This document shows positions 1 through 64,000 of a DNA stretch of 64,000 nt, one piece after another. Position numbers and translations under genes: made by a program. Each line of letters starts with the position of its first letter. The stretch's first letter is position 1. Under the pieces are notes generated by a model. That model ran no database searches. It was not told where the DNA came from and saw only the letters and a program-made list of their open reading frames with translations. Origin of the DNA: an uncultured Eubacteriales bacterium (lineage in GTDB: Bacteria > Bacillota > Clostridia > Christensenellales > Aristaeellaceae); contig CACWZP010000016.1 in assembly GCA_902765395.1 (NCBI GenBank), positions 1-64,000 of the forward strand. Direction: 5' to 3'.

Positions 1-289
1 GGCCCGGCCCGGGGCCGTTCCGCCCGCCCGCCGGGGTGTGCCCGCCGGGGCCGGGGCCGCCGCCGGGGCCGGGGCCGCCCGCCCGGGGTGTGCCCACCGC
101 CCGCCCGCCCGGGGCACACTTTGCTCTGCGAAAGTGCGTCGTTTTCGATAAGGCGGCGCGTCGTTTTCGATACGGGAGGGGGGATCAGCATCTCTGGGTG
201 TGCCCGCCGGAGACCGCGCCCCCCTCTCGCGTGAAATTCCGACAAATTCGGGGGTGGGGGTATCAGCCCAGATCAGCCAAAATGGGCAT
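1..289. other. GC-saturated non-coding leader before the phage late operon
   Basis: The first 120 bases are almost entirely G and C, built from short runs such as GGGGCCGGGGCC and CCGCCCG, with the word GGGGTGTGCCC occurring at about 34-44 and 84-94 and a related GGGTGTGCCCGCC near 197-209. No ORF here has a ribosome binding site or a recognisable product; the open frame from 36 is low-complexity. Lying just upstream of the terminase cluster it could be a packaging or transcription control region, or partly an assembly artefact of low-complexity DNA. Confidence 0.45.
136..172. repeat. Two 15-bp direct repeats, possible operator upstream of late genes
   Basis: GCGTCGTTTTCGATA occurs at 136-150 and again at 158-172, so the repeats are 22 bp centre to centre, two helical turns. 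Identical half-sites on one DNA face are typical of an activator or repressor site. Their place ahead of the late phage genes suggests late-gene control, but no promoter boxes can be read convincingly nearby, so the role is inference. Confidence 0.4.
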
Positions 290-315
290 AAAAAAAAGCC
301 GCCCTGATGGGCGGC
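290..315 (-). terminator. Rho-independent terminator reading leftwards
   Basis: A 7-bp stem GCCGCCC/GGGCGGC with loop TGAT is preceded on the + strand by a run of A, which is a U-run when read on the minus strand. It would stop transcription entering from the right. The same hairpin lies directly before the ribosome binding site of the methyltransferase gene. Confidence 0.6.
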
Positions 316-327
316 AAAGGAGGAGCC

Positions 328-1578
328 ATGAATACGAATCTGAACATGCAGCGGATGCCGATTGACCGGCTGAAGCCCGCGAAGTACAACCCCAGGAAAG
401 ACCTGAAGCCCGGCGATCCGGCATACGAGAAGATCAAGCGCAGCCTGCATGACTTCGGGTATGTCGATCCCATCGTATGGAACGAGGTCACCGGCAACAT
501 CGTCGGCGGGCATCAGCGCTACAAAGTGCTGAAGGCGGAGGGCGCGACGGAAGTGGACTGCGTCGTGGTGCACATCGAGAACCCGCAGGATGAAAAGGCG
601 CTGAACATCGCGCTCAACAAAGCCACCGGCGACTGGGAGCCCACGGCCCTGGCAGACCTTCTGCAGGATCTGCAGCTGTCCGGCTATGACCTGGGCGCGA
701 CCGGCTTTGACGCTGCCGAGGTGGACGACCTGTTTTCAAAGGTGCATGACAAGGATGTGCATGACGACGACTGCGACATCGACCCGGATGAGGTGCAGCC
801 TTATGTGCAGCCCGGCGACGTCTGGACGCTGGGCAGGCACCGCATGATGTGCGGGGACAGCACCGACGAGGATGCCGTCGATGTGCTCATGGACGGTGTG
901 AAGGCCAACCTGGTCGTGACCGATCCCCCGTACAATGTGGCGTATAAGTCGGCTGACGGTAAGAAGATCCAGAACGACAGCATGGCGGACGAGCAGTTCT
1001 TCAACTTCCTGCTGGCCGCGTTCAGGAACATGGCTGCGCACATGGCGGAGGGTGGCAGCGCCTACATCTTCCACGCGGACACGGAGGGGCTCAACTTCCG
1101 CCGGGCCTTCAAAGAGGCCGGCTTCCACATCAGTGGAGTGTGCATCTGGGTGAAGAACAGCCTAGTGCTGGGGCGCTCTCCCTACCAGTGGCAGCATGAA
1201 CCCGTGCTGTTCGGCTGGCTCCCCAACGGGAAGCACAAATGGTTCTCCGACCGGAAGCAGAGCACCATCTGGAACTTCGACAAGCCCAAGCGGAGCGCGG
1301 ATCATCCGACGATGAAGCCCATCCCGCTGCTGGCCTACCCCATCAAGAACAGCAGCGCCCCGAACGCCGTCGTCATGGATCTGTTCGGTGGCAGCGGCAG
1401 CACGCTCATGGCCTGTGAACAGACCGACCGCATCTGCCGGACGATGGAGCTCGACCCGAAGTACGCCACGGTTATCGTGGAGCGTTTCCACATGGAATAC
1501 CCGGAGCAGGAGATCACAGTGCTGCGGGACGGACAGGCGCTGAGCTATGGAGAGGTGGCTGGTGAACATGACGGCTGA
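328..1578 (+). CDS. ParB-domain DNA methyltransferase (beta-class N6-adenine/N4-cytosine)
   Basis: Fusion of an N-terminal ParB/sulfiredoxin-like domain (residues about 1-95, with GGHQRYKVLK) and a C-terminal amino-methyltransferase. The catalytic motif DPPY is at about residue 199 and the SAM-binding motif FGGSGST at about 353; that order marks the beta class. Such enzymes are common next to phage terminases and methylate phage or host DNA, perhaps protecting it from restriction. The start at 328 is chosen because AAAGGAGG ends 5 bases upstream; an ATG at 307 in the same frame lacks a site. The stop overlaps the next small ORF, so the genes are probably translationally coupled. The target sequence cannot be predicted. 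Confidence 0.9.
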   Translation: MNTNLNMQRMPIDRLKPAKYNPRKDLKPGDPAYEKIKRSLHDFGYVDPIVWNEVTGNIVGGHQRYKVLKAEGATEVDCVVVHIENPQDEKALNIALNKATGDWEPTALADLLQDLQLSGYDLGATGFDAAEVDDLFSKVHDKDVHDDDCDIDPDEVQPYVQPGDVWTLGRHRMMCGDSTDEDAVDVLMDGVKANLVVTDPPYNVAYKSADGKKIQNDSMADEQFFNFLLAAFRNMAAHMAEGGSAYIFHADTEGLNFRRAFKEAGFHISGVCIWVKNSLVLGRSPYQWQHEPVLFGWLPNGKHKWFSDRKQSTIWNFDKPKRSADHPTMKPIPLLAYPIKNSSAPNAVVMDLFGGSGSTLMACEQTDRICRTMELDPKYATVIVERFHMEYPEQEITVLRDGQALSYGEVAGEHDG

Positions 1579-1705
1579 ACAGAAGATTATGTGCGCCGTA
1601 GTTGAGGTGGATATGTTCCTTGTGGATTGCTGGAAATGGATGCTGGTGATTCTGGTGATGACGGGAATCACCATTCTGGTGATTATCAATATAAGATGGA
1701 AATAA
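1568..1705 (+). CDS. Small single-pass membrane protein, 45 aa
   Basis: A 45-codon ORF starts inside the 3' end of the methyltransferase gene (11-bp overlap) and stops before the small terminase gene. It has a short polar N-terminus followed by one strongly hydrophobic stretch (about residues 24-42, core MLVILVMTGITILVIINI) and a basic end (RWK), the look of a one-pass membrane peptide. No family is recognised. Overlap-coupled translation and a clean hydrophobic segment argue that it is real; it is too short for statistical support. A role in lysis timing or superinfection exclusion is possible but unproven. Confidence 0.5.
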   Translation: MTAEQKIMCAVVEVDMFLVDCWKWMLVILVMTGITILVIINIRWK

Positions 1706-1738
1706 AGGCCATCGAAATAAGAATGAAGGTGATGAAAG

Positions 1739-2233
1739 ATGGCGACCAGAGGAAGAAAGCCCCTGCCCACGGCGCTGAAGGCGCTGGAGGGTGACCGGGG
1801 CAAAGGCCGCAGGCCGCTGAACAAAGACGAGCCCGTGCCGCCCCAGGAGAATGTGAAGTGCCCCTCCTGGCTGATGCCGGAGGCGAAGAAGGAGTGGAAG
1901 CGCCTGGCGTCCTCCCTGATCGCGATGGGCATCCTGACGGAGCACGACCTGGAGGCGTTCGCCGGTTACTGCCAGGCATACGCACGGTGGCGTGAAGCGG
2001 AGGAATTCCTGTCGCAGCACGGCACCATCTTCAAGACGCCCAGCGGCTATGTACAGCAGGTGCCGCAGGTCAGCATCGCCATGCAGAACCTGAAGATCAT
2101 GCAGTCGTTCTGCTCGGAGTTCGGCCTGACGCCCTCCAGCCGGGCAAGGCTCTACGCCAACACCGGCGAAAAGGCGACCGACGACGACCCGATGGAGGAT
2201 GTGTTCAGAGGGGGCTGGCAGGATGTTCAGTGA
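1739..2233 (+). CDS. terS: Phage terminase small subunit, P27 family
   Basis: 164 residues with the P27-type opening (RGRKPLPTALKALEG, then a PxxP segment and CPSWL) and helical body typical of small terminase subunits. It recognises the packaging site and recruits the large subunit to phage concatemers. The ATG is preceded by AAGGTGATGAAAG. The last 11 bases overlap the start of the large-subunit gene, the usual coupled arrangement that sets subunit ratio. Confidence 0.92.
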   Translation: MATRGRKPLPTALKALEGDRGKGRRPLNKDEPVPPQENVKCPSWLMPEAKKEWKRLASSLIAMGILTEHDLEAFAGYCQAYARWREAEEFLSQHGTIFKTPSGYVQQVPQVSIAMQNLKIMQSFCSEFGLTPSSRARLYANTGEKATDDDPMEDVFRGGWQDVQ

Positions 2234-3773
2234 AGCGAAGGCTCGAAGGGTGACGCGGTTCATTGAGTGCCTGAAGCACACCAAGGGCGAGTTCCACGGG
2301 AAGCCCTTCAAGCTGCTGCCCTGGCAGGAGACCATCATCCGGGACGTGTTCGGCACGGTACGGGACGACGACCCCACCATGCGCCAGTACAACACGGCGT
2401 ACATCGAAATACCCAAGAAGAACGGCAAGAGCGAGCTCGGCGCGGCTATCGCGCTGAACATGCTCTGCAATGACGACGAGTGGCGGGCGGAGGTCTACTC
2501 CTGCGCCAGCGACCGCCAGCAGGCAGCGATTGTGTTCGATGTCGCCGTAGACATGGTGAAGCAGTCCCCGGCGCTCAGCAGGCGAATCAAGATCATACCC
2601 TCCACCAAGCGCATGGTATTCCAGCCAACCGGCAGCATCTACCAGGTGCTGTCCTCGGAGGTTGCGACCAAGCACGGCCTGAACGTCAGTGCCTGCATCT
2701 TCGACGAGCTGCACACCCAGCCGACCCGTGCCCTGTACGACGTCATGACCCAGGGCTCCGGCGACGCTCGAAAGCAACCGCTGTGGTTCCTGCTGACGAC
2801 AGCGGGCACAGACAGGAACAGCATCTGCTGGGAAGTCCACCAGAAGGCGCTCGACATCATCGAGGGCAGGAAAGACGATCCCCGGTTCTATCCGGTGCTG
2901 TTCGGCCTGCCGGACGACGCGGACTGGACGGATGAACAGAACTGGTACAAAGCCAACCCGTCGCTCGACAAGACCATCTCCATCGACAAGGTGCGCGACG
3001 CTTTCCGCAAAGCCCAGGAGACGCCCGCCGACGAGAATATGTTCCGTCAGCTGCGCCTGAACCAGTGGGTCAAGCAGTCTGTCCGCTGGATGCCGATGGA
3101 CAAGTGGGATGAATGCGCCGGTGTCGTTGACAAGTACGAGCTTCTGGGCCGCGCCTGCTATGCCGGGCTCGACCTTTCCAGCACCAGCGACCTGACAGCC
3201 ATGGTGCTTGTGTTCCCGCCCAGGGACGAGGACGAGCAATACATCGTGCTGCCGTTCTTCTGGCTCCCGGAGGATACGCTGCAGCTGCGCGTCCGGCGCG
3301 ACCATGTCATGTATGACAAATGGGAAAAGCAGGGGTTCATCATGACGACGGAGGGCAACGTCGTTCACTACGGCTTCATCGAGCAGTTCATCCTGAAGCT
3401 GGGCGAGAAGTTCAACATCCGGGAAATAGCCTACGACCGATGGAACGCCACGATGATGGTGCAGACTCTGGAGGACGACGGCTTCACGATGGTGCCCTTC
3501 GGACAGGGCTTCCGGGACATGTCCCCGCCCACGAAGGAGCTCATGCGCATCGTACTGGAGCGAAAGCTCAACCACGGCGGGCACCCTGTACTCCGGTGGA
3601 ACATGGACAACGCCTTCGTGCGCACCGACCCGGCTGGCAACCTGAAGATAGACAAAGAGAAATCCACGGAGAAGGTGGACGGCGCGGTGGCACTGGTCAT
3701 GGCGCTGGACAGGGCCATGAAGAACCAGAACGGCAGCTCCGTTTACGATGATCGCGGGCTCCTGATACTGTGA
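2223..3773 (+). CDS. terL: Phage terminase large subunit (Terminase_1 type)
   Basis: 516-residue packaging ATPase-nuclease. Walker A variant PKKNGKSE at about residues 64-71, Walker B/DEAD-like FDELH at about 160-164, coupling motif TTAGT at about 197, and an RNase H-like nuclease domain starting at GLDLSSTSDLTA (about 314) with a first metal Asp. It drives DNA into the prohead and cuts it. An upstream in-frame codon at 2199 exists, but ATG 2223 is preferred because it sits within the small-subunit stop overlap after GAGGGGGC. Length is normal for the family. Confidence 0.93.
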   Translation: MFSEAKARRVTRFIECLKHTKGEFHGKPFKLLPWQETIIRDVFGTVRDDDPTMRQYNTAYIEIPKKNGKSELGAAIALNMLCNDDEWRAEVYSCASDRQQAAIVFDVAVDMVKQSPALSRRIKIIPSTKRMVFQPTGSIYQVLSSEVATKHGLNVSACIFDELHTQPTRALYDVMTQGSGDARKQPLWFLLTTAGTDRNSICWEVHQKALDIIEGRKDDPRFYPVLFGLPDDADWTDEQNWYKANPSLDKTISIDKVRDAFRKAQETPADENMFRQLRLNQWVKQSVRWMPMDKWDECAGVVDKYELLGRACYAGLDLSSTSDLTAMVLVFPPRDEDEQYIVLPFFWLPEDTLQLRVRRDHVMYDKWEKQGFIMTTEGNVVHYGFIEQFILKLGEKFNIREIAYDRWNATMMVQTLEDDGFTMVPFGQGFRDMSPPTKELMRIVLERKLNHGGHPVLRWNMDNAFVRTDPAGNLKIDKEKSTEKVDGAVALVMALDRAMKNQNGSSVYDDRGLLIL

Positions 3774-3783
3774 GGTGAACGTA

Positions 3784-4125
3784 ATGCCCCAAAAACCAAG
3801 AAGGCCCTGTCGATATCCCGGCTGTGCCGGGTTCTGCGAACAGGGGCAAGTCTACTGCAAAGAGCACATCTCTGAAAGCGGCGACCGGCTGCGCGGCGGA
3901 GCTGCCTTCCGGGGCTATGACCGAAAATGGCGCGAGGCGCGGGCTGCTTATCTGCGGCGGCATCCTCTGTGCGTCTCCTGTCAGGCTGACGGGAAGCTGA
4001 TGCCCGCCACGGTGGTGGATCATGTAATTCCACATCGTGGCAACATGAAGCTGTTCTGGGATGTGAATAACTGGCAGGCACTCTGTAAGGAGTGCCATGA
4101 CCGTAAAACAGGGAATGGCCTGTGA
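3784..4125 (+). CDS. Phage HNH endonuclease
   Basis: 113 residues with an N-terminal Cys/His cluster (CRYPGC...C...CKEH), then CVSC, VVDHVIPHRGN, and CKECHD, the zinc-bound beta-beta-alpha HNH fold with DH and N as core residues. HNH proteins encoded beside terminase (HK97 gp74 type) help the terminase cleave DNA during packaging. Start ATG 3784 follows GAGGTGAA by 6 bases; a GTG at 3775 is in frame but overlaps the site. It lies between terL and portal rather than ahead of terS, which is less usual. Confidence 0.88.
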   Translation: MPQKPRRPCRYPGCAGFCEQGQVYCKEHISESGDRLRGGAAFRGYDRKWREARAAYLRRHPLCVSCQADGKLMPATVVDHVIPHRGNMKLFWDVNNWQALCKECHDRKTGNGL

Positions 4126-4165
4126 TGGCTATACTACACAATTGTATGGAAAGGAAAGAGCGAAC

Positions 4166-5425
4166 ATGAGAAATCCCTTTTCCGGTCTCTTCCGCGCACG
4201 TGATAAGCCCAGAGACGCCGTCTCGGGCGCTCCGTCGTTCTTCTTTGGCAGCAGTGGTGCCGGAAAGTCCGTCACGGTCCAGACGGCGATCCAGCTGTCC
4301 ACCGTCTACGCCTGCGTGCGCGTCATCTCCGAGACCATCGCCAGCCTGCCGTTGGGCGTATACCAGGTGGTGGACGAGGGCACGAAGAAGGCGACGGACC
4401 ATCCGCTGTACCGGCTACTTCACGATGAGCCCAACAGCGAAATGACCTCTTTCGTGCTGCGGGAGGTCATGCTGGCGCACCTGTTGCTCTATGGGAACAG
4501 CTACTGCCAGATCATCCGGACGGGGCGGAACCGGATTACCGGCCTCTACCCCTTGCTCCCGGACAAGATGAACGTGGATCGGGACAAGAACGGCGTGCTG
4601 ACATATGTGTACACCACCACCTCCGGTGAGGCAGTGACGCTGGCACCCGAGGATGTGCTGCACATTCCCGGTCTGGGCTTCGACGGCATCATGGGCTACA
4701 GTCCCATCGCCATTGAGCGCAATGCCATCGGCCTGGGCATCGCAGCCGAGGAATACGGCGGGAAGTTCTTCTCCAATGGAGCCCGGCCCTCGGGCATCCT
4801 GACGCACCCGAACACCGTGAAGAATCCCAAGGCGCTCCGGGAAAGCTGGAACGCGGCCTATGGCGGTTCCTCCAATGCCGGTCGGGTCTGCGTGCTGGAG
4901 GAAGGTATGCGCTTTGAGTCCATCGCCATGCCGAACAACGAAGCGCAGTTCCTGGAGACGCGGAAGTTTCAGGTGGATGAAATCTGCCGCATTTTCCGTG
5001 TGCCGCCGCACCTGGTGGGCAACCTTGAGCACGCCACGTTCTCCAACATCGAGCACCAATCCATCGACTTCGCCGTCCACACCATCCGTCCCTGGCTGGT
5101 GCGCATTGAACAGAGCATGAACCGCGCTCTTTTCACAGATCGTGAGAAGGGCGTTTATTATGTCCAGTTCAATATCGACGGCCTGATGCGCGGCGACTAC
5201 AAGAGCAGGATGGAGGGCTACGCCATCGCACGCCAGAACGGGTGGATGAGCGCCAACGACATCCGCGCCTTGGAAAACCAGAACCCCATCCCCGCAGAGG
5301 ATGGAGGCGATGCCCTGCTCGTGAACGGGAACATGATTCCCATCACCAGCGCCATGCAGGCGCGGGCGGAGGACGCCACGGGCAGCACAAACACAACCCG
5401 TACCGACAACCGAAAAGGAGGTTAA
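4166..5425 (+). CDS. Phage portal protein, HK97 family
   Basis: 419 residues, with the family's opening (STVYACVRVISETIASLPLGVY), the central LLPDKM and PEDVLHIPGLGFDGIMGYSPI segments, and the FRVPPHLVG helix. It forms the dodecameric ring at one capsid vertex through which DNA passes. ATG 4166 is chosen over the upstream 4097 codon because GGAAAGGAAAG precedes it and the protein homology starts here. The C-terminal 20 residues are polar and Thr/Asn-rich. It is followed after 4 bases by the maturation protease gene. Confidence 0.93.
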   Translation: MRNPFSGLFRARDKPRDAVSGAPSFFFGSSGAGKSVTVQTAIQLSTVYACVRVISETIASLPLGVYQVVDEGTKKATDHPLYRLLHDEPNSEMTSFVLREVMLAHLLLYGNSYCQIIRTGRNRITGLYPLLPDKMNVDRDKNGVLTYVYTTTSGEAVTLAPEDVLHIPGLGFDGIMGYSPIAIERNAIGLGIAAEEYGGKFFSNGARPSGILTHPNTVKNPKALRESWNAAYGGSSNAGRVCVLEEGMRFESIAMPNNEAQFLETRKFQVDEICRIFRVPPHLVGNLEHATFSNIEHQSIDFAVHTIRPWLVRIEQSMNRALFTDREKGVYYVQFNIDGLMRGDYKSRMEGYAIARQNGWMSANDIRALENQNPIPAEDGGDALLVNGNMIPITSAMQARAEDATGSTNTTRTDNRKGG

Positions 5426-5429
5426 GCCT

Positions 5430-6206
5430 ATGCGCCACTTCTGGAACTGGGTCAAGAACGCGGACGAGACCCGCACCCTGTTCCTGGAGGGCGTCATCGC
5501 TGAGGAGAGCTGGTTCTCCGACGAAGTGACGCCCGCCATGTTCAAGGAGGAGCTCTTCGCGGGCAGCGGCCCGATCCTCCTGCACATCAATTCGCCCGGC
5601 GGCGACTGCATTGCGGCCAGTCAGATCTACACGATGCTCATGGACTATCCCCACGACATCACCGTTCAGATCGACGGCATGGCGGCGTCTGCGGCCAGCG
5701 TCATCGCCATGGCGGGCACGAAGGTGTGCATGAGCCCCACCAGCATGATGATGATCCACAATCCCTTCACCTGCGCCATGGGTGACAGCGACGAGATGCG
5801 CAAGGCCATCCAGCTGTTGGACGAGGTGAAGGAGAGCATCATCAACGCCTATGAGATCAAGACTGGTCTCAGCCGGACGAAGCTGTCGCACCTCATGGAC
5901 AGTGAGACCTGGATGAACGCCCTGAAGGCGAAGGAGCTGGGCTTCTGCGACGAGGTGCTCTACACCGGTACCGGCGGCGGCAAACCCGACGATGTGTCGG
6001 GCTTTTCTTTTGCCCGCAGGACGGCGGACGCCTGCCTGATGAACCGGGTGATCGCAGCGATGCCCACGTCTGTGCCGATTGCGGTGGAACCCGAACCCGC
6101 CCCGGTCGAGCCTGAGCCTGAACCCACTGTCCCCAAGCCCGAGCCCGAACCCGACAACCGGGTAAAAGCGACGGACCTCGAAAAGCGTCTGGCACTTTTG
6201 AAATGA
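5430..6206 (+). CDS. ClpP-like prohead maturation protease (S14)
   Basis: 258 residues. The oxyanion and nucleophile region reads NSPGGD (residues about 52-57) and DGMAASAAS, giving Ser87, with the His of MMIHNP at 110, the serine-histidine pair of ClpP-type proteases. It cleaves the scaffold or capsid N-terminal domain during head maturation. The C-terminal 50 residues are a PEPEP-rich linker ending in a charged tail (EKRLALLK), probably a scaffold-like extension. The gene lies between portal and capsid as in HK97-type phages. Confidence 0.9.
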   Translation: MRHFWNWVKNADETRTLFLEGVIAEESWFSDEVTPAMFKEELFAGSGPILLHINSPGGDCIAASQIYTMLMDYPHDITVQIDGMAASAASVIAMAGTKVCMSPTSMMMIHNPFTCAMGDSDEMRKAIQLLDEVKESIINAYEIKTGLSRTKLSHLMDSETWMNALKAKELGFCDEVLYTGTGGGKPDDVSGFSFARRTADACLMNRVIAAMPTSVPIAVEPEPAPVEPEPEPTVPKPEPEPDNRVKATDLEKRLALLK

Positions 6207-6225
6207 TGAAATGGAGGATTTCGCT

Positions 6226-7422
6226 ATGAATAAGATTCTCGCACTGCGCGAAAAGCGCGCCAACCTGTGGAATGAAACAAAGGCTTTCCTGGACAGCCAT
6301 CGCGGCGAGGACGGCATGATCTCCGCCGAGGACAACGCCACCTACGAGAAGATGGAGGCGGATGTGGTCGCCCTGGGCAAGGAGATCGAGCGCCTGGAGC
6401 GCCAGGCGGCGATTGACCGTGAACTGGACCAGCCCACCGCTTCCCCGCTGGTCTCCCGTCCCACCGCCCCGACCGACCGGAAGCAGGGCCGCGCCTCTGA
6501 CGAGTACCGCAATGCCTTCTGGGGCATGATCCGCAACCGCACCGCTGCACCCAGCGTGATGAACGCGCTGCAGATCGGCACCGATACCGAGGGCGGCTTC
6601 CTGGTGCCTGACGAGTACGAGCGCACCCTGGTGCAAGCCCTGGAGGAAGAGAATGTGCTCCGCTCCCTGTGCACCATCATCCAGACCAGCTCCGGCGACC
6701 GGAAGATCCCCGTCGTGGCGTCCCACGGCACCGCCTCCTGGGTGGATGAGGAAGGCGCGATCCCCGAGAGCGACGAGGTCTTCGGCCAGATCACCATCGG
6801 CGCTCACAAGGTCGCCACGATGATCAAGGTGTCCGACGAGCTGCTCCAGGACTCCGTGTTCAACATCGAGAGCTACATCGCCGCCGAGTTCGCCCGCCGC
6901 ATCGGTGCCGCCGAGGAAGATGCGTTCATCAACGGCGACGGTACCGGCAAGCCCACCGGCCTGCTCCATGCCACCAACGGCGCTGGCACCGGCGTGACCA
7001 CCACCGGAAACACCATCGCCGCCGATGAGATCATTGACCTGGTGCATTCTATTAAGAGCGTGTACCGCAAGAAGGCCACCTTCCTGATGAACGACAGCAC
7101 CATCAAGGCCATCCGGAAGCTCAAGAGCATCGAAGGCCAGTACCTGTGGCAGCCCGGCCTGAAGGAAGGCCAGCCCGACATGCTGCTGAACTACCGCATC
7201 GTCACCTCTCCCTACATGCCGGAGGTGGCTGCGGGCAATAAGGCCATCCTGTTCGGCGACTTCAAGTCCTACTGGATCGCTGACCGTCAGGGCCGTTCTT
7301 TCCAGCGCCTGAACGAGCTGTTCGCCGTCACCGGTCAGGTCGGCTTCCGCGCCACTCAGCGTGTGGATGGCCGACTGGTGCTGCCCGAGGCCATGAAGTG
7401 CCTGGCTGTCAAGGGCGCTTGA
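6226..7422 (+). CDS. Major capsid protein, HK97 fold
   Basis: 398 residues. Residues 1-60 are a charged predicted coiled coil (ILALREKRANLWNETKAF...) matching the delta/scaffold domain cut by the upstream protease; the body has the HK97 signatures GGFLVPDEYERTLVQALEEENVLR, a SWVDEEGAIPESDEVF segment in the E-loop area, and VFNIESYIAAEFARRIGAAEEDAFINGDGTGKPTGLL. ATG 6226 is preferred to 6211 because GGAGG lies within the latter's codons at the right distance. Codon use is strongly biased, as expected for the most expressed virion gene. Confidence 0.94.
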   Translation: MNKILALREKRANLWNETKAFLDSHRGEDGMISAEDNATYEKMEADVVALGKEIERLERQAAIDRELDQPTASPLVSRPTAPTDRKQGRASDEYRNAFWGMIRNRTAAPSVMNALQIGTDTEGGFLVPDEYERTLVQALEEENVLRSLCTIIQTSSGDRKIPVVASHGTASWVDEEGAIPESDEVFGQITIGAHKVATMIKVSDELLQDSVFNIESYIAAEFARRIGAAEEDAFINGDGTGKPTGLLHATNGAGTGVTTTGNTIAADEIIDLVHSIKSVYRKKATFLMNDSTIKAIRKLKSIEGQYLWQPGLKEGQPDMLLNYRIVTSPYMPEVAAGNKAILFGDFKSYWIADRQGRSFQRLNELFAVTGQVGFRATQRVDGRLVLPEAMKCLAVKGA

Positions 7423-7434
7423 TCGTTCTCCTGT

Positions 7435-7462
7435 GGGAGCTGCCAGCTTGATGGCGGCTCCC
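7435..7462 (+). other. Stable hairpin after the capsid gene, no U-run
   Basis: An 11-bp stem (GGGAGCTGCCA paired with TGGCGGCTCCC, one G-T pair) with a 6-base loop begins 12 bases after the capsid stop. Lacking a T-run it is more likely to stabilise the upstream mRNA end or to attenuate transcription than to terminate fully. A similar hairpin follows the major tail gene. Confidence 0.55.
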
Positions 7463-7484
7463 GCTTCCATTGGAGGTGTAATTT

Positions 7485-7772
7485 ATGTCTGATGCTCACA
7501 ATACCAGGAATTATTTCGCCCACGGCGGCAGCGAGCTCGTCATCGGCGGGCGGCTGACCTTCCTGCCCGGCGCAAGCGTGGAAGGCGCGGACGGCTTGTT
7601 CGACCTGCCCGACGCGCCCATAGGCGTCGGTGTGGCGCAGCTTCCCGCGCTGCCTGACAGCGAGGCGTCCACCGTGACCGCGTTGCGCCAGGATTACAAC
7701 AATCTGCTGGCGGCGCTGCGCACTGCCGGTCTCATGGCTTCCGCGCCTGCGGACGGGGGCGGTGATGGATAA
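7485..7772 (+). CDS. Putative head fibre/decoration protein
   Basis: 95 residues: a short N-terminal region, then ELVIGGRLTFLPGASVEGADGL, then a low-complexity middle and a helical end (STVTALRQDYNNLLAALRTAGLM). The IGGRLTFLPGASVEG pattern is like the short head fibre proteins found next to capsid genes in clostridial phages; this is recalled by resemblance, not tested. Placed immediately after the capsid gene with GGAGGTG upstream, and overlapping the connector gene start by one base. Confidence 0.55.
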   Translation: MSDAHNTRNYFAHGGSELVIGGRLTFLPGASVEGADGLFDLPDAPIGVGVAQLPALPDSEASTVTALRQDYNNLLAALRTAGLMASAPADGGGDG

Positions 7773-8083
7773 TGATCGTCACCGTCGATGAGGTGAAAAC
7801 CCATCTGCGCATCCAGCACGATGAGGAGGACGACTATATCGCCGGTCTGATCGCCCAGGCGCAGACAGCTGCGGAGGACTACTGCCGGGTGCAGTTTGAG
7901 CCGGAACCCGACGAGGATGGTCATGTACCCGACGTACCGGAACCCGTTCGCCTCGCCGTCATCCTCATGACCAGCTTCTACTACGAGAACCGGGATATTC
8001 CCGACATGACCACCTACAAGGCCACGCGCATGGCCTTTGACAGCCTGCTGTACCCATACCGCGACCCTGAAAAGATGTTCTGA
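7772..8083 (+). CDS. Head-tail connector protein (gp6-like)
   Basis: 103 residues opening MIVTVDEVKTHLRIQHDEEDDYIAGLIAQAQTAAEDYC, the signature of the HK97 gp6/SPP1 gp15-like adaptor that docks under the portal. The helical N-terminus followed by PEPVRLAVILMTSFYYENRD fits the family length and layout. Its start overlaps the preceding stop (TAATGA), showing coupling. Confidence 0.88.
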   Translation: MIVTVDEVKTHLRIQHDEEDDYIAGLIAQAQTAAEDYCRVQFEPEPDEDGHVPDVPEPVRLAVILMTSFYYENRDIPDMTTYKATRMAFDSLLYPYRDPEKMF

Positions 8084-8098
8084 CGGAGGTGATGCGCC

Positions 8099-8458
8099 TT
8101 GCGGGGATACAAGAACTTTGAAGGCAATCCGCATCCTGGGGATCTGAAGCACATGATTGAGATCGGCTACACCGTCAACGAGGTAAACGCCAACGGCTAC
8201 CCGGAGCCCAGGGACGTGGTGCTCTGCCGGGTGTGGGCATCCGCCACGGACGCCGGTAACCAGCATTACCGCTCTGCCGATGTCATGAACACCGAGGCGG
8301 TGGTGAACTTCACGATCCGGTGGCGTTCCGATGTGAAGCCCGGCATGTGGGTGCGGTTCGAGGACGAGAAGTGGGACATCTCCACGCTGGGCGTGTACGG
8401 TTTTTCCCACAATTACCTCGGCCTGAAGGCCAGCATCGCAAAGGGCGTGAGCGGATGA
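8099..8458 (+). CDS. Phage head closure protein (SPP1 gp16-like), TTG start
   Basis: 119 residues, beta-rich, with GDLKHMIEI near the start and WRSDVKPGMWVRFEDEKWDI in the second half, as in the head-completion protein family that plugs the connector after packaging. The start is taken as TTG 8099: the consensus GGAGGTGA at 8085-8092 ends 6-7 bases upstream, whereas the ATG at 8092 lies inside that site and is out of frame. The C-terminus overlaps the next gene by ATGA. Confidence 0.8.
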   Translation: MRGYKNFEGNPHPGDLKHMIEIGYTVNEVNANGYPEPRDVVLCRVWASATDAGNQHYRSADVMNTEAVVNFTIRWRSDVKPGMWVRFEDEKWDISTLGVYGFSHNYLGLKASIAKGVSG

Positions 8459-8820
8459 AGCAGGTACAGGAAGCCCTGGCCAACATCGGCATCCCGGTCA
8501 TGGCGGGCATCTGGCGGACGACCACGGAGGGCCAGAATCCGCCGCCTCAATACGTCGTGTACTCTTCAACCACCACGGAGGCGGAGCACTACGACGATCA
8601 TGTTCGCGCCCTGCGCACCTACGTCTACCTGAACCTGTGGAGCGACTTCGACCCCACTGAGATGGCGGAGACCATCCGGCAGGCGATGTTCGGCTACGGC
8701 TTCGGGATGCTGGAGGAGTCGGACAAGGGTTACAATCACCCCGCCTACGACCCGCCCACCAAGACCTACACAGTGCAGTGGACATGGGTGTGGTTCGAGG
8801 AGGTGGATTATGGCCGTTGA
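8455..8820 (+). CDS. Putative tail terminator/tail completion protein
   Basis: 121 residues starting at ATG 8455 inside the previous gene's stop (ATGA). Layout: N-terminal helix MKQVQEALANIGIPV, a beta strand YVVYSS, then YVYLNLWSDFDPTEMAETIRQAMFGYGF and TYTVQWTWVWFEEV. Alternating helix and strand with this length and gene position resembles gpU/DUF3168-like tail terminators that cap the tail tube. No catalytic motif. The assignment rests on position and general pattern and could be swapped with its neighbour's role. Confidence 0.5.
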   Translation: MKQVQEALANIGIPVMAGIWRTTTEGQNPPPQYVVYSSTTTEAEHYDDHVRALRTYVYLNLWSDFDPTEMAETIRQAMFGYGFGMLEESDKGYNHPAYDPPTKTYTVQWTWVWFEEVDYGR

Positions 8821-9223
8821 GTTGACGGGATTCTCGGAGCTCATCGCTGACTTGGCGGGCATGGCGGCTGACCTGGATAACGGCCCCGGTGTAGACCGGG
8901 CCCTTCAGGCCGGTGCCGTCCCTGTGGAGCAGCAGATGCTTGCCAACGCTTCCAGCGACCCGAAGATCATCACCGGCGCTCTCCATGGCTCCATTCACAC
9001 CTCCAAGGTGAAGGCCCGAGGCGGAGGCGGCAAGCAGGTGACCATCGGCGTTCATGTGAAGGAAAAGAGCGCCTACTACAGCAACCCGGTGGAGTACGGC
9101 CACGGCGGGCCGGGGCCCGCTCCGCCACACCCATTTGTGCGCCCGGCATTCGATGCCAGAGCGGAGGACGCATACGGCGAGATTCGCCGTGTGCTGGAAG
9201 ACGAAATATCCAGACGACCCTGA
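8810..9223 (+). CDS. HK97 gp10 family tail adaptor protein
   Basis: 137 residues with the gp10 pattern: N-terminal helix VELTGFSELIADLAGMAADL, TGALHGSIHTSKV, YYSNPVEYG and HPFVRPAFDA. Family members sit at the head-tail joint and help join tail to head. It overlaps the preceding gene by 11 bases. Followed by the major tail gene after 17 bases. Confidence 0.88.
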   Translation: MAVELTGFSELIADLAGMAADLDNGPGVDRALQAGAVPVEQQMLANASSDPKIITGALHGSIHTSKVKARGGGGKQVTIGVHVKEKSAYYSNPVEYGHGGPGPAPPHPFVRPAFDARAEDAYGEIRRVLEDEISRRP

Positions 9224-9240
9224 AATGGAGGTAAACGATT

Positions 9241-9855
9241 ATGCCTAACAATCCCGCTGCTTCCCCGACCGTATCTTCGACGGTCGGCCTGAAGAACATG
9301 GTGATCGCCGAGCTGACCACCGATACCGAAGAGACCCTTACCTATGGCGACCTGCAGCTGGTGGCTGGTGCGATTGAGGCTTCCATCGAGCCTCAGAACG
9401 CCGATCCGGACGTTCAGTTCGCCGACGACATCGAGTTCGACGTCCTGTATCCCGACCCCGAGCTGACCTTCAAGACGAAGATGGCAGACATTCCGCTGAC
9501 CATCCAGGAGAAGGTCTTCGGCAACAAGATCGATGACAACGGTGTGCTCATCCGCAGCGCCAGCGACACTCCGCCCTACTACGCGGTGGGCTTCATGTCC
9601 GAGAAGTCCAACCACAAGTTCCGCTATGTGTGGCTGTTCAAGGTGCGGGCCAAGCCGGTCACCGAGAACTACTCCACCAAGGAGGGCACCAAGGTGACCC
9701 GGCAGACCGGCGAGATCGAGTGGACGGCCATCAAGCGTACCCACGACGGTCAGTACCAGGCGGTTGCCGACGAGGGCGAGAACGGCTTTACGGCTGAGAA
9801 GGCCGCAACCTTCCTCCAGTCCGTGTACGAGCCGTCCTTCACGCCCGCCCCGTGA
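9241..9855 (+). CDS. Phage major tail (tube) protein, phi13 family
   Basis: 204 residues: SSTVGLKNMVIAELTTDTEETLTYGDLQLVAGAIEASIEPQ, DIEFDVLYPDPELTFKTKM and YVWLFKVRAKPVTENYSTKEGT, then TGEIEWTAIKR. This is the phi13-type tail tube subunit, which stacks in hexamers along the tape measure. ATG 9241 follows GGAGGTAAACGATT. Codon bias is strong. A stable hairpin follows the stop. Confidence 0.9.
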   Translation: MPNNPAASPTVSSTVGLKNMVIAELTTDTEETLTYGDLQLVAGAIEASIEPQNADPDVQFADDIEFDVLYPDPELTFKTKMADIPLTIQEKVFGNKIDDNGVLIRSASDTPPYYAVGFMSEKSNHKFRYVWLFKVRAKPVTENYSTKEGTKVTRQTGEIEWTAIKRTHDGQYQAVADEGENGFTAEKAATFLQSVYEPSFTPAP

Positions 9856-9873
9856 TAAAGTTTCTTTCTACAA

Positions 9874-9903
9874 TGCTGCCGCAGGCTCCTGCCTGTGGCA
9901 GCA
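9874..9903 (+). other. Stable hairpin after the major tail gene
   Basis: A 12-bp stem (TGCTGCCGCAGG with CCTGTGGCAGCA, one G-T pair) and a 6-base loop start 19 bases after the tail-tube stop. There is no U-run. With the matching hairpin after the capsid gene, it suggests a shared way to raise the two major structural mRNAs over downstream genes. Confidence 0.55.
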
Positions 9904-9927
9904 CACTCTATGGGAGGGATAGTTCCT

Positions 9928-10281
9928 ATGATTACCTGTAAGCTGGGCGACAAGACCTACACCGTGGATTACGTCACCGGACGCGCCCTCCGGGAGATTG
10001 AACCGGCAGCGAAGATGTACACCCGAATCAGCGAAATTTCCGAGGCCGCTGTGAAGGGCGAGACTGCAGAGAATCCTGACGGCCTGACCATTCCCGATGC
10101 GCTGGACGTGATGATCCGCTGGTTCTGCCTGCTGTTCAACAACCAGTTCACCCCGGACGATGTGCTGGACAACTATCCTGTGGACAGGCTGATGCACGAC
10201 ATCGTCATCGCGCTGTTCGCGGTGCAGGCCCAGACCACGGATGTGCTGGCTTCTTTCCCTACGACGGCAGCGGAGGACTGA
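9928..10281 (+). CDS. Tail assembly chaperone gpG (zero frame)
   Basis: 117 residues: MITCKLGDKTYTVDYVTGRALREIEPAAKMY, a helical middle and FCLLFNNQFTPDDVLDNYPVDRLMHDIVIALFAVQAQT. It matches tail chaperones that coat the tape measure before tube assembly. ATG 9928 is chosen because GGGAGGGATAG precedes it; upstream in-frame codons from 9895 fall in the hairpin. Near its end lies a perfect -1 slippery heptamer that yields a longer product. A similar single-frame chaperone-like gene occurs in host DNA at 48.8-49.1 kb. Confidence 0.85.
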   Translation: MITCKLGDKTYTVDYVTGRALREIEPAAKMYTRISEISEAAVKGETAENPDGLTIPDALDVMIRWFCLLFNNQFTPDDVLDNYPVDRLMHDIVIALFAVQAQTTDVLASFPTTAAED

Positions 10282-10493
10282 CACCCCCGGAGGGCGACAG
10301 GCTCACGCTGCAGGATTTTATTTACTCAACCTACAACTCCCTGCTGGACGCCGGTTGGCGCATGCAGGAGATCGACCAGATGGACATGCTCGGCTTCTTG
10401 AAGGTGCGGGCATGGAATTCCAACCGGACGAAGGAAAAGGCAGAGCCGAAACAGCGATTCATCGACGAGGTATGGCCTGACCTGAAGCCCTGA
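9928..10493 (+). CDS. Tail assembly chaperone gpGT, made by -1 frameshift
   Basis: If ribosomes slip back one base at 10254-10260, the frame continues without a stop to TGA at 10491-10493, adding about 77 residues: YDGSGGLTPPEGDRLTLQDF, then a body with GWRMQEIDQMDMLGFLKVRAW and a charged end FIDEVWPDLKP. This second frame has no start codon with a ribosome binding site, so it is only expressed as a fusion, like gpGT in lambda. The T part recruits tail-tube subunits. Total about 188 residues. Confidence 0.82.
10254..10260 (+). promoter_or_regulatory. Programmed -1 ribosomal frameshift site TTTCCCT
   Basis: In the gpG frame the codons are T-TTC-CCT, the exact X-XXY-YYZ pattern; slipping back one base gives TTT-CCC with pairing largely kept. 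The zero-frame stop is 19 bases further on, and the -1 frame is open for 77 codons. The downstream bases include GGCAGCGGAGG and CCCCCGGAGGG that may fold. Confidence 0.85.
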
Positions 10494-10517
10494 TTTGATA
10501 AAAGGCAGGTGAACCCC

Positions 10518-13500
10518 ATGTCTGAAGTATTGCGCGACCTCGTCGTGTCCCTCTCGCTGAAGACGGACAATTTCTCCCGAAACATCAATTCCATCAACCG
10601 GCAGATCCGCGAGGCGGAGAGCGCCTTCCGGCTGGCGGGGGCTGGTATTGACAACTTCGGGAATACCACGGCGGGCATGGCGAGCAGGCTGTCCATGCTT
10701 CAGACCAATCTGGGGCATCAGCGGGATGCCGTGGGCCAGTGGGAACGTGCTCTGGCTCAAGCGAATTCACGTCTGCAGGAGAGCCATGCCCGATATCAGG
10801 AATACTCCCAGCGCCTGACTGAGGCCAGGCAGCGGCATACGGAGTTGGCGGAAGGCATTCGTGCCCATGAGAATGAGCTTCAGATGCTGAGAGACGAAGG
10901 CCATGAGAATACTATCGCCTACGCGGAAACCGAAGCGCGGCTGGAAGGGCTTAAGCAGGAATATGCTACCAACGGCGAAGAGGTCAGGAAGCTGGAGGGC
11001 CAGTGCAATGCCCTGCAGAAGACCATGCAGCGCAACGCCGACGCTGTGTCCCGTGCCCAGACGGAGCTCAACAACGCGAGGGCTACCGTCAGGGAGACGG
11101 AGGCGGAGATCCGCCGTCTGACACAGCAGCTGAAGATCCAGCAGTCCGCGTGGACACAGGCTGGCGCGGCGCTGACGGCTTTCTCCACGAAGATGACCGC
11201 CATCGGCAAGAGCGCCACAGCGCTGGGGCGCAGGATGACCGTCATGCTCACCACGCCCATAGTGGCGCTGGGCAAGAAGGTCGTGCAGGCCAGCCTGGAC
11301 TTCGAGTCCTCCTTTGCCTATGTGCGCAAGACCGTACAGGCCACGGAGGAACAGTACGACCAGCTTGCGGAAGCCTCGAAGCGGATGTCCACCCAGATCG
11401 CCACCTCCACCAGCGACATCAACCACGTCATGGCGACCGGCGGTCAGCTGGGCATCGCCACTGAACACATCGAGGAATTCTCCCGCGTCATGACCGATCT
11501 GGCGAACAGCAGTACAGACCTGGACGCTGACACTGCCGCGACTAACCTTGCCAAGTTCGCCAACATCATGAACACCGATCAGTCGCTGTTCAAGAACATC
11601 GGTTCCACGGTCGCGGAGCTCGGTAACAACTTCGCCACCACCGAGGAACCCATCGTCACGATGGCCATGCGCATAGCCGGTGCCGGTAAGCAGATCGGCC
11701 TGACGGAAGCACAGGTGCTCGGTCTTGCCGCAGCACTGTCTTCGGTCGGTATCAAGGCCCAGGCTGGCGGTTCGTCGATGTCCAAGGCCCTGATCAACAT
11801 GGAGGTCGCCGCCCGGACGGGTGGTGACGCCCTGAAGGACTTTGCGATGGTGTCCGGCCTGACGGAGAAGGAATTCGTCGAGCAGTGGGACAAAGACCCG
11901 GTGCAGGTGTTCCAGAAGTTCATCGAGGGCCTGGGAAAGCTGGACGATGAAGGCGCGTCCGCCGTCAAAACCCTGAATGATATCGGCATCTCCGAAATAC
12001 GACTGCGCGATACCCTGCTCCGCGCCACCAATGCCAGCGAGCTCTTTGCTCGGGCGCAGGAAATGGCAAATGATGCCTGGCGCGAGAATACCGCGCTGGA
12101 CACGATGGCGGCGAAGAAGTACAACACCCTGGCCAGCAGGCTGACCAACCTGAAAAACAAGGCTGTGCTATACGCACAGACGCTGGGCGACGATATGCGT
12201 CCCGCTATCGAGCGCGTGATGGAGAGCATCTCCCAGTTCATTGACAGGCTGCAGAACATGGATCAGTCCCAGCGCCTTGGCATCATTCGCTTTGCCGCCC
12301 TCACTGCCGCTGCCGGGCCTGTCATCCTGATCTTCGGTCGGCTGGCCACGGGCATCGGCAAGATCACCGGTGTGCTGGGCACCTTCTGTACCGCTGTCGG
12401 CAAGGCTGGCGGCGGTGTGTCCGGTCTGCTCAGTGTTCTTGGGAAGTCTCCGGCAGTGTGGCTGGCTGTCGCCGCTGCTGTGACCTACGGAACCTTTAAG
12501 CTGCTCGACTGGGCTTCCGGTGCGAAGATGGCGCGGGAGGCGACACAGGAGCTTATCGATAAGGCGAAGGAGTGGAAAGAAACCGCCGCCGAAACCTTCT
12601 ACGGGGAAAGCGGCGCCGGGCTTTCATTCTTCGGTATGTCCGAGGACGACTTCAAGAACGACAACACGGCGAAGAGCGCCCGTGCCTGGATGACCGGCCT
12701 GATCGACGTATGGACGGACGGCAAGGGCGAGACAAATGAAATCGTCACGGAGTGGACGGATTCATGGAAAGCCCTGACGGAATCCACCCGTACCGAGCTT
12801 CAGGCGCTGCAGAACTCCGCGAAGGAAGCCGGGTACACCGGTATCAGTGAGCAGATTCAGGCCGACATCGACAGTCTCGACAGCATGGACAGGGAAATCT
12901 CCGCCCTGCTGAAGAAGCGTCAGAACGGCTATCTCACCGATGATGAGAAGATTCACCTTCAGGAGCTCATCGACCAGCGGGAAGCCATTATCATCCGATA
13001 CAAGCTGCAGCCGGACAGCGAGACCGAAGGCTTCCAGACCATCCTCGACAAGGTGGAAGCGGAAGTTGCCCGCGCTCAGGCGCGTGGACAGCAGGATGCG
13101 GATGTGTCCGTGTACCAGAACGCCATGGTCGCCGCTGCCCAGGGCATGGCTGCTGTGAACAGTGAGATCGACGCCCAGTACGACAGCGAGTATGCCCTGA
13201 TCCAGCTGATGGAAGACGGCGCGGAGAAGGAAGCGGCGCTGGCCAACCTGAACACCAGCTACAATGAACAGCGCCTGGCCGCTGCCCGTGAGTACGCACA
13301 GACACTGGCACAGCTGGTCAATCCCGTGTGGAATGACGAGGGGATGCAACAGACCGGCGACACCCTGGCTGATCTGGCTTCCAAGCTGACCGCGTATGAC
13401 GCCGCCGTCAAGACCTACGGAGCGAATTCCTATGAAGCCGCCTCCGCCCTGGACGCGGTGAAGGAAGCGGCGACCGGGCTGGACGAGGGAAGCCTCACGG

Positions 13501-15917
13501 AATATGCCTCCGTGCTCACGCAGATCTCCGAATTGCTGACCAGCGGCATGAGCATGGACGAGGTGCAGGCGCTGTTCCCGGACATCGATGTGTCCACAGC
13601 TCTGGAACAGCTGGCATCCATCCAGCAGTTCACAAGTCAGTATTCTACCGCGCTCGAAGGGCTATCCTCCATGTTCGGCGAGGGACTGTCCGAGGAAGTC
13701 CTGAAGATCGCCACCGAGCTGGATATGACCGGGGCACAGGCCAACTGGGACGAGTTCGCAGCCAACCCCGGCGCGATCACCACCGACGCGATCATTGCGG
13801 GCATACAGGAGCAGGAAAACGCCGCCCGGCAGCAGATCATGGTGGATGCTGTCATCGATAAGTTCACCGAGAAACCGGAAGGCGCGAACAAGGCTTCACT
13901 GACGCCGCAAGGCATTATCGCCTATGTGGAAACCTATGCGGAGGCCACCACCGGCGCGGATGTGTCCGGCCTGACGCCTGACAACGTAACCGCGATGGTC
14001 GCCGCCTATCAGGAACTGGCCGAGGGTGCGGATGTGTCCACCCTGAAGCCGGATGAGATCGTCGCGTATGTCAGCAAGTATCTTGAGGACAACGGCGTTG
14101 ATACCACGGGACTGACGCCGGAAGCCGTGACCGCTTTCGTGTTGGCCTACCAAGAGATTGAAGGCGGCGCGCTCACCACGGCCCTGACACCGGACGACGT
14201 CACGGCGATGGTCGTGAAGTACCTGGAGGCGGAGGGTGTGGATGTCTCCGCGCTGACGCCCGACCAGGTGGAGGCGCTGGTCAGCAGCTTTGCGGAAGCG
14301 ACTGGCTGCGACAAGTCCGCGCTGGCACAGTCCCTGACGGGATACATCTCCCAGTATGATGACAGCGCCGCAACGGTTCCCGCGCCCCAGTGCAAGCTGT
14401 CCATTTCCGGGTATGACCTGACCGCGCTGAACAGGGTGCTGGCGAACAATCCCATAAAGGTGGACGGCATCCTGCGGCTCGGCGAGAAATACGAAAACCC
14501 GCAGGACGTTCTCTCTGATGAGAACGCCCATTTCTATTATAACGGCGAGGAGATTCCTGTCAACGTCGTGCCCGCCGAAAAGCTGACTGCCGAGACGCTA
14601 ATCGCCTATGACACCGACGGCACGCTTCACGTCATCATCACGCCGGAGGTCGGCTCTGAGGAAGCAATTGAGCAAAACCAGCAGAGCTATGAAAGTACAC
14701 CGCTGGACAACACGCCGATCAGGTGGCTTTCCGTCAGTGTCCATGACGAGGTCAAGGATATCAATGAGGCCGCTGCCGCACTGGGCGAGTACAAGGCCCA
14801 GGTGGACGCGCTGAAGGAATCCGGTGTGGACACTGCCATGAACGGCATGGATCAGGTGTTCCGCAGCCAGCAGTCCGATCTGGTGGGTATGATCGACGAT
14901 CTGACCAACCGGCAGGATGACCTTGAGACCGTTTCCACCCTGGCGCTCAATCTGTGGCAGGCGCTGTCCAGCGGAGACCTGGACGCGGACACAGCGGCGG
15001 AGTATGCCGCGCAGCTGCAGGAAATCCTCGATTTGGTCAGCGCTGCCGATGAGTACATCGGCGTGGGCAATGAACTGAGTTCTTCCATCGCGCAGGGCAT
15101 GCAGGAATATGGCTGGGAGGGCGATGCGTCGACCCTCGCCGCCAGTCTGCAAACCGCCATCGCCGGTGTGATGCCGCAGGTTGGCACTGATGCCAGCGCC
15201 GGTGTGGGACAGGGGCTCGGTGAGTACGATTTCTCCGGGGACACAGCGACAGCCGCCGATAATCTGGAAGGCGCATATCGCGGTTCCCTGCAGAGCCAGT
15301 CCCCGGCGCAACGCATGGTACCTCTGGGCAACGATGTCTCTGCCGGTGTCGGTCAGGGCATGACGCAGTACAGCTTCGCGGGTGACAGCGCCACGGCAGC
15401 ATCTAACCTCATGGGTACTCTGTCTGCTGCGCTTGCAGCACAAGCCTCCGTTGCAGCCAGCAGCGCCCGGAGCATCGGTACGGCCATCTCCTCCGGCATC
15501 GCGTCTGGCATTTCCGCCGGACAGTCCGGGGTCATCTCCGCCGCCGTGCGTGTGGCGCAAGCTGCCATATCGGCAGCGAAGAGTGCGCTTGCAATACACT
15601 CGCCATCCGCTGTTTTCCGGGACGAAGTCGGTCTCATGGCCATGAAGGGCATGGGCGAAGGCTTCCTCGAAGGCCAGCAGGAACAGGCGAAAATCATCCG
15701 CAACGCTGCCCGGTATCTGACCGAGGAAGCGCAGGGAGGCATTGTCGTCGGGAATACCCACAACGACAACCGGCAGACCATCCGGCAGCAGAGCAGCGTG
15801 AACCTGACCGGTAACAGCTTCTACATTCGAAGCGACCGTGACATCCACGAACTGGCTGTGGAGATCGCAGCGCTGACCCGGACGCAGCAGCGCGGACGCG
15901 GGCTGCGGATGGCATAG
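10518..15917 (+). CDS. Phage tail tape measure protein (TP901 type), 1799 aa
   Basis: Very long protein that sets tail length. N-terminal coiled coil (residues about 1-230), the TP901 core (TPIVALGKKVVQASLDFESSFAYVRKT... to NTDQS, about 240-360), a hydrophobic segment (AALTAAAGPVILIFGRLATGIGKITGVLGTF, about 595-625) likely to form the channel, a second helical region, a six-fold 23-24 residue repeat (about 1128-1270), then Gly/Ser/Ala-rich C-terminus with SAKSALAIHSPSAVFRDEVG. ATG 10518 follows GGCAGGTGAACCCC; GTG 10509 is also in frame. At about 3 residues per two angstroms the tail would be around 250-270 nm by the usual tape-measure rule. Confidence 0.93.
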   Translation: MSEVLRDLVVSLSLKTDNFSRNINSINRQIREAESAFRLAGAGIDNFGNTTAGMASRLSMLQTNLGHQRDAVGQWERALAQANSRLQESHARYQEYSQRLTEARQRHTELAEGIRAHENELQMLRDEGHENTIAYAETEARLEGLKQEYATNGEEVRKLEGQCNALQKTMQRNADAVSRAQTELNNARATVRETEAEIRRLTQQLKIQQSAWTQAGAALTAFSTKMTAIGKSATALGRRMTVMLTTPIVALGKKVVQASLDFESSFAYVRKTVQATEEQYDQLAEASKRMSTQIATSTSDINHVMATGGQLGIATEHIEEFSRVMTDLANSSTDLDADTAATNLAKFANIMNTDQSLFKNIGSTVAELGNNFATTEEPIVTMAMRIAGAGKQIGLTEAQVLGLAAALSSVGIKAQAGGSSMSKALINMEVAARTGGDALKDFAMVSGLTEKEFVEQWDKDPVQVFQKFIEGLGKLDDEGASAVKTLNDIGISEIRLRDTLLRATNASELFARAQEMANDAWRENTALDTMAAKKYNTLASRLTNLKNKAVLYAQTLGDDMRPAIERVMESISQFIDRLQNMDQSQRLGIIRFAALTAAAGPVILIFGRLATGIGKITGVLGTFCTAVGKAGGGVSGLLSVLGKSPAVWLAVAAAVTYGTFKLLDWASGAKMAREATQELIDKAKEWKETAAETFYGESGAGLSFFGMSEDDFKNDNTAKSARAWMTGLIDVWTDGKGETNEIVTEWTDSWKALTESTRTELQALQNSAKEAGYTGISEQIQADIDSLDSMDREISALLKKRQNGYLTDDEKIHLQELIDQREAIIIRYKLQPDSETEGFQTILDKVEAEVARAQARGQQDADVSVYQNAMVAAAQGMAAVNSEIDAQYDSEYALIQLMEDGAEKEAALANLNTSYNEQRLAAAREYAQTLAQLVNPVWNDEGMQQTGDTLADLASKLTAYDAAVKTYGANSYEAASALDAVKEAATGLDEGSLTEYASVLTQISELLTSGMSMDEVQALFPDIDVSTALEQLASIQQFTSQYSTALEGLSSMFGEGLSEEVLKIATELDMTGAQANWDEFAANPGAITTDAIIAGIQEQENAARQQIMVDAVIDKFTEKPEGANKASLTPQGIIAYVETYAEATTGADVSGLTPDNVTAMVAAYQELAEGADVSTLKPDEIVAYVSKYLEDNGVDTTGLTPEAVTAFVLAYQEIEGGALTTALTPDDVTAMVVKYLEAEGVDVSALTPDQVEALVSSFAEATGCDKSALAQSLTGYISQYDDSAATVPAPQCKLSISGYDLTALNRVLANNPIKVDGILRLGEKYENPQDVLSDENAHFYYNGEEIPVNVVPAEKLTAETLIAYDTDGTLHVIITPEVGSEEAIEQNQQSYESTPLDNTPIRWLSVSVHDEVKDINEAAAALGEYKAQVDALKESGVDTAMNGMDQVFRSQQSDLVGMIDDLTNRQDDLETVSTLALNLWQALSSGDLDADTAAEYAAQLQEILDLVSAADEYIGVGNELSSSIAQGMQEYGWEGDASTLAASLQTAIAGVMPQVGTDASAGVGQGLGEYDFSGDTATAADNLEGAYRGSLQSQSPAQRMVPLGNDVSAGVGQGMTQYSFAGDSATAASNLMGTLSAALAAQASVAASSARSIGTAISSGIASGISAGQSGVISAAVRVAQAAISAAKSALAIHSPSAVFRDEVGLMAMKGMGEGFLEGQQEQAKIIRNAARYLTEEAQGGIVVGNTHNDNRQTIRQQSSVNLTGNSFYIRSDRDIHELAVEIAALTRTQQRGRGLRMA
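13899..14324 (+). repeat. Six tandem 69/72-bp coding repeats in the tape measure gene
   Basis: The motif LTPDxVTAMVxxYxE begins at codons 13899, 13971, 14043, 14112, 14184 and 14253, spacings of 72, 72, 69, 72 and 69 bases, i.e. 24 or 23 residues. Units read LTPQGIIAYV, LTPDNVTAMV, LKPDEIVAYV, LTPEAVTAFV, LTPDDVTAMV, LTPDQVEALV. DNA copies have diverged, so the duplication is old. Gain or loss of units would change tail length by a fixed step. Confidence 0.85.
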
Positions 15918-15932
15918 CCCAAAATTGTCTCT

Positions 15933-15979
15933 CCCCGCCTGTGCGTGACACCCTTGCCAGTTGGCACCACGAGGCGGGG
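15933..15979 (+). other. Branched hairpin between tape measure and distal tail genes
   Basis: The 162-base gap after the tape measure gene holds an outer 8-bp perfect stem (CCCCGCCT with AGGCGGGG), inside it GTGC/GCAC and TGCCA/TGGCA pairs. No U-run follows. Downstream sequence is AT-rich (TTTATATAAACG, AAGTATAAATG) and may hold a weak internal promoter for the tail-tip genes. Confidence 0.45.
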
Positions 15980-16079
15980 AAAGTGATTTATATAAACGAA
16001 TGTTGTACTTCGATGGTAGAAGTATAAATGATCTGTATGAACCGCGTATGAACAATCTCTGGAGAAGAGGTGACTTCTT

Positions 16080-16781
16080 TTGATCGATTGGTTTGAATGG
16101 AACGGGACACGCTGCACAGAGTACGGCATTTATGTCTCTGAGCAGCCGCCTGTCACCATCCCACAGGAACGCTCGAAGCAAACGACCATCCCCGGCAGGC
16201 CGGGAAGCCTGAGCACACTGGAAGGCGAGGATGTGTACGACGACTTGACGCTGACCGCTACCTGCTTCATCCGCGATCCTGCGTTCATTCCATCCATCGC
16301 AGCATGGCTGAAGGGCGGCGGAACGGTGACATTTGCCAACCGTCCTGGGGGCTTCTATCACGCCCGTGTCAGTAATCAGATCCCGTTTGAGAAGATTCTC
16401 CGGGGCAACCCCCATCGCTCCTTCGCCGTGAACTTCCGCTGCTCCCCTCCGTTCTGGTATGTGAACAATCCTGCCGAGGTGACGATCTCCAACGGCAGCG
16501 CCGTGGTGGTCAACCCCGGCAGCGTATATTCGGAGCCCATTTTTCACGTCTATGGCAGCGGTGACATCACACTCATCGTGAACGATACCTTCATTGAGCT
16601 TGAAGGCATCGAGGACAGCATCGTGTTGAACAGCGTCATTCAGGAAGCCTATCAGGGGGAAACGCTGCTGAACGAGAAGATGGAGGGCGACTTTCCCGTG
16701 CTCAAACCCGGCAACAACCTGATCAGCTGGTCTGGGGACGTCAGCAGAGTGGTTATCGCACCGAACTGGCGATACCTGTAA
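16080..16781 (+). CDS. Distal tail protein (Dit-like), TTG start
   Basis: 233 residues: FEWNGTRCTEYGIYVSEQP, then TIPGRPGSLSTLEGEDVYDDLTLTATCFI, HARVSNQIPFEKI and HRSFAVNFRCSPPFWY, followed by a galectin-like beta C-terminal domain ending SGDVSRVVIAPNWRYL. This is the siphovirus tail component family forming the hub between tube and tip. The first codon is TTG at 16080, 7 bases after GAAGAGGTGA; no ATG lies nearby in frame. Confidence 0.87.
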   Translation: MIDWFEWNGTRCTEYGIYVSEQPPVTIPQERSKQTTIPGRPGSLSTLEGEDVYDDLTLTATCFIRDPAFIPSIAAWLKGGGTVTFANRPGGFYHARVSNQIPFEKILRGNPHRSFAVNFRCSPPFWYVNNPAEVTISNGSAVVVNPGSVYSEPIFHVYGSGDITLIVNDTFIELEGIEDSIVLNSVIQEAYQGETLLNEKMEGDFPVLKPGNNLISWSGDVSRVVIAPNWRYL

Positions 16782-16812
16782 TGAAAAGAGGCTTTCATGA
16801 AAGTTGCCGTTG

Positions 16813-16821
16813 TGCTATACT
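16813..16821 (+). promoter_or_regulatory. Extended -10 promoter for the inserted metallopeptidase gene
   Basis: TGCTATACT is an extended -10 box (TG, one base, TATACT) 75 bases before the start of the next gene, within a 114-base AT-rich gap after the distal tail gene. A -35 box is not convincing, which extended -10 promoters tolerate. Phage late genes around it have no such promoter. Confidence 0.6.
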
Positions 16822-16895
16822 GTTTTCGTAAAGAAGTATGGCTGTAATCAGCACCTTGCTGATGTAGATTCGGTTTAGCGGGATGTGAAGAAGAT

Positions 16896-17639
16896 ATGAG
16901 AGCAAAGAAAAAGAGGGTCTTACTGTTTATCACCATATTGCTTATACTCGCGGCGGTTGTTGGGGCTATGTTTCAGTTTACCCAGTTCGGCTATCTGACG
17001 ACTGTCCCGTATCGATCTGCATTTACGGAAATCGCTTCTCACGTTTACATCAACAGAGATTATGCAGGAGATCGGCAAGAGCTTCTTGAGATGATCGAAC
17101 AGGCCAAGGAACGTGTCAGGACATTTTTCGGTGATCTGCATTTTCAGGATGAGACGACCTTCATCATCTGTGATGACGGGAAGCTGACCCGGAAACTCGG
17201 AGAAGATCACGGCACTGTTATCGTTTCTTTCCCCGTCGAGGCATATTACGTTTGTATATCTGACGAGTATCTCGAACTCGACATTCTGGCACACGAGATC
17301 ACCCATGCGGAACTGCGTTCGCGTCTTTCAGCCAAAGCGCAAAAAGCAATCCCGACGTGGTTCGATGAAGGGCTTGCTTTACAGAATGACTACCGGGAAA
17401 GATATAGTGAAGCGCAATGGATCGCGCAGACCGACAACGGAAAAAACACGGTTGCTCTTGAGGATATGGACACCCCGGCAGAGTTCTATGCGGGGGAAGC
17501 GGAGGACAGGCGTTTCCGTTATCTGAATGCGAAGCATGAACTCGATGTATGGATGACAGTACACGGTCAGCACGGTTTATTGGAATTGCTTGATAGGCTA
17601 AATGGCGGAGCAGATTTCACCACTGCGTATGACAGTTGA
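16896..17639 (+). CDS. Membrane-anchored gluzincin zinc metallopeptidase (putative moron)
   Basis: 247 residues: basic N-terminus MRAKKKR, one membrane helix (about 8-27), then an extracytoplasmic domain. Zinc motif HEITH at 133-137 and glutamate of WFDEGLA at 158, i.e. HExxH followed 20 residues later by E, as in gluzincins of the MA clan. A type II orientation would expose the peptidase outside the cell. The gene is visibly AT-richer than the flanking phage genes, separates two tail genes that are normally adjacent, and has its own promoter and terminator: the definition of a moron. Expression from the lysogen could alter surface proteins or exclude other phages; that is inference. Confidence 0.8.
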   Translation: MRAKKKRVLLFITILLILAAVVGAMFQFTQFGYLTTVPYRSAFTEIASHVYINRDYAGDRQELLEMIEQAKERVRTFFGDLHFQDETTFIICDDGKLTRKLGEDHGTVIVSFPVEAYYVCISDEYLELDILAHEITHAELRSRLSAKAQKAIPTWFDEGLALQNDYRERYSEAQWIAQTDNGKNTVALEDMDTPAEFYAGEAEDRRFRYLNAKHELDVWMTVHGQHGLLELLDRLNGGADFTTAYDS

Positions 17640-17670
17640 ATTCCAGTTTGATGAGATGATAGTATCGACC

Positions 17671-17696
17671 AGCGTCACTTCGGTGGCGCTCTTTTT
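17671..17696 (+). terminator. Rho-independent terminator with TTCG loop
   Basis: AGCGTCAC, loop TTCG, GTGGCGCT (one G-T pair) followed by CTTTTT. It ends the metallopeptidase unit 32 bases after its stop and 26 bases before the tail endopeptidase gene start. It must be read through by late transcription, implying antitermination or partial efficiency. Confidence 0.85.
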
Positions 17697-17722
17697 ATGC
17701 CCATCACAAGGAGGTGAACGCC

Positions 17723-20221
17723 ATGCTCTGTGTCTATGCCCCGGACTGTACTGATTTTTCCGGCAACGGTCTCGGCACCATTTCCCCGTCCTCAGCGCTG
17801 GTGAAAGAAACTCTGAACGGCGAATACGAACTTGAGGTCGTTCATCCTCTGGATGACGTTGGAAAATGGCACCGGCTTGTGGAGGGCAACATCATCCGCG
17901 CTCCCGTACCCGCCGGTGTGACGCCCCAGGTGGCGCTGTCCTACAAGGAGTACAGCGAGGGAAAAGCCATCTACAGGATCAACACCCGCCGCAATCCGCT
18001 GGTGCTGCGCTCGTCGACCGGCAGCAAATACAAAAAGTTGGGCAAGTACAAAAAGGGCAAGCTGGTCATCGTGCTGGAACAAACCACCAGTACACTCTGG
18101 GAAGTCGTGTGCCAGGACGGTAAGCGCGGGTATATGCCCGCAGCGTCGCTGGCCTTTGTACGGAATACATCCGATTATGCGGACGCAGCCGGGGAGGTGC
18201 TCGAAGCCCGGCAGCTGCGCGACCAGCCCTTCCGCATCTACCGTGTTGTCCCGGAACTCGACAAGGTGACCGCTTATGCGCGTCACGTTTTTTATGATCT
18301 GTCGGAGAACATGGTGAAAAAGCTGGAAGCGCTGGAGACCACCACCGGCAAGACCGTCGTGGATCAGCTGTCGGCGGTATGCCTCTCCGAGCACGACTTC
18401 ACATTCTATTCCAACCTGTCCACAACCGCCGAGGAGGTGCTCTACGAGAACAAGAATCCCGTGGACATCCTGCTCGGCGATGAGGGCATTGTGGCGAAGT
18501 ATACCGGCGAGCTGCAGCGGGACTGGTTCGACGTGTTCGTGGTGGATCGCGTGGGCAGCGATACCAACATCCAGATCCGTCAGGGCAAGAACCTGACCGG
18601 CATCAAATACGACGTGGACATGAGTGATGTCGTCACACGCATCATGCCTACAGGCGAGGACAAGGACGGCAAGGTGCTGTACCTGCCGGAGGTCTATATC
18701 GACAGCCCGAATATCGCCAGCTATCCCGCGCCGAAATGGATTCATCTCGCGGTGTCCGACTGCAAAGAGATCACCAGGGGGAAAAAGAAGAAGACGAAAA
18801 CAGCCTGCTACACACAAATGCGGGAAGCAGCGCAAGCGGAGTTCGACAGGGGTTGCGACCTGCCCACTGTCACAGTGACCGTGGAGTTTATTGACGTGAC
18901 GCAGACGGAGGAGTATCGGCAGTACAATTTCCTGCAGAGCATCTTCCTGGGGGATGCCGTCCGCGTCATCGCAAAGCGCGTCGGCGTGGAAGTGTCCATG
19001 CGGATGACCGCCTATACCTACAACTGCCTGACCCGGCAATATGAAAAGATGACGCTGGGCACCGTGGAGGATATCGTGGGTGCCAGCCTGATCTCCTCCC
19101 GGCAGCTGCCCTCGGGCATCATCTCAGGCAGCAAGCTGGCCCTGGGCTCCGTAGGCATCGGCCAGCTTCAGGAGGGCTCGGTCGGCGAGCTGCAGATCCA
19201 GGAAGCCGCCATTGGGAACGCGCATATCCAGAACGCAGCCATCAGTGCGGCGAATATCCAGACGGCGGCGATTGAGTTCGCGCACATCGCTGCGGCAACC
19301 ATCAACAGCCTGAACGCCGGGGCGATTGAAGCAGGCGCGGCAAAAATAGCCAGTTTGGACGCTCATGATATAGAGACAGATTCGCTCGCAGCGGCACTGG
19401 CAGCATTCACCGTCATCACCTGCGGCACGGCGACCTTTGACGCGGCGACCATCCGGCATCTGGTGGCGCAGTCCATGAATCTGGACTACGGAGCAGCCGG
19501 GCAGGTGTTCATCCGCAACCTGGCAGTGGAGTACGCGCAAATGATCGGCGCGTCCATCGGCAACCTGTGCATCAAGGCTTCAAATGGCAACTACTATTCC
19601 ATCGACGTCGACAGCAGCGGCAATGTCACCGGTACGCTCACCACGGTCACCGAACAGGAGATCGATGCCGGGCAGACGGAGTCCGGACGGGTCATCCTCG
19701 AAACCAGTATCACGGCATCTGTCATCAACACCAGCAGTCTGCTGGGAACATTCGCACTCATCAACCAGATCGACGCAGCCCGCATCGATGTGGATCAGCT
19801 GTTCGCCCGGCAGGCTTTCATCGACCAGCTGAACACCTCGGTGATTCAGTCGCAGGATTTCATCGAGCTGGTGGTGGGCACGGTGGACGACAGCGTGGAC
19901 GACGCCATGAAGGACGCCACACCCGCCGTCCTGCGGATTGACAGCAGCCGGGGCACGGTGTTCAAGGACAACAACGTCTCCACGGTGCTTTCCGTTTCCG
20001 TTCACTACGGAAAGCAGATCATCGAGAACATCACCGCGCTCAGGGCGACCTTCGGGGCGACCGCCCACCTTCAGTGGGAATGGCTGCGAATGGACGAGGA
20101 CAGGTACGGCATTATCTCTGCGGATGATGCCCGACTCTCGAATGGCGGGTTCACGCTTACGCTCGGCCCGGCGGATGTGGATGTGAAGGTCACCTTCCGC
20201 TGTGCGCTCATTACGGATTAA
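17723..20221 (+). CDS. Tail-associated endopeptidase/tail tip protein (Tal-like) with inserted SH3 domain
   Basis: 832 residues. N-terminal 400 residues match the prophage tail endopeptidase/tail-tip hub family (LVKETLNGEYELEVVHPLDD, NPVDILLGDEG, GKNLTGIKYDVDMSDVVTRIMPTG). A bacterial SH3 domain is inserted at about 92-150 (RRNPLVLRSSTGSKYKKLGKYKKGKLVIVLEQTTSTLWEVV...GYMPAASL), a cell-wall binding module. Residues 465-560 are Ala/Ile-rich five-residue-like repeats (AAIGNAHIQNAAISAANIQTAAI), probably a beta-helix or coiled stalk, followed by a C-terminal domain. ATG 17723 follows AAGGAGGTG; GTG 17714 is part of that site. Confidence 0.82.
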   Translation: MLCVYAPDCTDFSGNGLGTISPSSALVKETLNGEYELEVVHPLDDVGKWHRLVEGNIIRAPVPAGVTPQVALSYKEYSEGKAIYRINTRRNPLVLRSSTGSKYKKLGKYKKGKLVIVLEQTTSTLWEVVCQDGKRGYMPAASLAFVRNTSDYADAAGEVLEARQLRDQPFRIYRVVPELDKVTAYARHVFYDLSENMVKKLEALETTTGKTVVDQLSAVCLSEHDFTFYSNLSTTAEEVLYENKNPVDILLGDEGIVAKYTGELQRDWFDVFVVDRVGSDTNIQIRQGKNLTGIKYDVDMSDVVTRIMPTGEDKDGKVLYLPEVYIDSPNIASYPAPKWIHLAVSDCKEITRGKKKKTKTACYTQMREAAQAEFDRGCDLPTVTVTVEFIDVTQTEEYRQYNFLQSIFLGDAVRVIAKRVGVEVSMRMTAYTYNCLTRQYEKMTLGTVEDIVGASLISSRQLPSGIISGSKLALGSVGIGQLQEGSVGELQIQEAAIGNAHIQNAAISAANIQTAAIEFAHIAAATINSLNAGAIEAGAAKIASLDAHDIETDSLAAALAAFTVITCGTATFDAATIRHLVAQSMNLDYGAAGQVFIRNLAVEYAQMIGASIGNLCIKASNGNYYSIDVDSSGNVTGTLTTVTEQEIDAGQTESGRVILETSITASVINTSSLLGTFALINQIDAARIDVDQLFARQAFIDQLNTSVIQSQDFIELVVGTVDDSVDDAMKDATPAVLRIDSSRGTVFKDNNVSTVLSVSVHYGKQIIENITALRATFGATAHLQWEWLRMDEDRYGIISADDARLSNGGFTLTLGPADVDVKVTFRCALITD

Positions 20222-20233
20222 GGAGGATTCTTC

Positions 20234-21304
20234 ATGGCCATCAGAACATCTGACCAGATCAGCATCGTCGACCTGACGGACGGCTACTCGGTCATACTCA
20301 CCAATGACAGCTACACCTTTGCGGGCAGCACCAGCGCCGCCAACGCGGGCAGCACCACCACGACCGTCGTGGCCATGTGCGGCGCGACGCAGGTGGCTGC
20401 GTCAGTCGACCTGAATGATGTGGTGAAGCCTACCGGGGTGACCGTCACCAAGGACACCGATGTCACTCAGCCCACCCTGACCATATCGGTGGCGAACACG
20501 GTCACCACCGGCGGCGTGGTGGACATCCCCGTCCAGCTGGACAACGGGAACATCACCATCCACAAGCTGTTCACCTTCCAGATTGCGTTCAAAGGCGCAA
20601 CCGGGTCGGCTGGCACCTCCGCGCAGTGGTACACCGGCACGAAGATCACCGGCACCAGCACGACGGCGACCATCTTCAGCGACAGTGGTATCACGGCGGC
20701 GAAGGTCGGCGACATGTACCTGAACACCAGCACCCAAAATACCTATCGCTGTACCGTGGCAGGCGCGGCTTCCGTGGCCAAGTGGGTGTACGTTTCGAAC
20801 ATCAAAGGCGCGACCGGCGGCGCAGGCTCTTCAGCACAATGGTATACAGGCACCGGCATCACGGGCACCTCCACCACGGCCACGATCTTCAGCGGCAGTG
20901 GTGTGAGTGCCGCGAAGGTCGGCGACATGTACCTGAACACCAGTACCCAGAACACCTACCGCTGCACCGTCGCCGGCGCAGCTGATGTGGCGAAGTGGGT
21001 GTACGTTTCGAATATCAAAGGTGCGACCGGCGGCACCGGCCCTGCCGGGGCGGACGCCATTACCATGAGCATCACCAGCAGCAACGGCACCATCTTCAAG
21101 AATACCGGCGTCAGCACGACCCTGACGGCCCATGTGTACAGGGCTGGCACAGAGCTCAGCGCTTCACAGATTGCGGAGCTGGGAACCATCAAGTGGTATA
21201 AGGACGGCTCCACTACACCGCTGTCTACGACCGGCGCAACGCTGAACATCAACGCATCCGACGTAATCAACAAGGCCAGCTATATCGCGCAGTTGGAGGG
21301 ATGA
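20234..21304 (+). CDS. Tail fibre protein with collagen-like segments and Ig-like end
   Basis: 356 residues. A beta domain (1-115), then three GATG-type collagen-like starts (KGATGSAGTSAQ, KGATGGAGSSAQ, KGATGGTGPAGAD) that head a 71-residue module QWYTGTxITGTSTTATIF...YRCTVAGAA.VAKWVYVSNI present twice, then an Ig-like end (TSSNGTIFKNTGVSTTLTAHVYRAGTEL... IKWYKDGSTTPLSTTGATLNI). Such fibres trimerise and contact the host surface. It starts 12 bases after the tail-tip gene with AAGGAGG upstream. Confidence 0.75.
   Translation: MAIRTSDQISIVDLTDGYSVILTNDSYTFAGSTSAANAGSTTTTVVAMCGATQVAASVDLNDVVKPTGVTVTKDTDVTQPTLTISVANTVTTGGVVDIPVQLDNGNITIHKLFTFQIAFKGATGSAGTSAQWYTGTKITGTSTTATIFSDSGITAAKVGDMYLNTSTQNTYRCTVAGAASVAKWVYVSNIKGATGGAGSSAQWYTGTGITGTSTTATIFSGSGVSAAKVGDMYLNTSTQNTYRCTVAGAADVAKWVYVSNIKGATGGTGPAGADAITMSITSSNGTIFKNTGVSTTLTAHVYRAGTELSASQIAELGTIKWYKDGSTTPLSTTGATLNINASDVINKASYIAQLEG
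20591..21016 (+). repeat. Two tandem 213-bp repeats in the tail fibre gene
   Basis: Units at 20591-20803 and 20804-21016 are both exactly 213 bases (71 codons), with a third partial start at 21017. Both encode the module from KGATG to NI, with most residues identical (for example VGDMYLNTSTQNTYRCTVAGAA in each). The DNA is nearly identical over long stretches, so the duplication is recent or kept alike by recombination. Confidence 0.9.
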
Positions 21305-21307
21305 TCT

Positions 21308-22672
21308 ATGGCTGTGAAAGCATCCGCGACAGTCACCCTGTCGTCCATCCGCGACCTGCAATCCTGTACTCGGTACTACCTGCTGCAATCGTCCACACTG
21401 TCGCCCCCGGCAAAGCCGACTGCCAAACCGCCCGGAGGCAGCTGGACGACGACGGAGCCCAGCTATACCTCCGGCAGCACGAACAGCCTGTACTTCTGCG
21501 ACCTGAATGTCTTTACGGACGGGGACTTCGCCTACAGCGACGTGTCCCTGTCCTCTTCTTATGAAGCGGCGAAAGCAGCGTACAACAAGGCACAGGCTGC
21601 GGAGGGGGCAGCGGCTCAGGCATTGTCCAGCACGGAGTGTATCGTGGGCACACAGACCGTCTCTACCAATGCCTGGACGGGACGCGCCTCGTTTGCCTCG
21701 CTGACAGATGGTCAGGTCATACTCTACTGGCTCCCTTATGCGGGCACCAGCACGGCGGCGACGCTCAACCTTACGCTCTCCGGCGGAGGCACGACCGGGG
21801 CAAAGAACGTGTACATCAGTTCCACGACGCGCTGCACCACGCACATTGCCGCCGGGAACATGGTGCAGATGGTGTACCGGGCAGGCGTGTCAATTGGCGG
21901 CACGGCTTATACCGGCTGGTGGATCAGCCGGGCGCTGAACGACAACACCTACGACCGCATCCGGTTTAATAACGCGATAAAGGCAAAGACGGCTATTTCC
22001 GCATCCCGCCTGATTGTATCCGACTCCGGCGGGTATTACCACCTGGGGGCGGGCCTGGGCTTTCATGTTGACAAGCCTATCCTGTGGGCAGTCTCCGCGA
22101 TCTCGGCAGCGGCAACCGGCACAAACAATTACCTGAGTTATCCCAGCTGTACACTGCGCAACAACGCGGGCAGCAGCTGGACGGCAACACAGTATGCCAC
22201 ACTGTACCTGGCAGGTACGCTGGCCGGGAACGTGTTCACGGTCGCCAGTGAAAACTGGCTGACGACGACACCGGCGGACGAGAGCCTGACGTACATCTCC
22301 CTGGGCTACATGTACTCCACCTATCAGATGTACTTCTATCCGGAGCACCCGATGTACCACATCGTAGGTGGCGTACTGAAGGCGGTCAGCCAGATTGCCT
22401 ATGAGGCCACTGTCAAGGCAGAAGATGCCAGAACGGAAGCGGACGAGACAAAACAGACGCTGCTCCGCGTGGTGCGCATCGATTCAGACGGTCTGCACGT
22501 CGGCGACAACCAGAACACCAACAACGAGGTGCTCATTGACTCGGAGGCTGTGAACGTCGTCACGGGCGGCGTGATGGAGTCCAAGTTCACCGGCTCCTAT
22601 ATCCAGTTCGGCAACTATCAGCTGCGCCGCACCGCTGACAACGGTCTGGCGTTCAAAGTGAAGGAGGGATGA
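21308..22672 (+). CDS. Phage tail fibre/baseplate protein, 454 aa
   Basis: Unrecognised in detail. It begins with a beta domain (KASATVTLSSIRDLQSCTRYYLLQSS), a coiled-coil stretch around residues 78-105 (EAAKAAYNKAQAAEGAAAQALSS), a long beta-rich middle rich in Thr, Ser and Gly, and ends with a second coiled coil (VKAEDARTEADETKQTLLRVVRIDSDGLHVGD) then a small beta domain. The pattern of alternate coiled coil and beta domains, plus location between fibre genes, fits a trimeric receptor-binding or fibre component. It starts 3 bases after the previous stop. Confidence 0.6.
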   Translation: MAVKASATVTLSSIRDLQSCTRYYLLQSSTLSPPAKPTAKPPGGSWTTTEPSYTSGSTNSLYFCDLNVFTDGDFAYSDVSLSSSYEAAKAAYNKAQAAEGAAAQALSSTECIVGTQTVSTNAWTGRASFASLTDGQVILYWLPYAGTSTAATLNLTLSGGGTTGAKNVYISSTTRCTTHIAAGNMVQMVYRAGVSIGGTAYTGWWISRALNDNTYDRIRFNNAIKAKTAISASRLIVSDSGGYYHLGAGLGFHVDKPILWAVSAISAAATGTNNYLSYPSCTLRNNAGSSWTATQYATLYLAGTLAGNVFTVASENWLTTTPADESLTYISLGYMYSTYQMYFYPEHPMYHIVGGVLKAVSQIAYEATVKAEDARTEADETKQTLLRVVRIDSDGLHVGDNQNTNNEVLIDSEAVNVVTGGVMESKFTGSYIQFGNYQLRRTADNGLAFKVKEG

Positions 22673-22674
22673 TG

Positions 22675-23913
22675 ATGGCGACTTATGCCTATCAGCAGAA
22701 CATGTTCGACGGCGCGTCCGAAGGATATGTCAAATTCAACATTTCCCCAGACCTGGGGACGGTGGTGTCAGCGGGTACAACGATCACCATTACCGGACAG
22801 GCGTACCACAAAAGCCGGGCCAACAAGTGTATTGAGATCACAACGATTGCCTCAAATACATACCGCTCAGCTTTTGTGAACGTGAATATTCCCAAGGCAA
22901 CGGTGACCAACTTCACACTGAAATTCCAGATGTGGGAATTGTCGTCAGCCTGGGGTACCAGTCGCGTGGTGAACGCGCTGATCAATTTCACCCTGTGGTC
23001 TGGGGCCAATTGCGACGGCAATGGCGACGGAACCTTCAACACCAACAGCCAGGCCATCCGGTACCTGACCTACCGTATCAGCCCGGCGGCGAAGACCGTA
23101 CAGTTTGAACGATACGCGCTTTCTGGCTCCACCTATGTGAAAAATGACGAAGGCACGAAGGTCATGGGCAAGCTGGCGATTAGCCTGGCGGAGGGACGTA
23201 CCGTTTCCGACATTACCACAGCCAAGGTAGTTGTCGCCAGTGACGCCGGGACGTCCCAAACCATCACACTCTCCACGGCGGTGCTGAACGCGGCATTAAC
23301 CAGTAACGGTTATGTCGAGAGCTCGCCGAGCCTGTTCTCGTCCATCACGTTCAACACGGCGTACAATTACACGCTGACCTTCACGATAGGCGACGCCTAC
23401 GATCAGGCGGTGTTCTCCGTGCTGGTGGCACGGGCCTTTGCCAACCTGCACCTGTCCGGGCTGAAGACGGGTGGCGTTGCCTTCGGACGCTTTTCCTCGG
23501 CGACTCTGAATAACCCAAAGTTTGAGAGTGATTTCCCGGCGTATTTGTACGGCGGAGTGAAAGACCTGGGCATGAATTGGGTGTCCCTGACGCCTGCCAG
23601 CGGCGTCACAAGTCCGAACAGCAATCTATACGGCGGTGGAGCGCTCTGTGTGGCAAAGGTTGGTGGACATGTCTTTATCCGGGGCAGTGTGCTGGCAAAA
23701 TCAGGCGCTTTGCTCACGACCTTGCCAGCAGGATATTTCCCGACTGACGGAAACCGCTATAAGCTGGCAGCATGTGGCGGCGCACGCATAGCGAGAATCT
23801 TTGTCAACGGTTCAGGCAACCTGAACCTCGAATGGGTGCGCAATATGAATGGAGGCGGAGAGTATACCACGGCTGTCTGGGTTGACTGCAACTTTGATTA
23901 CTGGATCGACTGA
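22675..23913 (+). CDS. Phage tail fibre-type structural protein (DUF859-like)
   Basis: 412 residues from ATG 22675; three consecutive ATGs (22669, 22672, 22675) follow AAGGAGGG, and the third has the best 7-base spacing. All-beta sequence; the segment LHLSGLKTGGVAFGRFSSATLNNPKFESDFPAYLYGGV resembles the siphovirus structural protein family that ends in GVAxG...PxF...PxYxxG before a distal receptor domain. The C-terminal 110 residues (SGVTSPNSNLYGGGALCVAKVGGHVFIRGSVLAKSGALLTTLPAGYFPT) look like a carbohydrate-binding knob. AT content is higher than in head genes. Best candidate for the host-range determinant. Confidence 0.6.
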   Translation: MATYAYQQNMFDGASEGYVKFNISPDLGTVVSAGTTITITGQAYHKSRANKCIEITTIASNTYRSAFVNVNIPKATVTNFTLKFQMWELSSAWGTSRVVNALINFTLWSGANCDGNGDGTFNTNSQAIRYLTYRISPAAKTVQFERYALSGSTYVKNDEGTKVMGKLAISLAEGRTVSDITTAKVVVASDAGTSQTITLSTAVLNAALTSNGYVESSPSLFSSITFNTAYNYTLTFTIGDAYDQAVFSVLVARAFANLHLSGLKTGGVAFGRFSSATLNNPKFESDFPAYLYGGVKDLGMNWVSLTPASGVTSPNSNLYGGGALCVAKVGGHVFIRGSVLAKSGALLTTLPAGYFPTDGNRYKLAACGGARIARIFVNGSGNLNLEWVRNMNGGGEYTTAVWVDCNFDYWID

Positions 23914-23933
23914 CGAGAAGGAGGAGTATTATC

Positions 23934-24398
23934 ATGAGAGATTTCTCTATCGACCTGGTCTGGACGAAGGTTCAGATCGCCATCACCGCCATCGGCGGCT
24001 GGGTGGGTTACTTCGTGGGAGGGATGGACGGCATGCTGATCGCACTCATTGTGCTGATGAGCCTGGACTACATCAGCGGCATCATGTGCGCGGTAATCGA
24101 CAAGAAGCTGTCCAGCGCCATTGGCTTCAGGGGCATCTGCAAGAAAGTGCTGATCCTTATGCTTGTAGGCGTGGCCAACATCGTCGATATCCACGTGGTG
24201 GGTACCGGTAGCGCGCTCAGGGGCGCAGTAATCTGCTTCTACATGAGCAACGAGGCGCTGTCCCTCTTCGAGAACGCCGCCCATATCGGGCTTCCCATCC
24301 CGGACAAGCTCCGGGAAGCGCTGGCACAGCTGCATGGCAGAGACGGCAAGGACAAGGATGATACGACCGACCAGGATGATAAGGGCGACGGAGAATAG
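23934..24398 (+). CDS. Phage holin (toxin-secretion/phage lysis holin family)
   Basis: 154 residues with membrane segments at about 12-30, 32-52, 64-84 and 92-110; the family pattern is seen in MLIALIVLMSLDYISGIMCAVIDKKLSSAIGFRGICKKVLILMLVGVANIVD. The cytoplasmic C-terminus is highly charged (GRDGKDKDDTTDQDDKGDGE). It makes the membrane lesion that lets the endolysin reach peptidoglycan, and is directly followed by the endolysin gene. Confidence 0.88.
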   Translation: MRDFSIDLVWTKVQIAITAIGGWVGYFVGGMDGMLIALIVLMSLDYISGIMCAVIDKKLSSAIGFRGICKKVLILMLVGVANIVDIHVVGTGSALRGAVICFYMSNEALSLFENAAHIGLPIPDKLREALAQLHGRDGKDKDDTTDQDDKGDGE

Positions 24399-24473
24399 CC
24401 GTCGTCTATATTTATACCACACCGGGCGACGGGAATCAACCGCCGCCCCATTTTTATGAAGGAGGGTATCATT

Positions 24474-25478
24474 ATGGCAGTCAAGGTAGGAAGCGCGAGG
24501 ATCGACGAGAACGGCAAGGCCCATGGTGGGCAGGCAGGCGACCAGACCGGCAAGGAGGTCTCCACCCAGAACTGGTATCTGCATTCCAAGGGATGGAGGG
24601 TCTTCAGGGCAAAGAATCCGTCTGTGGCGGAGAAGATCGCCCAGTGTATGGAACGCGCCTGCAAGAACAGCAAGATCGGGTACGACCAGTACCAGAGGAA
24701 CACGCTCTACAAGGCGGCAGAGAAGGTCGGCTTCGATGTCTCCAAAGTGACCACGCCCTGCGAAACGGACTGCTCTGCGTTGGTTCGGGTGTGTATTGCT
24801 TACGCGGGCATCACCGGTCTGCCGGAGGGTTTTCGCACGGGGAACATGCCCAGCAACCTGAACAAGACCGGCACGTTCACCGAGCTCACCGGGAGCAAGT
24901 ATCAGTCCCAGTCCACGTATCTGGGCCGGGGCGACATCCTGGTCACCAAGACCAGTGGACACACCGTCGTTGTGCTCAGCAACGGCAGCAAGTACGAGGG
25001 CACGATTCACCCTGTGGAGTATGCTCTCGGTGACCGTACCATCAAGTATGGCTGCGAGGGACAGGACGTTAAGCTGATGCAGGAGATGCTGCTGAAACTG
25101 GGCTATGACATGGGCTCCTGGGGCTGCGATGGCGACTTTGGTGACTGCACCGATCTTGCGCTGCGGGCCTTCCAGAAGGATGCCCGGCTGGACGTGGATG
25201 GCGAATGCGGCCCGGCCACGCTGGTGGCGCTGGAGAAAGCGGTAGAAGCCCTGGAGGGCGCTGCTTGCAGCGGCGACAGCTGCCCGATCAACGTCACCAT
25301 CGTCGGCGGCAACTGCTACATCCGCACTGCGCCGAATACCGACGGGAAGATCCTGGGGGTAGCCCACAGGGGAGACACACTGCCTTACGGCGGGCAGGTC
25401 TCTGACGGAGGCTGGCTGCTGGTGCAGTACAAAGGGCAGAATGCTTGGGTCTCTGGAAAGTACGGAAGGATAGGATAA
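24474..25478 (+). CDS. Endolysin: NlpC/P60-like peptidase with peptidoglycan-binding and SH3 domains
   Basis: 334 residues, no signal peptide. Catalytic domain about 1-175 with Cys in TDCSALVRVC (about 101) and His in SGHTVVVLSNG (about 162) preceded by GDIL, the cysteine-histidine arrangement of NlpC/P60-type hydrolases. Then a peptidoglycan-binding repeat (CEGQDVKLMQEMLLKLGYD...GDFGDCTDLALRAFQKDARLDVDGECGPAT, about 185-245) and an SH3 domain (NCYIRTAPNTDGKILGVAHRGDTLPYGGQ, about 278-334). Start ATG 24474 lies 8 bases after AAGGAGG. The same three domain types recur in several host proteins in this window. Confidence 0.87.
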   Translation: MAVKVGSARIDENGKAHGGQAGDQTGKEVSTQNWYLHSKGWRVFRAKNPSVAEKIAQCMERACKNSKIGYDQYQRNTLYKAAEKVGFDVSKVTTPCETDCSALVRVCIAYAGITGLPEGFRTGNMPSNLNKTGTFTELTGSKYQSQSTYLGRGDILVTKTSGHTVVVLSNGSKYEGTIHPVEYALGDRTIKYGCEGQDVKLMQEMLLKLGYDMGSWGCDGDFGDCTDLALRAFQKDARLDVDGECGPATLVALEKAVEALEGAACSGDSCPINVTIVGGNCYIRTAPNTDGKILGVAHRGDTLPYGGQVSDGGWLLVQYKGQNAWVSGKYGRIG

Positions 25479-25485
25479 AGAAATA

Positions 25486-26787
25486 TTGCCGCGATCCAGT
25501 GCACATTCTGGGTCGCGGCTATTGTTATGGAGCACCCGCGAAGGGGAGCAGCGCTTCGACACCCATGTGGACAAGCTACTGAACTACATCCGGTTCTGGC
25601 AGGCTTCCGGCGAAAGCGAAAAGACTGCCATCCGCGTTCGCACCAAGCACTCGCAGATGATCCAGGAGGGCCAGTGGCGTGGCGGTCTGGTGCCGTATGG
25701 CTACCGGCTGGAATTCCAGGGCCGCACCAACAAAAAGAACAAGCCCGTCCGGGATCTGATGATCGACGAGGAGGAAGGCAAGGTCGTCAGGGAGATTTTC
25801 CATCTCCTGACCGAAGAGGGGTACGGCACCAACAGGGTCGCCCAGTACCTGAACGACAGGGGCATCAAGACCAAACGCGGAACGACGTTGTGGCGCGGTA
25901 CCAGCATCCGGGCGCTGATCGACAACCCGGTCTACATCGGTGTCCTGAAGTTCGGCGATGAACGCTCCGAGCCTTTTGAACACCTTCGGCTCATCGATGA
26001 CGCCACCTACGAACGCTGCCTGCAGACCGTCAAAGCGCGTGCGTCGAAGACCTGCGGCGATGACCTTGTGGTGCCTCTCCGCACAGACGCCAGGGGCCTG
26101 CTCACCGGGATATTGTACTGCGGGGAGTGCGGCAACCGGATGTGCTATACCCACAACACCACAAAGCGCAAGCTGGCCGATGGGACGGTTCGCACCTATG
26201 AGCGTGATTTGTACCGCTGCTACCGGAAAATCTCATCGCGGCATACCTGCGCCGGGCAGAGCACCTACGACATGCAGCCCATCAACGACGCGGTCGAAGT
26301 CCAGGTGAGGAGCTTTCTCAGCAAGCTGGCGTCCAAGCCCAGAGAGGAGCTGCTCCAGATGGCCAGCGCCCGGAACACAGAAATGTATAAGGTCGCCCTG
26401 AAGCAGGCGGAGAAGGAATATGAAAACGCTCAGAAGCAGGTGACGGCCCTGGAAGAGGAAGCGGTCAAAGCGCTGACCGGGGAGAGCGCGCTGGACTTGA
26501 GCGTCATCAACACCATGATCATCAAGCACCGCGCCAAGCGGGACGCGGCGGCCCAGACCATCGAGGAAGCCCGTGCCCGGTTGGAGCAGGAACAGATGAG
26601 CCAGAAGGAGACGCAGGCCCAGATCGACGAGATGCTTTCCTGGGCAGACTGCTACGACAAGGCCAACATCGAGACCCGCCACATGATCATTGCCCGGATC
26701 ATCGAAAAAGTTGAGGTTCGGGCCAATCGGAAAATCCATATCAAGTTCAGGATTTCGCTTGATCAGTTCCTCGGAAAGAGCGCCTGA
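25486..26787 (+). pseudogene. Large serine recombinase lacking the catalytic N-terminal domain
   Basis: Homology begins at about codon 18 (EGEQRFDTHVDKLLNYIRFWQASGESEKTAIRVRTK), which is the end of the resolvase domain of large serine integrases; the usual first 100 or so residues with the nucleophilic serine are absent, and nothing upstream in any frame supplies them. What remains: recombinase domain (GQWRGGLVPYGYRL... to NPVYIGVL), zinc ribbon (CGECGNRM...YRCYRKISSRHTC), coiled coil (EYENAQKQVTALEEEAV... to QAQIDEMLSW) and a conserved end. The first codons are not a credible start. Without the catalytic serine it cannot integrate or excise the prophage; it may still bind att DNA. Confidence 0.82.
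25489..25519 (+). terminator. Hairpin after the endolysin gene
   Basis: A 12-bp stem (CCGCGATCCAG with CTGGGTCGCGG, one G-T pair) begins 10 bases after the endolysin stop. The following TATTGTTA is only weakly U-rich, so this may be a partial terminator. It lies inside the spurious first codons of the truncated recombinase frame. Confidence 0.45.
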
Positions 26788-26803
26788 GCAAGAAACTAAA
26801 TTG

Positions 26804-26840
26804 CCTGTGGGGAAGGACAACCCCGCAGGTTTTTATTTTT
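26804..26840 (+). terminator. Rho-independent terminator ending the prophage right arm
   Basis: CCTGTGGGG with CCCCGCAGG (one T-G pair), 8-base loop, followed by TTTTTATTTTT. It starts 17 bases after the recombinase stop and is the strongest terminator of the phage half. Confidence 0.92.
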
Positions 26841-26848
26841 CAGCGGAC

Positions 26849-26990
26849 TGTTCACACCTACAACCGGCATTTCGTTCACATCTAACGCCCGAGCCGTTCA
26901 CATCTAATCCGCCGAGCTGTTCACATCGACCGCCCGAGTCGTTCACATCGACGTGATGTTGACAGAGGGAGTGCTCGCGCTGTTCACATC
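26849..26990 (+). repeat. Array of six GTTCACATC repeats beside tRNA-Val
   Basis: GTTCACA-type words begin at 26850, 26874, 26896, 26919, 26941 and 26982, i.e. spacings 24, 22, 23, 22 and 41. Copies 2-5 share a longer context, roughly GTTCACATCKAMCGCCCGAG. Copy 5 carries TCGTTCACATCGA, which is also the anticodon-arm sequence of the neighbouring tRNA-Val read 5' to 3' on the other strand. They lie directly after the recombinase terminator. They could be recombinase-binding or attachment-site repeats; spacers are far too short for CRISPR. Confidence 0.8.
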
Positions 26991-27002
26991 AACGAAAACA
27001 GA

Positions 27003-27031
27003 GGGGTGTGCAGAGAAAAAATGCACACCCC
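27003..27031. other. Perfect 9-bp hairpin between repeat array and tRNA
   Basis: GGGGTGTGC and GCACACCCC flank an A-rich 11-base loop. It may be a terminator stem or the outer mark of a recombination site; no T-run follows on the + strand. Confidence 0.5.
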
Positions 27032-27050
27032 CGAGCATAGACAAAATGAA

Positions 27051-27079
27051 GGAGAAGCCTTGTTTTTCAGGGCTTCTCC
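27051..27079 (-). terminator. Terminator hairpin downstream of tRNA-Val
   Basis: GGAGAAGCC and GGCTTCTCC form a perfect 9-bp stem just past the 3' end of the tRNA on the minus strand, followed there by TTCATTTTG. It is the natural stop for the tRNA transcript. Confidence 0.65.
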
Positions 27080-27083
27080 CGTT

Positions 27084-27159
27084 TGGTGGTCGCAACAGGA
27101 CTCGAACCTGTGACCCCATCGATGTGAACGATGTGCTCTACCAACTGAGCCATGCGACC
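27084..27159 (-). tRNA. tRNA-Val, anticodon CAC
   Basis: Reading the minus strand from 27159: acceptor GGTCGCA pairs with TGCGACC, D-arm GCTC/GAGC, anticodon stem CATCG/CGATG with loop TTCACAT (anticodon CAC at 27126-27124, reads GUG), T-arm ACAGG/CCTGT with loop TTCGAGT, discriminator A and an encoded CCA. All stems are fully paired and length is standard, so it is functional. A perfect-consensus promoter lies about 85 bases upstream and a terminator follows. It abuts the prophage's right end. Confidence 0.95.
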
Positions 27160-27190
27160 ATATTCAGTTTGAGAATCCTACCAGTACGTA

Positions 27191-27213
27191 CTACCAACTG
27201 AGCCATGCGACCA
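27191..27213 (-). repeat. 23-bp duplicate of the tRNA-Val 5' end
   Basis: Bases 27191-27213 are identical to 27138-27160, which hold the acceptor 5' strand, D stem and D loop of tRNA-Val. The copy is 53 bp upstream of the tRNA (between promoter and gene) and is followed by unrelated sequence, so it cannot fold as a tRNA. It may be a remnant of a second tandem tRNA or an old att core left by an excised element. Confidence 0.8.
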
Positions 27214-27245
27214 AATATGAAGTTATTGTCTTGACGACAGGGGTT

Positions 27246-27274
27246 ATTATAGCACCTTTGGGGGGCGTTGTCAA
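27246..27274 (-). promoter_or_regulatory. Consensus sigma-70/sigma-A promoter for tRNA-Val
   Basis: On the minus strand: TTGACA (27274-27269), 17-base spacer, TATAAT (27251-27246). Both boxes are perfect consensus with optimal spacing. Transcription would pass through the 23-bp tRNA fragment and then the tRNA. Confidence 0.92.
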
Positions 27275-27363
27275 GATGTTGGGTGGATTTTTTTCAGAGC
27301 AGTTTTTCCGAAGGCGGAGCCTTCCCCGCAAGGAGCCGGGCGCCCCGCCGCCCATGCGGGGCA

Positions 27364-27384
27364 CCTCCCCGCTGCGGCGGGAGG
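27364..27384. repeat. Palindromic GC repeat (GGGAGG/CCTCCC family), copy 1
   Basis: CCTCCCCGC, TGC loop, GGCGGGAGG, in the 3' flank of the histidine kinase gene. Related palindromes occur at 50848-50869, 59329-59350, 59432-59454 and, degenerate, near 61208-61230. Stable GC hairpins at gene ends, probably limiting 3' decay. Confidence 0.6.
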
Positions 27385-27427
27385 CTGCCGGGCACCGTTT
27401 CCGCACCAGCCGGATCCCCCGCCACCC

Positions 27428-28531
27428 CTACGGATGCTCCTCGATGGGCAGGCGCACGGTGAACGTGGAGCCCTGCCCGGGGGCGCTGTCCACGGCCACG
27501 TCGCCGCCGCACAGGTCCACGATGCGGCTCACCAGGGAAAGGCCCAGGCCGTTGCCCTCGGTGGAGTGGGCGGTGTCGCCCTGATAGAACTTTTCAAACA
27601 CCCGGCGGCGGGTGTCCTCGTCCATGCCGGGGCCCTCGTCCCGCACGCTGGCCACGGCCGCGTCGCCCTCCCGGCGCAGGCGCACGGCGAGCGCGCCGCC
27701 CCTGGGTGAGAACTTAATGGCGTTGCCCAGCAGGTTCACCCAGACGTGGTTCAGCATCTCCTCGTTGCCGAAGAATTCGAGCTCCTCCAGGTCCACGTCC
27801 AGCTCGATCTCCTTCTCCGACCATTGCTTTTCCAGCAGCAATATCGCCCGGCGCAGCTGCTCGTCCAGGGCGAAGGCGGTCTTGTCGGTGACGATGGTCT
27901 GGTTCTCCAGCTTGGAAAGCAGCAGCACGTTGCTGGCCATGTTGGCCAGGCGGTCGGACTCGGACACGATGATGTCCAGGTACTCCCGGCGCTGCGCGTC
28001 GGTGAGGTCGTCCCGCTCCAGCTGCTTGGCGAAGCCGCGGATGGACACGATGGGCGTCTTGAATTCGTGGGAGAAGTTGTTGATGAAGTCCTTGCGGAAC
28101 ATCTCCAGCCCGCCCAGCTCGGTGGCCATCTCGTTGAAGCTGCTGGCCAGCGCGCCCATGTCGCCGGGCACGTTCTCGGCGTCCACGCGCACGGAAAAAT
28201 CGCCCTGGCTGACCGCGTCCATGGCGTGCACCAGGTCGTTGATGGGCCGCAGCTTGCTGCGCCCCCGGCCCGCCGCCAGCATCAGTATGAACACCATCAG
28301 CAGCGTGGGCATGGCCAGCGTGCGGGTGAACGGGTTCACCAGCAGCCCGAAGAACACCAGAAAGCCGTAGGCCGCAGCGGCCATCAGGCCCGCCGTGAGG
28401 ATCACGCCGCAGAGGAACGTCCACAGCGTCATATAAAAGCTGTCCCGGCGGGGCAGGTTTTGCCACCAGTGGCGCGCCGGGTCGTGGGGCGCGGGCAGGC
28501 CGCCCTCCTCGCGCTTGAACGGGTTCTTCAA
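27428..28531 (-). CDS. Sensor histidine kinase (HAMP, HisKA, HATPase)
   Basis: 367 residues. Two membrane helices (about 35-60 and 68-88) with almost no extracellular loop, a HAMP region (about 92-140), HisKA with phosphoacceptor in NNFSHEFKTPIVSIRG (His about 155), and ATPase boxes N (VNLLGNAIKFS), G1 (DEGPGMD), F (FEKFYQGD) and G2 (GNGLGLSLV). The lack of a sensor loop suggests it senses membrane or envelope state from within the bilayer. It overlaps the upstream response regulator gene by 4 bases (ATGA), so the two are co-translated. Confidence 0.93.
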   Translation of the reverse strand: MKNPFKREEGGLPAPHDPARHWWQNLPRRDSFYMTLWTFLCGVILTAGLMAAAAYGFLVFFGLLVNPFTRTLAMPTLLMVFILMLAAGRGRSKLRPINDLVHAMDAVSQGDFSVRVDAENVPGDMGALASSFNEMATELGGLEMFRKDFINNFSHEFKTPIVSIRGFAKQLERDDLTDAQRREYLDIIVSESDRLANMASNVLLLSKLENQTIVTDKTAFALDEQLRRAILLLEKQWSEKEIELDVDLEELEFFGNEEMLNHVWVNLLGNAIKFSPRGGALAVRLRREGDAAVASVRDEGPGMDEDTRRRVFEKFYQGDTAHSTEGNGLGLSLVSRIVDLCGGDVAVDSAPGQGSTFTVRLPIEEHP

Positions 28532-29211
28532 TCCTTCTTCACCGCCTTGTAGCCCAGACCGCGCACGGTGGCGATCTCAAAATCTTCGCTGCTGCGGAAG
28601 TGATCGCGCAGGCGGTTGATGTGCACGTCCACGGTGCGCTCGTCGGTGTCGGAATCCATGTCCCAGATCTCGTCCATCAGCTGCCGCCGGGTGAATATCT
28701 TGCCCGGATAGCTGAGCAGCTTGAACAGCAGCATGAACTCCTTCTTCGGCAGGGTGCGCTCGCCCTCCGGCGTCCTGACCGACAGCGCGTCGTAATCCAG
28801 CACGGTGCCGCCCACGGTGAGCCGGTGCTCGTTGACGATGCGGCTGCGGCGCAGGAGCGCGGCGATGCGCAGGATCATCTCCTCCTCGTCCACGGGCTTG
28901 ACCATGTAGTCGTCCGTGCCGATCATGAAGCCCTTGTGCTTGTCGGCGGGCTTCTCCTTGGCGGTGACCATCAGGATCGGCAGGTCGCAGCCGGACTCGC
29001 GCAGCGTGCGGGTGAACTCATAGCCATCCATCCGGGGCATCATGATGTCCAGCACGATCAGGTCCACGTGCTTCCTGTCCAGCACCTCCAGCGCCTCGAT
29101 GCCGTCGCGGGCCAGGATGGGCTGGTAGCCGTGCTGGGCCAGCACCGCCTCCATCAGCTTGCGGGTATTGGCGTTGTCCTCCACCACCAGGATATGAAAC
29201 ATGCGATTCAC
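28528..29211 (-). CDS. OmpR-type response regulator
   Basis: 227 residues. Receiver domain 1-120 with LVVEDNANTRKLME at the start, phosphorylated Asp in LIVLDIMMPRMDGYE (about 54), Thr and Lys in ILMVTAKEKPADKHKG, then a winged-helix domain (TVGGTVLDYDALSVRTPEGERTLPKKEFMLLFKLLSYPGKIFTRRQLMDEIWDMDSDTDERTVDVHINRLRDHF). First gene of the two-component pair. Its target is unknown; nothing nearby has an evident shared operator. Confidence 0.93.
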   Translation of the reverse strand: MNRMFHILVVEDNANTRKLMEAVLAQHGYQPILARDGIEALEVLDRKHVDLIVLDIMMPRMDGYEFTRTLRESGCDLPILMVTAKEKPADKHKGFMIGTDDYMVKPVDEEEMILRIAALLRRSRIVNEHRLTVGGTVLDYDALSVRTPEGERTLPKKEFMLLFKLLSYPGKIFTRRQLMDEIWDMDSDTDERTVDVHINRLRDHFRSSEDFEIATVRGLGYKAVKKD

Positions 29212-29287
29212 CTCTGTTCAGGGCATAGGGAGCAGGAATTCTGTCCACCATCATTCTCCCACGTCCAGATGAACTCATTATAAACCC

Positions 29288-29316
29288 TTGTCAACGCCGC
29301 CGCAAGATGGTAAAAT
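29288..29316 (+). promoter_or_regulatory. Promoter TTGTCA-17-TAAAAT with extended -10
   Basis: TTGTCA at 29288-29293, 17 bases, TAAAAT at 29311-29316 preceded by TGG, giving an extended -10. It drives the Pro-rich membrane protein gene, divergently from the two-component pair. Confidence 0.75.
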
Positions 29317-29344
29317 TGAGGCAGCATTTATGGAGGTCATTGCC

Positions 29345-29932
29345 ATGGATCAGCAGAACAAACCCAGGCCCGCGCCGACGCCGGAGGAGATCGCCCGGCT
29401 GGAGGCCGAGGCCGTCGCCGCCCTCCAGCGGGGCGAGGAACCCAAGCGCCCGGAGCCGCAGATGGAGGCCCCTTCCTCCGCCGAGGCCCCCGGCCAGGCC
29501 GGGGCGGAAGCGCCTGTCGAAGCGAACCCGCAGCCGGAATTCGTGCCCTATGTGGACGACGTCGTCCCCCAGCCGAAGGCCGACGGGAACGCGCCCGACG
29601 AGGACGACGAGGAGTACATCCCAAGCAAGTGGGAGGAGCGGGTCAACGCCCTGACGGACAGGCAGTGGTTCTGGACGCAGATCGTCGGCGGCGCGCTGCT
29701 GGGGCTCGTTGCGCTGGCCATACTCTACTTCGGCAGCGATGAGCTGGCCACCTATCGCATGGTGGTGGCGGCGCTGCTGGCGCTGCTGCTGCCCCGGTAC
29801 ATCGAGCGGGTCATCCGCCGGGACCTGGCCATCGCCCGGCGCGCCATGCTCGTGGCGCTGGTGGTGGGGCTGGCGATCACATTCCTGGTCATCGGCGCGC
29901 GGAACGGCTTCAACTTCACCAAGGCCCAATGA
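29345..29932 (+). CDS. Membrane protein with disordered Pro/Glu-rich N-terminus
   Basis: 195 residues. Residues 1-95 are rich in Pro, Ala and Glu (EEIARLEAEAVAALQRGEEPKRPEPQMEAPSSAEAPGQAG) and end in an acidic patch DEDDEEYIPSKWEERVN. Three hydrophobic helices follow (about 112-132, 138-152 and 172-190). No family recognised. ATG 29345 is used because GGAGG sits 9 bases upstream; 29288 is in frame but inside the promoter. It shares a probable transcript with the methyltransferase pseudogene 12 bases downstream. Confidence 0.75.
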   Translation: MDQQNKPRPAPTPEEIARLEAEAVAALQRGEEPKRPEPQMEAPSSAEAPGQAGAEAPVEANPQPEFVPYVDDVVPQPKADGNAPDEDDEEYIPSKWEERVNALTDRQWFWTQIVGGALLGLVALAILYFGSDELATYRMVVAALLALLLPRYIERVIRRDLAIARRAMLVALVVGLAITFLVIGARNGFNFTKAQ

Positions 29933-29944
29933 TGGAGATGCCCC

Positions 29945-30750
29945 ATGATTCCAAGGGACCTGCACGATTTTGAGGACGTGGCCGAGAACTACGACCTCTA
30001 TCTGGACGCGATGTACTCGAGCCAGGACAACCACGCCGCTTCCTGGCCTTCTACCTGGACTTTGCCCGCCGGTACGGCCAGGGCGGCGTGATCGACATCG
30101 CCTGCGGCACCGGCGCGGTGCTGCTGCACCTGGCGCAGAACGGCATCCCGGCCGACGGCACCGACCTGTCCGGGGCCATGTGCCGCGAGGCGGCCGACAA
30201 GGCCCGGGCCATGGGCTTCCAGCTCAACATCTTCCCGGCAAACATGACCGACTTCAGGGGCGCGCGGCGCTACTCCTGCGCCATCATCGCCCGCAGCGGC
30301 TTCATGCACCTGCTGACGCCTGAAGACCAGCGCGCGGCGCTCCTGAACATCCGGCAGAACCTGGCGGAGGGCGGCATGCTCACCTTCAACACCTTCGACC
30401 CCCATCCCGCCTTCCAGGCCCAGCAGATGGCCACGTCAGGCGAGGATTACACCCTTCGGCTGGAGTACGTGAACCGCCAGGGGCGGCGGGAGCGCATCTA
30501 CAACGCCATCGGCTACGACCCCTACACCCAGGTGATGAGCGGCAACTGGAAGTTCGAGACGCTGGACGGGGCCGGAAACGTCATCGGCGAGCGGGTGCGC
30601 CCGCTGAAGATGCGCCAGACCTATCGCCAGGAGATGAAATACCTGCTGGAGCTGTGCGGCTACGAGATCGTGAACGTCTACGGCGGCTATCGCGGCGAGA
30701 GCGCGGAGGGTTCGGCCCGAAACGTAATCTGGTGCGTGCGCAAGGCTTGA
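29945..30750 (+). pseudogene. SAM-dependent methyltransferase broken by a 1-base deletion
   Basis: The start at 29945 gives MIPRDLHDFEDVAENYDLYLDAMYSSQDNHA and then runs into a wrong frame; the continuation RFLAFYLDFARRYGQGGVIDIACGTGAVLLHLAQNG lies in another frame. Adding one base near 30034-30040 restores a normal 268-residue class I methyltransferase (SAM motif DIACGTGAV, later GGMLTFNTFDPHPAF). Either the gene is inactivated or the assembly has a base error; all the rest of the frame is intact and well conserved in character, so an error or very recent mutation is likely. The substrate is unknown. Confidence 0.8.
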
Positions 30751-30815
30751 GGCGGGAACCGGCCCGCCCCGCGGTCCGTCCAAGGCGTATACGGAACACG
30801 AAGGAGGTTTTACCC

Positions 30816-31658
30816 ATGAAGAAGATGCTGGTCCTGCTGCTTATGCTGGCCCTGGCGGCTGTGCCCGCCCTGGCGGAGGAGCCGCTGACCCCGGCGGCGG
30901 GCGAGGCGGTGGCCGTGGACCTGGACGGCGACGGCGCCGGGGAGAGCGTCTCCTGGGCCTATGCCCCCGGGGACTACGACGACGTGGTGACCCTGACCGT
31001 CACCGCCGCGGACGGCGCGAGCTGCGAATACGCCACCGGGATCGTGTGGAACGAGGTGGTGGACATCGTCGATCTGGACGGCGACGGGCAGTGGGAGATC
31101 CTGGTGTCCGGCGACGTGATGAGCGACGACTACTGTGCCTGGTGCCTGCGCTGGGACGGCGAGGCGCTCTACGAGGTGCTGTTCCCCGACTCCGGCCGGA
31201 TGGACGCCACCGACGGCTACTACCTGACCGGCTACGGCCAGATCACCGCCATCTCCGGCAACGCCGTCACGCTGTCCGGCAGCCAGGACGTGCTGGGCAC
31301 CTGGTTCGGCGCGCGCACGTTCGCGCTGGGGCCCCACGACCGGTTTGAATTTGACGACGACGGCCTGTGGGTGCGCGACATCGAGGAGTTCGACGACGGC
31401 CTGTGGGAGTACGGCGCGCTGACGGTGGCCGTGCCCCTGGCATACGCCGACCTGAACGGCAATCCCGCCGGTACGCTGCAGCCCGGTGACAAGATCGTGA
31501 TCGTCGCCAGCGACAAGCAGGACATCGCGCAGTTCATCACCCCCGACGGCACCGAGGGCGTCCTGGCCATCTCCCCCAACTATGAAAAGGGCTGGGGCCT
31601 GCTGGTGGACGGCGTGAGCGAGGATGAGTGCTTCGAATACGTGCCCTACGCGGACTGA
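30816..31658 (+). CDS. Secreted protein with Asp-rich (calcium-type) loops
   Basis: 280 residues with a clear signal peptide (MKKMLVLLLMLALAAVPALA, cut near residue 20). Two loops DLDGDGAGE and DLDGDGQWE match the DxDxDG calcium-binding pattern seen in EF-hand-like, dockerin-like and FG-GAP proteins; the rest is beta-rich and strongly acidic, with DFDDDGLWVRDIEEFDDGLWEYG. Exported, probably cell-surface or secreted, calcium-dependent. AAGGAGG lies 8 bases before ATG 30816. No enzyme motif is visible. Confidence 0.72.
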   Translation: MKKMLVLLLMLALAAVPALAEEPLTPAAGEAVAVDLDGDGAGESVSWAYAPGDYDDVVTLTVTAADGASCEYATGIVWNEVVDIVDLDGDGQWEILVSGDVMSDDYCAWCLRWDGEALYEVLFPDSGRMDATDGYYLTGYGQITAISGNAVTLSGSQDVLGTWFGARTFALGPHDRFEFDDDGLWVRDIEEFDDGLWEYGALTVAVPLAYADLNGNPAGTLQPGDKIVIVASDKQDIAQFITPDGTEGVLAISPNYEKGWGLLVDGVSEDECFEYVPYAD

Positions 31659-31664
31659 CGCGAT

Positions 31665-31685
31665 AAAAAAAGGCCCCGAGGGGCC
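31665..31685 (-). terminator. Terminator read on the minus strand
   Basis: GGCCCC/GGGGCC stem with a 2-base tip and, on the minus strand, a T7 run. It faces transcripts coming from proC-rmuC, 300 bases downstream of rmuC, beyond the repeats in this gap. Confidence 0.7.
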
Positions 31686-31712
31686 AATGTCATTTGGATG
31701 AGAAGATCAAAC

Positions 31713-31783
31713 GATTTCCGGCGAAGTCCTGCGGCCTCCGCCGGACCGCGCGACGCCCGCCTTTGGCGGTCCGCCCGCTAATC
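31713..31783 (-). repeat. 71-bp two-hairpin element, copy A
   Basis: On the minus strand it starts GATTAGCGGG and ends CCGGAAATC. First hairpin CCGCC-AAA-GGCGG; second has outer stem CCGGCG/CGCCGG and inner CC-GCA-GG. Same length (71 bp) and the same start and end as the copy in potC, and related to the three copies at 42.7-43.0 kb. Stems differ in sequence but remain paired. The element lies in the 340-base gap between the secreted protein gene and rmuC. Confidence 0.75.
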
Positions 31784-31799
31784 GTGCACAATTCCAAAA

Positions 31800-31912
31800 A
31801 GATTCTTCGACTGCGTTCCGCCTGCGGCTCCACTCCGCTCAGAATGACACCGTCGCGCCGTGTGTCATCCTGAGCGGAGCCTTACGATCAGCAAGGTGCA
31901 GTCGAAGGATCT
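31800..31912. repeat. 113-bp inverted repeat (AGATYCTTCGACTGC ends)
   Basis: The left arm AGATTCTTCGACTGC (31800-) pairs with GCAGTCGAAGGATCT (ending 31912), and CTCCGCTCAGAATGACAC pairs with GTGTCATCCTGAGCGGAG, each arm with one mismatch. Long imperfect palindromes with these words are, to my knowledge, common between genes of gut Clostridia. No ORF. Confidence 0.8.
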
Positions 31913-31971
31913 GTATATTTCCTTGACGTACAGGTTATCGATTCATCGAAAACCCTTAAACTGATAACATT

Positions 31972-31989
31972 GCCCAAGGGGCTTTTTTT
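31972..31989 (+). terminator. Short hairpin with T7 run
   Basis: GCCC, AAG, GGGC followed by seven T on the + strand, just before the rmuC stop. The stem is only 4 bp, so it is a weak terminator; it may protect rmuC from rightward transcription. Confidence 0.45.
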
Positions 31990-31998
31990 GTCCTGTCG

Positions 31999-33099
31999 CT
32001 ACTCGCCCTCCACCTGCTCCAGCACCTTCACGACCTTTCGCGCCCGCTGCTCCAGGCCGTTCAGCTCCTCCTCGGTCTGGTTCAGGCGCTGGCGCATGCG
32101 CTGGATGGACTCGTCGAAGCGGGCGAAGTCCTGGCGCATGGCGGTGAGGGTCGAGAGCACCTCGCCGCTGCGCTTCTCCAGCGTCACGGTGCGCAGGCCC
32201 AGCTGCAGGCTGGTCAGCAGCGCGCAGAGGGTGGCGGGGCCGGAGATCAGCACGCGATAGCGCTCCTGCACCCGCTCGATCAGCCCGTCCCGGCGCGCCA
32301 CCTCGGCGTAGAGGCTTTCGGTGGGCAGGAACATCACGGCGAAGTCGGTGGTCTGGGGCGGGCGGATGTACTTGTCGTGGATGCGCTTGGCCTGCTCCAG
32401 CACCGCCCGCTCCAACTGCAGTGCGCAGCGCCTGGCGGTCTCGATGTCCCCGGCCTGCTGGGCGTCCATCAGCCGCAGGTAGTCCTCCTGGGGAAACTTG
32501 GAATCGATGGGCAGCAGCGGCGCTTCCTCCCCCGCCGTGGGCATGATCAGCGCGAACTCCACCCGGTTCTGGGACAGGGCCGGGATGGCCACGTTTTCAA
32601 GGTACTGCCCCGGCGCGAACAGCTGCTCCAGCAGCCCGCGCAGCTGCACCTCGCCCCAAACGCCCCGGGTCTTCACCCCGCCCAGCATCTTCTTCAGGTC
32701 GGTGACGCCCAGGGACAACTCCCGCAGCTCGCCCAGGCCCCGGTGCACGTTTTCCAGCTTGCCGGTCACCAGCGCCTGCATCTGCTCCAGCCGGCGCTCG
32801 TTGGACTGGTTCATCAGCTCCATGCGCTCGTCCAGCGTGCGGCGCATGCGGTCCTGCCGCGTCTCCATGGCGCCGGACATGGCCTCCATCTGGCGCAGCG
32901 CGGCATTCAGGCCCTCGCCCAGCCGGGCCACGGCCTCGGCCTGCTGCTCGGAATCGTGGCGCAGCCGGCCCAGCACCCGGGCCTGGCGCCTTTCCGTGCG
33001 CCGGGACATCAGCGCCGCGCAGAGTATGGCCGCGCCCACGCCCACCGCCAGCAATATCAGCGCCAGCAGCGCGAAATTCCCGTTTGCGAACTCACTCAT
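31999..33099 (-). CDS. rmuC: RmuC family DNA recombination protein
   Basis: 366 residues: N-terminal membrane anchor (about 10-30), a coiled coil (about 35-130; RQARVLGRLRHDSEQQAEAVARLGEG), then the RmuC nuclease-like domain with GVWGEVQLRGLLEQLFAPGQYLENV, LPIDSKFPQEDYLRL, and DFAVMFLPTESLYAEV. The lysine of DSKFP is the family's hallmark of a restriction-endonuclease-like core. Thought to limit inversions at inverted repeats, which is notable in a chromosome so rich in palindromes. ATGA overlap with proC stop shows one operon. Confidence 0.93.
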   Translation of the reverse strand: MSEFANGNFALLALILLAVGVGAAILCAALMSRRTERRQARVLGRLRHDSEQQAEAVARLGEGLNAALRQMEAMSGAMETRQDRMRRTLDERMELMNQSNERRLEQMQALVTGKLENVHRGLGELRELSLGVTDLKKMLGGVKTRGVWGEVQLRGLLEQLFAPGQYLENVAIPALSQNRVEFALIMPTAGEEAPLLPIDSKFPQEDYLRLMDAQQAGDIETARRCALQLERAVLEQAKRIHDKYIRPPQTTDFAVMFLPTESLYAEVARRDGLIERVQERYRVLISGPATLCALLTSLQLGLRTVTLEKRSGEVLSTLTAMRQDFARFDESIQRMRQRLNQTEEELNGLEQRARKVVKVLEQVEGE

Positions 33100-33905
33100 T
33101 TCCGGCCCAGCTCCAGCGTCTTTTCATAGGCGGCCACCACGGCCTCGAAGGCCGCGCCGCGGAAGCCCGCCGCCTCCAGCGCCCGCACGCCCTGGATGGT
33201 GGAGCCGCCGGGAGAACACACCGCGTCCTTCATCGCGCCGGGGTGCTGGCCGGTCTGAAGCGCCAGCGCCGCCGTGCCCTTCAGCATCTGCGCCGCGTAC
33301 AGCTGGGCCTTCGCCCTCGGCAGCCCGCAGGCCACGCCGCCGTCCGCCAGCGCCTCGATGAGCATGGCCGCGAAGGCCGGGCCGCAGCCAGCCACGGCAC
33401 TGCCCGCGTCGATCAGCTTCTCGTCGATGAAGTCCAGCTGGCCCGCGCCGGCCATGATGCGGGTGAACTCGGCAAGCTGCGCCTCCGTCGCGCCGTCCGA
33501 GCAGCACAGCACCATGCCTTCGCCGATGGCCGCCGGGGTGTTGGGCATCACGCGGATCACCGGGAAGTCCACCCCGGCCATGCCGCGGATGGCCTCCATG
33601 GACAGTCCCGCCGCCATGGTCACCAGCACGCAGGGCGCCTGTCGCGCGGCCAGCGCGTCGCGGATGCCCGAGAGCATCCCGGCCATCATCTGGGGCTTCA
33701 CCCCCAGGAACAGATAGTCGCTCTCCTTCGCCGCGGCGGCGTTGTCCACCGCCCGCGCGCCCAGCTTTTCCGCCAGCGCGGCCGCCTTGCCGGGCGTGCG
33801 GTTGGCCAGCAGGATGTTCTCTCCCGGCAGGGCCTTGCGCGCCGCCGTGGCCAGCGCCCCGCCCATGTTGCCGCAGCCGATGAAGCCAAAGATGGGATTT
33901 GTCAT
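33096..33905 (-). CDS. proC: Pyrroline-5-carboxylate reductase
   Basis: 269 residues. NADPH-binding start FGFIGCGNMGGALA, then LFLGVKPQMM, RVMPNTPAAIGEGMV and the C-terminal SPGGSTIQGVRALEAAGFRGA typical of ProC, the last step of proline synthesis. ATG 33905 follows AGGAGGGG with 8-base spacing; a longer frame to 33965 lacks a site. Overlaps rmuC start by 4 bases. Confidence 0.95.
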   Translation of the reverse strand: MTNPIFGFIGCGNMGGALATAARKALPGENILLANRTPGKAAALAEKLGARAVDNAAAAKESDYLFLGVKPQMMAGMLSGIRDALAARQAPCVLVTMAAGLSMEAIRGMAGVDFPVIRVMPNTPAAIGEGMVLCCSDGATEAQLAEFTRIMAGAGQLDFIDEKLIDAGSAVAGCGPAFAAMLIEALADGGVACGLPRAKAQLYAAQMLKGTAALALQTGQHPGAMKDAVCSPGGSTIQGVRALEAAGFRGAAFEAVVAAYEKTLELGRK

Positions 33906-33971
33906 GCGTATACCCCTCCTACTCATAAACGCCCCCAAGCGAACCGCTTGAGGGCGTCCTGTCATCGCGTT

Positions 33972-34250
33972 CTATCTCGCGCCGTTCACATAGCGCACTT
34001 CCCCGGGCATGATCATGCCCAGCTCGTCCCGGGCCGTGCGGATCACGTAGTCGTCCGTCCGGGCGAAGTTCAGCTGGTCGGTCAGCGCGTTCACCTGGAG
34101 CACCAGCTCGTCCCGATCCGCCCGGGCCTGCTTCAGACGCGCCTCGCCCTGGGCATACCGGGCCCTCATCACCAGGAAGCTGGCCCCGAACACCAGCAGC
34201 GTCACGGCTATCATCAACAGCCAGAACCGGGGTTTTGCCCTGCGCCGCAT
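33972..34250 (-). CDS. divIC: Septum formation initiator, DivIC/FtsL-like
   Basis: 92 residues: short basic cytoplasmic start (MRRRAKPR), one membrane helix (about 9-29), then a coiled coil (RYAQGEARLKQARADRDELVLQVNALTDQLN) and the end TDDYVIRTARDELGMIMPGEVRYV, the classic DivIC/FtsB pattern. It bridges cell-division proteins at the septum. ATG 34250 follows GAGGTGAGG. Position after yabP-yabQ is the conserved Bacillota arrangement. Confidence 0.87.
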   Translation of the reverse strand: MRRRAKPRFWLLMIAVTLLVFGASFLVMRARYAQGEARLKQARADRDELVLQVNALTDQLNFARTDDYVIRTARDELGMIMPGEVRYVNGAR

Positions 34251-34321
34251 CGCCGCCTCACCTCGCAATCCCAAAGTTTACCCTATTCGATATATTTTCG
34301 ACATTCTTAACCCAATTCCTG

Positions 34322-34690
34322 TCACCTGAATATGACTTTAATCCAACGATATGCCCGAATCTTGACGAAAATGCGACGCGCCGCCCCGGCCAGGCCCCTC
34401 GCCGCCGCCCTGGCCGGCGGAAAGGCCCCGGCGGCGAACAGGAAAAAGCCCGTGAGCGCGGCCAGCACGTCGTACAAGCGCACCCGGCCGTAGTCCGCCG
34501 CCACCAGCGCCGCGCAGAAGACCGCAGCCGCACCGGCGCCGAAGGCGAGGTCCGCCGCCAGCGACAGCCAGAATCCAGCGCAGAGCAGCCTCCTCAGCGC
34601 CGCCAGCAGCGCGTACCAGGCCCCGATCAGCGCCCCGGCGCCGAGCATCCACAAAAACACCCAGCCCTGGCCCGCGGTGGCAAACAGCAT
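34322..34690 (-). CDS. yabQ: Spore cortex biosynthesis protein YabQ
   Basis: 122 residues, four hydrophobic stretches (for example VFLWMLGAGALIGAWYALLAAL and LYDVLAALTGFFLFAAGAF) with the arginine patches typical of YabQ, required for spore cortex in Bacillus. Start and upstream stop overlap as TGATG, so translation is coupled to yabP. The match rests mainly on topology, size and operon position. Confidence 0.8.
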   Translation of the reverse strand: MLFATAGQGWVFLWMLGAGALIGAWYALLAALRRLLCAGFWLSLAADLAFGAGAAAVFCAALVAADYGRVRLYDVLAALTGFFLFAAGAFPPARAAARGLAGAARRIFVKIRAYRWIKVIFR

Positions 34691-34962
34691 CAGCGCAGCA
34701 GGCGGCCCAGCCAGCCGCCCTTCTTCTTCCCGCCGCTGTACTCCAGGGCGTCCACCTCGCCCTCCAGCTCCACCTTGCCCGCCTCCAGGCTCAGCTGCGA
34801 GATGTTCAGCCCCGCCCCGGCCACCGTCAGCGTGCCCTGGGACGTGCGCAGCACCACGATCTGCTCGTTGAAGCAGTCCACGTCCTCCACCCCGGTCAGG
34901 CTCAACCGCTTGCGGCCCACGAGCGTCAATGCGTGCTCCCGACCCGTCTCGGCGTTCTGCAT
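34690..34962 (-). CDS. yabP: Sporulation protein YabP
   Basis: 90 residues: HALTLVGRKRLSLTGVEDVDCFNEQIVVLRTSQGTLTVAGAGLNISQLSLEAGKVELEGEVDALEY, an almost full match to the YabP/YqfC pattern (small beta protein of the outer spore-coat side of cortex assembly). ATG 34962 follows AAAGGGGGTG. With yabQ it indicates the organism or its recent ancestors form endospores. Confidence 0.9.
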   Translation of the reverse strand: MQNAETGREHALTLVGRKRLSLTGVEDVDCFNEQIVVLRTSQGTLTVAGAGLNISQLSLEAGKVELEGEVDALEYSGGKKKGGWLGRLLR

Positions 34963-35083
34963 GGCCACACCCCCTTTGCGGGATTGTATGGCGGGATCGG
35001 GCCGATTATGAGAAGACGACCCGTTGACCGGGAATGGCGCGGGCGGCGCAACGCCACCCCTGCAAAAGATTATGCGCAGGAAA

Positions 35084-35234
35084 CCGGATTGCCACGTCGT
35101 CGCTGCGCTCCTCCTCGCAATGACGTTGTATCGGACGGCAGGTTTTCCTTCTATTGCAATAGAAGAGCAGCCTGACGGTTCGTAAAAGCGTCATTGCGAG
35201 GAGGGCCATTGCATGGCCCGACGTGGCAATCCGG
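35084..35234. repeat. 151-bp inverted repeat with perfect 16-bp ends
   Basis: CCGGATTGCCACGTCG (35084-35099) and its exact reverse complement (35219-35234) bound a palindrome-rich stretch with a second pair (CCTCGCAATGACG and CGTCATTGCGAGG). No coding potential. MITE-like; the gap from 34963 to 35503 holds this and the next two repeats and nothing else recognisable except a GGCGGCGCAACGCC word near 35042. Confidence 0.85.
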
Positions 35235-35280
35235 TCCCCCATTCAGCCTTGTCCCATTCTGCGCTGCTCCCCCATGCAGC

Positions 35281-35368
35281 GGCGGCCTGCCGAGTCGTGA
35301 ATTGAAGCGAGCGGCTCGGCGCAGGGTACCGAACGCGAAGCTTCACTGAACAGCGAGCGCAGGCCGCC
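35281..35368 (+). repeat. 88-bp dispersed element, copy 1 (inverted copy at 61053-61140)
   Basis: Starts GGCGGCCTGCCGAGTCGTG, ends AGGCCGCC, so its tips are complementary. The reverse complement of 61053-61140 matches over all 88 bases with about three differences. Both copies touch the palindromic terminator-like repeat on the same side, so the two form a composite of about 155 bp. Confidence 0.9.
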
Positions 35369-35436
35369 AAAAAAACCGTTCTTCGGTTCCCCTCTCGGAA
35401 ACTGCTTCGGGAAGGGAATCAAAGAACGGGTTTTTC
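35366..35436. repeat. Palindromic bidirectional-terminator repeat, copy 1
   Basis: AAAAAAACCGTTCTTCGGTTCCC pairs (in pieces) with GGGAATCAAAGAACGGGTTTTT around a GGAAACTGCTTC core. It is A-rich on one side and T-rich on the other, so it can act as a terminator in both directions. Copies at 48481-48566, 50618-50697 and, partial, 61000-61052. Downstream lies another GC hairpin (GGCCCGGGGC/GCCCCGGGGGCC) right after the potD stop. Confidence 0.75.
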
Positions 35437-35503
35437 TGCAACATGGTTTCAACTGCCCCGGCGGCAGCGAACGGGGCCCGGGGCGATGCCCCGGGGGCCT
35501 CCA

Positions 35504-36661
35504 TTACATCAGCACATCCATCCAGATGTCATCATAGACGCCGGCATTCTTGAAGCTGGAGATATCCACATAGTACTCGCAGCGCTTCACCATTTCATCG
35601 GTGGGGTTCATGGCGGTGCTGGCCAGCTCTTCCTCGGACAGTTCCTCAACCACCTGCTTGATCGGAGAGCTGTAGTAGATGTAGTCCATGTTCATCTTGG
35701 CGATGTCCGGGCGGCACATGAAGTTGATGAACTGCTCGGCGGCCTCCTGGTTCTGAGTGGTCTTGGGGATGCACATGCCGTCCACCCAGATGTTGCTGCC
35801 CTCGTCGGGGATGACATAGGCCAGCTTGTCGTTCTTCTCCATGGCATACAGCGCGTCGCCGGAATACATCACGGCCATGGCGGCCTCGTTGCCGGCCATC
35901 ATGTCCTTGGCCTGGTCCAGGATGTAGCCGTCCACCACGCCGGAATCCTTCTGGTCCAGCAGCCACTTCCGGGCGGCTTCCAGCTCGTCCAGGTCATCGC
36001 TGTTCACGGAACTGCCGTTCATGATCAGGCCGATGGCCACGGTGTCGCGCATGGAGTCCATCATGAATATCTTGCCCTCCACGGTCTCGTCCAGCAGCGC
36101 GGTCCAGCTGGTGACGGGGGTGGTCACCATGTCGGTGTTATAGACGATGCCCAGGGTGCCCCACATATAGGGCACGGAGTGGGCGTTGCCGGGATCGTAG
36201 ATGGGATCGCGCAGGTTGTCCACCACGTTTTCAAGGTTCGGGATGTTGTCCAGATTCAGCTCGACGACCAGGTCTTCCTTGATCAGGCGCTCGATCATAT
36301 ACTCGGAGGGAATGACCACGTCATAGCTCTCCGCGCCAGTGGACAGCTTGGTGTACATGTCCTCGTTCTGGGAGAAGGTGACATAGTTCACGTGGATGCC
36401 GGTCTCCTTTTCAAAGAGGTTCAGCACTTCGCGGTCGATGTAGTCTTCCCAGTTGTAGACCTTGATCTCGGCGCGGGCGGAGGACTCGGGCTTCGACTCC
36501 TCGGCGGGCTCGGCTTCCTCGGCGGGGGCTTCGGCGGCCTCTTCGACGGTCTCCTCAACGGCGGCAGCGGGCTCTTCGGTCTTCTGATCGGCCTTCTTGC
36601 AAGCGGTCAGCGCAACAGCCAGCAGCATGGCAACCAGCATCAGAGCAAGGACTTTCTTCAT
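35504..36661 (-). CDS. potD: Spermidine/putrescine ABC transporter substrate-binding lipoprotein
   Basis: 385 residues. Lipoprotein signal MKKVLALMLVAMLLAVALTACKK with lipobox LTAC, a long Glu/Ala/Pro-rich linker (about residues 28-66) and the PotD fold: KVYNWEDYIDREVLNLFEKETGIHVNYVTFSQNEDM, YDVVIPSEYMIERL, VPYMWGTLGIVYNTD, YSGDALYAMEKN, IWVDGMCIPKTTQN. Captures polyamines outside the membrane for PotBC. GGAGG lies 9 bases before ATG 36661. Confidence 0.93.
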   Translation of the reverse strand: MKKVLALMLVAMLLAVALTACKKADQKTEEPAAAVEETVEEAAEAPAEEAEPAEESKPESSARAEIKVYNWEDYIDREVLNLFEKETGIHVNYVTFSQNEDMYTKLSTGAESYDVVIPSEYMIERLIKEDLVVELNLDNIPNLENVVDNLRDPIYDPGNAHSVPYMWGTLGIVYNTDMVTTPVTSWTALLDETVEGKIFMMDSMRDTVAIGLIMNGSSVNSDDLDELEAARKWLLDQKDSGVVDGYILDQAKDMMAGNEAAMAVMYSGDALYAMEKNDKLAYVIPDEGSNIWVDGMCIPKTTQNQEAAEQFINFMCRPDIAKMNMDYIYYSSPIKQVVEELSEEELASTAMNPTDEMVKRCEYYVDISSFKNAGVYDDIWMDVLM

Positions 36662-36705
36662 TTGCAGCATCCTCCAGTGTTTTCGTGGTATCTATGGCAA
36701 ACCCT

Positions 36706-37566
36706 CTACAGGTTTTCCAGCTTCGTGCGCTTGTTCACCAGCACCAGCAGGATCAGGATCGTGGTGAACATCAGCGTGGACAGGGCATACATCGTGGGCT
36801 TGACCCCCAGCTTGGTGGAGGAATACACGATGCGGGACAGGTTCGGGTACATATCCGAGGACGTGAAGTAGGAGATGACGAAGTCGTCCAGGGACATGGT
36901 GAAGGCCAGCAGCGCGCCGGTGAAGATGCCGGGGGTGATCTCCGGGATGATGACCTTCCACAGCGCCTTGATGGGCTTGCAGCCCAGATCCAGCGCCGCC
37001 TCGTACAGGTTCGGGTTCATCTGCCGCAGCTTCGGCATCACCGAAAACAGCACGTAGGGGATGTCGAAGGCGATGTGGGCGAAGATCATCGTCCACTTGC
37101 CCAGGGGCACATGGCAGAACAGGTACATCAGCATCAGCGAAACGCCGGTGACGATGTCCGGGGTGGTCATGGGCAGGTAGGACACGTTGATCAGCATGCC
37201 CGCCATGCCGGAATTCATGGCGTGGATGCCGATGGCGCCCAGGGTGCCGATGATGGTGGAGATGATCGTGGCCACCACGGCCACCTCGATGGTGGTCTTC
37301 AGCGCGCCAAGGATCGCCGGGTCATTGAACAGCTTCACGTACCAGTCCAGGGTGAAGCCCGTCCACTGGCTGCGGGATACGGAGGCGTTGAAGGAGAGCG
37401 CGATCATGATCAGGATGGGCGCGTAGAGGAACAGCATCAGCAGCGCCATCCAGATGGTGCGCACGGTCTTGAGGCGATTGGCCCGATTAGCGGACCAGCG
37501 AGCGAAGCGAGCGGTCGCACGGTCCGCCGGAGCCCGCCGGGTTTCGGCGGAAATCGTCTTCACCAC
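36706..37566 (-). CDS. potC: Polyamine ABC transporter permease PotC with repeat-derived N-terminus
   Basis: 286 residues; six membrane helices, inner-membrane motif EAALDLGCKPIKALWKVIIPEITPGI (EAA loop contacting PotA). The first codon is GTG at 37566, overlapping the potB stop by 7 bases. Residues 4 to about 27 (TISAETRRAPADRATARFARWSAN) are encoded entirely by a 71-bp two-hairpin repeat element read in frame; family members normally begin near LKTVRTIWMALLMLFLYAPILIM. The extra basic leader is cytoplasmic and may be tolerated. Confidence 0.9.
   Translation of the reverse strand: MVKTISAETRRAPADRATARFARWSANRANRLKTVRTIWMALLMLFLYAPILIMIALSFNASVSRSQWTGFTLDWYVKLFNDPAILGALKTTIEVAVVATIISTIIGTLGAIGIHAMNSGMAGMLINVSYLPMTTPDIVTGVSLMLMYLFCHVPLGKWTMIFAHIAFDIPYVLFSVMPKLRQMNPNLYEAALDLGCKPIKALWKVIIPEITPGIFTGALLAFTMSLDDFVISYFTSSDMYPNLSRIVYSSTKLGVKPTMYALSTLMFTTILILLVLVNKRTKLENL
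37485..37555 (+). repeat. 71-bp two-hairpin element, copy B, inside potC
   Basis: Begins GATTAGCGG and ends CGGCGGAAATC on the + strand (potC is on the minus strand). Second hairpin: CCGCCG/CGGCGG with inner CCC-GCC-GGG. First hairpin weaker (GACC/GGTC around GCGAGCGAAGCGAGC). Exactly as long as copy A. The frame through it has no stop. Confidence 0.78.
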
Positions 37567-38384
37567 ATGCCACCCCCTTCATTGTCCGGGTCCACCTTGC
37601 GCAAAAAACCGATGGACAGCAGGATCAGCACCAGCATGATCAGCGAGAACGAGCTGCCGATGTTCCAGCGGTTGGGGTTGGAGGACTGGTTGAAGATATA
37701 GTCGATCAAATCGCCCGCCAGGCGGATCTTGCCGTTGGACAGCAGCGTGGAGATGGCGAAGGACGTGACCGCCGGCATGAACACCATGGTGACGCCGGAG
37801 ACGATGCCCGGCACCGACATGGGGATCACCACCCGGGTGATGACCCGCAGCGGGTTGCAGCCCAGGTCCTCCGCGGCCTCGATGACGGAATAGTCCATCT
37901 TCTTCAGCACCGTGTAGATGGGCAGCACCATGAAGGGCAGGTAGTTGTAAACCAGGCCCATCAGCACCGCGCCCTCCGTGCCGATGACCCTCACCTTGCC
38001 CAGGCCCAGGGCCGTCAGCGCCGCGTTCAGCACGCCGTTGTCGTCCAGCAGCGTCATCATCGCGTAGGTGCGCAGCAGCAGGTTCATCCACATGGGCAGC
38101 AGGATCAGCACCACCAGGCTCTGGGCGTGGTTGAACCCCCGGCCGGCCAGGAAGTAGGCCGTGGGATAGCCGATCAGCAGGCACAGCGCCGTGCAGTACA
38201 GCGCCAGCTTCAGGCTGCGCAGGATGACGCCCATGTAGCGGGGCTTGGTGAACTCCTGGAAGTTGGCCAGGGTAAAGGCGCCGTCCGGGGTGGTGAAGGC
38301 GTACCAGCACACGAACAGCAGGGGCACCACCGCGAACAGCAGCATCCACAGCGCGTAGGGGCTGGCATACCAGGAACGCTTCAT
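37560..38384 (-). CDS. potB: Polyamine ABC transporter permease PotB
   Basis: 274 residues, six membrane helices, EAA loop IEAAEDLGCNPLRVITRVVIPMSVPGIVSG. Starts MKRSWYASPYALWMLLFAVVPLLFVCWYAFTT. With PotC forms the membrane channel. ATG is 2 bases after the potA stop; its own stop overlaps potC start. Confidence 0.93.
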   Translation of the reverse strand: MKRSWYASPYALWMLLFAVVPLLFVCWYAFTTPDGAFTLANFQEFTKPRYMGVILRSLKLALYCTALCLLIGYPTAYFLAGRGFNHAQSLVVLILLPMWMNLLLRTYAMMTLLDDNGVLNAALTALGLGKVRVIGTEGAVLMGLVYNYLPFMVLPIYTVLKKMDYSVIEAAEDLGCNPLRVITRVVIPMSVPGIVSGVTMVFMPAVTSFAISTLLSNGKIRLAGDLIDYIFNQSSNPNRWNIGSSFSLIMLVLILLSIGFLRKVDPDNEGGGMW

Positions 38385-38386
38385 GG

Positions 38387-39514
38387 TCAGGCCTCCTCTT
38401 TGCCGCTGTCAGAGACGGGCACGGCGTCGGCCGTGGTCGCCTTGCGCATGATGTGGATGTTGTAGGGCACGATGGTCATGCCCACGCGGGTGCCCACGGG
38501 CTGCATGGTGGTGGAGTGCACCTTCCAGAGCGTGCCGTCGCTTTCGCCCTTGATCATCATCTCATAGTGGACGCCCTTGAAGATCACGCTCTGCACCGTG
38601 CCGGTGAGCATGCCCACGTCCTCGCCCACGATCATGATGTCCTCGGGCCGGATGACCACGTCCACGGGCGCGTTGGTGCCGAAGCCCTCGTCCACGCACT
38701 GGAATTCGGTGCCAGAGAACTCCACCAGCTCGTCCTGCAGCATGGTGCCGCTGAGGATATTGCTCTCGCCGATGAAGTCCGCCACGAAGGCGTTCTTCGG
38801 CTCGTCGTAGATGCGCTTGGGGTCGCCGATCTGCTGGATGCGCCCACCGTTCATCACGGCGATGGTGTCCGACATGGTCAGCGCTTCCTCCTGGTCGTGG
38901 GTCACGTAGATGAACGTAATGCCCAGCTGCTGCTGCATGGCTTTCAGCTCCAGCTGCATCTCCTTGCGCAGCTTCAGATCCAGCGCGCCCAGGGGCTCGT
39001 CCAACAGGAGCACCTCCGGCTCGTTCACCAGCGCGCGGGCAATGGCGATGCGCTGCTGCTGGCCGCCGGAAAGCGCATCGGTGGAGCGCTTCTCATAGCC
39101 ATCCATCTTCACCAGCCGCAGCATCCGCTTCACCCGGCGCTCGATCTCCTTCTTCTTCTCGGCCTTGGTCTTCACGCCCAGCTGCTCCGGGGTCTTCAGG
39201 TTCAGGCCAAAGGCGATGTTGTCGTACACGTTCAGGTGGTTGAACAGCGCGTACTTCTGGAACACCGTGTTGATTCGGCGCTTGTAGGGCGGGATGACCG
39301 TCAGGTCGCTGCCCTCGAACAGCACCTCGCCGCTGGAGGGCATCTCGAACCCGCCGATGATGCGCAGCAGCGTGGTCTTGCCGCAGCCGGAAGGGCCCAG
39401 CAACGTGATGAATTCGCACTTGCGGATGTACAGATCCACGTCGCGCAGCACCTGTGTGTCGCCGAAATTCTTGCAGACGCCCTTCAGCTCGATGAGGCGG
39501 GTATCCTGGACCAT
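38387..39514 (-). CDS. potA: Polyamine ABC transporter ATP-binding protein PotA
   Basis: 375 residues: Walker [11 protein letters not shown]-loop VFQKYALF, signature [15 protein letters not shown], Walker [13 protein letters not shown], switch His in YVTHDQEEA, and a C-terminal TOBE domain (VIRPEDIMI). ATG 39514 is preceded by GGAGTG; the longer frame to 39592 runs into the repeat upstream. First transporter gene of the operon, probably co-transcribed with the XRE-cupin regulator gene across a repeat-filled 190-base gap. Confidence 0.95.
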
Positions 39515-39554
39515 TTCAAACACTCCATTCGGGGGAATATCGTTTGGTTTTAGT

Positions 39555-39709
39555 GAGGAATTAGGAATGAGGAGTGAGGAATTGCGGCGCAAATCCCTAC
39601 GGGATTTGTTTTTATTATAAGAGGACGAGCCATGGCGGCTGTATTTGAATCAAGGAAATCCCGGAGGGATTTCTTCATCCATTCCTCATTCCTCACTCCT
39701 CATTCAAAA
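39555..39709. repeat. Purine-heptamer inverted repeat between regulator and potA
   Basis: Left arm has GGAATTAGGAATGAGGAGTGAGGAATT, right arm ATTCCTCATTCCTCACTCCTCATTC; a 17-bp core is perfectly complementary. Between them are two small hairpins AAATCCC/GGGATTT. The right arm includes the stop codon of the regulator gene (TTTTGAATGAGG read on the minus strand). Same style at 41381-41501, 54737-54818 and 59269-59505. Confidence 0.8.
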
Positions 39710-40243
39710 GGACGGCGGTGTGGACACCCACAGCACCCGGCACACGCCCTTGCCGGCGTTCACCAGCTTGCGGGGGGCGGTGGGGCGCAGGTAGAAGCTC
39801 TCGCCCTTGCGGGCGCGCTCCACGTGGTCGCCCAGCACGATCTTCACCGTGCCGCTGAGCACATAGCCGAACTCCTCGCCCTCGTGGGGGTCGTCCTCGG
39901 CCGTCTCGCCGCCGGGGCCCATCTCCAGCAGTATCGGCTCCATCTCGTTCTTCTGGGCCGAGGGGATCAGCCAGCGGATCATGCCCTTCAGGCCGTCCGG
40001 GTCCTCCTTGACGAAGATGTCCTCGCCGGTGAACACCAGCTTCTCGTCCTCCTTGCGGAAGAAGGTGGGCAGGTCGGTGCCCAGCGTCTCCAGCAGGTCC
40101 GACAGCGTGTCCAGCGAGGGGGAGGTCAGATCCCGCTCCAGCAGGGAGATGAAGCTCTTCGACAGCTCGCAGCGGTCCGCCAGCTCCTCCTGGGTCAGGG
40201 CGCGCTGCAGGCGCAGCCTGCGCAGTTTATCACCGATTTTCAC
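39704..40243 (-). CDS. XRE-family regulator with cupin domain (polyamine operon regulator)
   Basis: 179 residues. HTH at 1-60 (LRLQRALTQEELADRCELSKSFISLLERDLTSPSLDTLSDLLETLG) and a cupin at about 100-175 (EGEEFGYVLSGTVKIVLGDHVERARKGESFYLRPTAPRKLVNAG). This is the PuuR-like architecture that senses polyamines or related ligands and sits at the head of pot operons. Starts with GTG 40243, 7 bases after GGAGGCGG. Stop codon lies in a repeat arm. Confidence 0.9.
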   Translation of the reverse strand: MKIGDKLRRLRLQRALTQEELADRCELSKSFISLLERDLTSPSLDTLSDLLETLGTDLPTFFRKEDEKLVFTGEDIFVKEDPDGLKGMIRWLIPSAQKNEMEPILLEMGPGGETAEDDPHEGEEFGYVLSGTVKIVLGDHVERARKGESFYLRPTAPRKLVNAGKGVCRVLWVSTPPSF

Positions 40244-40428
40244 AGTCCCGCCTCCATGCTTTTTATCACCCGAGTTTAAGATTACTGAACTTTTGGGCGA
40301 AATATATTAAACCACCTTTCCGCTTCCATGTCAATATGCAGGCGGCGCTCAAAGCGTTAAATGTATGTGATTAAATTATAGGCCCAAAAGTTTAGTGTCA
40401 TTGAACCTGGAGAAATGGGGATTTTGGC

Positions 40429-40458
40429 TTGATTGCGGCTGTCAAATGATGCTATAAT
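40429..40458 (+). promoter_or_regulatory. Promoter TTGATT-18-TATAAT (extended -10)
   Basis: TTGATT at 40429-40434, 18 bases, TGCTATAAT ending at 40458. Start of the sugar kinase gene is 37 bases downstream. Confidence 0.8.
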
Positions 40459-40494
40459 ACAGGGGATTACAAGAGCATACGGGAGGCGGATGGC

Positions 40495-41379
40495 ATGCTG
40501 GTGGTTGGCGCGGTGTTCGTGGACGTGAAGGGCTTTGCCCAGAACCATTACCTGCCGCTGGAGCGCAACGTGGGCGAGGTGCAGGTCACCTCGGGCGGCG
40601 TGTGCCGCAACGTGGCGGAGAACTTCGTGAAGCTGGGCGTGAAGGCGCAATTTGTCAGCATGGTGGACGACAACGCCCTGGGCCGGGACGTGCGGGAAAA
40701 GCTGGCGGCGCTGGGCGTGGACGCGGAGCACGTGATCGAGGCCCCAAAGGGCATGGGCATGTGGCTGGCCATATTGGACGAGAAGGGCGACCTGGCCGGG
40801 TCCATCTCCCGCCAGCCGGACTTTTCGGCCATGGAGGCCTACCTGGATCGGCACGGCGATGAGATCATGGCCTCGGCCGAGGGCGTGGTGCTGGAGGTGG
40901 ACACCAACGCGGCCATCTCCCGGCGGGTGCTGTCGCTGGCGAAGCAGCACGGCAAGCCGGTGTATTCCATCGTGGGCAACATGGGGGTCATATTGCAGCA
41001 CCCGGAGTACCTGCACGACGTGGCCTGCTTCATCTGCAACGAGATGGAGGCCGGGCGGCTGTTCCGGGAGGATCTGACCCACCTGGCGCCCGAGGCCATG
41101 CTGGAGGCCCTGAAGCGGGGCAGCGCCGTGGCGGGCATCAAGGCCATGGTCATCACCATGGGCGCCCAGGGCGCGGTGTACGTGGACAACCAGACCGGCG
41201 AATTCGGCTACTGCCCGCCCATGGAGGTGGACGTGGTGGACACCACCGGCGCCGGCGACGCCTTCTTCTCCGCCGCCGTGGCCGCGCTGATGGACGGCGC
41301 GCCGCTGTCCCAGGCCGTGCAGGCCGGCACGAAGCTGGCCGCCCAGACCCTGCGCGTGGCGGGGAGCTGCGCGGAATAA
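40495..41379 (+). CDS. PfkB-family carbohydrate/nucleoside kinase
   Basis: 294 residues. N-terminal glycines GGVCRNVAENFVKLG, C-terminal catalytic signature DTTGAGDAFFSAAVAALMDG with the catalytic Asp. The short opening MLVVGAVFVDVKGF and VTSGGVCRNVAEN resemble pseudouridine kinase or ribokinase-like enzymes; GNMGVILQHPEYL in the middle is not diagnostic. Phosphorylates a sugar or nucleoside hydroxyl. No glycosidase partner is next to it, so the substrate is open. Confidence 0.88.
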   Translation: MLVVGAVFVDVKGFAQNHYLPLERNVGEVQVTSGGVCRNVAENFVKLGVKAQFVSMVDDNALGRDVREKLAALGVDAEHVIEAPKGMGMWLAILDEKGDLAGSISRQPDFSAMEAYLDRHGDEIMASAEGVVLEVDTNAAISRRVLSLAKQHGKPVYSIVGNMGVILQHPEYLHDVACFICNEMEAGRLFREDLTHLAPEAMLEALKRGSAVAGIKAMVITMGAQGAVYVDNQTGEFGYCPPMEVDVVDTTGAGDAFFSAAVAALMDGAPLSQAVQAGTKLAAQTLRVAGSCAE

Positions 41380-41380
41380 C

Positions 41381-41501
41381 AAGAGTTGAGAGTGGAGTTG
41401 TGGTGGAAATCCTTCGGATTTCTTCTTATTCGACACGGAACCTGTCAGCTTATCGCGTCAGCCACTGGCTTTATCTAAACTCTTAACTCTAAACTCTATA
41501 T
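41381..41501. repeat. Heptamer inverted repeat between kinase and cysteine desulfurase
   Basis: AAGAGTTGAGAGTGGAGTTG at the left and TAAACTCTTAACTCTAAACT at the right, built of AGTTTAG/AGTTAAG/GAGTTGA units. The right arm contains the TAG stop of the cysteine desulfurase gene on the minus strand. A small hairpin GAAATCC/GGATTTC lies inside. Confidence 0.75.
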
Positions 41502-42586
41502 ACTCCTTCCATGATCTCCGCCGCGGTGCGGAGGTCTTTTTCCGCGGTGCCGCGGCCGATGCTGACGCGGATGACCCGGGCGGCGTCGGCTTCCGACAGA
41601 CCCATGGCCCGGTAGACGTGGCTGACGGCGGCCTCCCGGCTGGCGCAGGCGGCCCCGCCGGACACCTCCACGCCCCTCGCGTCCAGCGCGGCGATGGCCT
41701 GCTCGGAGGTGAGCCGGGGCATCAGCAGCGCGGCCACGCCCGGCAGCCGCGGCGCGCCTTCGCCCAGCAGACGCGCGCCGGGGACGCGCCGCCCAATTTC
41801 CTCTATAAAGGCATCCAGCAGCGCAGCCTCCCGCGCGGCCTCCTCATTCATGTCCGTTAGGGCGATCTCCGCCGCCGCGCCCAGCCCCGCGATGGCGGGC
41901 AGGTTCTCCGTTCCGGCGCGCCGGCCCAATTCCTGCCCGCCGCCGAGGATCAGCGGCGGCACGCTCACGCCCTGCCGGACGTACAGCGCCCCGACGCCCC
42001 GGGGGCCGCAGAACTTGTGGCCGGACAGGGTGAGCACGTCCGCGCCCAGAGCCTTCACGTCCACGGGGATGTGGCCCGCGGCCTGCACCGCGTCGCAGTG
42101 CAGGGGGATGTGCCGATCCCGGGCGATGGCGGCGATCTGCGCGACGGGCTGGATCACGCCGGTCTCGTTGTTGGCCAGCATCACCGAGATCAGCCGCGTG
42201 TCCGGCCGCAGCGCCCGGGCCACCGCCTCCGGGGACACCCGGCCGTCCGCGTCCGGGGCCGCCAGCGTAACCTCTTTGCAGATGGATTTCGCCGCGTTCA
42301 GCACCGAAGCGTGCTCGATGGCGGACACCACCGCGTGGCCGCCCCGGGCGATGAGCAGCGCCTGGTTGTTGGCTTCGCTGCCGCCGGAGGTGAAAGTGAT
42401 CTCCTGGGGCGTCGCGCCGATGAGCGCCGCCACCGACTGCCGGGCCTTCCGCAGCGCCCTGCGGGCCGCGCCGGCCCCGGAATAGGCCGCCGAGGGATTT
42501 CGCCAGCTGTCCCGCATGCACCGGGTCATCTCTTCGACGACCCGCCCGTCCGTGGGCGTCGTTGCGGCGTGGTCGAGGTAGATCAT
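41489..42586 (-). CDS. Cysteine desulfurase (NifS/IscS-like)
   Basis: 365 residues, class V PLP aminotransferase: opening MIYLDHAATTPTDGRVVEEM, SGGSEANNQALL, ANNETGVIQPV, PLP lysine in TLSGHKFCGPRGVGALYV, and catalytic Cys in VEVSGGAACASREAAVSHV. Removes sulfur from cysteine as a persulfide for iron-sulfur or thio-tRNA synthesis. No iscU or mnmA is adjacent. An extended -10 box (TGGTATAAT at 42617-42612 on the minus strand) lies just upstream. Confidence 0.93.
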   Translation of the reverse strand: MIYLDHAATTPTDGRVVEEMTRCMRDSWRNPSAAYSGAGAARRALRKARQSVAALIGATPQEITFTSGGSEANNQALLIARGGHAVVSAIEHASVLNAAKSICKEVTLAAPDADGRVSPEAVARALRPDTRLISVMLANNETGVIQPVAQIAAIARDRHIPLHCDAVQAAGHIPVDVKALGADVLTLSGHKFCGPRGVGALYVRQGVSVPPLILGGGQELGRRAGTENLPAIAGLGAAAEIALTDMNEEAAREAALLDAFIEEIGRRVPGARLLGEGAPRLPGVAALLMPRLTSEQAIAALDARGVEVSGGAACASREAAVSHVYRAMGLSEADAARVIRVSIGRGTAEKDLRTAAEIMEGVYRV

Positions 42587-42611
42587 GCGCTCGCCTCCGT
42601 GGTTTTTTCAT

Positions 42612-42620
42612 ATTATACCA
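42612..42620 (-). promoter_or_regulatory. Extended -10 promoter of the cysteine desulfurase gene
   Basis: TGGTATAAT on the minus strand, 26 bases before the ATG, without a clear -35 box. GGAGGCGAGCGC follows as ribosome binding site. Confidence 0.65.
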
Positions 42621-42730
42621 CAGCTGAGGGGATTGGGAAACAGGGAATCGCGGGCGCCGCGCCCTTGCAGCGGCGCCGCGGCGCAAGGCACTCCCCTGCC
42701 CCGGCCCTTCCCCGCATGCCGGAAATATGG

Positions 42731-42985
42731 TATAATAAGGATTAGCGAACCGGCTGCATGAAGTGCGGCGGTTGCGCGATTCGCCGGAAGCCCGAAGGGA
42801 TTACGGTGAAAATCATGGTATAATAAGGATTAGCGAACCGGGCCTAAGGCCGGTTGCGCGGGTCGGCGGCTCCCGCAGGGAAAGACGCCGACAATCATGG
42901 TATAATGATTAGGCAACGGCCCCGAAGGGGCGTTGGCCGGATCGGCGGGCCCCAAAGGGCAGCACGGCGACAATCAAGGTATAAT
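42731..42985 (+). repeat. Three tandem two-hairpin elements framed by four GGTATAAT boxes
   Basis: TATAAT occurs at 42731, 42819, 42901 and 42980 (steps 88, 82, 79), each preceded by GG (the first three by ATGG, an extended -10). Between them lie elements C1 42740-42814, C2 42828-42896 and C3 42907-42975, each starting GATTAG and ending AAATC or CAATC. Each holds hairpin 1 (AACCGG.../...CGGTT or AACGGCCCC/GGGGCGTT) and hairpin 2 with inner CCC-NNN-GGG and outer stems TTCGCCG/CGGTGAA, GTCGGCG/CGCCGAC, or a one-mismatch version in C3. Stem bases change together, so structure is conserved. The array fills most of the 436-base gap before the YjbR-like gene and could act as tandem promoters with structured leaders. 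Confidence 0.85.
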
Positions 42986-43022
42986 GATTTATAATTCCAC
43001 AGAGGCACGGGAGGCGGAACCC

Positions 43023-43397
43023 ATGGACATCAGCGAACTGACCCGGCACATATGCGATGCCTACGGCGCGGAGGCGGAATACCTGTTTCGGCACTACCCG
43101 GAGCTGTGCGTGTTCCGGCGGCCGGACAACCGCAAATGGTTCGCCGCGGCCAAGCCCATCCCCCGGCGCAGCCTGGGCCTGGAACAGGACGGCGAGGTGG
43201 AGATCCTCAACGTGAAGTGCGACCCGATCCTGCTGGGCTCCCTGCGGGGCAAGGGCGGCTTTCTCCCGGCCTGGCACATGAACAAGGATAACTGGGTCAC
43301 GGTGCTGCTGGACGGCACGGTGGAGGATCGGGAGATCGAAGGTCTCATCGCCATCAGCTACGACCTCACCGCACCGAAGCCCCGCGGGAAAAGGTGA
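43023..43397 (+). CDS. MmcQ/YjbR family protein
   Basis: 124 residues: ELTRHICDAYGAEAEYLFRHYPELCVFRRPDNRKWFAAAKPIP, EVEILNVKCDPILLGSLRGKGGFLPAWHMNKDNWVTVLLDGTV, and EIEGLIAISYDLTAPK, a full-length match to the YjbR/CyaY-like fold, a presumed DNA-binding family without a defined role. GGGAGGCGG precedes ATG 43023. It is the only gene downstream of the tandem element array and may be driven by its GGTATAAT boxes. Confidence 0.9.
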   Translation: MDISELTRHICDAYGAEAEYLFRHYPELCVFRRPDNRKWFAAAKPIPRRSLGLEQDGEVEILNVKCDPILLGSLRGKGGFLPAWHMNKDNWVTVLLDGTVEDREIEGLIAISYDLTAPKPRGKR

Positions 43398-43413
43398 TCT
43401 CCCAAAACCAAAC

Positions 43414-43453
43414 GCCCGGTTTTGAGCTGGAATCAGCGGCTCAAAAACCGGGC
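43414..43453. terminator. Long hairpin between convergent genes
   Basis: GCCCGGTTTTGAGC pairs with GCTCAAAAACCGGGC (one bulge) around an 11-base loop, followed by TTATTCTGT. Serves as shared terminator for the YjbR-like gene and the convergent SH3 protein gene. Confidence 0.8.
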
Positions 43454-43529
43454 TTATTCTGTAAGGCGTTCTGTTGCGTTTCATACCTGCCGCTTAAGCG
43501 CGGCAGCAGTTGACCGCGGGCGCCGCCCG

Positions 43530-44483
43530 CTATTTGTGCGCCCACCTGTAGGCGCGCTCGATGGACTGCTGGTGATACTTGTTCTCCTTGCTGGAGGCGT
43601 GGGTCCAGCTGCCACACATGTGCAGGCAGAACTGGCCGTTGTAGTTGTTGCCGCGGATCGTCTGGTCGCCGTGGGGCTTGGTGTTGATGCCGCAGGCCAC
43701 GTACTTGCCGCCGGCCTTCAGGATCACGGCGTGGCTGTCCCAGGAGAACTTGCCCTTGGCCACGCGCAGCAGCTTGGCGGTATCGGCGGCGGTGGCAGGC
43801 TCCACGTCGGCGTGGTAATGGCCGCCCATGCGCTTGATCTTCAGCTCGATGCCGGTGTCGATGTCGTAGATGTAGCCGTACTGGCCCTTGCGGAGCACAT
43901 TCTGGCCAGCCCCGAACCAGCTCATCTTCACGACCTTGCTCTTCCAGGACTTGCTGCTCTTCTTGGCAGTGGTCTTCTTGGCGGCAACCTTGCTCTTGCT
44001 GACGCAGCTGGCCTTGATATAGCCGGTGGCCGAGCCGCTGGCGTTCTGCACCTTGTAATAGCTGCCGCTCTTACCCACCACATACACCTTGGTGTTCCTG
44101 GAGATGGAGCGCCGGGCGGAGCCGGAGGACGCGCTCTTGTACACGTAGGTGTTCTTGCTGGCGTAGCCCGCGGTGCGCTTGGCGGCCTTCTTGCTGGTGG
44201 ACTTCGACGCGGAAGACGTCTTCGACAGGTACTTGGTGGGCATATAGCCGGTCTTGCCGCTCACCTTCACCTTGGCCCAGCTACCCTTGACGGCGGTCAC
44301 CGTCACCTGGGTGCCCTTCTTCATGCTCACGTGCTTGGCGGAGCTGGAGGCCGACTTGTAGATCTTCGCCGAGGAGGAATTGACCTTGGCCTTCACCGAT
44401 TCCGCCATCGCCGGGGACAGCACCGCCAGCGCCAGCACCAGGATCAGGGCCAGGCAGATCATCTTTTGTACGCGCCGCAACAT
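43530..44483 (-). CDS. Secreted SH3-repeat protein with conserved His/Asp-rich C-terminal domain
   Basis: 317 residues. Signal peptide (about 1-27), two bacterial SH3 domains (about 30-87 and 105-165) joined by Lys/Ser-rich linkers, then a 130-residue domain: KMSWFGAGQNVLRKGQYGYIYDIDTGIELKI, GGHYHADVEPATAADTAKLLRV, SWDSHAVILKAGG, NGQFCLHMCGSWTH. The regularly placed HxHxD, S-x-H and FCLHM...TH residues look like a hydrolase centre; the domain recurs in clostridial SH3 proteins but I know no assigned activity. Located outside the cell, wall-bound. TM-type hydrophobic stretch is only the signal. Confidence 0.75.
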   Translation of the reverse strand: MLRRVQKMICLALILVLALAVLSPAMAESVKAKVNSSSAKIYKSASSSAKHVSMKKGTQVTVTAVKGSWAKVKVSGKTGYMPTKYLSKTSSASKSTSKKAAKRTAGYASKNTYVYKSASSGSARRSISRNTKVYVVGKSGSYYKVQNASGSATGYIKASCVSKSKVAAKKTTAKKSSKSWKSKVVKMSWFGAGQNVLRKGQYGYIYDIDTGIELKIKRMGGHYHADVEPATAADTAKLLRVAKGKFSWDSHAVILKAGGKYVACGINTKPHGDQTIRGNNYNGQFCLHMCGSWTHASSKENKYHQQSIERAYRWAHK

Positions 44484-44731
44484 ATTGGTTCACCTTTTCT
44501 ATCAGATTTTAAAATCTGGTATCATTATATTACAAAAGTATTTCAAAATGTGTGAAGTCCTTAAAATGTCCCTTCATATTCCCATGCTCGTCGCAATATT
44601 TCCAGGTGTTGTCCATTTTTCCAAGAAAATGCAATATAGATATGTTACAAAATTATATTATCAGGCAGGCATGGCTGGCGCAGGCCCCCCCGACGCAACG
44701 CTCCCGTTTCCTCTTCCCTGCTGCCGCCTCC

Positions 44732-44823
44732 CCGGGCGGGCGGCGCAACGCCGCCCCTACAGAAGCATGGCAGCCACCAATCCCGCTTCGTTCTCCCCCG
44801 GGCGGGCGGCGCAACGCCGCCCT
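44732..44823. repeat. Two GGGCGGGCGGCGCAACGCC repeats
   Basis: The word GGGCGGGCGGCGCAACGCCG followed by CCC occurs at about 44735 and 44800, 65 bases apart; GGCGGCGCAACGCC is itself a palindrome around CAAC. Related words are at 35042 and, reversed, 48629-48648 inside an SH3 gene end. The rest of the 44484-45035 gap is AT-rich near 44510-44680 (leader of the SH3 gene) and has a promoter near its right edge. Confidence 0.7.
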
Positions 44824-44940
44824 TCAGCGACAGCAAGACGGCCCAGATACCGCCCCTACCGAATTTGCGCCAGCCACATTCCCTACTCCCTCTTCCCTAC
44901 TCCCTAAATTAGACTTTTTCTCGAAATCCGCCCGCAGGAT

Positions 44941-44969
44941 TTGACGATTCGCGCCCGGATATGTATAAT
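44941..44969 (+). promoter_or_regulatory. Promoter TTGACG-17-TATAAT
   Basis: TTGACG at 44941-44946, 17-base spacer, TATAAT at 44964-44969. Drives the small membrane protein gene 67 bases further on. Confidence 0.88.
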
Positions 44970-45035
44970 AGAGGTGTATATGAACCAGCGTGTACCGGTC
45001 GTTTCGACGGCCGTCCCTATGAGAGGAGCTTTATC

Positions 45036-45323
45036 ATGGCGAAAACAAGCAAAAAGCAGCCTTCGGTGCTGAACTGGATGGGGTCGCTGATCCTGTACGC
45101 CATTCCCGGCGTCAACCTGATCTTCCTGATTCTCTCCGCGATCTTCGCGAAGTCCACCAGCAAGCGCAGCTTTGCCGTGGCCGGCATCCTGCTGATCATC
45201 CTGTGCGCGCTGCTGACGTTCGCGGCCTTCGCCATTTTCCCGGAATTCTTCACCCGGCTCACCGAGGCCATGCGTCAGGCGGCCCACCCCGCCCCCGTGG
45301 GCGAGATCATCCCCGTGGCGTAA
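45036..45323 (+). CDS. Small two-helix membrane protein
   Basis: 95 residues: polar start MAKTSKKQPSVLNWMG, membrane helices at about 16-37 (SLILYAIPGVNLIFLILSAIFA) and 46-70 (FAVAGILLIILCALLTFAAFAIF), polar end. No family recognised. ATG 45036 follows GAGAGGAG; strong promoter before and perfect terminator after, so it is a monocistronic expressed unit. Confidence 0.8.
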   Translation: MAKTSKKQPSVLNWMGSLILYAIPGVNLIFLILSAIFAKSTSKRSFAVAGILLIILCALLTFAAFAIFPEFFTRLTEAMRQAAHPAPVGEIIPVA

Positions 45324-45333
45324 AAAAGGCAGC

Positions 45334-45367
45334 AAAATGGAGCCATCCGTTTGGATGGCTCCATTTT
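45334..45367. terminator. Perfect 15-bp bidirectional terminator
   Basis: AAAATGGAGCCATCC, loop GTTT, GGATGGCTCCATTTT. A-run before and T-run after make it work for both convergent genes. Confidence 0.93.
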
Positions 45368-45381
45368 CGTGCCCACAAGGT

Positions 45382-46119
45382 TTATTTCATCAGATTCTCC
45401 ATAAATTCCTCGAAGTGCTTTGCCTTCAGCTTGGTATCGCGCACGTTCGTGGTCTTTTCGCCGAGGCTGTCGGAAAACACCCAGTTGTCCCAGAAGAAGC
45501 GGCCGCTCGCCACATCGTAGACATACGCCGTCGCCTGCTCCTGCATGGACCTCTCGTGCACGCCGCCCTCCGTCCAGTAGTCGACCCTGTTCGGATTGCG
45601 GCGCAGCCAAAAGCAGAGCGTTTTAAAGGCGTCCGGGTCGCCCTCGTCCGGCCATTTTTCGTCCTTCACCCGGCCCACGCGGGTCACGCCCGCAACAAAG
45701 GGCCGCTCGTTTTCGTCCACGCCCAGCTCCAGGATCATGCAGGGCATCTGCGCGCGCACTCCCTCAGGCTTTTCAGAGCCCGCGGCGATCTCGTAGTAGA
45801 CGCTTCGAATACCGTTGCCCTCGGCGTCCGTCTGCCCGGTGTAGTCGCCCTCCACAACCCGGAGCGTCATGTCGTCCAAAACCTGCTGAACCAGCGGGTT
45901 CTGGCGCGCCTTGTCCAAATTGCCATTTCGCCAGACGGCGCTCTGGCTGGTAGACACCGCAACGATGACAGCCATGCCGCCCAGGACCGCCAGAAACACC
46001 AGGGCTTCCAGTCCGTTGCGCGGCCTGCCCTGCTTGCGCAGTCGGGCGAAGATCACCTCAGCCGCCACGAGAATCACCGCCAATGCGAAGATAAGGATTA
46101 TCTGCAGCGTATTACTCAT
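45382..46119 (-). CDS. Unrecognised membrane protein, 245 aa
   Basis: Two N-terminal membrane helices (about 5-24 and 38-56) separated by a short basic loop, then a soluble domain (KARQNPLVQQVLDDMTLRVVEGDYTGQTDAEGNGIRSVYYEIAAG, TLCFWLRRNPNRVDYWTEGGVHERSMQEQATAYVYDVASGRFFWDNWVFSDSLGEKT). No motif identified. The soluble part probably lies outside. Follows yhaM on the same strand after 64 bases and may be its co-transcribed neighbour. Confidence 0.72.
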   Translation of the reverse strand: MSNTLQIILIFALAVILVAAEVIFARLRKQGRPRNGLEALVFLAVLGGMAVIVAVSTSQSAVWRNGNLDKARQNPLVQQVLDDMTLRVVEGDYTGQTDAEGNGIRSVYYEIAAGSEKPEGVRAQMPCMILELGVDENERPFVAGVTRVGRVKDEKWPDEGDPDAFKTLCFWLRRNPNRVDYWTEGGVHERSMQEQATAYVYDVASGRFFWDNWVFSDSLGEKTTNVRDTKLKAKHFEEFMENLMK

Positions 46120-46183
46120 CGTCGACTCCTCCTGATTGCGTCGAACCTGCGGGCTTAAAGGCGATGGCGGCTGGCCGCTGCTT

Positions 46184-47152
46184 TTACTCGTCCGCCTCCT
46201 CGGCCTCGGCGGTCTCCTTCCGCCGGTACAGCTTCCGATCCAGCGACCAGATGCGCTCGGTAAAGCCGCCGGGCACCGCCGCGGTCAGGGCGCGGTTCAT
46301 CTCGAAGATGCGGGCGTCCAGCAGGTCCAGCACGTGCAGCACCTCCGCCTCGGGGAACATGGGCGGCTTGGGGCTGCCGTACTCCGGCAGGTCGTGGTGG
46401 GAGAGCACCATGTGCTCCAGCATCATCAGCAGCTCCTGCCGCACGCCCAGCTCCCGCCCGCAGCGGTCCAGCTCCGCCACGCCGCGCACCAGGTGGCCCA
46501 CCAGCATGCCGTCGGCGGTGTAGTCGCTGACCATGCCGATCTCGTCGGCGTCCATCTCGCCGATCTTGCACAGGTCGTGCAGGATCACGCCCGCCGCCAG
46601 CAGCTCCGCGTCCAGCGTGGTGTAGATCTTGCAGATGGCCGAGGCCGCGCGCAGCATGGTGCTGGTGTGGTGCAGCAGGCCCGAGCGCTCCGCGTGATGC
46701 AGCTTCGAGGCCGCCGGGTAGTAGGTCAGCTTGTCGCCGCACTCCTCCAGCCGCTTCAGCACCAGCGCCTTCAGCTGGGAATCGGAGAAGGCGTCCACCT
46801 TGTTGAGGATGTAATCCAGCATCTGGCTCGGCGGATAGGGCGCGCAGGGCGTGAGCACGTCCATGTCGTAATCGTCGTCCTCGGTGGCCGGGCGCAGCTT
46901 GTCCACGCGCAGCTGGGGCCGGCCGTTGTACTCCAGCATCATGCCGCGCACGCGCACCGCCTGGGCCACGGGCGGCGGCGGGGTCAGCCCGTCCCACATC
47001 TTGGCGTTCACCTCGCCGGAGATGTCGCACAGCGTCATGTCCAGGTACTTGCCGCCGTTGGAGCTGGTCCGCTGGGCCGCCGCGCGCACCAGCAGGAACC
47101 CGTCGAACACCTGCCCCTTGATCATCGCCGTCAACTGCGGCTGCTGCTTCAT
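46184..47152 (-). CDS. yhaM: 3'-5' exoribonuclease YhaM (OB fold plus HD domain)
   Basis: 322 residues. N-terminal OB-like nucleic-acid domain (GKYLDMTLCDISGEVNAKMWDG), then an HD phosphohydrolase domain: HHAERSGLLHHTSTMLRAASAIC, LLAAGVILHDLCKIGEM with the HD pair, and VLSHHDLPEYGSPKPPMFPEAEVLHVLDLLDARIFEM, as in YhaM/Cbf1. It degrades single-stranded RNA and DNA from the 3' end. Acidic tail. A very good promoter precedes it. Confidence 0.92.
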   Translation of the reverse strand: MKQQPQLTAMIKGQVFDGFLLVRAAAQRTSSNGGKYLDMTLCDISGEVNAKMWDGLTPPPPVAQAVRVRGMMLEYNGRPQLRVDKLRPATEDDDYDMDVLTPCAPYPPSQMLDYILNKVDAFSDSQLKALVLKRLEECGDKLTYYPAASKLHHAERSGLLHHTSTMLRAASAICKIYTTLDAELLAAGVILHDLCKIGEMDADEIGMVSDYTADGMLVGHLVRGVAELDRCGRELGVRQELLMMLEHMVLSHHDLPEYGSPKPPMFPEAEVLHVLDLLDARIFEMNRALTAAVPGGFTERIWSLDRKLYRRKETAEAEEADE

Positions 47153-47188
47153 GCCATCCGCCCCCTCGTGTCAGATTATGCTGGTTTT

Positions 47189-47217
47189 ATTGTAGACGCT
47201 CGGCGCAGGGCTGTCAA
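47189..47217 (-). promoter_or_regulatory. yhaM promoter TTGACA-17-TACAAT
   Basis: Minus strand: TTGACA (47217-47212), 17 bases, TACAAT (47194-47189), 36 bases before the yhaM start. Confidence 0.9.
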
Positions 47218-47237
47218 TATGAAATTCTGATTTTGCC

Positions 47238-47266
47238 TTGCTTCCGGCGCAGAAGTGATTTATAAT
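47238..47266 (+). promoter_or_regulatory. Promoter TTGCTT-17-TATAAT
   Basis: TTGCTT at 47238-47243, 17 bases, TATAAT at 47261-47266, with a second TATAAT at 47270. Drives the pair of membrane genes to the right; divergent from yhaM. Confidence 0.85.
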
Positions 47267-47299
47267 ACCTATAATAACACATCCTGTTCGGAGGCCCCT

Positions 47300-47989
47300 A
47301 TGCCCGACACGAAATTCTCCCTGCCCGCGCTGCGGGAGCACATACGCAGATACTTCTGGATCTACCTGGTCGGCATCGCCGTCTGCCTGGTCGGCACCAG
47401 CGTGCTCTGGACCACCACCGAGCCCCGCGCCGCCATCGACGAGACGGTGCTGGTGTTCCTGGCGGACGGCTACGCCAATCCCGCGCCGCTGGCCCCCATC
47501 GCCAAGGATATGCTGGAGGAGACCCAGCCCTTCGACGCAAAGCTGAAGGAGGTGGACTTCCAGCACCTGATGTACCAGGAGGACGACTACACCAGCACCA
47601 TGGTGCTGCTCACCCGCCTGTCCGTGGGCGAGGGCGACGCCTTCCTGGCCTGCCAGGCGGTGATGGACTCGCTGGTGCAGTCGGAGGCGCTGGTGGACCT
47701 GACGGAGTACGTGGAGGCCGGCTGGCTGGCGGAGTACGGCCTGGAGCCCTACATCGCCGAGTATTCGGACGAGGAGACCGGCGAGAGCTATACGCTGATG
47801 GCCGGGCTGAAGCTGGACAGCGTGACGGCGCTCAAGGAGTCTGGCGCGTTCCTCAGCGACGGGGCGTATCTGTGCGTCACCATGAACGGCGGCAACATCG
47901 AAACCACGATGAAGGCGCTGGAGGTCATGATGCGGGACTTGACGGAGGGCAAATATGCACAGCCAGAAAATACAGAACCGGCAGCCTAA
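47300..47989 (+). CDS. Unrecognised membrane-anchored protein, 229 aa
   Basis: Cytoplasmic start MPDTKFSLPALREHIRRYF, one membrane helix (about 20-39), then an acidic extracellular domain (ETVLVFLADGYANPAPLAPIAKDMLEET... to MEVMMRDLTEG). The domain has alternating helix and strand like a small solute-binding or sensor fold; no family identified. The gene's end overlaps the next gene by 35 bases, an unusually long overlap in another frame. GGAGG is 6 bases before ATG 47300. Confidence 0.75.
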   Translation: MPDTKFSLPALREHIRRYFWIYLVGIAVCLVGTSVLWTTTEPRAAIDETVLVFLADGYANPAPLAPIAKDMLEETQPFDAKLKEVDFQHLMYQEDDYTSTMVLLTRLSVGEGDAFLACQAVMDSLVQSEALVDLTEYVEAGWLAEYGLEPYIAEYSDEETGESYTLMAGLKLDSVTALKESGAFLSDGAYLCVTMNGGNIETTMKALEVMMRDLTEGKYAQPENTEPAA

Positions 47990-48446
47990 GGGGCTGCAGG
48001 GCGTGGGCCTGGTGGTGCTGATCGCGCTGGCCGCCATCGCAGGCTCGGCGTTCTTCACGCGGCTGCAGCCCCGCCTGGGCGCGACGGCCTCACTGCTGTT
48101 CATACTCTACGGCTGCGCCATCGCCTGGTTCCTGCTGAACTGGTACGCCATGAGCTTCATCTACACCTCCACCGACGACGTGCTGCGCGTGTGCCGGTCC
48201 TACGGCAAGCGGGAGCGGTTCATGGTGGATGTGTGGCTGAACCAGGTGATCTCATACGGCACGCTGGAGGAGGTCAAGCAGCGCTGCCCGGACGCCGGCG
48301 TGGCCCAGGCCACCCGCGCCCAGTGCGAATTGGAGCCCCTCGCCCTGGCCTACCGGCAGGAGGGCAAGACGCGCATCCTGGTCATCCAGCCGGATGAGGA
48401 CATGCGAAAGCACCTGATCGGGGCGATCAAGGGGAATATGAAATGA
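47955..48446 (+). CDS. Unrecognised two-helix membrane protein, 163 aa
   Basis: Basic start MHSQKIQNRQPKG, membrane helices at about 18-36 and 44-64, then a cytoplasmic-looking domain (DDVLRVCRSYGKRERFMVDVWLNQVISYGTLEEVKQRCPDAGVAQATRAQCELEPLALAYRQEGKTRILVIQPDEDMRKHLIGAI), resembling a PH-like domain. GGAGGG precedes ATG 47955 inside the previous gene, so the two are coupled and probably form a complex. Confidence 0.72.
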   Translation: MHSQKIQNRQPKGLQGVGLVVLIALAAIAGSAFFTRLQPRLGATASLLFILYGCAIAWFLLNWYAMSFIYTSTDDVLRVCRSYGKRERFMVDVWLNQVISYGTLEEVKQRCPDAGVAQATRAQCELEPLALAYRQEGKTRILVIQPDEDMRKHLIGAIKGNMK

Positions 48447-48480
48447 TTATATCGCTGCTGCTCATCCGCAGGGCGGCTGG

Positions 48481-48566
48481 CCGCCAAAAAGAGCCGTTCC
48501 TCGGGTCCCCTTCTTGGAAACTGTTTCCAAAGGGGAACCGGGGAACTTTTTTTCGGCGGCATGGTT
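48481..48566. repeat. Palindromic bidirectional-terminator repeat, copy 2
   Basis: CCGCCAAAAAGAGCCGTTCC... pairs with ...GGGGAACTTTTTTTCGGCGG around TTGGAAACTGTTTCCAA. Ends with CATGGTTTCA, as does copy 1. Lies exactly between the convergent membrane gene and the SH3 gene. Confidence 0.8.
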
Positions 48567-48824
48567 TCAGAACAGAACGCCCAGCGATGAGGGATCAGCG
48601 AGCATCGGGATGCATATAAGCTGATGTAGTGGCGGCGTTGCGCCGCCCAAAAACCTCCCCCACACCCATCCGTCCAGCCCGTTCCACTCCACGGCCAGCC
48701 AGCCGCCATCGACCGCGCCGGTTACAGTGAGGCATTCACCGCGCCTGGCCAGGCCCAGCGGCGCGGCACCGGCATCCGGTGCACGCCGCACGAAGGCATT
48801 TCGCGCCAGGCGCACCGCAGTCAC
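48567..48824 (-). CDS. Small single SH3-domain protein, GTG start
   Basis: 85 residues. The SH3 domain VRLARNAFVRRAPDAGAAPLGLARRGECLTVTGAVDGGWLAVEWNGLDGWVWGRFLG fills residues 3-59. The end (GGATPPLHQLICIPMLADPSSLGVLF) is encoded by a GGCGGCGCAACGCC-type repeat and flanking DNA, so the original stop was probably lost by repeat insertion. The GTG start overlaps the chaperone-like gene's stop (GTGA), so both are translated together. No signal peptide, so the SH3 domain may act in the cytoplasm, in a virion-like particle, or after lysis. Confidence 0.7.
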   Translation of the reverse strand: MTAVRLARNAFVRRAPDAGAAPLGLARRGECLTVTGAVDGGWLAVEWNGLDGWVWGRFLGGATPPLHQLICIPMLADPSSLGVLF

Positions 48825-49135
48825 CTGTCCTCGCCTCCGAAGAAGCCCGCAGCGCGCAGGCCCTCGGCGCACATGTCCACGATGTCCTCCAGGCAGCCGC
48901 CCGCCGCCACACAATCGCCGATCATCGCACCCACGTCCCTGACCGTCAGCTCCGGCTGTTCCTCCACCAGCCCCGCCCAGAGCAGGAATCTCGTGGCGCT
49001 GAACTGCCGATCCATCAGCCGGTCCAGCGGCATGCCCGCCCGGTCCTCCAGCGCGCACAGGCTGTTCACCGTATAGCGCAGCTTCAACGGCCTGCCCGCG
49101 ATCTCCACCATCTTCGTCCGATTATTGTCACCCAT
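48821..49135 (-). CDS. Phage tail assembly chaperone-like protein in host DNA
   Basis: 104 residues: VEIAGRPLKLRYTVNSLCALEDRAGMPLDRLMDRQFSATRFLLWAGLVEEQPELTVRDVGAMIGDCVAAGGCLEDIVDMCAEGL. The pattern (IxGRxxxLRYTxNxLxxLE, then LLWAGLxEExPxLTxxxVG) is that of tail assembly chaperones of the GTA gp10 / TAC type. No other tail gene is within 20 kb. AAGGAGGAAGAGAC precedes ATG 49135. Expression appears to be under the divergent S24 repressor through shared operators. A domesticated phage module is the simplest reading; function outside a phage is unknown. Confidence 0.7.
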   Translation of the reverse strand: MGDNNRTKMVEIAGRPLKLRYTVNSLCALEDRAGMPLDRLMDRQFSATRFLLWAGLVEEQPELTVRDVGAMIGDCVAAGGCLEDIVDMCAEGLRAAGFFGGEDR

Positions 49136-49206
49136 GTCTCTTCCTCCTTTTATTTCGCGGATTATCCGCAAACGGGTATTTCTTGGGGCGCCTCGAGCCA
49201 ATATCC

Positions 49207-49306
49207 AACCGCCTTCGGTTAACCCGGATTATATACCGTTCTCGGTTAGTTCTGTCTCGAGCCACATAAATTTAAAACCGTGTTCGGTTAGAATCCGTTG
49301 TCGGAC
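49207..49306. promoter_or_regulatory. Four palindromic operators AACCGNNNNCGGTT
   Basis: Op1 AACCGCCTTCGGTT (49207-49220), Op2 TACCGTTCTCGGTT (49234-49247), Op3 AACCGTGTTCGGTT (49276-49289), Op4 ATCCGTTGTCGGAC (49293-49306). Op2 lies in the spacer of the leftward promoter, Op4 covers the -35 of the rightward one. The site is not the Gram-positive LexA box (GAAC-N4-GTTC order differs), so it is most likely the operator of the divergent S24 repressor itself. Confidence 0.88.
49228..49258 (-). promoter_or_regulatory. Leftward promoter for chaperone-SH3 genes
   Basis: TATAAT on the minus strand (49233-49228) with GAGACA about 19 bases upstream (49258-49253). Op2 sits between them and Op1 just downstream, so a bound repressor would block it. 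Confidence 0.65.
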
Positions 49307-49327
49307 AGGGGCTGCACGTGCTATAAT
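49298..49327 (+). promoter_or_regulatory. Rightward promoter for the S24 repressor gene
   Basis: TTGTCG (49298-49303), 18 bases, TGCTATAAT ending at 49327 (extended -10). Op4 overlaps the -35 box, indicating autorepression. Confidence 0.8.
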
Positions 49328-49350
49328 AGTTGGCATAAGGGGGTGTCGCC

Positions 49351-50010
49351 ATGAAGCTGGGCGCAAAGCTGGCCCGTCTCAAGTCGGAAAACGGCCTGAC
49401 CACGGAGGCGCTGTCGCAAAGGTCCGGGGTGCCCAGGGGCACGCTGAACAAGCTGTTGAACGGCGAGACCCGCAACCCCACCGTGGCCACGCTGGCGGCG
49501 CTGGCGGAGGCGCTGGGCTGCCCGCTGGCAGAGCTGTGCCAGACGTCCGAATCCGCCGCGCCGGTGGCCGCCATCCCCGGCGTGTACAAGTTCGGCGAGG
49601 GCCTGCGCAACGCGGACAGCGTGCTGCCGGTGGTGCGCAAAAAGGTGCCGCTGCTGGGGGCCATCGCCGCGGGCAAGCCTATCTACGCCGAGGAGACCTT
49701 GGACGCCGCCGACTGCGACGCCGCCATGCACTGCGATTTCGCGCTGCGGGTGAAGGGCGACAGCATGATCGGCGCGCGCATCCGCGACGGCGACATCGTG
49801 TTCATCCGTGCCCAGGAGGACGTGGACGACGGGCAGATCGCCGCCGTGATCGTGGAGGACGAGGCCACGCTGAAGCGGGTCTACCACATCAAGAACGGGC
49901 TGCAGCTGCTGTCCGAGAACCCCAACTACCCGCCCATGGTGTTCACGCTGGAGGAGTATGCCAGCATCCGCATCCTGGGCCGCGCCGTCGGCTTCACCAG
50001 CCGGCTTTGA
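49351..50010 (+). CDS. XRE/S24 LexA-like repressor (CI type)
   Basis: 219 residues. HTH at about 5-60 (LARLKSENGLTTEALSQRSGVPRGTLNKLLNGETRNPTVATLAAL) and an S24 self-cleavage domain: cleavage site AIAA-G (Ala107-Gly108), nucleophile Ser138 in RVKGDSMIGARIRDGDIV, Lys175 in EATLKRVYHI. All catalytic elements are intact, so DNA damage with RecA filaments should inactivate it, as with LexA and phage CI. Four matching operators lie between it and the divergent chaperone/SH3 genes. Followed 12 bases on by the ybaK-like gene, probably the same transcript. Confidence 0.92.
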   Translation: MKLGAKLARLKSENGLTTEALSQRSGVPRGTLNKLLNGETRNPTVATLAALAEALGCPLAELCQTSESAAPVAAIPGVYKFGEGLRNADSVLPVVRKKVPLLGAIAAGKPIYAEETLDAADCDAAMHCDFALRVKGDSMIGARIRDGDIVFIRAQEDVDDGQIAAVIVEDEATLKRVYHIKNGLQLLSENPNYPPMVFTLEEYASIRILGRAVGFTSRL

Positions 50011-50022
50011 GGAGGAATCATC

Positions 50023-50502
50023 ATGTCCATTGCACGCGTCCGCGAATACCTGAAGGGCTTTGGCCTGGACGGGAGCATCCTTGAATTCGAAACCTCCAGC
50101 GCCACTGTGGAGCTGGCCGCCCAGGCCGCCGGCGTCATCCCGGCCCGCATCGCCAAGTCGCTGAGCTTCATGCTGCCGGACGGGCCGATCCTGGTGGTGG
50201 CCGCCGGGGACGCCAAGGTGGATAACCCCCGCTTCAAGGCCCAGTTCCACGCCAAGGCGAAGATGCTGTCCTTCGACGAGTGCGCCGAGTTGATCGGCCA
50301 CGGCGTGGGCGGCGTGTGTCCCTTCGCGCTGAACGAGGGCGTGAAGGTCTACCTGGACGTGTCGCTGAAGCGCTTCGAGACGGTGTTCCCCGCCTGCGGC
50401 AGCGCCAACAGCGCCATCGAGCTGACCCCCGACCGTCTGGCCGACGTCGCCCAGAACTTCGCCGGCTGGGTGGACGTGTGCAAGGCCTGGCGGGAGGAAT
50501 AA
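50023..50502 (+). CDS. YbaK/aminoacyl-tRNA deacylase-like protein
   Basis: 159 residues: SSATVELAAQAAGVIPARIAKSLSF, GDAKVDNPRFKAQFHAKAKMLSFDECAELIGHGVGGVCPFALNEGVKVYLDVSLKRFETVFPACGSANSAIELTPDRL, the YbaK/ProX fold with the key Lys in IAKSL and the GGVCPF segment. Such proteins hydrolyse mischarged Cys- or Ala-tRNA(Pro). AGGAGGAATCATC precedes ATG 50023. Confidence 0.92.
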   Translation: MSIARVREYLKGFGLDGSILEFETSSATVELAAQAAGVIPARIAKSLSFMLPDGPILVVAAGDAKVDNPRFKAQFHAKAKMLSFDECAELIGHGVGGVCPFALNEGVKVYLDVSLKRFETVFPACGSANSAIELTPDRLADVAQNFAGWVDVCKAWREE

Positions 50503-50561
50503 GTCGGGGCAGGTGCCCCGGACCCTCCTCGGCAACAGACGAGCGCAGAATACTTTTGTCT

Positions 50562-50613
50562 GATTAGCCTGCGCAGGCATTTTGAGGCCGTGGGCTCACT
50601 TGTGCCGGAAATC
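50562..50613 (+). repeat. Possible degenerate two-hairpin element
   Basis: Begins GATTAGCC and ends GCCGGAAATC like the 71-bp elements, with first hairpin GCCTGCGCAGGC; the second hairpin is shortened, total 52 bp. It lies immediately before a terminator-type repeat. Relationship is tentative. Confidence 0.4.
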
Positions 50614-50617
50614 CGCC

Positions 50618-50697
50618 GCCAAAAAAGTCCGTTCCCCGGTTCCCTATTGGAAACAGCTTCCAGAAGGGGAACCGAGGGACGGTGTTTTTTTGGCGGC
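50618..50697. repeat. Palindromic bidirectional-terminator repeat, copy 3
   Basis: GCCAAAAAAGTCCGTTCCCC pairs with the complement ending GACGGTGTTTTTTTGGC around TTGGAAACAGCTTCCA. Same plan and core as copies 1 and 2. Confidence 0.8.
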
Positions 50698-50703
50698 CTG
50701 CAC

Positions 50704-50763
50704 AAAACCCCATTACGCCCCGCGTCTGCCCTGACAGCCAGGCGCGGGGCGTAATGGGGTTTT
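50704..50763. repeat. Perfect 21-bp inverted repeat with 18-base loop
   Basis: AAAACCCCATTACGCCCC at 50704 onward is exactly complementary to the segment ending at 50763, 21 bp on each side; flanks GGCCTGCA and TGCAGGCC extend the pairing with a small internal loop. It directly follows the terminator-type repeat. The free energy of such a hairpin would be very high; it may be a MITE relic or an RNA-protecting end. Confidence 0.9.
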
Positions 50764-50826
50764 GGTTGCAGGCCGCCCTGTGCTTGGGGTGCAGCAAGGA
50801 GCGTTACAGTCCTGAAGAGGGAGTGC

Positions 50827-50869
50827 CCCACCACCGCAAGCGGTCCCCCTCCCCACTGCGGTGGGGAGG
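50827..50869. repeat. GGGAGG/CCTCCC palindromic repeat, copy 2
   Basis: GCCCCACCACCGCAAGCG followed by a CCTCCCCA/TGGGGAGG palindrome. The same two-part word recurs at 59410-59454. Together with the preceding three repeats it fills the 502-base gap before the secreted lysozyme-like gene. Confidence 0.75.
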
Positions 50870-50918
50870 CTTTTGGAGCATCTCTCTTCGCCACATATTT
50901 TGATTTTATGAATATATG

Positions 50919-50947
50919 TTGACAAAGTATTTCAGTGATGGTATAAT
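50919..50947 (+). promoter_or_regulatory. Consensus promoter TTGACA-17-TATAAT
   Basis: TTGACA at 50919-50924, 17 bases, TATAAT at 50942-50947 preceded by TGG (extended -10 as well). The strongest promoter in the host part, 58 bases before the lysozyme-like gene. Confidence 0.93.
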
Positions 50948-51004
50948 TATTACAGTTTTATGACAGCTATCCCTGAAAATACGCGACTTTGGAGTGCAAA
51001 CACC

Positions 51005-52198
51005 ATGAATACAATGCGAAAACCGCTTCTGCTGCTGATCCTGCTCCTGGCCCTGCTGGCGACGATCCTGCCCGCCCAGGCCGAGAGCTTCCAGGCCGTG
51101 GTGGCGGTGGACTCCATGAAGGTCTATTCCCAGAAGGCCCCCTACCCCTGCCTGGGCGAGCTGCCCCGGGGCACGGAGGTGACCGTGAAGGGCTACAACG
51201 GCTCCGTGGCGCTGATCAGCGTGGGCGGCAAGAGCGGCCTGGCCCAGGTCAGTGACATGACCCTGGCCAGCCAGAGCGCCCCGGCGCAGACCGAGACCCC
51301 GTCCCGCACCATGACCACCAACCGTGACACCCGCCTCTACAGGAAGGCGAAGAAGTCCTCGAAGTACGCCAAGGTCTCCGCGGGCGCCAGCGTGGAAGTG
51401 CTGGCCGTGAAGGACCAGTGCGCCAAGGTCAGCTATAACGGCAAGGTGGGCTACATGGTCTACAGCCACCTGGACGAGCCCGGCAGCACGCCGGCCGCCG
51501 AGCCCATCGACACCGCCGCGGACGACACCCCGGTGCAGACCGGCAGCGCCCCCGTGGCCGCCAAGACGCTCACCCGCGTCTACGCCAGCGCCAGCCTGAC
51601 CGGCGAGAGCATCGCCGTGAACAAGGGCAGCAAGATGACGCTGCTGGCCATTCGCGGTGACGTGGCCATGGTGGAAAAGAACGGCGCCATCGGCTATATG
51701 TCCCTCTCCGACCTGGAGCACAGCACCGCCCAGACCGCCTCCGCCGGCAAGGGCAACCCCTTCCCCGCGGACAGCAACGAGCATGTCATCTACGCCTTCA
51801 TGGTGGGCGAAATGGGCTACAACCGCGCCGCGGCCATGGGCGTGGTGGCCAACATCAAGTTTGAGTCCGGCTATCGCCCGGTGTGCAACGGCGACGGCGG
51901 CACCAGCTACGGCATCTGCCAGTGGCACGCGGGCCGCAAGACCAACCTGATCAACTACTGCACCGAGAACAGCCTGGATTACACCACGCTGGAGGCCCAG
52001 CTGAAGTTCTTCAAGTACGAGATCACCACCCGCTACAGCGGCGTGCACGCCTACCTGAAGGGCGTGGAGAACTCCGCCGACGGCGCCTACGACGCGGGCT
52101 ACTACTTCTGCTTCAACTACGAAGCCCCCGCCGCCCGCACCAGCCAGTCCACCAAGCGCGGCACCTACGCCAAGGACACGCTGTGGCCGATGAAGTGA
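51005..52198 (+). CDS. Secreted SH3 protein with phage tail lysozyme-like domain
   Basis: 397 residues. Signal peptide (about 1-31), three SH3 domains (about 33-82, 98-157 and 180-240), and a C-terminal domain HVIYAFMVGEMGYNRAAAMGVVANIKFESGYRPVCNGDGGTSYGICQWHAGRKTNLINYC...LKFFKYEI, the pattern of phage tail lysozyme/lytic transglycosylase domains (Glu in KFESGY as catalytic candidate, SYGICQWH as groove motif). A host-encoded wall hydrolase, perhaps acting in growth, sporulation or as a bacteriocin-like weapon. ATG 51005 chosen (51014 also possible); GGAG lies about 15 bases upstream. Own strong promoter and terminator. Confidence 0.83.
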   Translation: MNTMRKPLLLLILLLALLATILPAQAESFQAVVAVDSMKVYSQKAPYPCLGELPRGTEVTVKGYNGSVALISVGGKSGLAQVSDMTLASQSAPAQTETPSRTMTTNRDTRLYRKAKKSSKYAKVSAGASVEVLAVKDQCAKVSYNGKVGYMVYSHLDEPGSTPAAEPIDTAADDTPVQTGSAPVAAKTLTRVYASASLTGESIAVNKGSKMTLLAIRGDVAMVEKNGAIGYMSLSDLEHSTAQTASAGKGNPFPADSNEHVIYAFMVGEMGYNRAAAMGVVANIKFESGYRPVCNGDGGTSYGICQWHAGRKTNLINYCTENSLDYTTLEAQLKFFKYEITTRYSGVHAYLKGVENSADGAYDAGYYFCFNYEAPAARTSQSTKRGTYAKDTLWPMK

Positions 52199-52206
52199 GC
52201 CACGTG

Positions 52207-52242
52207 AAAAGCCTTCCCCTTTGGGGGAAGGCTTTTTTATTC
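52207..52242 (+). terminator. Rho-independent terminator
   Basis: AAAAGCCTTCCCC, loop TTTG, GGGGAAGGCTTTTTTATT. Ends the lysozyme-like gene; its A-run side also faces the convergent DUF6125-like gene. Confidence 0.95.
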
Positions 52243-52755
52243 TTCCAGGGTAAACCGCCAGGCGCAGTTGCAGCTGTCGTCGGTGATGTGGGGATAGCAG
52301 CTGACCCGCTCGCAGCGGATGCGGTCGTCGATGGCCCGGGCGAACTCGCCGAACTCCACCTCGCCCACCTGCTCGCAGGGATGCAGCGGCATGCCCTTGC
52401 GGGCGCGGGTGTCCTGCACGCGACAGTACACCGTGCGGAACACCACCGCGTTTTCGCCCTCCCAGGCGAACTCGTGCCGGTTATGGTGGGCGTTGAAGCG
52501 CAGGTCCATGGCCCGGGTCAGGCCCTCCAGCCCCGGATGCTCCGAAAGGCCCAGGAACTGCTTGAGCCTGCGCGCTTCGATGGCGGTGTACACCTTCCAC
52601 ACGTCCACGTCGTGGCGCATGGCGGCGTCCATCCCCTGCTCCCTCTCCACGGACTGGAACCAGAGCCCGTCCAGAGCCAGCCAGTTTTTCGAGTACACGT
52701 TCACCAGGTCCATCAGCTGTTCCCGGCTCAGATGCTCCAGATGCTCGTTGCCCAT
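52237..52755 (-). CDS. DUF6125-like protein
   Basis: 172 residues: LEHLSREQLMDLVNVYSKNWLALDGLWFQSVEREQGMDAAMRHDVDVWKVYTAIEARRLKQFLGL, then beta strands and the end RVSCYPHITDDSCNCAWRFTL. The opening SREQLMDLVxxYxKNWLALDGLWFQxVE matches a family of small cytosolic proteins (DUF6125/ATC hydrolase-like) found in anaerobes; a Cys cluster (C-x-P...C-x-C) at the end may bind metal. The function is unknown. Lies 1 base from the GH127 gene stop on the same strand. Confidence 0.72.
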   Translation of the reverse strand: MGNEHLEHLSREQLMDLVNVYSKNWLALDGLWFQSVEREQGMDAAMRHDVDVWKVYTAIEARRLKQFLGLSEHPGLEGLTRAMDLRFNAHHNRHEFAWEGENAVVFRTVYCRVQDTRARKGMPLHPCEQVGEVEFGEFARAIDDRIRCERVSCYPHITDDSCNCAWRFTLEE

Positions 52756-52756
52756 G

Positions 52757-54697
52757 CTATTGCCTGTTCCCCCTGCCCCGGCCCAGCGGGAACTGCCCGA
52801 TGCGCAGCGCCGTGCCGCCGAAGGGCACCAGTTCGATCACCCGGGCGTCGCTCTCGCGCACGACGGGCACCATGGGCACGCTGCCCGCGCTGCCGCCGTC
52901 CATCTGCCAATCCACCGGCGCGGCCTTCACCAGCACCTTCACCGGGGCCTCGCCCACGCCGAACGCGCCGGGCTCGCCCTTGGCGTAGACGGCCTTCATG
53001 GGCTCGTCCCGCACCAGCGCCCAGTTCCAGGCGTCGTCGGTGGTTACCTGCCAGCTGCCGTCCTCCAGCTTCTCCCAGTCCTCCTTCGGCTGGAAGGCCA
53101 TCAGCACCGGGCCCAGCTCCACCGCGCCGGACTGGTGGTACCACTTGGTCACCCGGGGCACGGTGGGCAGCTCCACGCGGATCACGTCGCCGGAGCGCCA
53201 CTTGCGGCGCACGCAGGTCACGTCCCCGGCGCGCACCTGCATGATCTCGCCGTCGGGCAGGTAGACCATGGGCTGGCGCGTCCAGAAGGGCATGCGCAGG
53301 TACAGCGGGAATTCGCAGGGCTGCTTGACGGACACTTGGATTTCCACGGACTGGCTGAAGGGATAGCCGCCGGACACGCGGATGCGGGCGGGCACGCCGT
53401 CCAACACGGTCCGCACGGTGCAGGGCGCGTAGCTGACGGCCTGCAGGCCGCCGTCGCTGGTGGCGTACCACAGCGAGGAGGCGAACCGCGGCCACGCCTG
53501 CTGGCAGCTGGCCAGTCCGCAGCCGTCGTCCAGGCCCACGCCGTACAGGTTGGCGTCATCGCCGTGGTTGTACCACTTGCGCTTTTCCCTGGACACCTTC
53601 ACCTGGTTCACCTGCTCGTCGCACTGGTGGGCGGTCATGTCGGCGGTGAAGGCGGCGGGCAGCGCGTTGTAGGCCAGCTTTTCCAGGATGTCGGCATACT
53701 CCTGGCTGAACTCGCCCAGGCCCAGCAGCGCCTCCAGCGTGCCCATCAGCTCCACGATGGCGCACAGCTCGCTGCCCTGGGTGGGGCTGTTGCCGTTCAG
53801 GTGCTCGTCGCAGATGAACATGCCGCTGGCCACGCCGTGGTGCTTCACCAGCTTGGCCCAGCCGAACCGGAAGCCGCCCTGCTCCTTGAAGCCGGACTTG
53901 AACAGGTTGATGACGCCCGGGGTCTTCAGGCCCATGGCCAGGTTCACGCCGTGGGACAAGTGGTACTGGGTATGGAAATAGGGGCGCTTGTCGCCGATCA
54001 GCGGCTCGTTCTTCTCCTCGCCCAGGGCCTCCTCCAGCCGATCCCACTTCAGGGACTTGCTCATGGGCACCGTGTTGGCGAAGGTGTGGAAGTAGTTGGG
54101 CCAGTCCAGCGTCTGGCCGCGCAGCTTTTTGCACAGCTCGATCAGGTGCTTCTGGCCGGTGATGTTATACAGCCACAGCGCCAGGTCCATGTTCTCGCCG
54201 CCCCGGGCCACAGCCCACTCCTTCAGGGGGTGGTCCTTCAGGTTGGCATACTGGTACTTGAAGAATTTGTCCATCAGCACCAGCACCCGCTTGTCGCCGG
54301 TGGCGGTGAAGTACAGCCGAAGCGCCCGCAGGGCCAGGATCAGCGGCCAGTAGTCGTCGTTGCCCGCGGGGCCGAACCAGCCGTCCTCGCGCTGGCTGTC
54401 GATGATCCAGTCCACGTACTTCCGGGCCTTCTCCTTGAGATCCGCGTCGTCCAGCGTCCAGGCCAGGGCCACCAGGCCGTCCAGGTAGTAGGGCGCGTGC
54501 TCGCCGCAGTCGCCCTCGCCGCCCAGCCAGCCGGAATCGGGGCCCACGTCGCTCCAGAGCTCGTCCAGCTTCGCCGTCAGGCCGTCCCGCTGGGTCTGAA
54601 GCTGCTCCAGCAGCCAGTCCTCCGGGCGAATGCTGCCCAGCGGCAGCGGGGAGAGGGCGTTGGGCGTCAGGGGCGCGCGGTTAAAGATAGGTTTCAT
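52757..54697 (-). CDS. GH127-family beta-L-arabinofuranosidase-like glycosidase
   Basis: 646 residues, no signal peptide, so cytoplasmic. Alpha/alpha barrel with GDCGEHAPYYLDGLVALAWTLDD, DGWFGPAGNDDYWPLILALRALRLYFTATGD, HGVASGMFICDEHLNG, GSELCAIVELMGTLEALLGLGEFSQEYADILEKLAYNALPA, then beta domains. The Glu of SELC is the acid/base candidate; the zinc-bound Cys set in characterised GH127 enzymes ends in a CC pair, here GLASCQQ has one Cys followed by Gln. Activity may therefore differ. ATG 54697 follows GAGGTG. Probably cleaves arabinose or related sugars imported from plant polymers. Confidence 0.85.
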   Translation of the reverse strand: MKPIFNRAPLTPNALSPLPLGSIRPEDWLLEQLQTQRDGLTAKLDELWSDVGPDSGWLGGEGDCGEHAPYYLDGLVALAWTLDDADLKEKARKYVDWIIDSQREDGWFGPAGNDDYWPLILALRALRLYFTATGDKRVLVLMDKFFKYQYANLKDHPLKEWAVARGGENMDLALWLYNITGQKHLIELCKKLRGQTLDWPNYFHTFANTVPMSKSLKWDRLEEALGEEKNEPLIGDKRPYFHTQYHLSHGVNLAMGLKTPGVINLFKSGFKEQGGFRFGWAKLVKHHGVASGMFICDEHLNGNSPTQGSELCAIVELMGTLEALLGLGEFSQEYADILEKLAYNALPAAFTADMTAHQCDEQVNQVKVSREKRKWYNHGDDANLYGVGLDDGCGLASCQQAWPRFASSLWYATSDGGLQAVSYAPCTVRTVLDGVPARIRVSGGYPFSQSVEIQVSVKQPCEFPLYLRMPFWTRQPMVYLPDGEIMQVRAGDVTCVRRKWRSGDVIRVELPTVPRVTKWYHQSGAVELGPVLMAFQPKEDWEKLEDGSWQVTTDDAWNWALVRDEPMKAVYAKGEPGAFGVGEAPVKVLVKAAPVDWQMDGGSAGSVPMVPVVRESDARVIELVPFGGTALRIGQFPLGRGRGNRQ

Positions 54698-54736
54698 TGA
54701 ATACACCTCGTCAGTATGCCTATTGATTCGGTTCAA

Positions 54737-54818
54737 TCAGGAATCAGGAATGAGGAATTAGGAATGAAAAAAGCGCTTCACTGTTAATTCCTCATTCCTC
54801 ATTTCTCATTCCTCATTC
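54737..54818. repeat. Purine-heptamer inverted repeat between methyltransferase and glycosidase
   Basis: AATCAGGAATCAGGAATGAGG... pairs with ...TAATTCCTCATTCCTCATT. The right arm supplies the TGA stop of the RNA methyltransferase gene (TTTGAATGAGG on the minus strand), exactly as in the 39.7 kb repeat. Confidence 0.8.
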
Positions 54819-55943
54819 AAATATGCGGTACTCGCACTCGATCCTGCCGTTATAGTAGCGCCTGCGCCGGGTGGCGCGGCGGCCGTATTCCTTTTCAAAG
54901 CCCATGTCGGCGCTGAACGCGCACAGCTTCCAGCCGGGGAAGCGCTTTTGCAGCGCGCCCAGCTGCCGGGCCACGGCGTGGGCGGCGCGGGCGTTGTCCA
55001 GCCGCTCGCCATAGGGCGGGTTGGCGATGAACACGCCGGGCTTGTCCTCCACGGGGATGTCCCCCGGCATCACGTCGCGCATGTCCTTGACGGAAAGGCC
55101 GATGCGCCCGGCAAGGCCCGCCTGCTTCACGTGGCGCTGGGCCAGCTCGATGGCCTCGGGATTGATGTCGCTGCCGGAGATGTTCAGTGGGCGCTTGAGG
55201 CCCTCCTCAAACTTCTTGCGCGCCTCGGCCCGGATGGCCTCGAAGGCCTCGTGGGGAACCGTCGGCCAGGCCTCCATGGCGAATTTGCGCGTCAGGCCCG
55301 GGGCCCGGTTCAGCGCGATGAACGCCGCCTCGATCAATATCGTGCCCGTGCCGCAGCAGGGGTCGTACAGGGGCTGCCAGGGGTGCCAGCCGCTCTGCAG
55401 CACCAGCGCCGCCGCCAGCGTCTCCCGCAGGGGCGCCTCGCCGTTCCAGGTGCGATAGCCCCGCTTGGACAACGGCTCGCCGGAGGTATCCAGCGCCACG
55501 GTGACGATGTCGTTTCGGATGGACACGTCCACCTGGAACACCGCCCCGGTCTCGGAAAACCAGTCCGCGCCATAGGCGGCCTTCAGCCGCTCCACCATGG
55601 CCCGCTTGGCGATCTTCTGCACGTCCGACGGGCTCATCAGCTGGCTCTTCACGCACTTGGCCCGGATGGGAAAGCCGGCGTCCGCGCTCAGCAGCTTTTC
55701 CCACTGGATGGCCTTCACGCCCTGGAACAGCTCCTCAAAGCTCGTCGCCCTGAACTGGCCCATCACCAGCATGATCCTGTCGCAGGTGCGCAGCCACAGG
55801 TTGGCCGTGAAGGCGTCCTCAAAGCCGCCCTCGAACTCCGCGCCGCCCACGTCCAGCACGCGCACATTCTGCATGCCCAGGTGCTTCAGGTCCCGCCCGG
55901 TCATGCCCTCCATGCCGAACGCGGCGCTCGCAATCCACTTCAT
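54813..55943 (-). CDS. THUMP-domain RNA methyltransferase (RlmL/YpsC-like)
   Basis: 376 residues. Opens KWIASAAFGMEGMTGRDLKHLGM; THUMP and ferredoxin-like region 1-160; methyltransferase with PLRETLAAALVLQSGWHPWQPLYDPCCGTGTILIEAA (SAM motif) and FIANPPYGERL (NPPY). It modifies N2 of guanine in 23S rRNA in relatives. ATG 55943 is preferred to GTG 55985 because the family begins with M(K/E)xIA; GGAG lies about 14 bases upstream. Confidence 0.92.
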   Translation of the reverse strand: MKWIASAAFGMEGMTGRDLKHLGMQNVRVLDVGGAEFEGGFEDAFTANLWLRTCDRIMLVMGQFRATSFEELFQGVKAIQWEKLLSADAGFPIRAKCVKSQLMSPSDVQKIAKRAMVERLKAAYGADWFSETGAVFQVDVSIRNDIVTVALDTSGEPLSKRGYRTWNGEAPLRETLAAALVLQSGWHPWQPLYDPCCGTGTILIEAAFIALNRAPGLTRKFAMEAWPTVPHEAFEAIRAEARKKFEEGLKRPLNISGSDINPEAIELAQRHVKQAGLAGRIGLSVKDMRDVMPGDIPVEDKPGVFIANPPYGERLDNARAAHAVARQLGALQKRFPGWKLCAFSADMGFEKEYGRRATRRRRYYNGRIECEYRIFE

Positions 55944-56083
55944 ATCCAAACGCTCTCCGTCGATGTTGATCCAATATTCTTCCACAATCCATTATAAATG
56001 ATAAGAGCCCATCCTGCAAGGGATGGGAGGCGCTGTCGTATATTTTAACCTGCCGGCAAAGACAGTGCCTGGAAAACAGCATA

Positions 56084-56112
56084 TTGCATTTTTGTCAAGA
56101 CAAGATTATAAT
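56084..56112 (+). promoter_or_regulatory. Promoter TTGCAT-17-TATAAT
   Basis: TTGCAT at 56084-56089, 17 bases, TATAAT at 56107-56112; ribosome site AAGGGAGG and ATG 56153 follow. Confidence 0.85.
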
Positions 56113-56152
56113 AGGATTAATGGTATGAATTTCCTTCAAGGGAGGCACGAAC

Positions 56153-57925
56153 ATGCTGAAAAGGACACTCGCGGCGCTGGTGGCACTGCTGCTGGTGGCC
56201 CTGCCCGCCTTCGCGGACGACCAGCCGGACTGCTTCATTCCCGACAGGCTGATCCCCGCGTTCAACGACATGCTCGAATACACCATCGACAACCTGGGCG
56301 GCGGCATGACCCAGGCCGAGAAGGACGGCCTGGCCCAGTCCATGCGCGTCGCCTTCACTGAGAACACGGAAGAGAACAACGCCTTCTATGACAACGCCGA
56401 CTGGAGCGTGGAGATCGCCGCCGAATATGGGCGCGATATACCGGATGCCTCCCGACCGGCCCAGCTGATGCTGCTGACGCTGCACGCCGACGGCCTGGAC
56501 GAGAACCGGATGCTGCTGGCGCGCGTGGCGCTGGTCGCTGCGATTCGCGCCTGCGACCCTACCGCGGACTTCAACGCGCTGTACGCCTGGATCACCACCG
56601 CCATGGACAACGGGGCGCGCTTCGACCTGGATGGCTATCACCTGGAGCTGGAACGGCTGGAGGACATCTGGATCTACCAGCTGCAGGCCGACGCGGCCGG
56701 CATCGCCCTGGATGACAGCGACGCGCTGCAATCACTGCTGTCCGACTACCTGGAGGAGGACAGGCCCGCGGCAAGCTCCGCCGGGGACGACCCCACGCCC
56801 GAGCCATCGCCCGAGCCCGAACCGACGCCTGACGACCGCTATATTTTCAGCTGGAACGGCTTCACGGTGGAGCTGCTGCGCGTCGAGCCCTATGTATTCA
56901 GTACCAGCGATGTCTCGCTGTACTTCTACTGCCACTTTGTCAACAACACCGATCATACTGTGACCCTGACCATCGACGATGGGACGCTCAACGGCGTGGA
57001 CGTGTGGACCACCGGCATAGAGAGCGGCATGGAGCCCGGCAGCGAAATCGGCGCAGACGGCACGGAGAGGTTCTTCATGAGGGCAAACCCCGACAACCAG
57101 GAAGCGGGTTTGAAGGCCTTATGCGCGCCCAGGACCGCCACGGCGACGTTTGTGTTGAAGGATTCCTCGACCTACGAGGAATACTGCAAAGAGGAGGTTA
57201 CGATCCCACTGGACGACGTGCCTGCCATGACACTCCCGCCCACCCCCGCCCCCACGCCCGCACCCACGCCCGCCGACGGCCGCTCGGCGCTGGACAGGCT
57301 GAAGGACATGATGGACGACGATCACAGCGACGAATATGACACGCTCTGCCAGGGCGATCGGGGCGACGGCGTGGCCTGGATGCAGATGGAGCTGATCGAC
57401 CTGGGCTACCTGGCCGGGACGGCGGACGGCGTGTTCGGCCAGCAGACCGCCGAAGCGGTGCGCCTGTTCAACGAGGCCAACGGCTTCGGATCCTCCGAAA
57501 TCGCCACCCCCGAGATGCAGTACTGCCTGTTCGGCAACGGCCCGGTGCCCTACGAGGAGCCCTGGGTGCCGCTCGTGCTGAATTACGACAGCACCGCCCA
57601 GTGGAAGAAGGTGAGCGGCGATAAGATGAAGGTGCGCGTGAAGGTTTTCAACGAATCCCGCACCCGCACCGTCAAGGCCTTCGAACTCTACTGCTACGCC
57701 GAAAACGTGTACGGCGACCGCATCTATGGCTATGACACCGTATACTTCGGCACCACCACCGCGAAGGTGAAGCCGGGCAAGGCGAAGTACAGCGACTACC
57801 TGGTACTGCCCAACCGCAGCGAGGTGGATTCCCTGTACATCGCCATCAAGAAGGTGGTGTTCGACGACGGCGAAGTCCGCGAGAACGACGAGCTGAACTA
57901 CTGGAACTGGGACGTCACCTGGTGA
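56153..57925 (+). CDS. Secreted multidomain protein with peptidoglycan-binding repeat
   Basis: 590 residues. Signal peptide (about 1-21), a helical domain to about 205, a PEPSPEPEPTP linker (about 215-228), an Ig-like beta domain, a second Pro-rich linker (PPTPAPTPAPTP), a peptidoglycan-binding repeat (LCQGDRGDGVAWMQMELIDLGYLAGTADGVFGQQTAEAVRLFNEANGF, about 398-445) and a C-terminal beta domain (about 465-590). Exported and wall-attached. No enzyme motif. Similar Pro-Thr linkers and binding repeats are in the L,D-transpeptidase at the window end. Confidence 0.78.
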   Translation: MLKRTLAALVALLLVALPAFADDQPDCFIPDRLIPAFNDMLEYTIDNLGGGMTQAEKDGLAQSMRVAFTENTEENNAFYDNADWSVEIAAEYGRDIPDASRPAQLMLLTLHADGLDENRMLLARVALVAAIRACDPTADFNALYAWITTAMDNGARFDLDGYHLELERLEDIWIYQLQADAAGIALDDSDALQSLLSDYLEEDRPAASSAGDDPTPEPSPEPEPTPDDRYIFSWNGFTVELLRVEPYVFSTSDVSLYFYCHFVNNTDHTVTLTIDDGTLNGVDVWTTGIESGMEPGSEIGADGTERFFMRANPDNQEAGLKALCAPRTATATFVLKDSSTYEEYCKEEVTIPLDDVPAMTLPPTPAPTPAPTPADGRSALDRLKDMMDDDHSDEYDTLCQGDRGDGVAWMQMELIDLGYLAGTADGVFGQQTAEAVRLFNEANGFGSSEIATPEMQYCLFGNGPVPYEEPWVPLVLNYDSTAQWKKVSGDKMKVRVKVFNESRTRTVKAFELYCYAENVYGDRIYGYDTVYFGTTTAKVKPGKAKYSDYLVLPNRSEVDSLYIAIKKVVFDDGEVRENDELNYWNWDVTW

Positions 57926-58064
57926 TTCGCCCATAAAAAAGTTCTTCACGGATACTTGGGGATGACGAACACCTCATCCGCCCCTTCGGGGCACTGACGG
58001 GAGCCTAACCAAACGCGCGCGCCCAATGCCGACGCATCGGGTCCCATCGCGCACGAACGGGCCC

Positions 58065-58107
58065 GGCCTTGCTGAAAACAGTCCACTGGACTGTTTTCAG
58101 CAAGGCC
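58065..58107. repeat. 43-bp near-perfect palindrome
   Basis: Two 20-bp complementary arms beginning GGCCTTGCTGAAAACAGTCC with centre ACT. Followed at once by CCCTCCTCAAGGGGAGGG, CTTCCCCC/GGGGGAAG and GTCACC/GGTGAC hairpins up to about 58185. The 324-base gap 57926-58249 holds these and no coding sequence; a terminator-like AAAAAGCGCC/GGCGCTTTTT pair lies at 58216-58240. Confidence 0.85.
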
Positions 58108-58249
58108 CTCCTCAAGGGGAGGGCTTGGCGCAGAGAGGCTTCCCCCTGGGGGGAAGCTGTCACCGCAGGTGACTGATGAGGGGGAGTTAGCCACAACTTT
58201 CCGTGATGAGCCACAAAAAGCGCCTTGCGGCGCTTTTTCTGTATCCTGG

Positions 58250-59260
58250 TCAGCCATTGCTGCCGTCGTTGTCCACATTCCCCCGGAAGTACTCCAGGAT
58301 CCCGTGCCACCAGGGGAACAGCACGTCGTCCGGCGAGCGGTAGATCTCGTGCCGCGCGCCCTTCACCAGGATGCGCTGGCCGTTTTTCAGCCGCGCCACG
58401 AAGGCCTTCTGGGCCCCGGGCATCACAGAACCGTCGTTCTCGGCGGTGAACACCCTCACCGGCGTATCGATCTTCTCCACCGCGCCGTCCGCCAGCAGCA
58501 TGCGGTTTGCCCGCAGCGCCTGGGCTGTCCAGCCGTAGGTGGGGCCGTTGTTCTGGAAGGCGGGCATGGCAGCCTTCAGGGCGTCGTACCAGTCGAAGCG
58601 CTCCCTGCCGGAGGCCGCGGAAGTATCGAAATCCTCCGGCCCGGAATAGGGCCGGGACGCGAAGATGCGCTTCTTGCCCTTGCCCATCCGCTTGGCGAAA
58701 TCGCACATCAGCCGCGCCGCCCCCACCGGCAGCCCGGACAGGTTCGGCTCGATCATCGGCGCGCAGAGGGCCGCCCGCTGAAAGACGCCGCCGTGCCGCT
58801 CCAGGAACAGCGAGGACACCGCGCCGCCCATGGAGTGGGCGAACAGGAACCAGGGCTTGGGCATGCCGGACAGCAGCCTGTCCACCACGATCTCCAGGTC
58901 CCGCACGTATTCGTCGAAGTCGTCCACGTGGGTCACCGACCCCTCCGCCAGCCCCGGCGCGCGCCAGGACCGCCCGTGGCCCCGCTGGTCGTAGGCCACG
59001 ACGCTGTAGCCCACGGTGAGCAGCGAGTGGATCAGCTCGGCGAACTTGTCCGCGTTCTCGGTGAAGCCGTGGACGATCACCACGGTTCCCTGCGCGTTTT
59101 CCGCGTCGAACCGGCTGGTGAACAGCGGCGCGCCGCCGTCGCCCGGGATCGTCTCGTCCCGCCGCCGGGCGTTGATCGCCGGCAGCACCGTCCCGTTCAT
59201 CGTCCGGGCATAGTCCGCCGAAAACACCAGGCCGTCGGGGTTGAAAAGGGAGTTGGACAT
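58250..59260 (-). CDS. Alpha/beta hydrolase (lysophospholipase/monoacylglycerol lipase type)
   Basis: 336 residues, no signal peptide. VIVHGFTENADKF (oxyanion side), YDQRGHGRS, nucleophile elbow FAHSMGGAVSSLFLE (AHSMG in place of GHSMG; Ser about 131), Asp in FTAENDGSVM and His in KGARHEIYRS. Serine esterase likely acting on lysolipids or monoglycerides. ATG 59260 follows AAGGAGG by 9 bases; longer frame to 59419 lacks a site. Confidence 0.9.
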   Translation of the reverse strand: MSNSLFNPDGLVFSADYARTMNGTVLPAINARRRDETIPGDGGAPLFTSRFDAENAQGTVVIVHGFTENADKFAELIHSLLTVGYSVVAYDQRGHGRSWRAPGLAEGSVTHVDDFDEYVRDLEIVVDRLLSGMPKPWFLFAHSMGGAVSSLFLERHGGVFQRAALCAPMIEPNLSGLPVGAARLMCDFAKRMGKGKKRIFASRPYSGPEDFDTSAASGRERFDWYDALKAAMPAFQNNGPTYGWTAQALRANRMLLADGAVEKIDTPVRVFTAENDGSVMPGAQKAFVARLKNGQRILVKGARHEIYRSPDDVLFPWWHGILEYFRGNVDNDGSNG

Positions 59261-59268
59261 GGTGGGGC

Positions 59269-59505
59269 CTCCTTTCGGTGAGAGGGAACAGGGAACGGGA
59301 ATGGAGGCTGCCGCGTGGGAGTTAAGAGCTTCCCCACCGCAGTGGGGAAGTGACCCGAAGGGCCGATAGGGCTCCTCTTTGCAGCGCTGTGGCCGGATAC
59401 GCATAAAGCGCCCCACCACCGCAAGCGCTCCCCTTCCCCATTGCGATGGGGAGGCATTCAGTACTCGGCAGCAGCATTCCCCGATCCCTGTTCTCTGATT
59501 CCCTA
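59269..59505. repeat. Repeat cluster: heptamer arms and GGGGAAG palindromes
   Basis: Left arm GAGAGGGAACAGGGAACGGG and right arm CCGATCCCTGTTCTCTGATT are partly complementary; the right arm carries the TAG stop of the GPH transporter gene. Between them are palindromes 59329-59350 (CTTCCCCA/TGGGGAAG) and 59432-59454, and the word GCCCCACCACCGCAAGCG at about 59410. No ORF. Confidence 0.75.
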
Positions 59506-60870
59506 CTTCTTCAGTATCCTCGCGTAGACCTTCTTTTCGTTATACAGCATGAACAGCACGCCGCCGAGCACGCAGACCGCAGCCGCGGCGATGGCCGTGA
59601 TGCGATAGCCCAGGCCGGTCTCCTGGCCGATGGTGGCGAAGGCCGTCACCAGCAGCATGGCGATGGACTGGCCCAGCTTGAAGGCGAAGGTGCGGGCGGC
59701 GAAGAACATGCCGCTGCGGTTCTCGCCGCTCTCCAGGGCGTCGCACTCGGAGATGTCCGCCACCACGGCCTGGGGCAGTATGCCGAAGATGGCCATGGCC
59801 GGGGCCGCCACCACGCACAGGATGTAGCCCTGCACGGCGGGCGGGATGGGCAGGCTGCTGCCGAAGAAGGCGGTGTAGACGAAGCTGACGGTGAACACGC
59901 AGAAGGCGAACAGGATCAGCTTTTTCTTGCCGAACTTGGGCGTCAGCTTGTTGATGGGCACGTAGAACAGCACGCTCAGCGCCGTCATCAGCACGAAGTA
60001 CATCGTGCTCATGCTCTCGTCCAGCTTGAGCAGGCTGGTGACGAAGAAGGGCAGCGCCGTCTGGAACATGGTGATGCCCAGGAAATAGGCGATGTCCGAA
60101 GCCACAAACACGCGGAAGTCCTTGTTCTTGAAGGTGGCCGCCAGGGACTTCATCGCCGTGGACTCGCTGGGCGCGGCGGTGACATATTCCTTCTCCTTGA
60201 TGGTGAACACGGGCACGAACATGCAGATCATGCCGATCAGCGCCATGCCGGTGAAGGTGAGCCGGATGGCCAGCACGCGCTCCAGGCCCATGCCCTGCAG
60301 CAAGCCCCAGACCACCGGCGCCAGGTAGGCCATGGCCATGCCGGCGATGTAGGTGAAGGAGATGGAGGTGGAGATGGCCATGCGGGTCTTCTGGTCGGCG
60401 CCCAGCTCCGGGATCAGCGCGTTATAGGGCGTGCAGTACATGGTCATGAACAGGTAGAACAGCATCAGCATCACGAACAGGAAACCGGCGTTCAGCCAGC
60501 TTTCGCCGTTCACGGGCGACCAGAACGTGAAGATGCAGGCCAGCGCGAAGGGCACCGCCGCTGCCCGCATGAACGGGATGCGCCGGCCGTCCTTGCTCTT
60601 GCAGCGGTCGGACAGCGAGGCGATCAGCGGGTCGGTCACGGCGTCGAAGATGCGGCCGAAGGCGGTGATCGCGCCCAGGATGGTCAGCACGCCCAGGATC
60701 GCCAGGCCCTGGGGTATAAAGATGGGCTGGCCCGCCTGCTGGGTGGCCAAGTCGGGCTGGTAGTAGTTCACCAGCCAGCTGGAGATCAGCGCCGCCAGTA
60801 CCGACCAGCCGAACTGGCCCACGGCAAAGCACCAAACCTTGCCGGTGGATAATTTCTTGGTTGCACTCAT
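59503..60870 (-). CDS. GPH-family sugar/cation symporter (MFS)
   Basis: 455 residues with about 12 membrane helices. GPH marks: AFGRIFDAVTDPLIASLSDRCKSKDGRRIPFM (loop 2-3), YLFMTMYCTPYNALIPELGADQKTR, and ADISECDALESGENRSGMFFAARTFAFKLGQSI. Imports a glycoside, pentoside or hexuronide with H+ or Na+. It may feed sugars to the GH127 enzyme 6 kb away. Stop codon lies in a heptamer repeat arm. Confidence 0.92.
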   Translation of the reverse strand: MSATKKLSTGKVWCFAVGQFGWSVLAALISSWLVNYYQPDLATQQAGQPIFIPQGLAILGVLTILGAITAFGRIFDAVTDPLIASLSDRCKSKDGRRIPFMRAAAVPFALACIFTFWSPVNGESWLNAGFLFVMLMLFYLFMTMYCTPYNALIPELGADQKTRMAISTSISFTYIAGMAMAYLAPVVWGLLQGMGLERVLAIRLTFTGMALIGMICMFVPVFTIKEKEYVTAAPSESTAMKSLAATFKNKDFRVFVASDIAYFLGITMFQTALPFFVTSLLKLDESMSTMYFVLMTALSVLFYVPINKLTPKFGKKKLILFAFCVFTVSFVYTAFFGSSLPIPPAVQGYILCVVAAPAMAIFGILPQAVVADISECDALESGENRSGMFFAARTFAFKLGQSIAMLLVTAFATIGQETGLGYRITAIAAAAVCVLGGVLFMLYNEKKVYARILKK

Positions 60871-60959
60871 GTTTCTCTCCCCCTGTATGCGTTTTTAAGC
60901 GGTGTGAATATTTTAACATAGAAACCGCACGGGGGCAAGGGAAAAAACATTTCCGGAGC

Positions 60960-61052
60960 TCCTTCGGAGATTCAGTTTCCGGAGGGGAACGGAGGATGGT
61001 TCTTTTGGGGGAGTAGTTTCCAGAGGGGGGGAACCAAAGGACGGTCTTTTTT
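60960..61052. repeat. Palindromic terminator-type repeat, copy 4 (degenerate)
   Basis: Contains TTTCCGGAG...GGAACGGAGG and TTTCCAGAGGGGGGGAACCAAAGGACGG followed by TCTTTTTTGGCGG, i.e. the right half and core of copies 1-3. It joins directly to the 88-bp element. No gene in the 432-base gap 60871-61302. Confidence 0.65.
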
Positions 61053-61140
61053 GGCGGCCTTCGCTCGCTGTTCAGTGAAGCATCGCGTTCGGCACCCTGC
61101 GCCGAGCCGCTCGCTTCAATTCACGACTCGGCAGGCCGCC
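61053..61140 (-). repeat. 88-bp dispersed element, copy 2
   Basis: Reverse complement of 35281-35368 with about three base differences (for example GGGTGCC for GGGTACC). The terminator-type repeat touches it on the equivalent side, so the whole composite is inverted relative to copy 1. Confidence 0.9.
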
Positions 61141-61190
61141 CCGTGATTTGGGAACAGCGAGTAAGGTAACAGTTCTGAATGGGCTGCCCC

Positions 61191-61230
61191 ACCGCCCCTT
61201 CGGGGCACCTCCCCACCGCGGCAGGGAGAC
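61191..61230. repeat. GGGAGG/CCTCCC palindromic repeat, degenerate copy
   Basis: GCCCCACCGCCCCTTCGGGG then CCTCCCCACCGCGGCAGGGAG. Related to the 27364, 50848 and 59432 copies, with the GCCCCACC opening conserved. Confidence 0.6.
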
Positions 61231-61302
61231 TTTGGTTTGCACAGGCATAAACCAGCGGGGGCGGCGCGATGCCGTCCCCGCTGGGGATGCTTGGATTTTG
61301 TT

Positions 61303-62004
61303 TTACAGACTCCGGACCAGCTTCACGCACCGACCCAGCACCTTCACGTCCACGATGGTGCCCACGGTGGCGGAAAACTCGTGGTCGAAGGCCTGCATCT
61401 GGATGCGGCCGCCGTCCAGCTTCAACAGCTTGCGCACCATGCGCTCGCCCTTGTACTCCACCAGCATCAGCGCGTTGTCCTCCACCTTCGCGGTGGGCAC
61501 CACCAGCAGAAGGTCGCCGGCGTGGACGCGGAAGCCCCGCAGCATGTCGTCGGGCACGCGGTAGTACAGCACCTTGTCCGGCGCGCCGCCCTCGATCTTG
61601 CCGGAAACGATGGGCGTGAGCACGTGGTCAATCACCAGGCCGTCCTCGGCCATCACCGGCACCCGCTTCACCACGCCGCCCAGGGCGTCCAGCCAGGCGT
61701 CGGAGGACTCCTCCGCTGCCTTGCGGGCGTTCTCGGCCTGCTCCTTCGCGTCCAGCACATAGGCCCGGGGCTTCGGGCGCAGCTTCACCTCCGGCTCCGC
61801 CGCCACCTCCAGCTCCGTGGACACCGGGTTGGCCACGCCCAGCACCTTCAATATCCGCTGGGCCTGGTCGTCGGAAACGATCTTCCGCCCCGACTCCACG
61901 TCCTTGATGTAGCTCTCCGCCAGGCCGCACTTCTTGCCCAGCGCCTTTTCCGTCATTTTGGCCTTGACCCGCGCCGCGCGGATGGTGTCGCCCAATCGGC
62001 TCAT
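61303..62004 (-). CDS. XRE regulator with S24-like domain lacking the catalytic serine
   Basis: 233 residues. HTH 1-60 (IRAARVKAKMTEKALGKKCGLAESYIKDVESGRKIVSDDQAQRILKVLG), a charged linker, and an S24/LexA-like beta domain (about 112-233). At the nucleophile position the usual GDSM reads VPDDMLRGFRVHAGDLLLVV, so Ser is replaced by Asp153; the Lys region EYKGERMVRKLLKL remains. It should bind DNA but not self-cleave. ATG 62004 is preceded by GGAGGAAAC. Its regulon is unknown; the L,D-transpeptidase gene immediately upstream on the same strand may share the transcript. Confidence 0.85.
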   Translation of the reverse strand: MSRLGDTIRAARVKAKMTEKALGKKCGLAESYIKDVESGRKIVSDDQAQRILKVLGVANPVSTELEVAAEPEVKLRPKPRAYVLDAKEQAENARKAAEESSDAWLDALGGVVKRVPVMAEDGLVIDHVLTPIVSGKIEGGAPDKVLYYRVPDDMLRGFRVHAGDLLLVVPTAKVEDNALMLVEYKGERMVRKLLKLDGGRIQMQAFDHEFSATVGTIVDVKVLGRCVKLVRSL

Positions 62005-62036
62005 ATCGGTTTCCTCCGGGTTATAATGGATGGGGT

Positions 62037-64000
62037 TTACCCTTCGATTTCTCCAGCCGTCTCTTCTTCGGCCGGCTCCTCAGCGACCGGCTCTTCCTCG
62101 ATGACCAGGCCCTCCTCGGGGCTCTCGGGGGCATCGACGGTCTCCACCGCCTCCGCGCCCATCTCCATGGCGGGCTGCTCCGGCTCGGTGACGACCTCCG
62201 GCAGCGCGTCCGCGAGCGTCACGCTCTTCGCTTCGACCCAGGCCGCGCGGCCGTCGTACTCCACGGCGACCCAATCGCCCTCCAGGCCGGTCACCGCCAG
62301 GGACGAGCCCTCCGGCAGCAGCGCCAGCGGTTCGGCGTCGCCGATCCCGGCATACACCGCCGCGCCGCCCTCCATCGCCACCGCATAGGCGGGCATGGGT
62401 TCAGGTTCAGGCGTGGCTGTCGGTTCCGGTGTGGGCGTGGCAGTGGGTTCCGGCGTGGGCTTGGCCGTCGGCACGGCCGTCTCTACGGGCGTCGCGGTGG
62501 GCGCGGGCGTGGCCGTCGGGGCCGGGGTGGGCTCCGGCGTGGGCTCGGGCTCGGGGGTGGTAACCTCCACCTCCAGCCCCTCCAGCGGCGCGGCCGCCAC
62601 CACCCCGGGCAGGGACGGCGTGGGCATGGGCGTGATCATGGGCTCCGGCGTGGGCTCCGCCGTGGGGGTGGGCGTGGGCGCGGGCTGAAAGGCCACCGTA
62701 TACTCCGATCCGGTGAAGAACGTCAGGTACTTGCGCTGCACGTAACCGGTTTTGTTCTTGTACTGCACCTTCGTCCATTTCCCGCTGTCCAACAGCACCT
62801 TCACCTGCGCGCCCTTCACCAGCTTGGCCTTGTTATGGCCCTTGGTGCTGGCCCTGGACTTCAGGCGGGTGTACTTCTTCACCTTCACGGTGGCCATGGC
62901 CACGGGCGTCTCGGTGGTCACCAGCTCATAATCCGCCGTGCCGAACCGGGCCTTCACGTCCTTCGCCTTCTGGATGGCGTCCTTCTGCAGGGCGCTGTCG
63001 GCCTTGCCCGTGGAGACCTGGTTGTAATACTGCTGGAAGCGGATCACGGCGGCGGCGGTGTCCGCGTTGAAGTTGCCGTCCACCGCGCCGGAATACATCT
63101 TCAGGTCGGCAAGCGCCTGCTGCAGCACCTTCACCGCCGGGCCCTGCCAGCCCTGGGTCAGGGTGCAGGAGGTGCCGGTGGGGGCGCTGTCGGCAAAGAT
63201 CTTATCCCACAGGTCGTTGTTCACCTTGCCGGTCTTCTTCAGGCCCAGGGCGCCCTGGACGGCCTTGACGGCGGTCGTTGTGGAAGCGCCGAACTTCCCG
63301 TCCAGCGTTTTGCCGTAGTAGCCCAGCGCCCGCAGGCGGGTCTGCAGCTGCTTCACCTGGGCACCCTTCTTGCCCTTATACAGGTTGATCTTCGCGGGCG
63401 CGGCAGGCGTGGTGCTGTCGGTGCGGCCCATGAAGCTGGCATAGGTCTGCTCGCTCACGGAGAAGCTCTTCTTCAACAGCCGCTTGCGCAGGTCCGTGTT
63501 CTTCTTGCCGCTCTTGAAGATCTTGCACCTGGTTCCGGCGGGGCAGTTCTGGGCGATGAATTTCGCGTCGGCCACCCGCAGGCGCACGCAGCCATGAGAG
63601 GCCTGGGAGCCCAGGGCGTTCACCGAAGAGGACGTGGGGCCCTTCTTCGCCGCCGAATACAGCACGGAGTGGAACAGGATGCCCTTGTAGATGCGGGTGC
63701 CCCACTTGGCATAGCAGCTGAACTCCGGGAAGTAGTACCACTCGGTGCGCTCCTTGGCATAGGTCTTGGAGGGCAGCGTGAAGGTGCCCGTGGGCGTGGG
63801 CGTGCCGCTGCGGCCCGTGGAGCAGATCATCTGCCGCACGATGCCGGATTCAGAGGTGTTGCCGTTGTTGTAGACGGTGACGATCTGGTTGGTGATGTCC
63901 ACCGTTATGTAATACTTCGGGCTCGCCAGCGCCGCCGTGCCCATAAAGGGCACCGCCGTCACGATCAGGCAGATCAGCGCCAGCAGGCAGAGGATGCGCT
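62037..64000 (-). CDS. L,D-transpeptidase (YkuD) with peptidoglycan-binding and SH3 domains, 5' end beyond window
   Basis: At least 653 residues; the start lies beyond 64000 because the frame continues (RILCLLALICLIVTAVPFMGTAALA, the hydrophobic part of a signal peptide). YkuD domain (about 16-150) with catalytic SHGCVRL; two peptidoglycan-binding repeats (KGAQVKQLQTRLRALGYYGKTLDGKFGASTTTAVKAVQ and GPAVKVLQQALADLKMYSGAVDGNFNADTAAAVIRFQ); an SH3 domain (TRLKSRASTKGHNKAKLVKGAQVKVLLDSGKWTKV); a Pro/Thr/Glu linker with TPEPTPEP runs; a second SH3 domain (AVYAGIGDAEPLALLPEGSSLAV) and a very acidic tail. Makes 3-3 peptidoglycan links or anchors proteins, outside the cell. Confidence 0.93.
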   Translation of the reverse strand, partial: RILCLLALICLIVTAVPFMGTAALASPKYYITVDITNQIVTVYNNGNTSESGIVRQMICSTGRSGTPTPTGTFTLPSKTYAKERTEWYYFPEFSCYAKWGTRIYKGILFHSVLYSAAKKGPTSSSVNALGSQASHGCVRLRVADAKFIAQNCPAGTRCKIFKSGKKNTDLRKRLLKKSFSVSEQTYASFMGRTDSTTPAAPAKINLYKGKKGAQVKQLQTRLRALGYYGKTLDGKFGASTTTAVKAVQGALGLKKTGKVNNDLWDKIFADSAPTGTSCTLTQGWQGPAVKVLQQALADLKMYSGAVDGNFNADTAAAVIRFQQYYNQVSTGKADSALQKDAIQKAKDVKARFGTADYELVTTETPVAMATVKVKKYTRLKSRASTKGHNKAKLVKGAQVKVLLDSGKWTKVQYKNKTGYVQRKYLTFFTGSEYTVAFQPAPTPTPTAEPTPEPMITPMPTPSLPGVVAAAPLEGLEVEVTTPEPEPTPEPTPAPTATPAPTATPVETAVPTAKPTPEPTATPTPEPTATPEPEPMPAYAVAMEGGAAVYAGIGDAEPLALLPEGSSLAVTGLEGDWVAVEYDGRAAWVEAKSVTLADALPEVVTEPEQPAMEMGAEAVETVDAPESPEEGLVIEEEPVAEEPAEEETAGEIEG

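Follow-up and report, generated by a model that had tools for sequence, protein, structure and literature searches.

The array upstream of a YjbR-family gene in the window analyzed here, which is the whole stretch of 64,000 nucleotides, probably consists of three copies of an interspersed, non-autonomous repeat of ~70 bp that belongs to one genus of uncultured Clostridia and has one branch seated at -10 boxes. Judged from sequence comparison, insertions into a native promoter, with extra boxes left behind, are the most likely source of the array, and not a device of the YjbR gene. The insertion reading is preferred because in genome G018 the same gene has a single native -10 box without any unit, and because a second locus and, less cleanly, a third agree with this picture.

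Layout of the array

Four extended -10 boxes GGTATAAT start at 42729, 42817, 42899 and 42978, at steps of 88, 82 and 79, and alternate with three elements of 75, 69 and 69 bp when these are bounded by GATT...AATC, a closure common to all three units; the arrangement described in an earlier note on this DNA is thereby borne out. In the whole window GGTATAAT occurs six times, against 0.20 expected on both strands. All parts of the array lie on the plus strand. The first extended box, TGGTATAAT at 42728..42736, matches the -10 box of the G018 promoter in position and stands left of unit 1 (42740..42814, 75 nt), which forms two hairpins within its GATT/AATC closure. Another TGGTATAAT at the junction of units 1 and 2 (42816..42824) is followed by unit 2 (42828..42896, 69 nt), and a third, between units 2 and 3 (42898..42906), by unit 3 (42907..42975, 69 nt), whose first stem is a GGC/GCC variant. 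Covariance model R1, which was built from 19 units including these two, scores unit 2 at 89.5 bits and unit 3 at 69.8 bits. The fourth box, GGTATAAT at 42978..42985, lies right of unit 3 and is followed by GATT, possibly the relic of a further unit. On the gene side, TATAAT at 42990..42995 is joined to TTCCACAGAGG and is probably the native -10 box, since the same junction is found in the empty site of G018; GCGACA of unit 3 stands at -35 distance from it. The YjbR-family gene (PF04237, E 5e-18) follows at 43023..43397 on the plus strand, and the upstream neighbor is a divergent class-V aminotransferase gene, cysteine desulfurase-like. As to the string of small RNAs that the earlier note offered as another possibility, a terminator scan of the array turned up no terminator-like site from one unit to the next.

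The three window units are only 69-74% alike in pairwise comparison, whereas unit 1 has near-copies on other contigs, at C9:7752 (98% identical) and C13:71590 (94%; BLAST over 98 bp including the box), which makes the array a composite. Two further copies without a box lie in the window, one at 31713..31783 on the minus strand (56.5 bits), which belongs to a post-terminator subfamily and has TTTTTGGAATTGTGCAC as its left flank, and one at 37485..37555 on the plus strand (53.1 bits), where the orthologous place in G018 holds 15 other bases. The window also contains a tandem repeat of period 213 at 20645-21034 (1.8 copies, 85% matches) and a tandem repeat of 22 bp at 26873-26949 (3.5 copies).

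A repeat family of one genus

In its own genome (G000), unit 1 gave 23 BLAST matches at E<=1, and R1 gave 63 matches at E<=1 and 59 at E<=1e-4 among the best 150 of 4072 first-look candidates. At least 59 copies of ~70 bp are therefore dispersed over many contigs, as in a MITE in the wide sense, and the only candidate terminal inverted repeats are GATT/AATC (GGTT/AACC), extended by 2-3 bp in some subfamilies. The unit behaves as a small MITE-type repeat and is assigned to no named family. A covariance-model search of related genomes had been proposed in the earlier note; under stricter filters, R1 matched all 27 other genomes of the genus (best <=84 candidates per genome) and none of 32 genomes outside it, drawn from eight other genera of the family and 24 other families. 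Matches per genome, counting the own genome and the 27 others, ranged from 1 to 59 at E<=0.01 among at most 84 scored candidates each. When named public genomes were scanned for an exact pattern, 24 stretches came back, all from MAGs called Clostridia or Clostridiales; two match titles name roe-deer rumen, and the RUG genome names presumably stand for rumen as well. The genus could conceivably be Aristaeella or a close neighbor.

Individual genomes show further patterns. In RUG13574, which by matching coordinates is G003, ten copies (L081, L082, L085, L086, L089, L093, L094, L095, L103) have an identical 71-bp body, differ in their left 12 bases and mostly lie behind T-runs, in a genome without Y1 match; this looks like recent spread. 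The end of contig C16 (114204), upstream of an mnmA-like gene, and the start of C3 (together loci L009 and L010) hold arrays of the same kind with spacers ATAGTGAGGTACAT and ATAGAGAGGTACAT, which may have broken the assembly there.

Empty and filled sites

G018 is the closest relative found, with a YjbR protein 93% identical. Its YjbR promoter, GCCGGACATGTGGTATAATTCCACAGAGG, has one native -10 box and no unit, and flanks in the window that match G018 enclose the boxes and all three units. A serial promoter made for the YjbR-like gene, as the earlier note had suggested, is not supported, in view of this empty site and of such units before several other, unrelated-looking genes.

Thirty further loci were hand-picked for comparison with G018, leaving out ten class-C and several other copies, and 22 of them could be aligned side by side. 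A unit or its remains is present in both genomes at 12 of the 22 (in G018, degenerate at L106 and L117 and shortened at L110), is absent from G018 at seven (L013, L016, L051, L114, L116, L119 and the window copy at 37485), and has no usable comparison at three (L005, L126 and the window copy at 31713); with the window array included, the unit is absent from G018 at 8/23. L013 is a clean repeat of the window case, with two units against none: the native site is GTGATATAATTATCG, and the filled site has two units between GTGGTATAAT and ATGATATGAT. At L114 (one unit against none) the native site GTGGTATAATATACGG corresponds to one unit before ATGGTATAATACACGG, with agreement on the right side only and non-homologous sequence upstream.

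The number of units also differs at four loci that both genomes share: one against two in G018 at L041, two against one at L011, one complete unit plus one cut by the contig end against one at L009, and one against at least two at L123. A point against the insertion reading is that slippage between box repeats could be a source of such differences. The unit in the rpmG-secE gap is the same in G000 and G018, and G019 (39.5 bits) and G001 (32.1 bits) have it in diverged form; the rest of the 23 loci searched for units, a set without L159, gave weak matches (E 0.006-0.07; G009, G007, G017) or none.

Which state is the older one? Fifteen further YjbR homologues, 34-60% identical and with orthology unproven for some, have a -10-like box upstream in seven cases as judged by eye, and none has a unit at its locus at E<=0.1. 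On these grounds, the empty YjbR promoter is likely the older state. This preference for gain over loss draws on a single close relative plus distant homologues. Of the other seven sites without a unit in G018, three (L016, L116 and 37485) hold other bases in that genome, so that both gain and loss are possible there.

Promoter boxes at unit edges

A box was called when the 14 nt left of a unit matched at least 8/9 of TGNTATAAT. By this test, an extended -10 box lies directly left of the unit on the same strand in 18/59 own units (11 loci) and 14/56 genus units; a mirrored box, facing the unit from the right, occurs in 1/59 and 1/56, and these two cases (L017 and L059) are one orthologous site with a palindromic box and a left box as well. 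Control 14-mers from the same loci, mostly coding DNA, contained a box in 34/18,895. The own set comprises 61 of 65 hits (four duplicates dropped), 59 of which were left in the box count, and the genus set 57 of 74 (after manual removal of duplicates, partial hits and loci that overlapped), with 56 in the count; a few rows without flanks fell out, and rows sharing an array or genome are non-independent. Box-bearing units are pointed towards a gene start in most cases, and the genes downstream are several and look unrelated. For this branch, the association of promoter-like boxes with the unit that the earlier note described is supported, and the boxes are directed at the gene.

The box branch is positioned exactly at TGnTATAAT, with hairpin 1 preceding hairpin 2 in the sense of transcription and usually a -10 box on both sides. 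A same-strand box also stands on the right in 13/59 own and 12/56 genus units, and the ten flanking bases on left and right match at 9-10 positions in 19/36 units picked by their left flank, against 5/79 units not so picked (best of a few offsets); this may be a target-site duplication, unless the box is carried by the unit. How did the box come to be doubled? It is a serious though still tentative possibility that an extended -10 box travels as part of the unit, as the earlier note took it to do, making an ~80-bp mobile promoter with a structured leader that inserts before the native box or recombines with it. Left boxes of units without neighbors are mostly TGGTATAAT, whereas right boxes vary; window unit 1 and its near-copies on C9 and C13 have ATATGGTATAATAAG on the left where G018 has native GTGGTATAATTCC; and at L013 the left box equals the consensus, whereas the right box resembles the native one, although native sequence also precedes the left box. 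By the test above, 41/59 own units lack a box, which speaks against a box that travels with the unit. It also counts against the insertion reading in general, as does the origin of the 18 box-bearing own units from only 11 loci. The greater uniformity of left boxes favors a carried box over a copied target, but selection for a good upstream box would make them uniform in the same way.

Copies behind terminator-like hairpins

Among box-less units, a terminator-like hairpin with its stem end 10-20 nt to the left is found in 13/40 own and 14/42 genus units, and a mirrored one in 2/40 and 5/42, compared with 24/851 random positions; 27/40 own box-less units have neither signal by these tests. Since left-side counts exceed mirrored counts for boxes and for terminators, both niches are mainly co-oriented with transcription. 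In class C (L036, L038, L039, L043, L046, L050, L105, L112, L122, L128), the unit forms part of a longer repeat, roughly 200 bp in length, that has the inverted repeat GGCGGCGGATTTCC / GGAAATCCGCCGCC, behind a terminator-like hairpin in most copies as judged by eye. One class C copy has a multi-branched fold (z -3.2), and two partial pieces fold no better than shuffles (z -0.6, -1.4).

A bolder and rather doubtful reading of the two niches is that the element targets transcription signals in a co-oriented way, with -10 boxes in one branch and the post-terminator stretch in another. Insertion would then be into non-template DNA exposed by RNA polymerase, and the element would spread as a ready-made promoter with double-hairpin leaders, each insertion renewing its target.

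Fold, covariation and strand

The family structure consists of two unlike hairpins inside a GATT/AATC or GGTT/AACC closure. The stems quoted in the earlier note, TTCGCCG/CGGTGAA in unit 1 and GTCGGCG/CGCCGAC in unit 2, are both present, but pairing is not kept throughout, as the second stem of unit 3 (ATCGGCG/CGGCGAC) is partly broken, with 5/7 pairs. Single-sequence RNA folds are only moderately better than expected: units 1-3 have z of -2.75, -2.42 and -1.20, compared with -1.84, -2.72 and -1.10 on the opposite strand, which separates the strands poorly, unit 2 being about equal. With DNA parameters, z is -4.84, -4.32 and -3.48. In 18 distinct rows, 95.3% of cells are paired, double changes occur at nine pairs (reached by 1/500 shuffles), and covariation scores 0.234, compared with 0.068 in shuffles (reached by 0/500). 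An alignment of 109 distinct rows, which was fitted to the covariance model and so leans to it and whose copies are related to each other, has 95.6% of cells paired, double changes at 22/25 pairs, 354 double-change cells against 102 in shuffles, and a covariation of 0.370 against 0.123 +- 0.006 (0/500 shuffles reach it); sliding the pair partners destroys this signal. The covariation claimed in the earlier note is supported beyond shuffles.

On a tree, changes from Watson-Crick pairs lead to G-U 52 times and to A-C 28 times (p 0.0097), or 48 and 18 times outside the closing helix (p 0.0003), in a test that is approximate because the tree comes from short sequences and the alignment is model-fitted. 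As A-C on the plus strand equals G-U on the other strand, this excess suggests that selection acts on the plus strand, which the boxes read into, as RNA, in line with the selected RNA structure of the earlier note.

These signals, and the aim of box-bearing units at gene starts, would also suit a cis-regulatory RNA that serves the host, of leader or riboswitch-like kind, multiplied and kept in each copy for its gene. Such a role is unlikely, as the downstream genes look unrelated, copies differ between near relatives and many others sit behind terminator-like hairpins; nor was there a usable Rfam match, with none at E<=1 in 40000-46000 and only mir-885, below the gathering score and outside the unit, across nine loci with copies.

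Search for a mobilizer

The own genome has two Y1 matches, one IS200-like and one RAYT-like at C4:4714. The IS200-like element lies inside the second unit of a promoter array at C9:7752-8580 (L002, L021); its transposase frame has two TAA, and G018 shares the right-hand part of the arrangement. Palindromes of the GAGATAAGG-GGACGGTTCC type, which make up a separate repeat family, stand on either side of the RAYT-like gene (L022). No Y1 match was found in 12/28 genus genomes, including G004 (54 copies), G019 (46), G024 (34) and G003 (25), and G027 combines nine Y1 matches with three unit copies; across the genus, Y1 number and unit copy number are not correlated (rho -0.11, p 0.58), in assemblies that are incomplete and could hide Y1 genes. 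One exact left-end pattern of the box branch was used to seek an orphan left end or autonomous copy in the own genome; its 12 matches were all in known copies, one of them a half-unit. Among the Y1 genes, the only kind searched, no transposase mobilizing the unit was found.

A REPIN-type element propagated by a RAYT (Y1) transposase would account for hairpins, intergenic position and tandem growth, and a RAYT-like gene is at hand, but this explanation is very improbable given the high-copy genomes without Y1 match and the different palindrome around that gene; dependence of the unit on RAYT was rejected on the same Y1-free genomes and absent correlation, within the limits of incomplete assemblies. 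Local tandem duplication of one promoter-hairpin unit without mobility would suit the C33 array, with its four nearly identical units, and the local changes in unit number, but is hardly credible here and is ruled out as the whole explanation by the divergence of the window units and the off-contig near-copies of unit 1.

Proposed origin and consequences

Insertion of a mobile repeat at the native promoter remains the preferred reading. The unit would have entered the promoter upstream of the YjbR-family gene repeatedly, or a single time followed by exchange, because the window units differ and unit 1 has near-copies elsewhere. Mobility would be provided by an enzyme acting in trans. Doubling of the box renews the target and allows arrays to grow. 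The usual spacing from a -10 box to the start would place the beginning of the RNA at or within GATTAG, and transcripts from each upstream box would begin at or near this motif, with the tandem boxes acting as putative transcription starts, as predicted from their sequence. The gene would gain a 5' leader that opens with a double hairpin, which may shield the message from decay at its 5' end; in other bacteria, decay is slowed by 5' structures of this kind. The small repeats of bacteria are commonly regarded as intergenic litter. Here, one branch is in register with the six key bases of a promoter, keeps the box and would give the message a structured 5' end. If true, this would be a natural route to tandem promoters and standard leaders for genes, and would allow a direct test of whether transcription signals can serve a mobile element as targets.

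Comparison with known systems

A literature search on MITE, TATAAT and target duplication in bacteria found no paper, and insertion at -10 boxes is not described in the available parts of the literature that was found. Putative mobile promoters have reportedly been described by Matus-Garcia et al. in 2012. The box here comes with a structured leader. YPAL/RU-2 of Yersinia is a structured element of 168 bp that is not A+T-rich, lacks TA ends, makes target duplications and has targets that span or adjoin dyad symmetry, with empty and filled sites known, as far as the accessible part of the source tells (PMC2229807). By that description, it resembles the present unit in being small, structured and poor in neither more A+T nor TA ends than that unit, in its empty and filled sites, and in dyad-symmetry targets that recall the post-terminator copies, but it differs in length and host, and the same excerpt makes no mention of -10 specificity (PMC2229807). 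Correia elements (NEMIS) of Neisseria are, in the excerpts available, MITE-like, often lie before genes, and provide sigma-70-like promoters and transcript stem-loops (PMC10969869, PMC2229807); according to these excerpts they are 105-155 bp with promoters inside the element, whereas the box here is outside the fold, at the edge. In the portion at hand for Streptococcus pneumoniae, BOX, RUP and SPRITE are, like the present unit, small, interspersed and structured repeats that hardly occur outside close relatives, and the number of BOX modules varies; unlike it, they are over-represented between convergent genes, with no -10 targeting mentioned (PMC3049150). REPINs with RAYT are hairpin-forming and non-autonomous and grow in tandem, as summarized in the available text (PMC8049555), which describes two inverted copies of one REP; the unit here has two hairpins whose halves, read inwards and compared by eye, have GATT and little else in common, and is without a tie to Y1 genes. 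As far as these partial sources go, YPAL, Correia, BOX/RUP/SPRITE and REPIN elements are the nearest known kinds, among which the target of the present unit is unusual.
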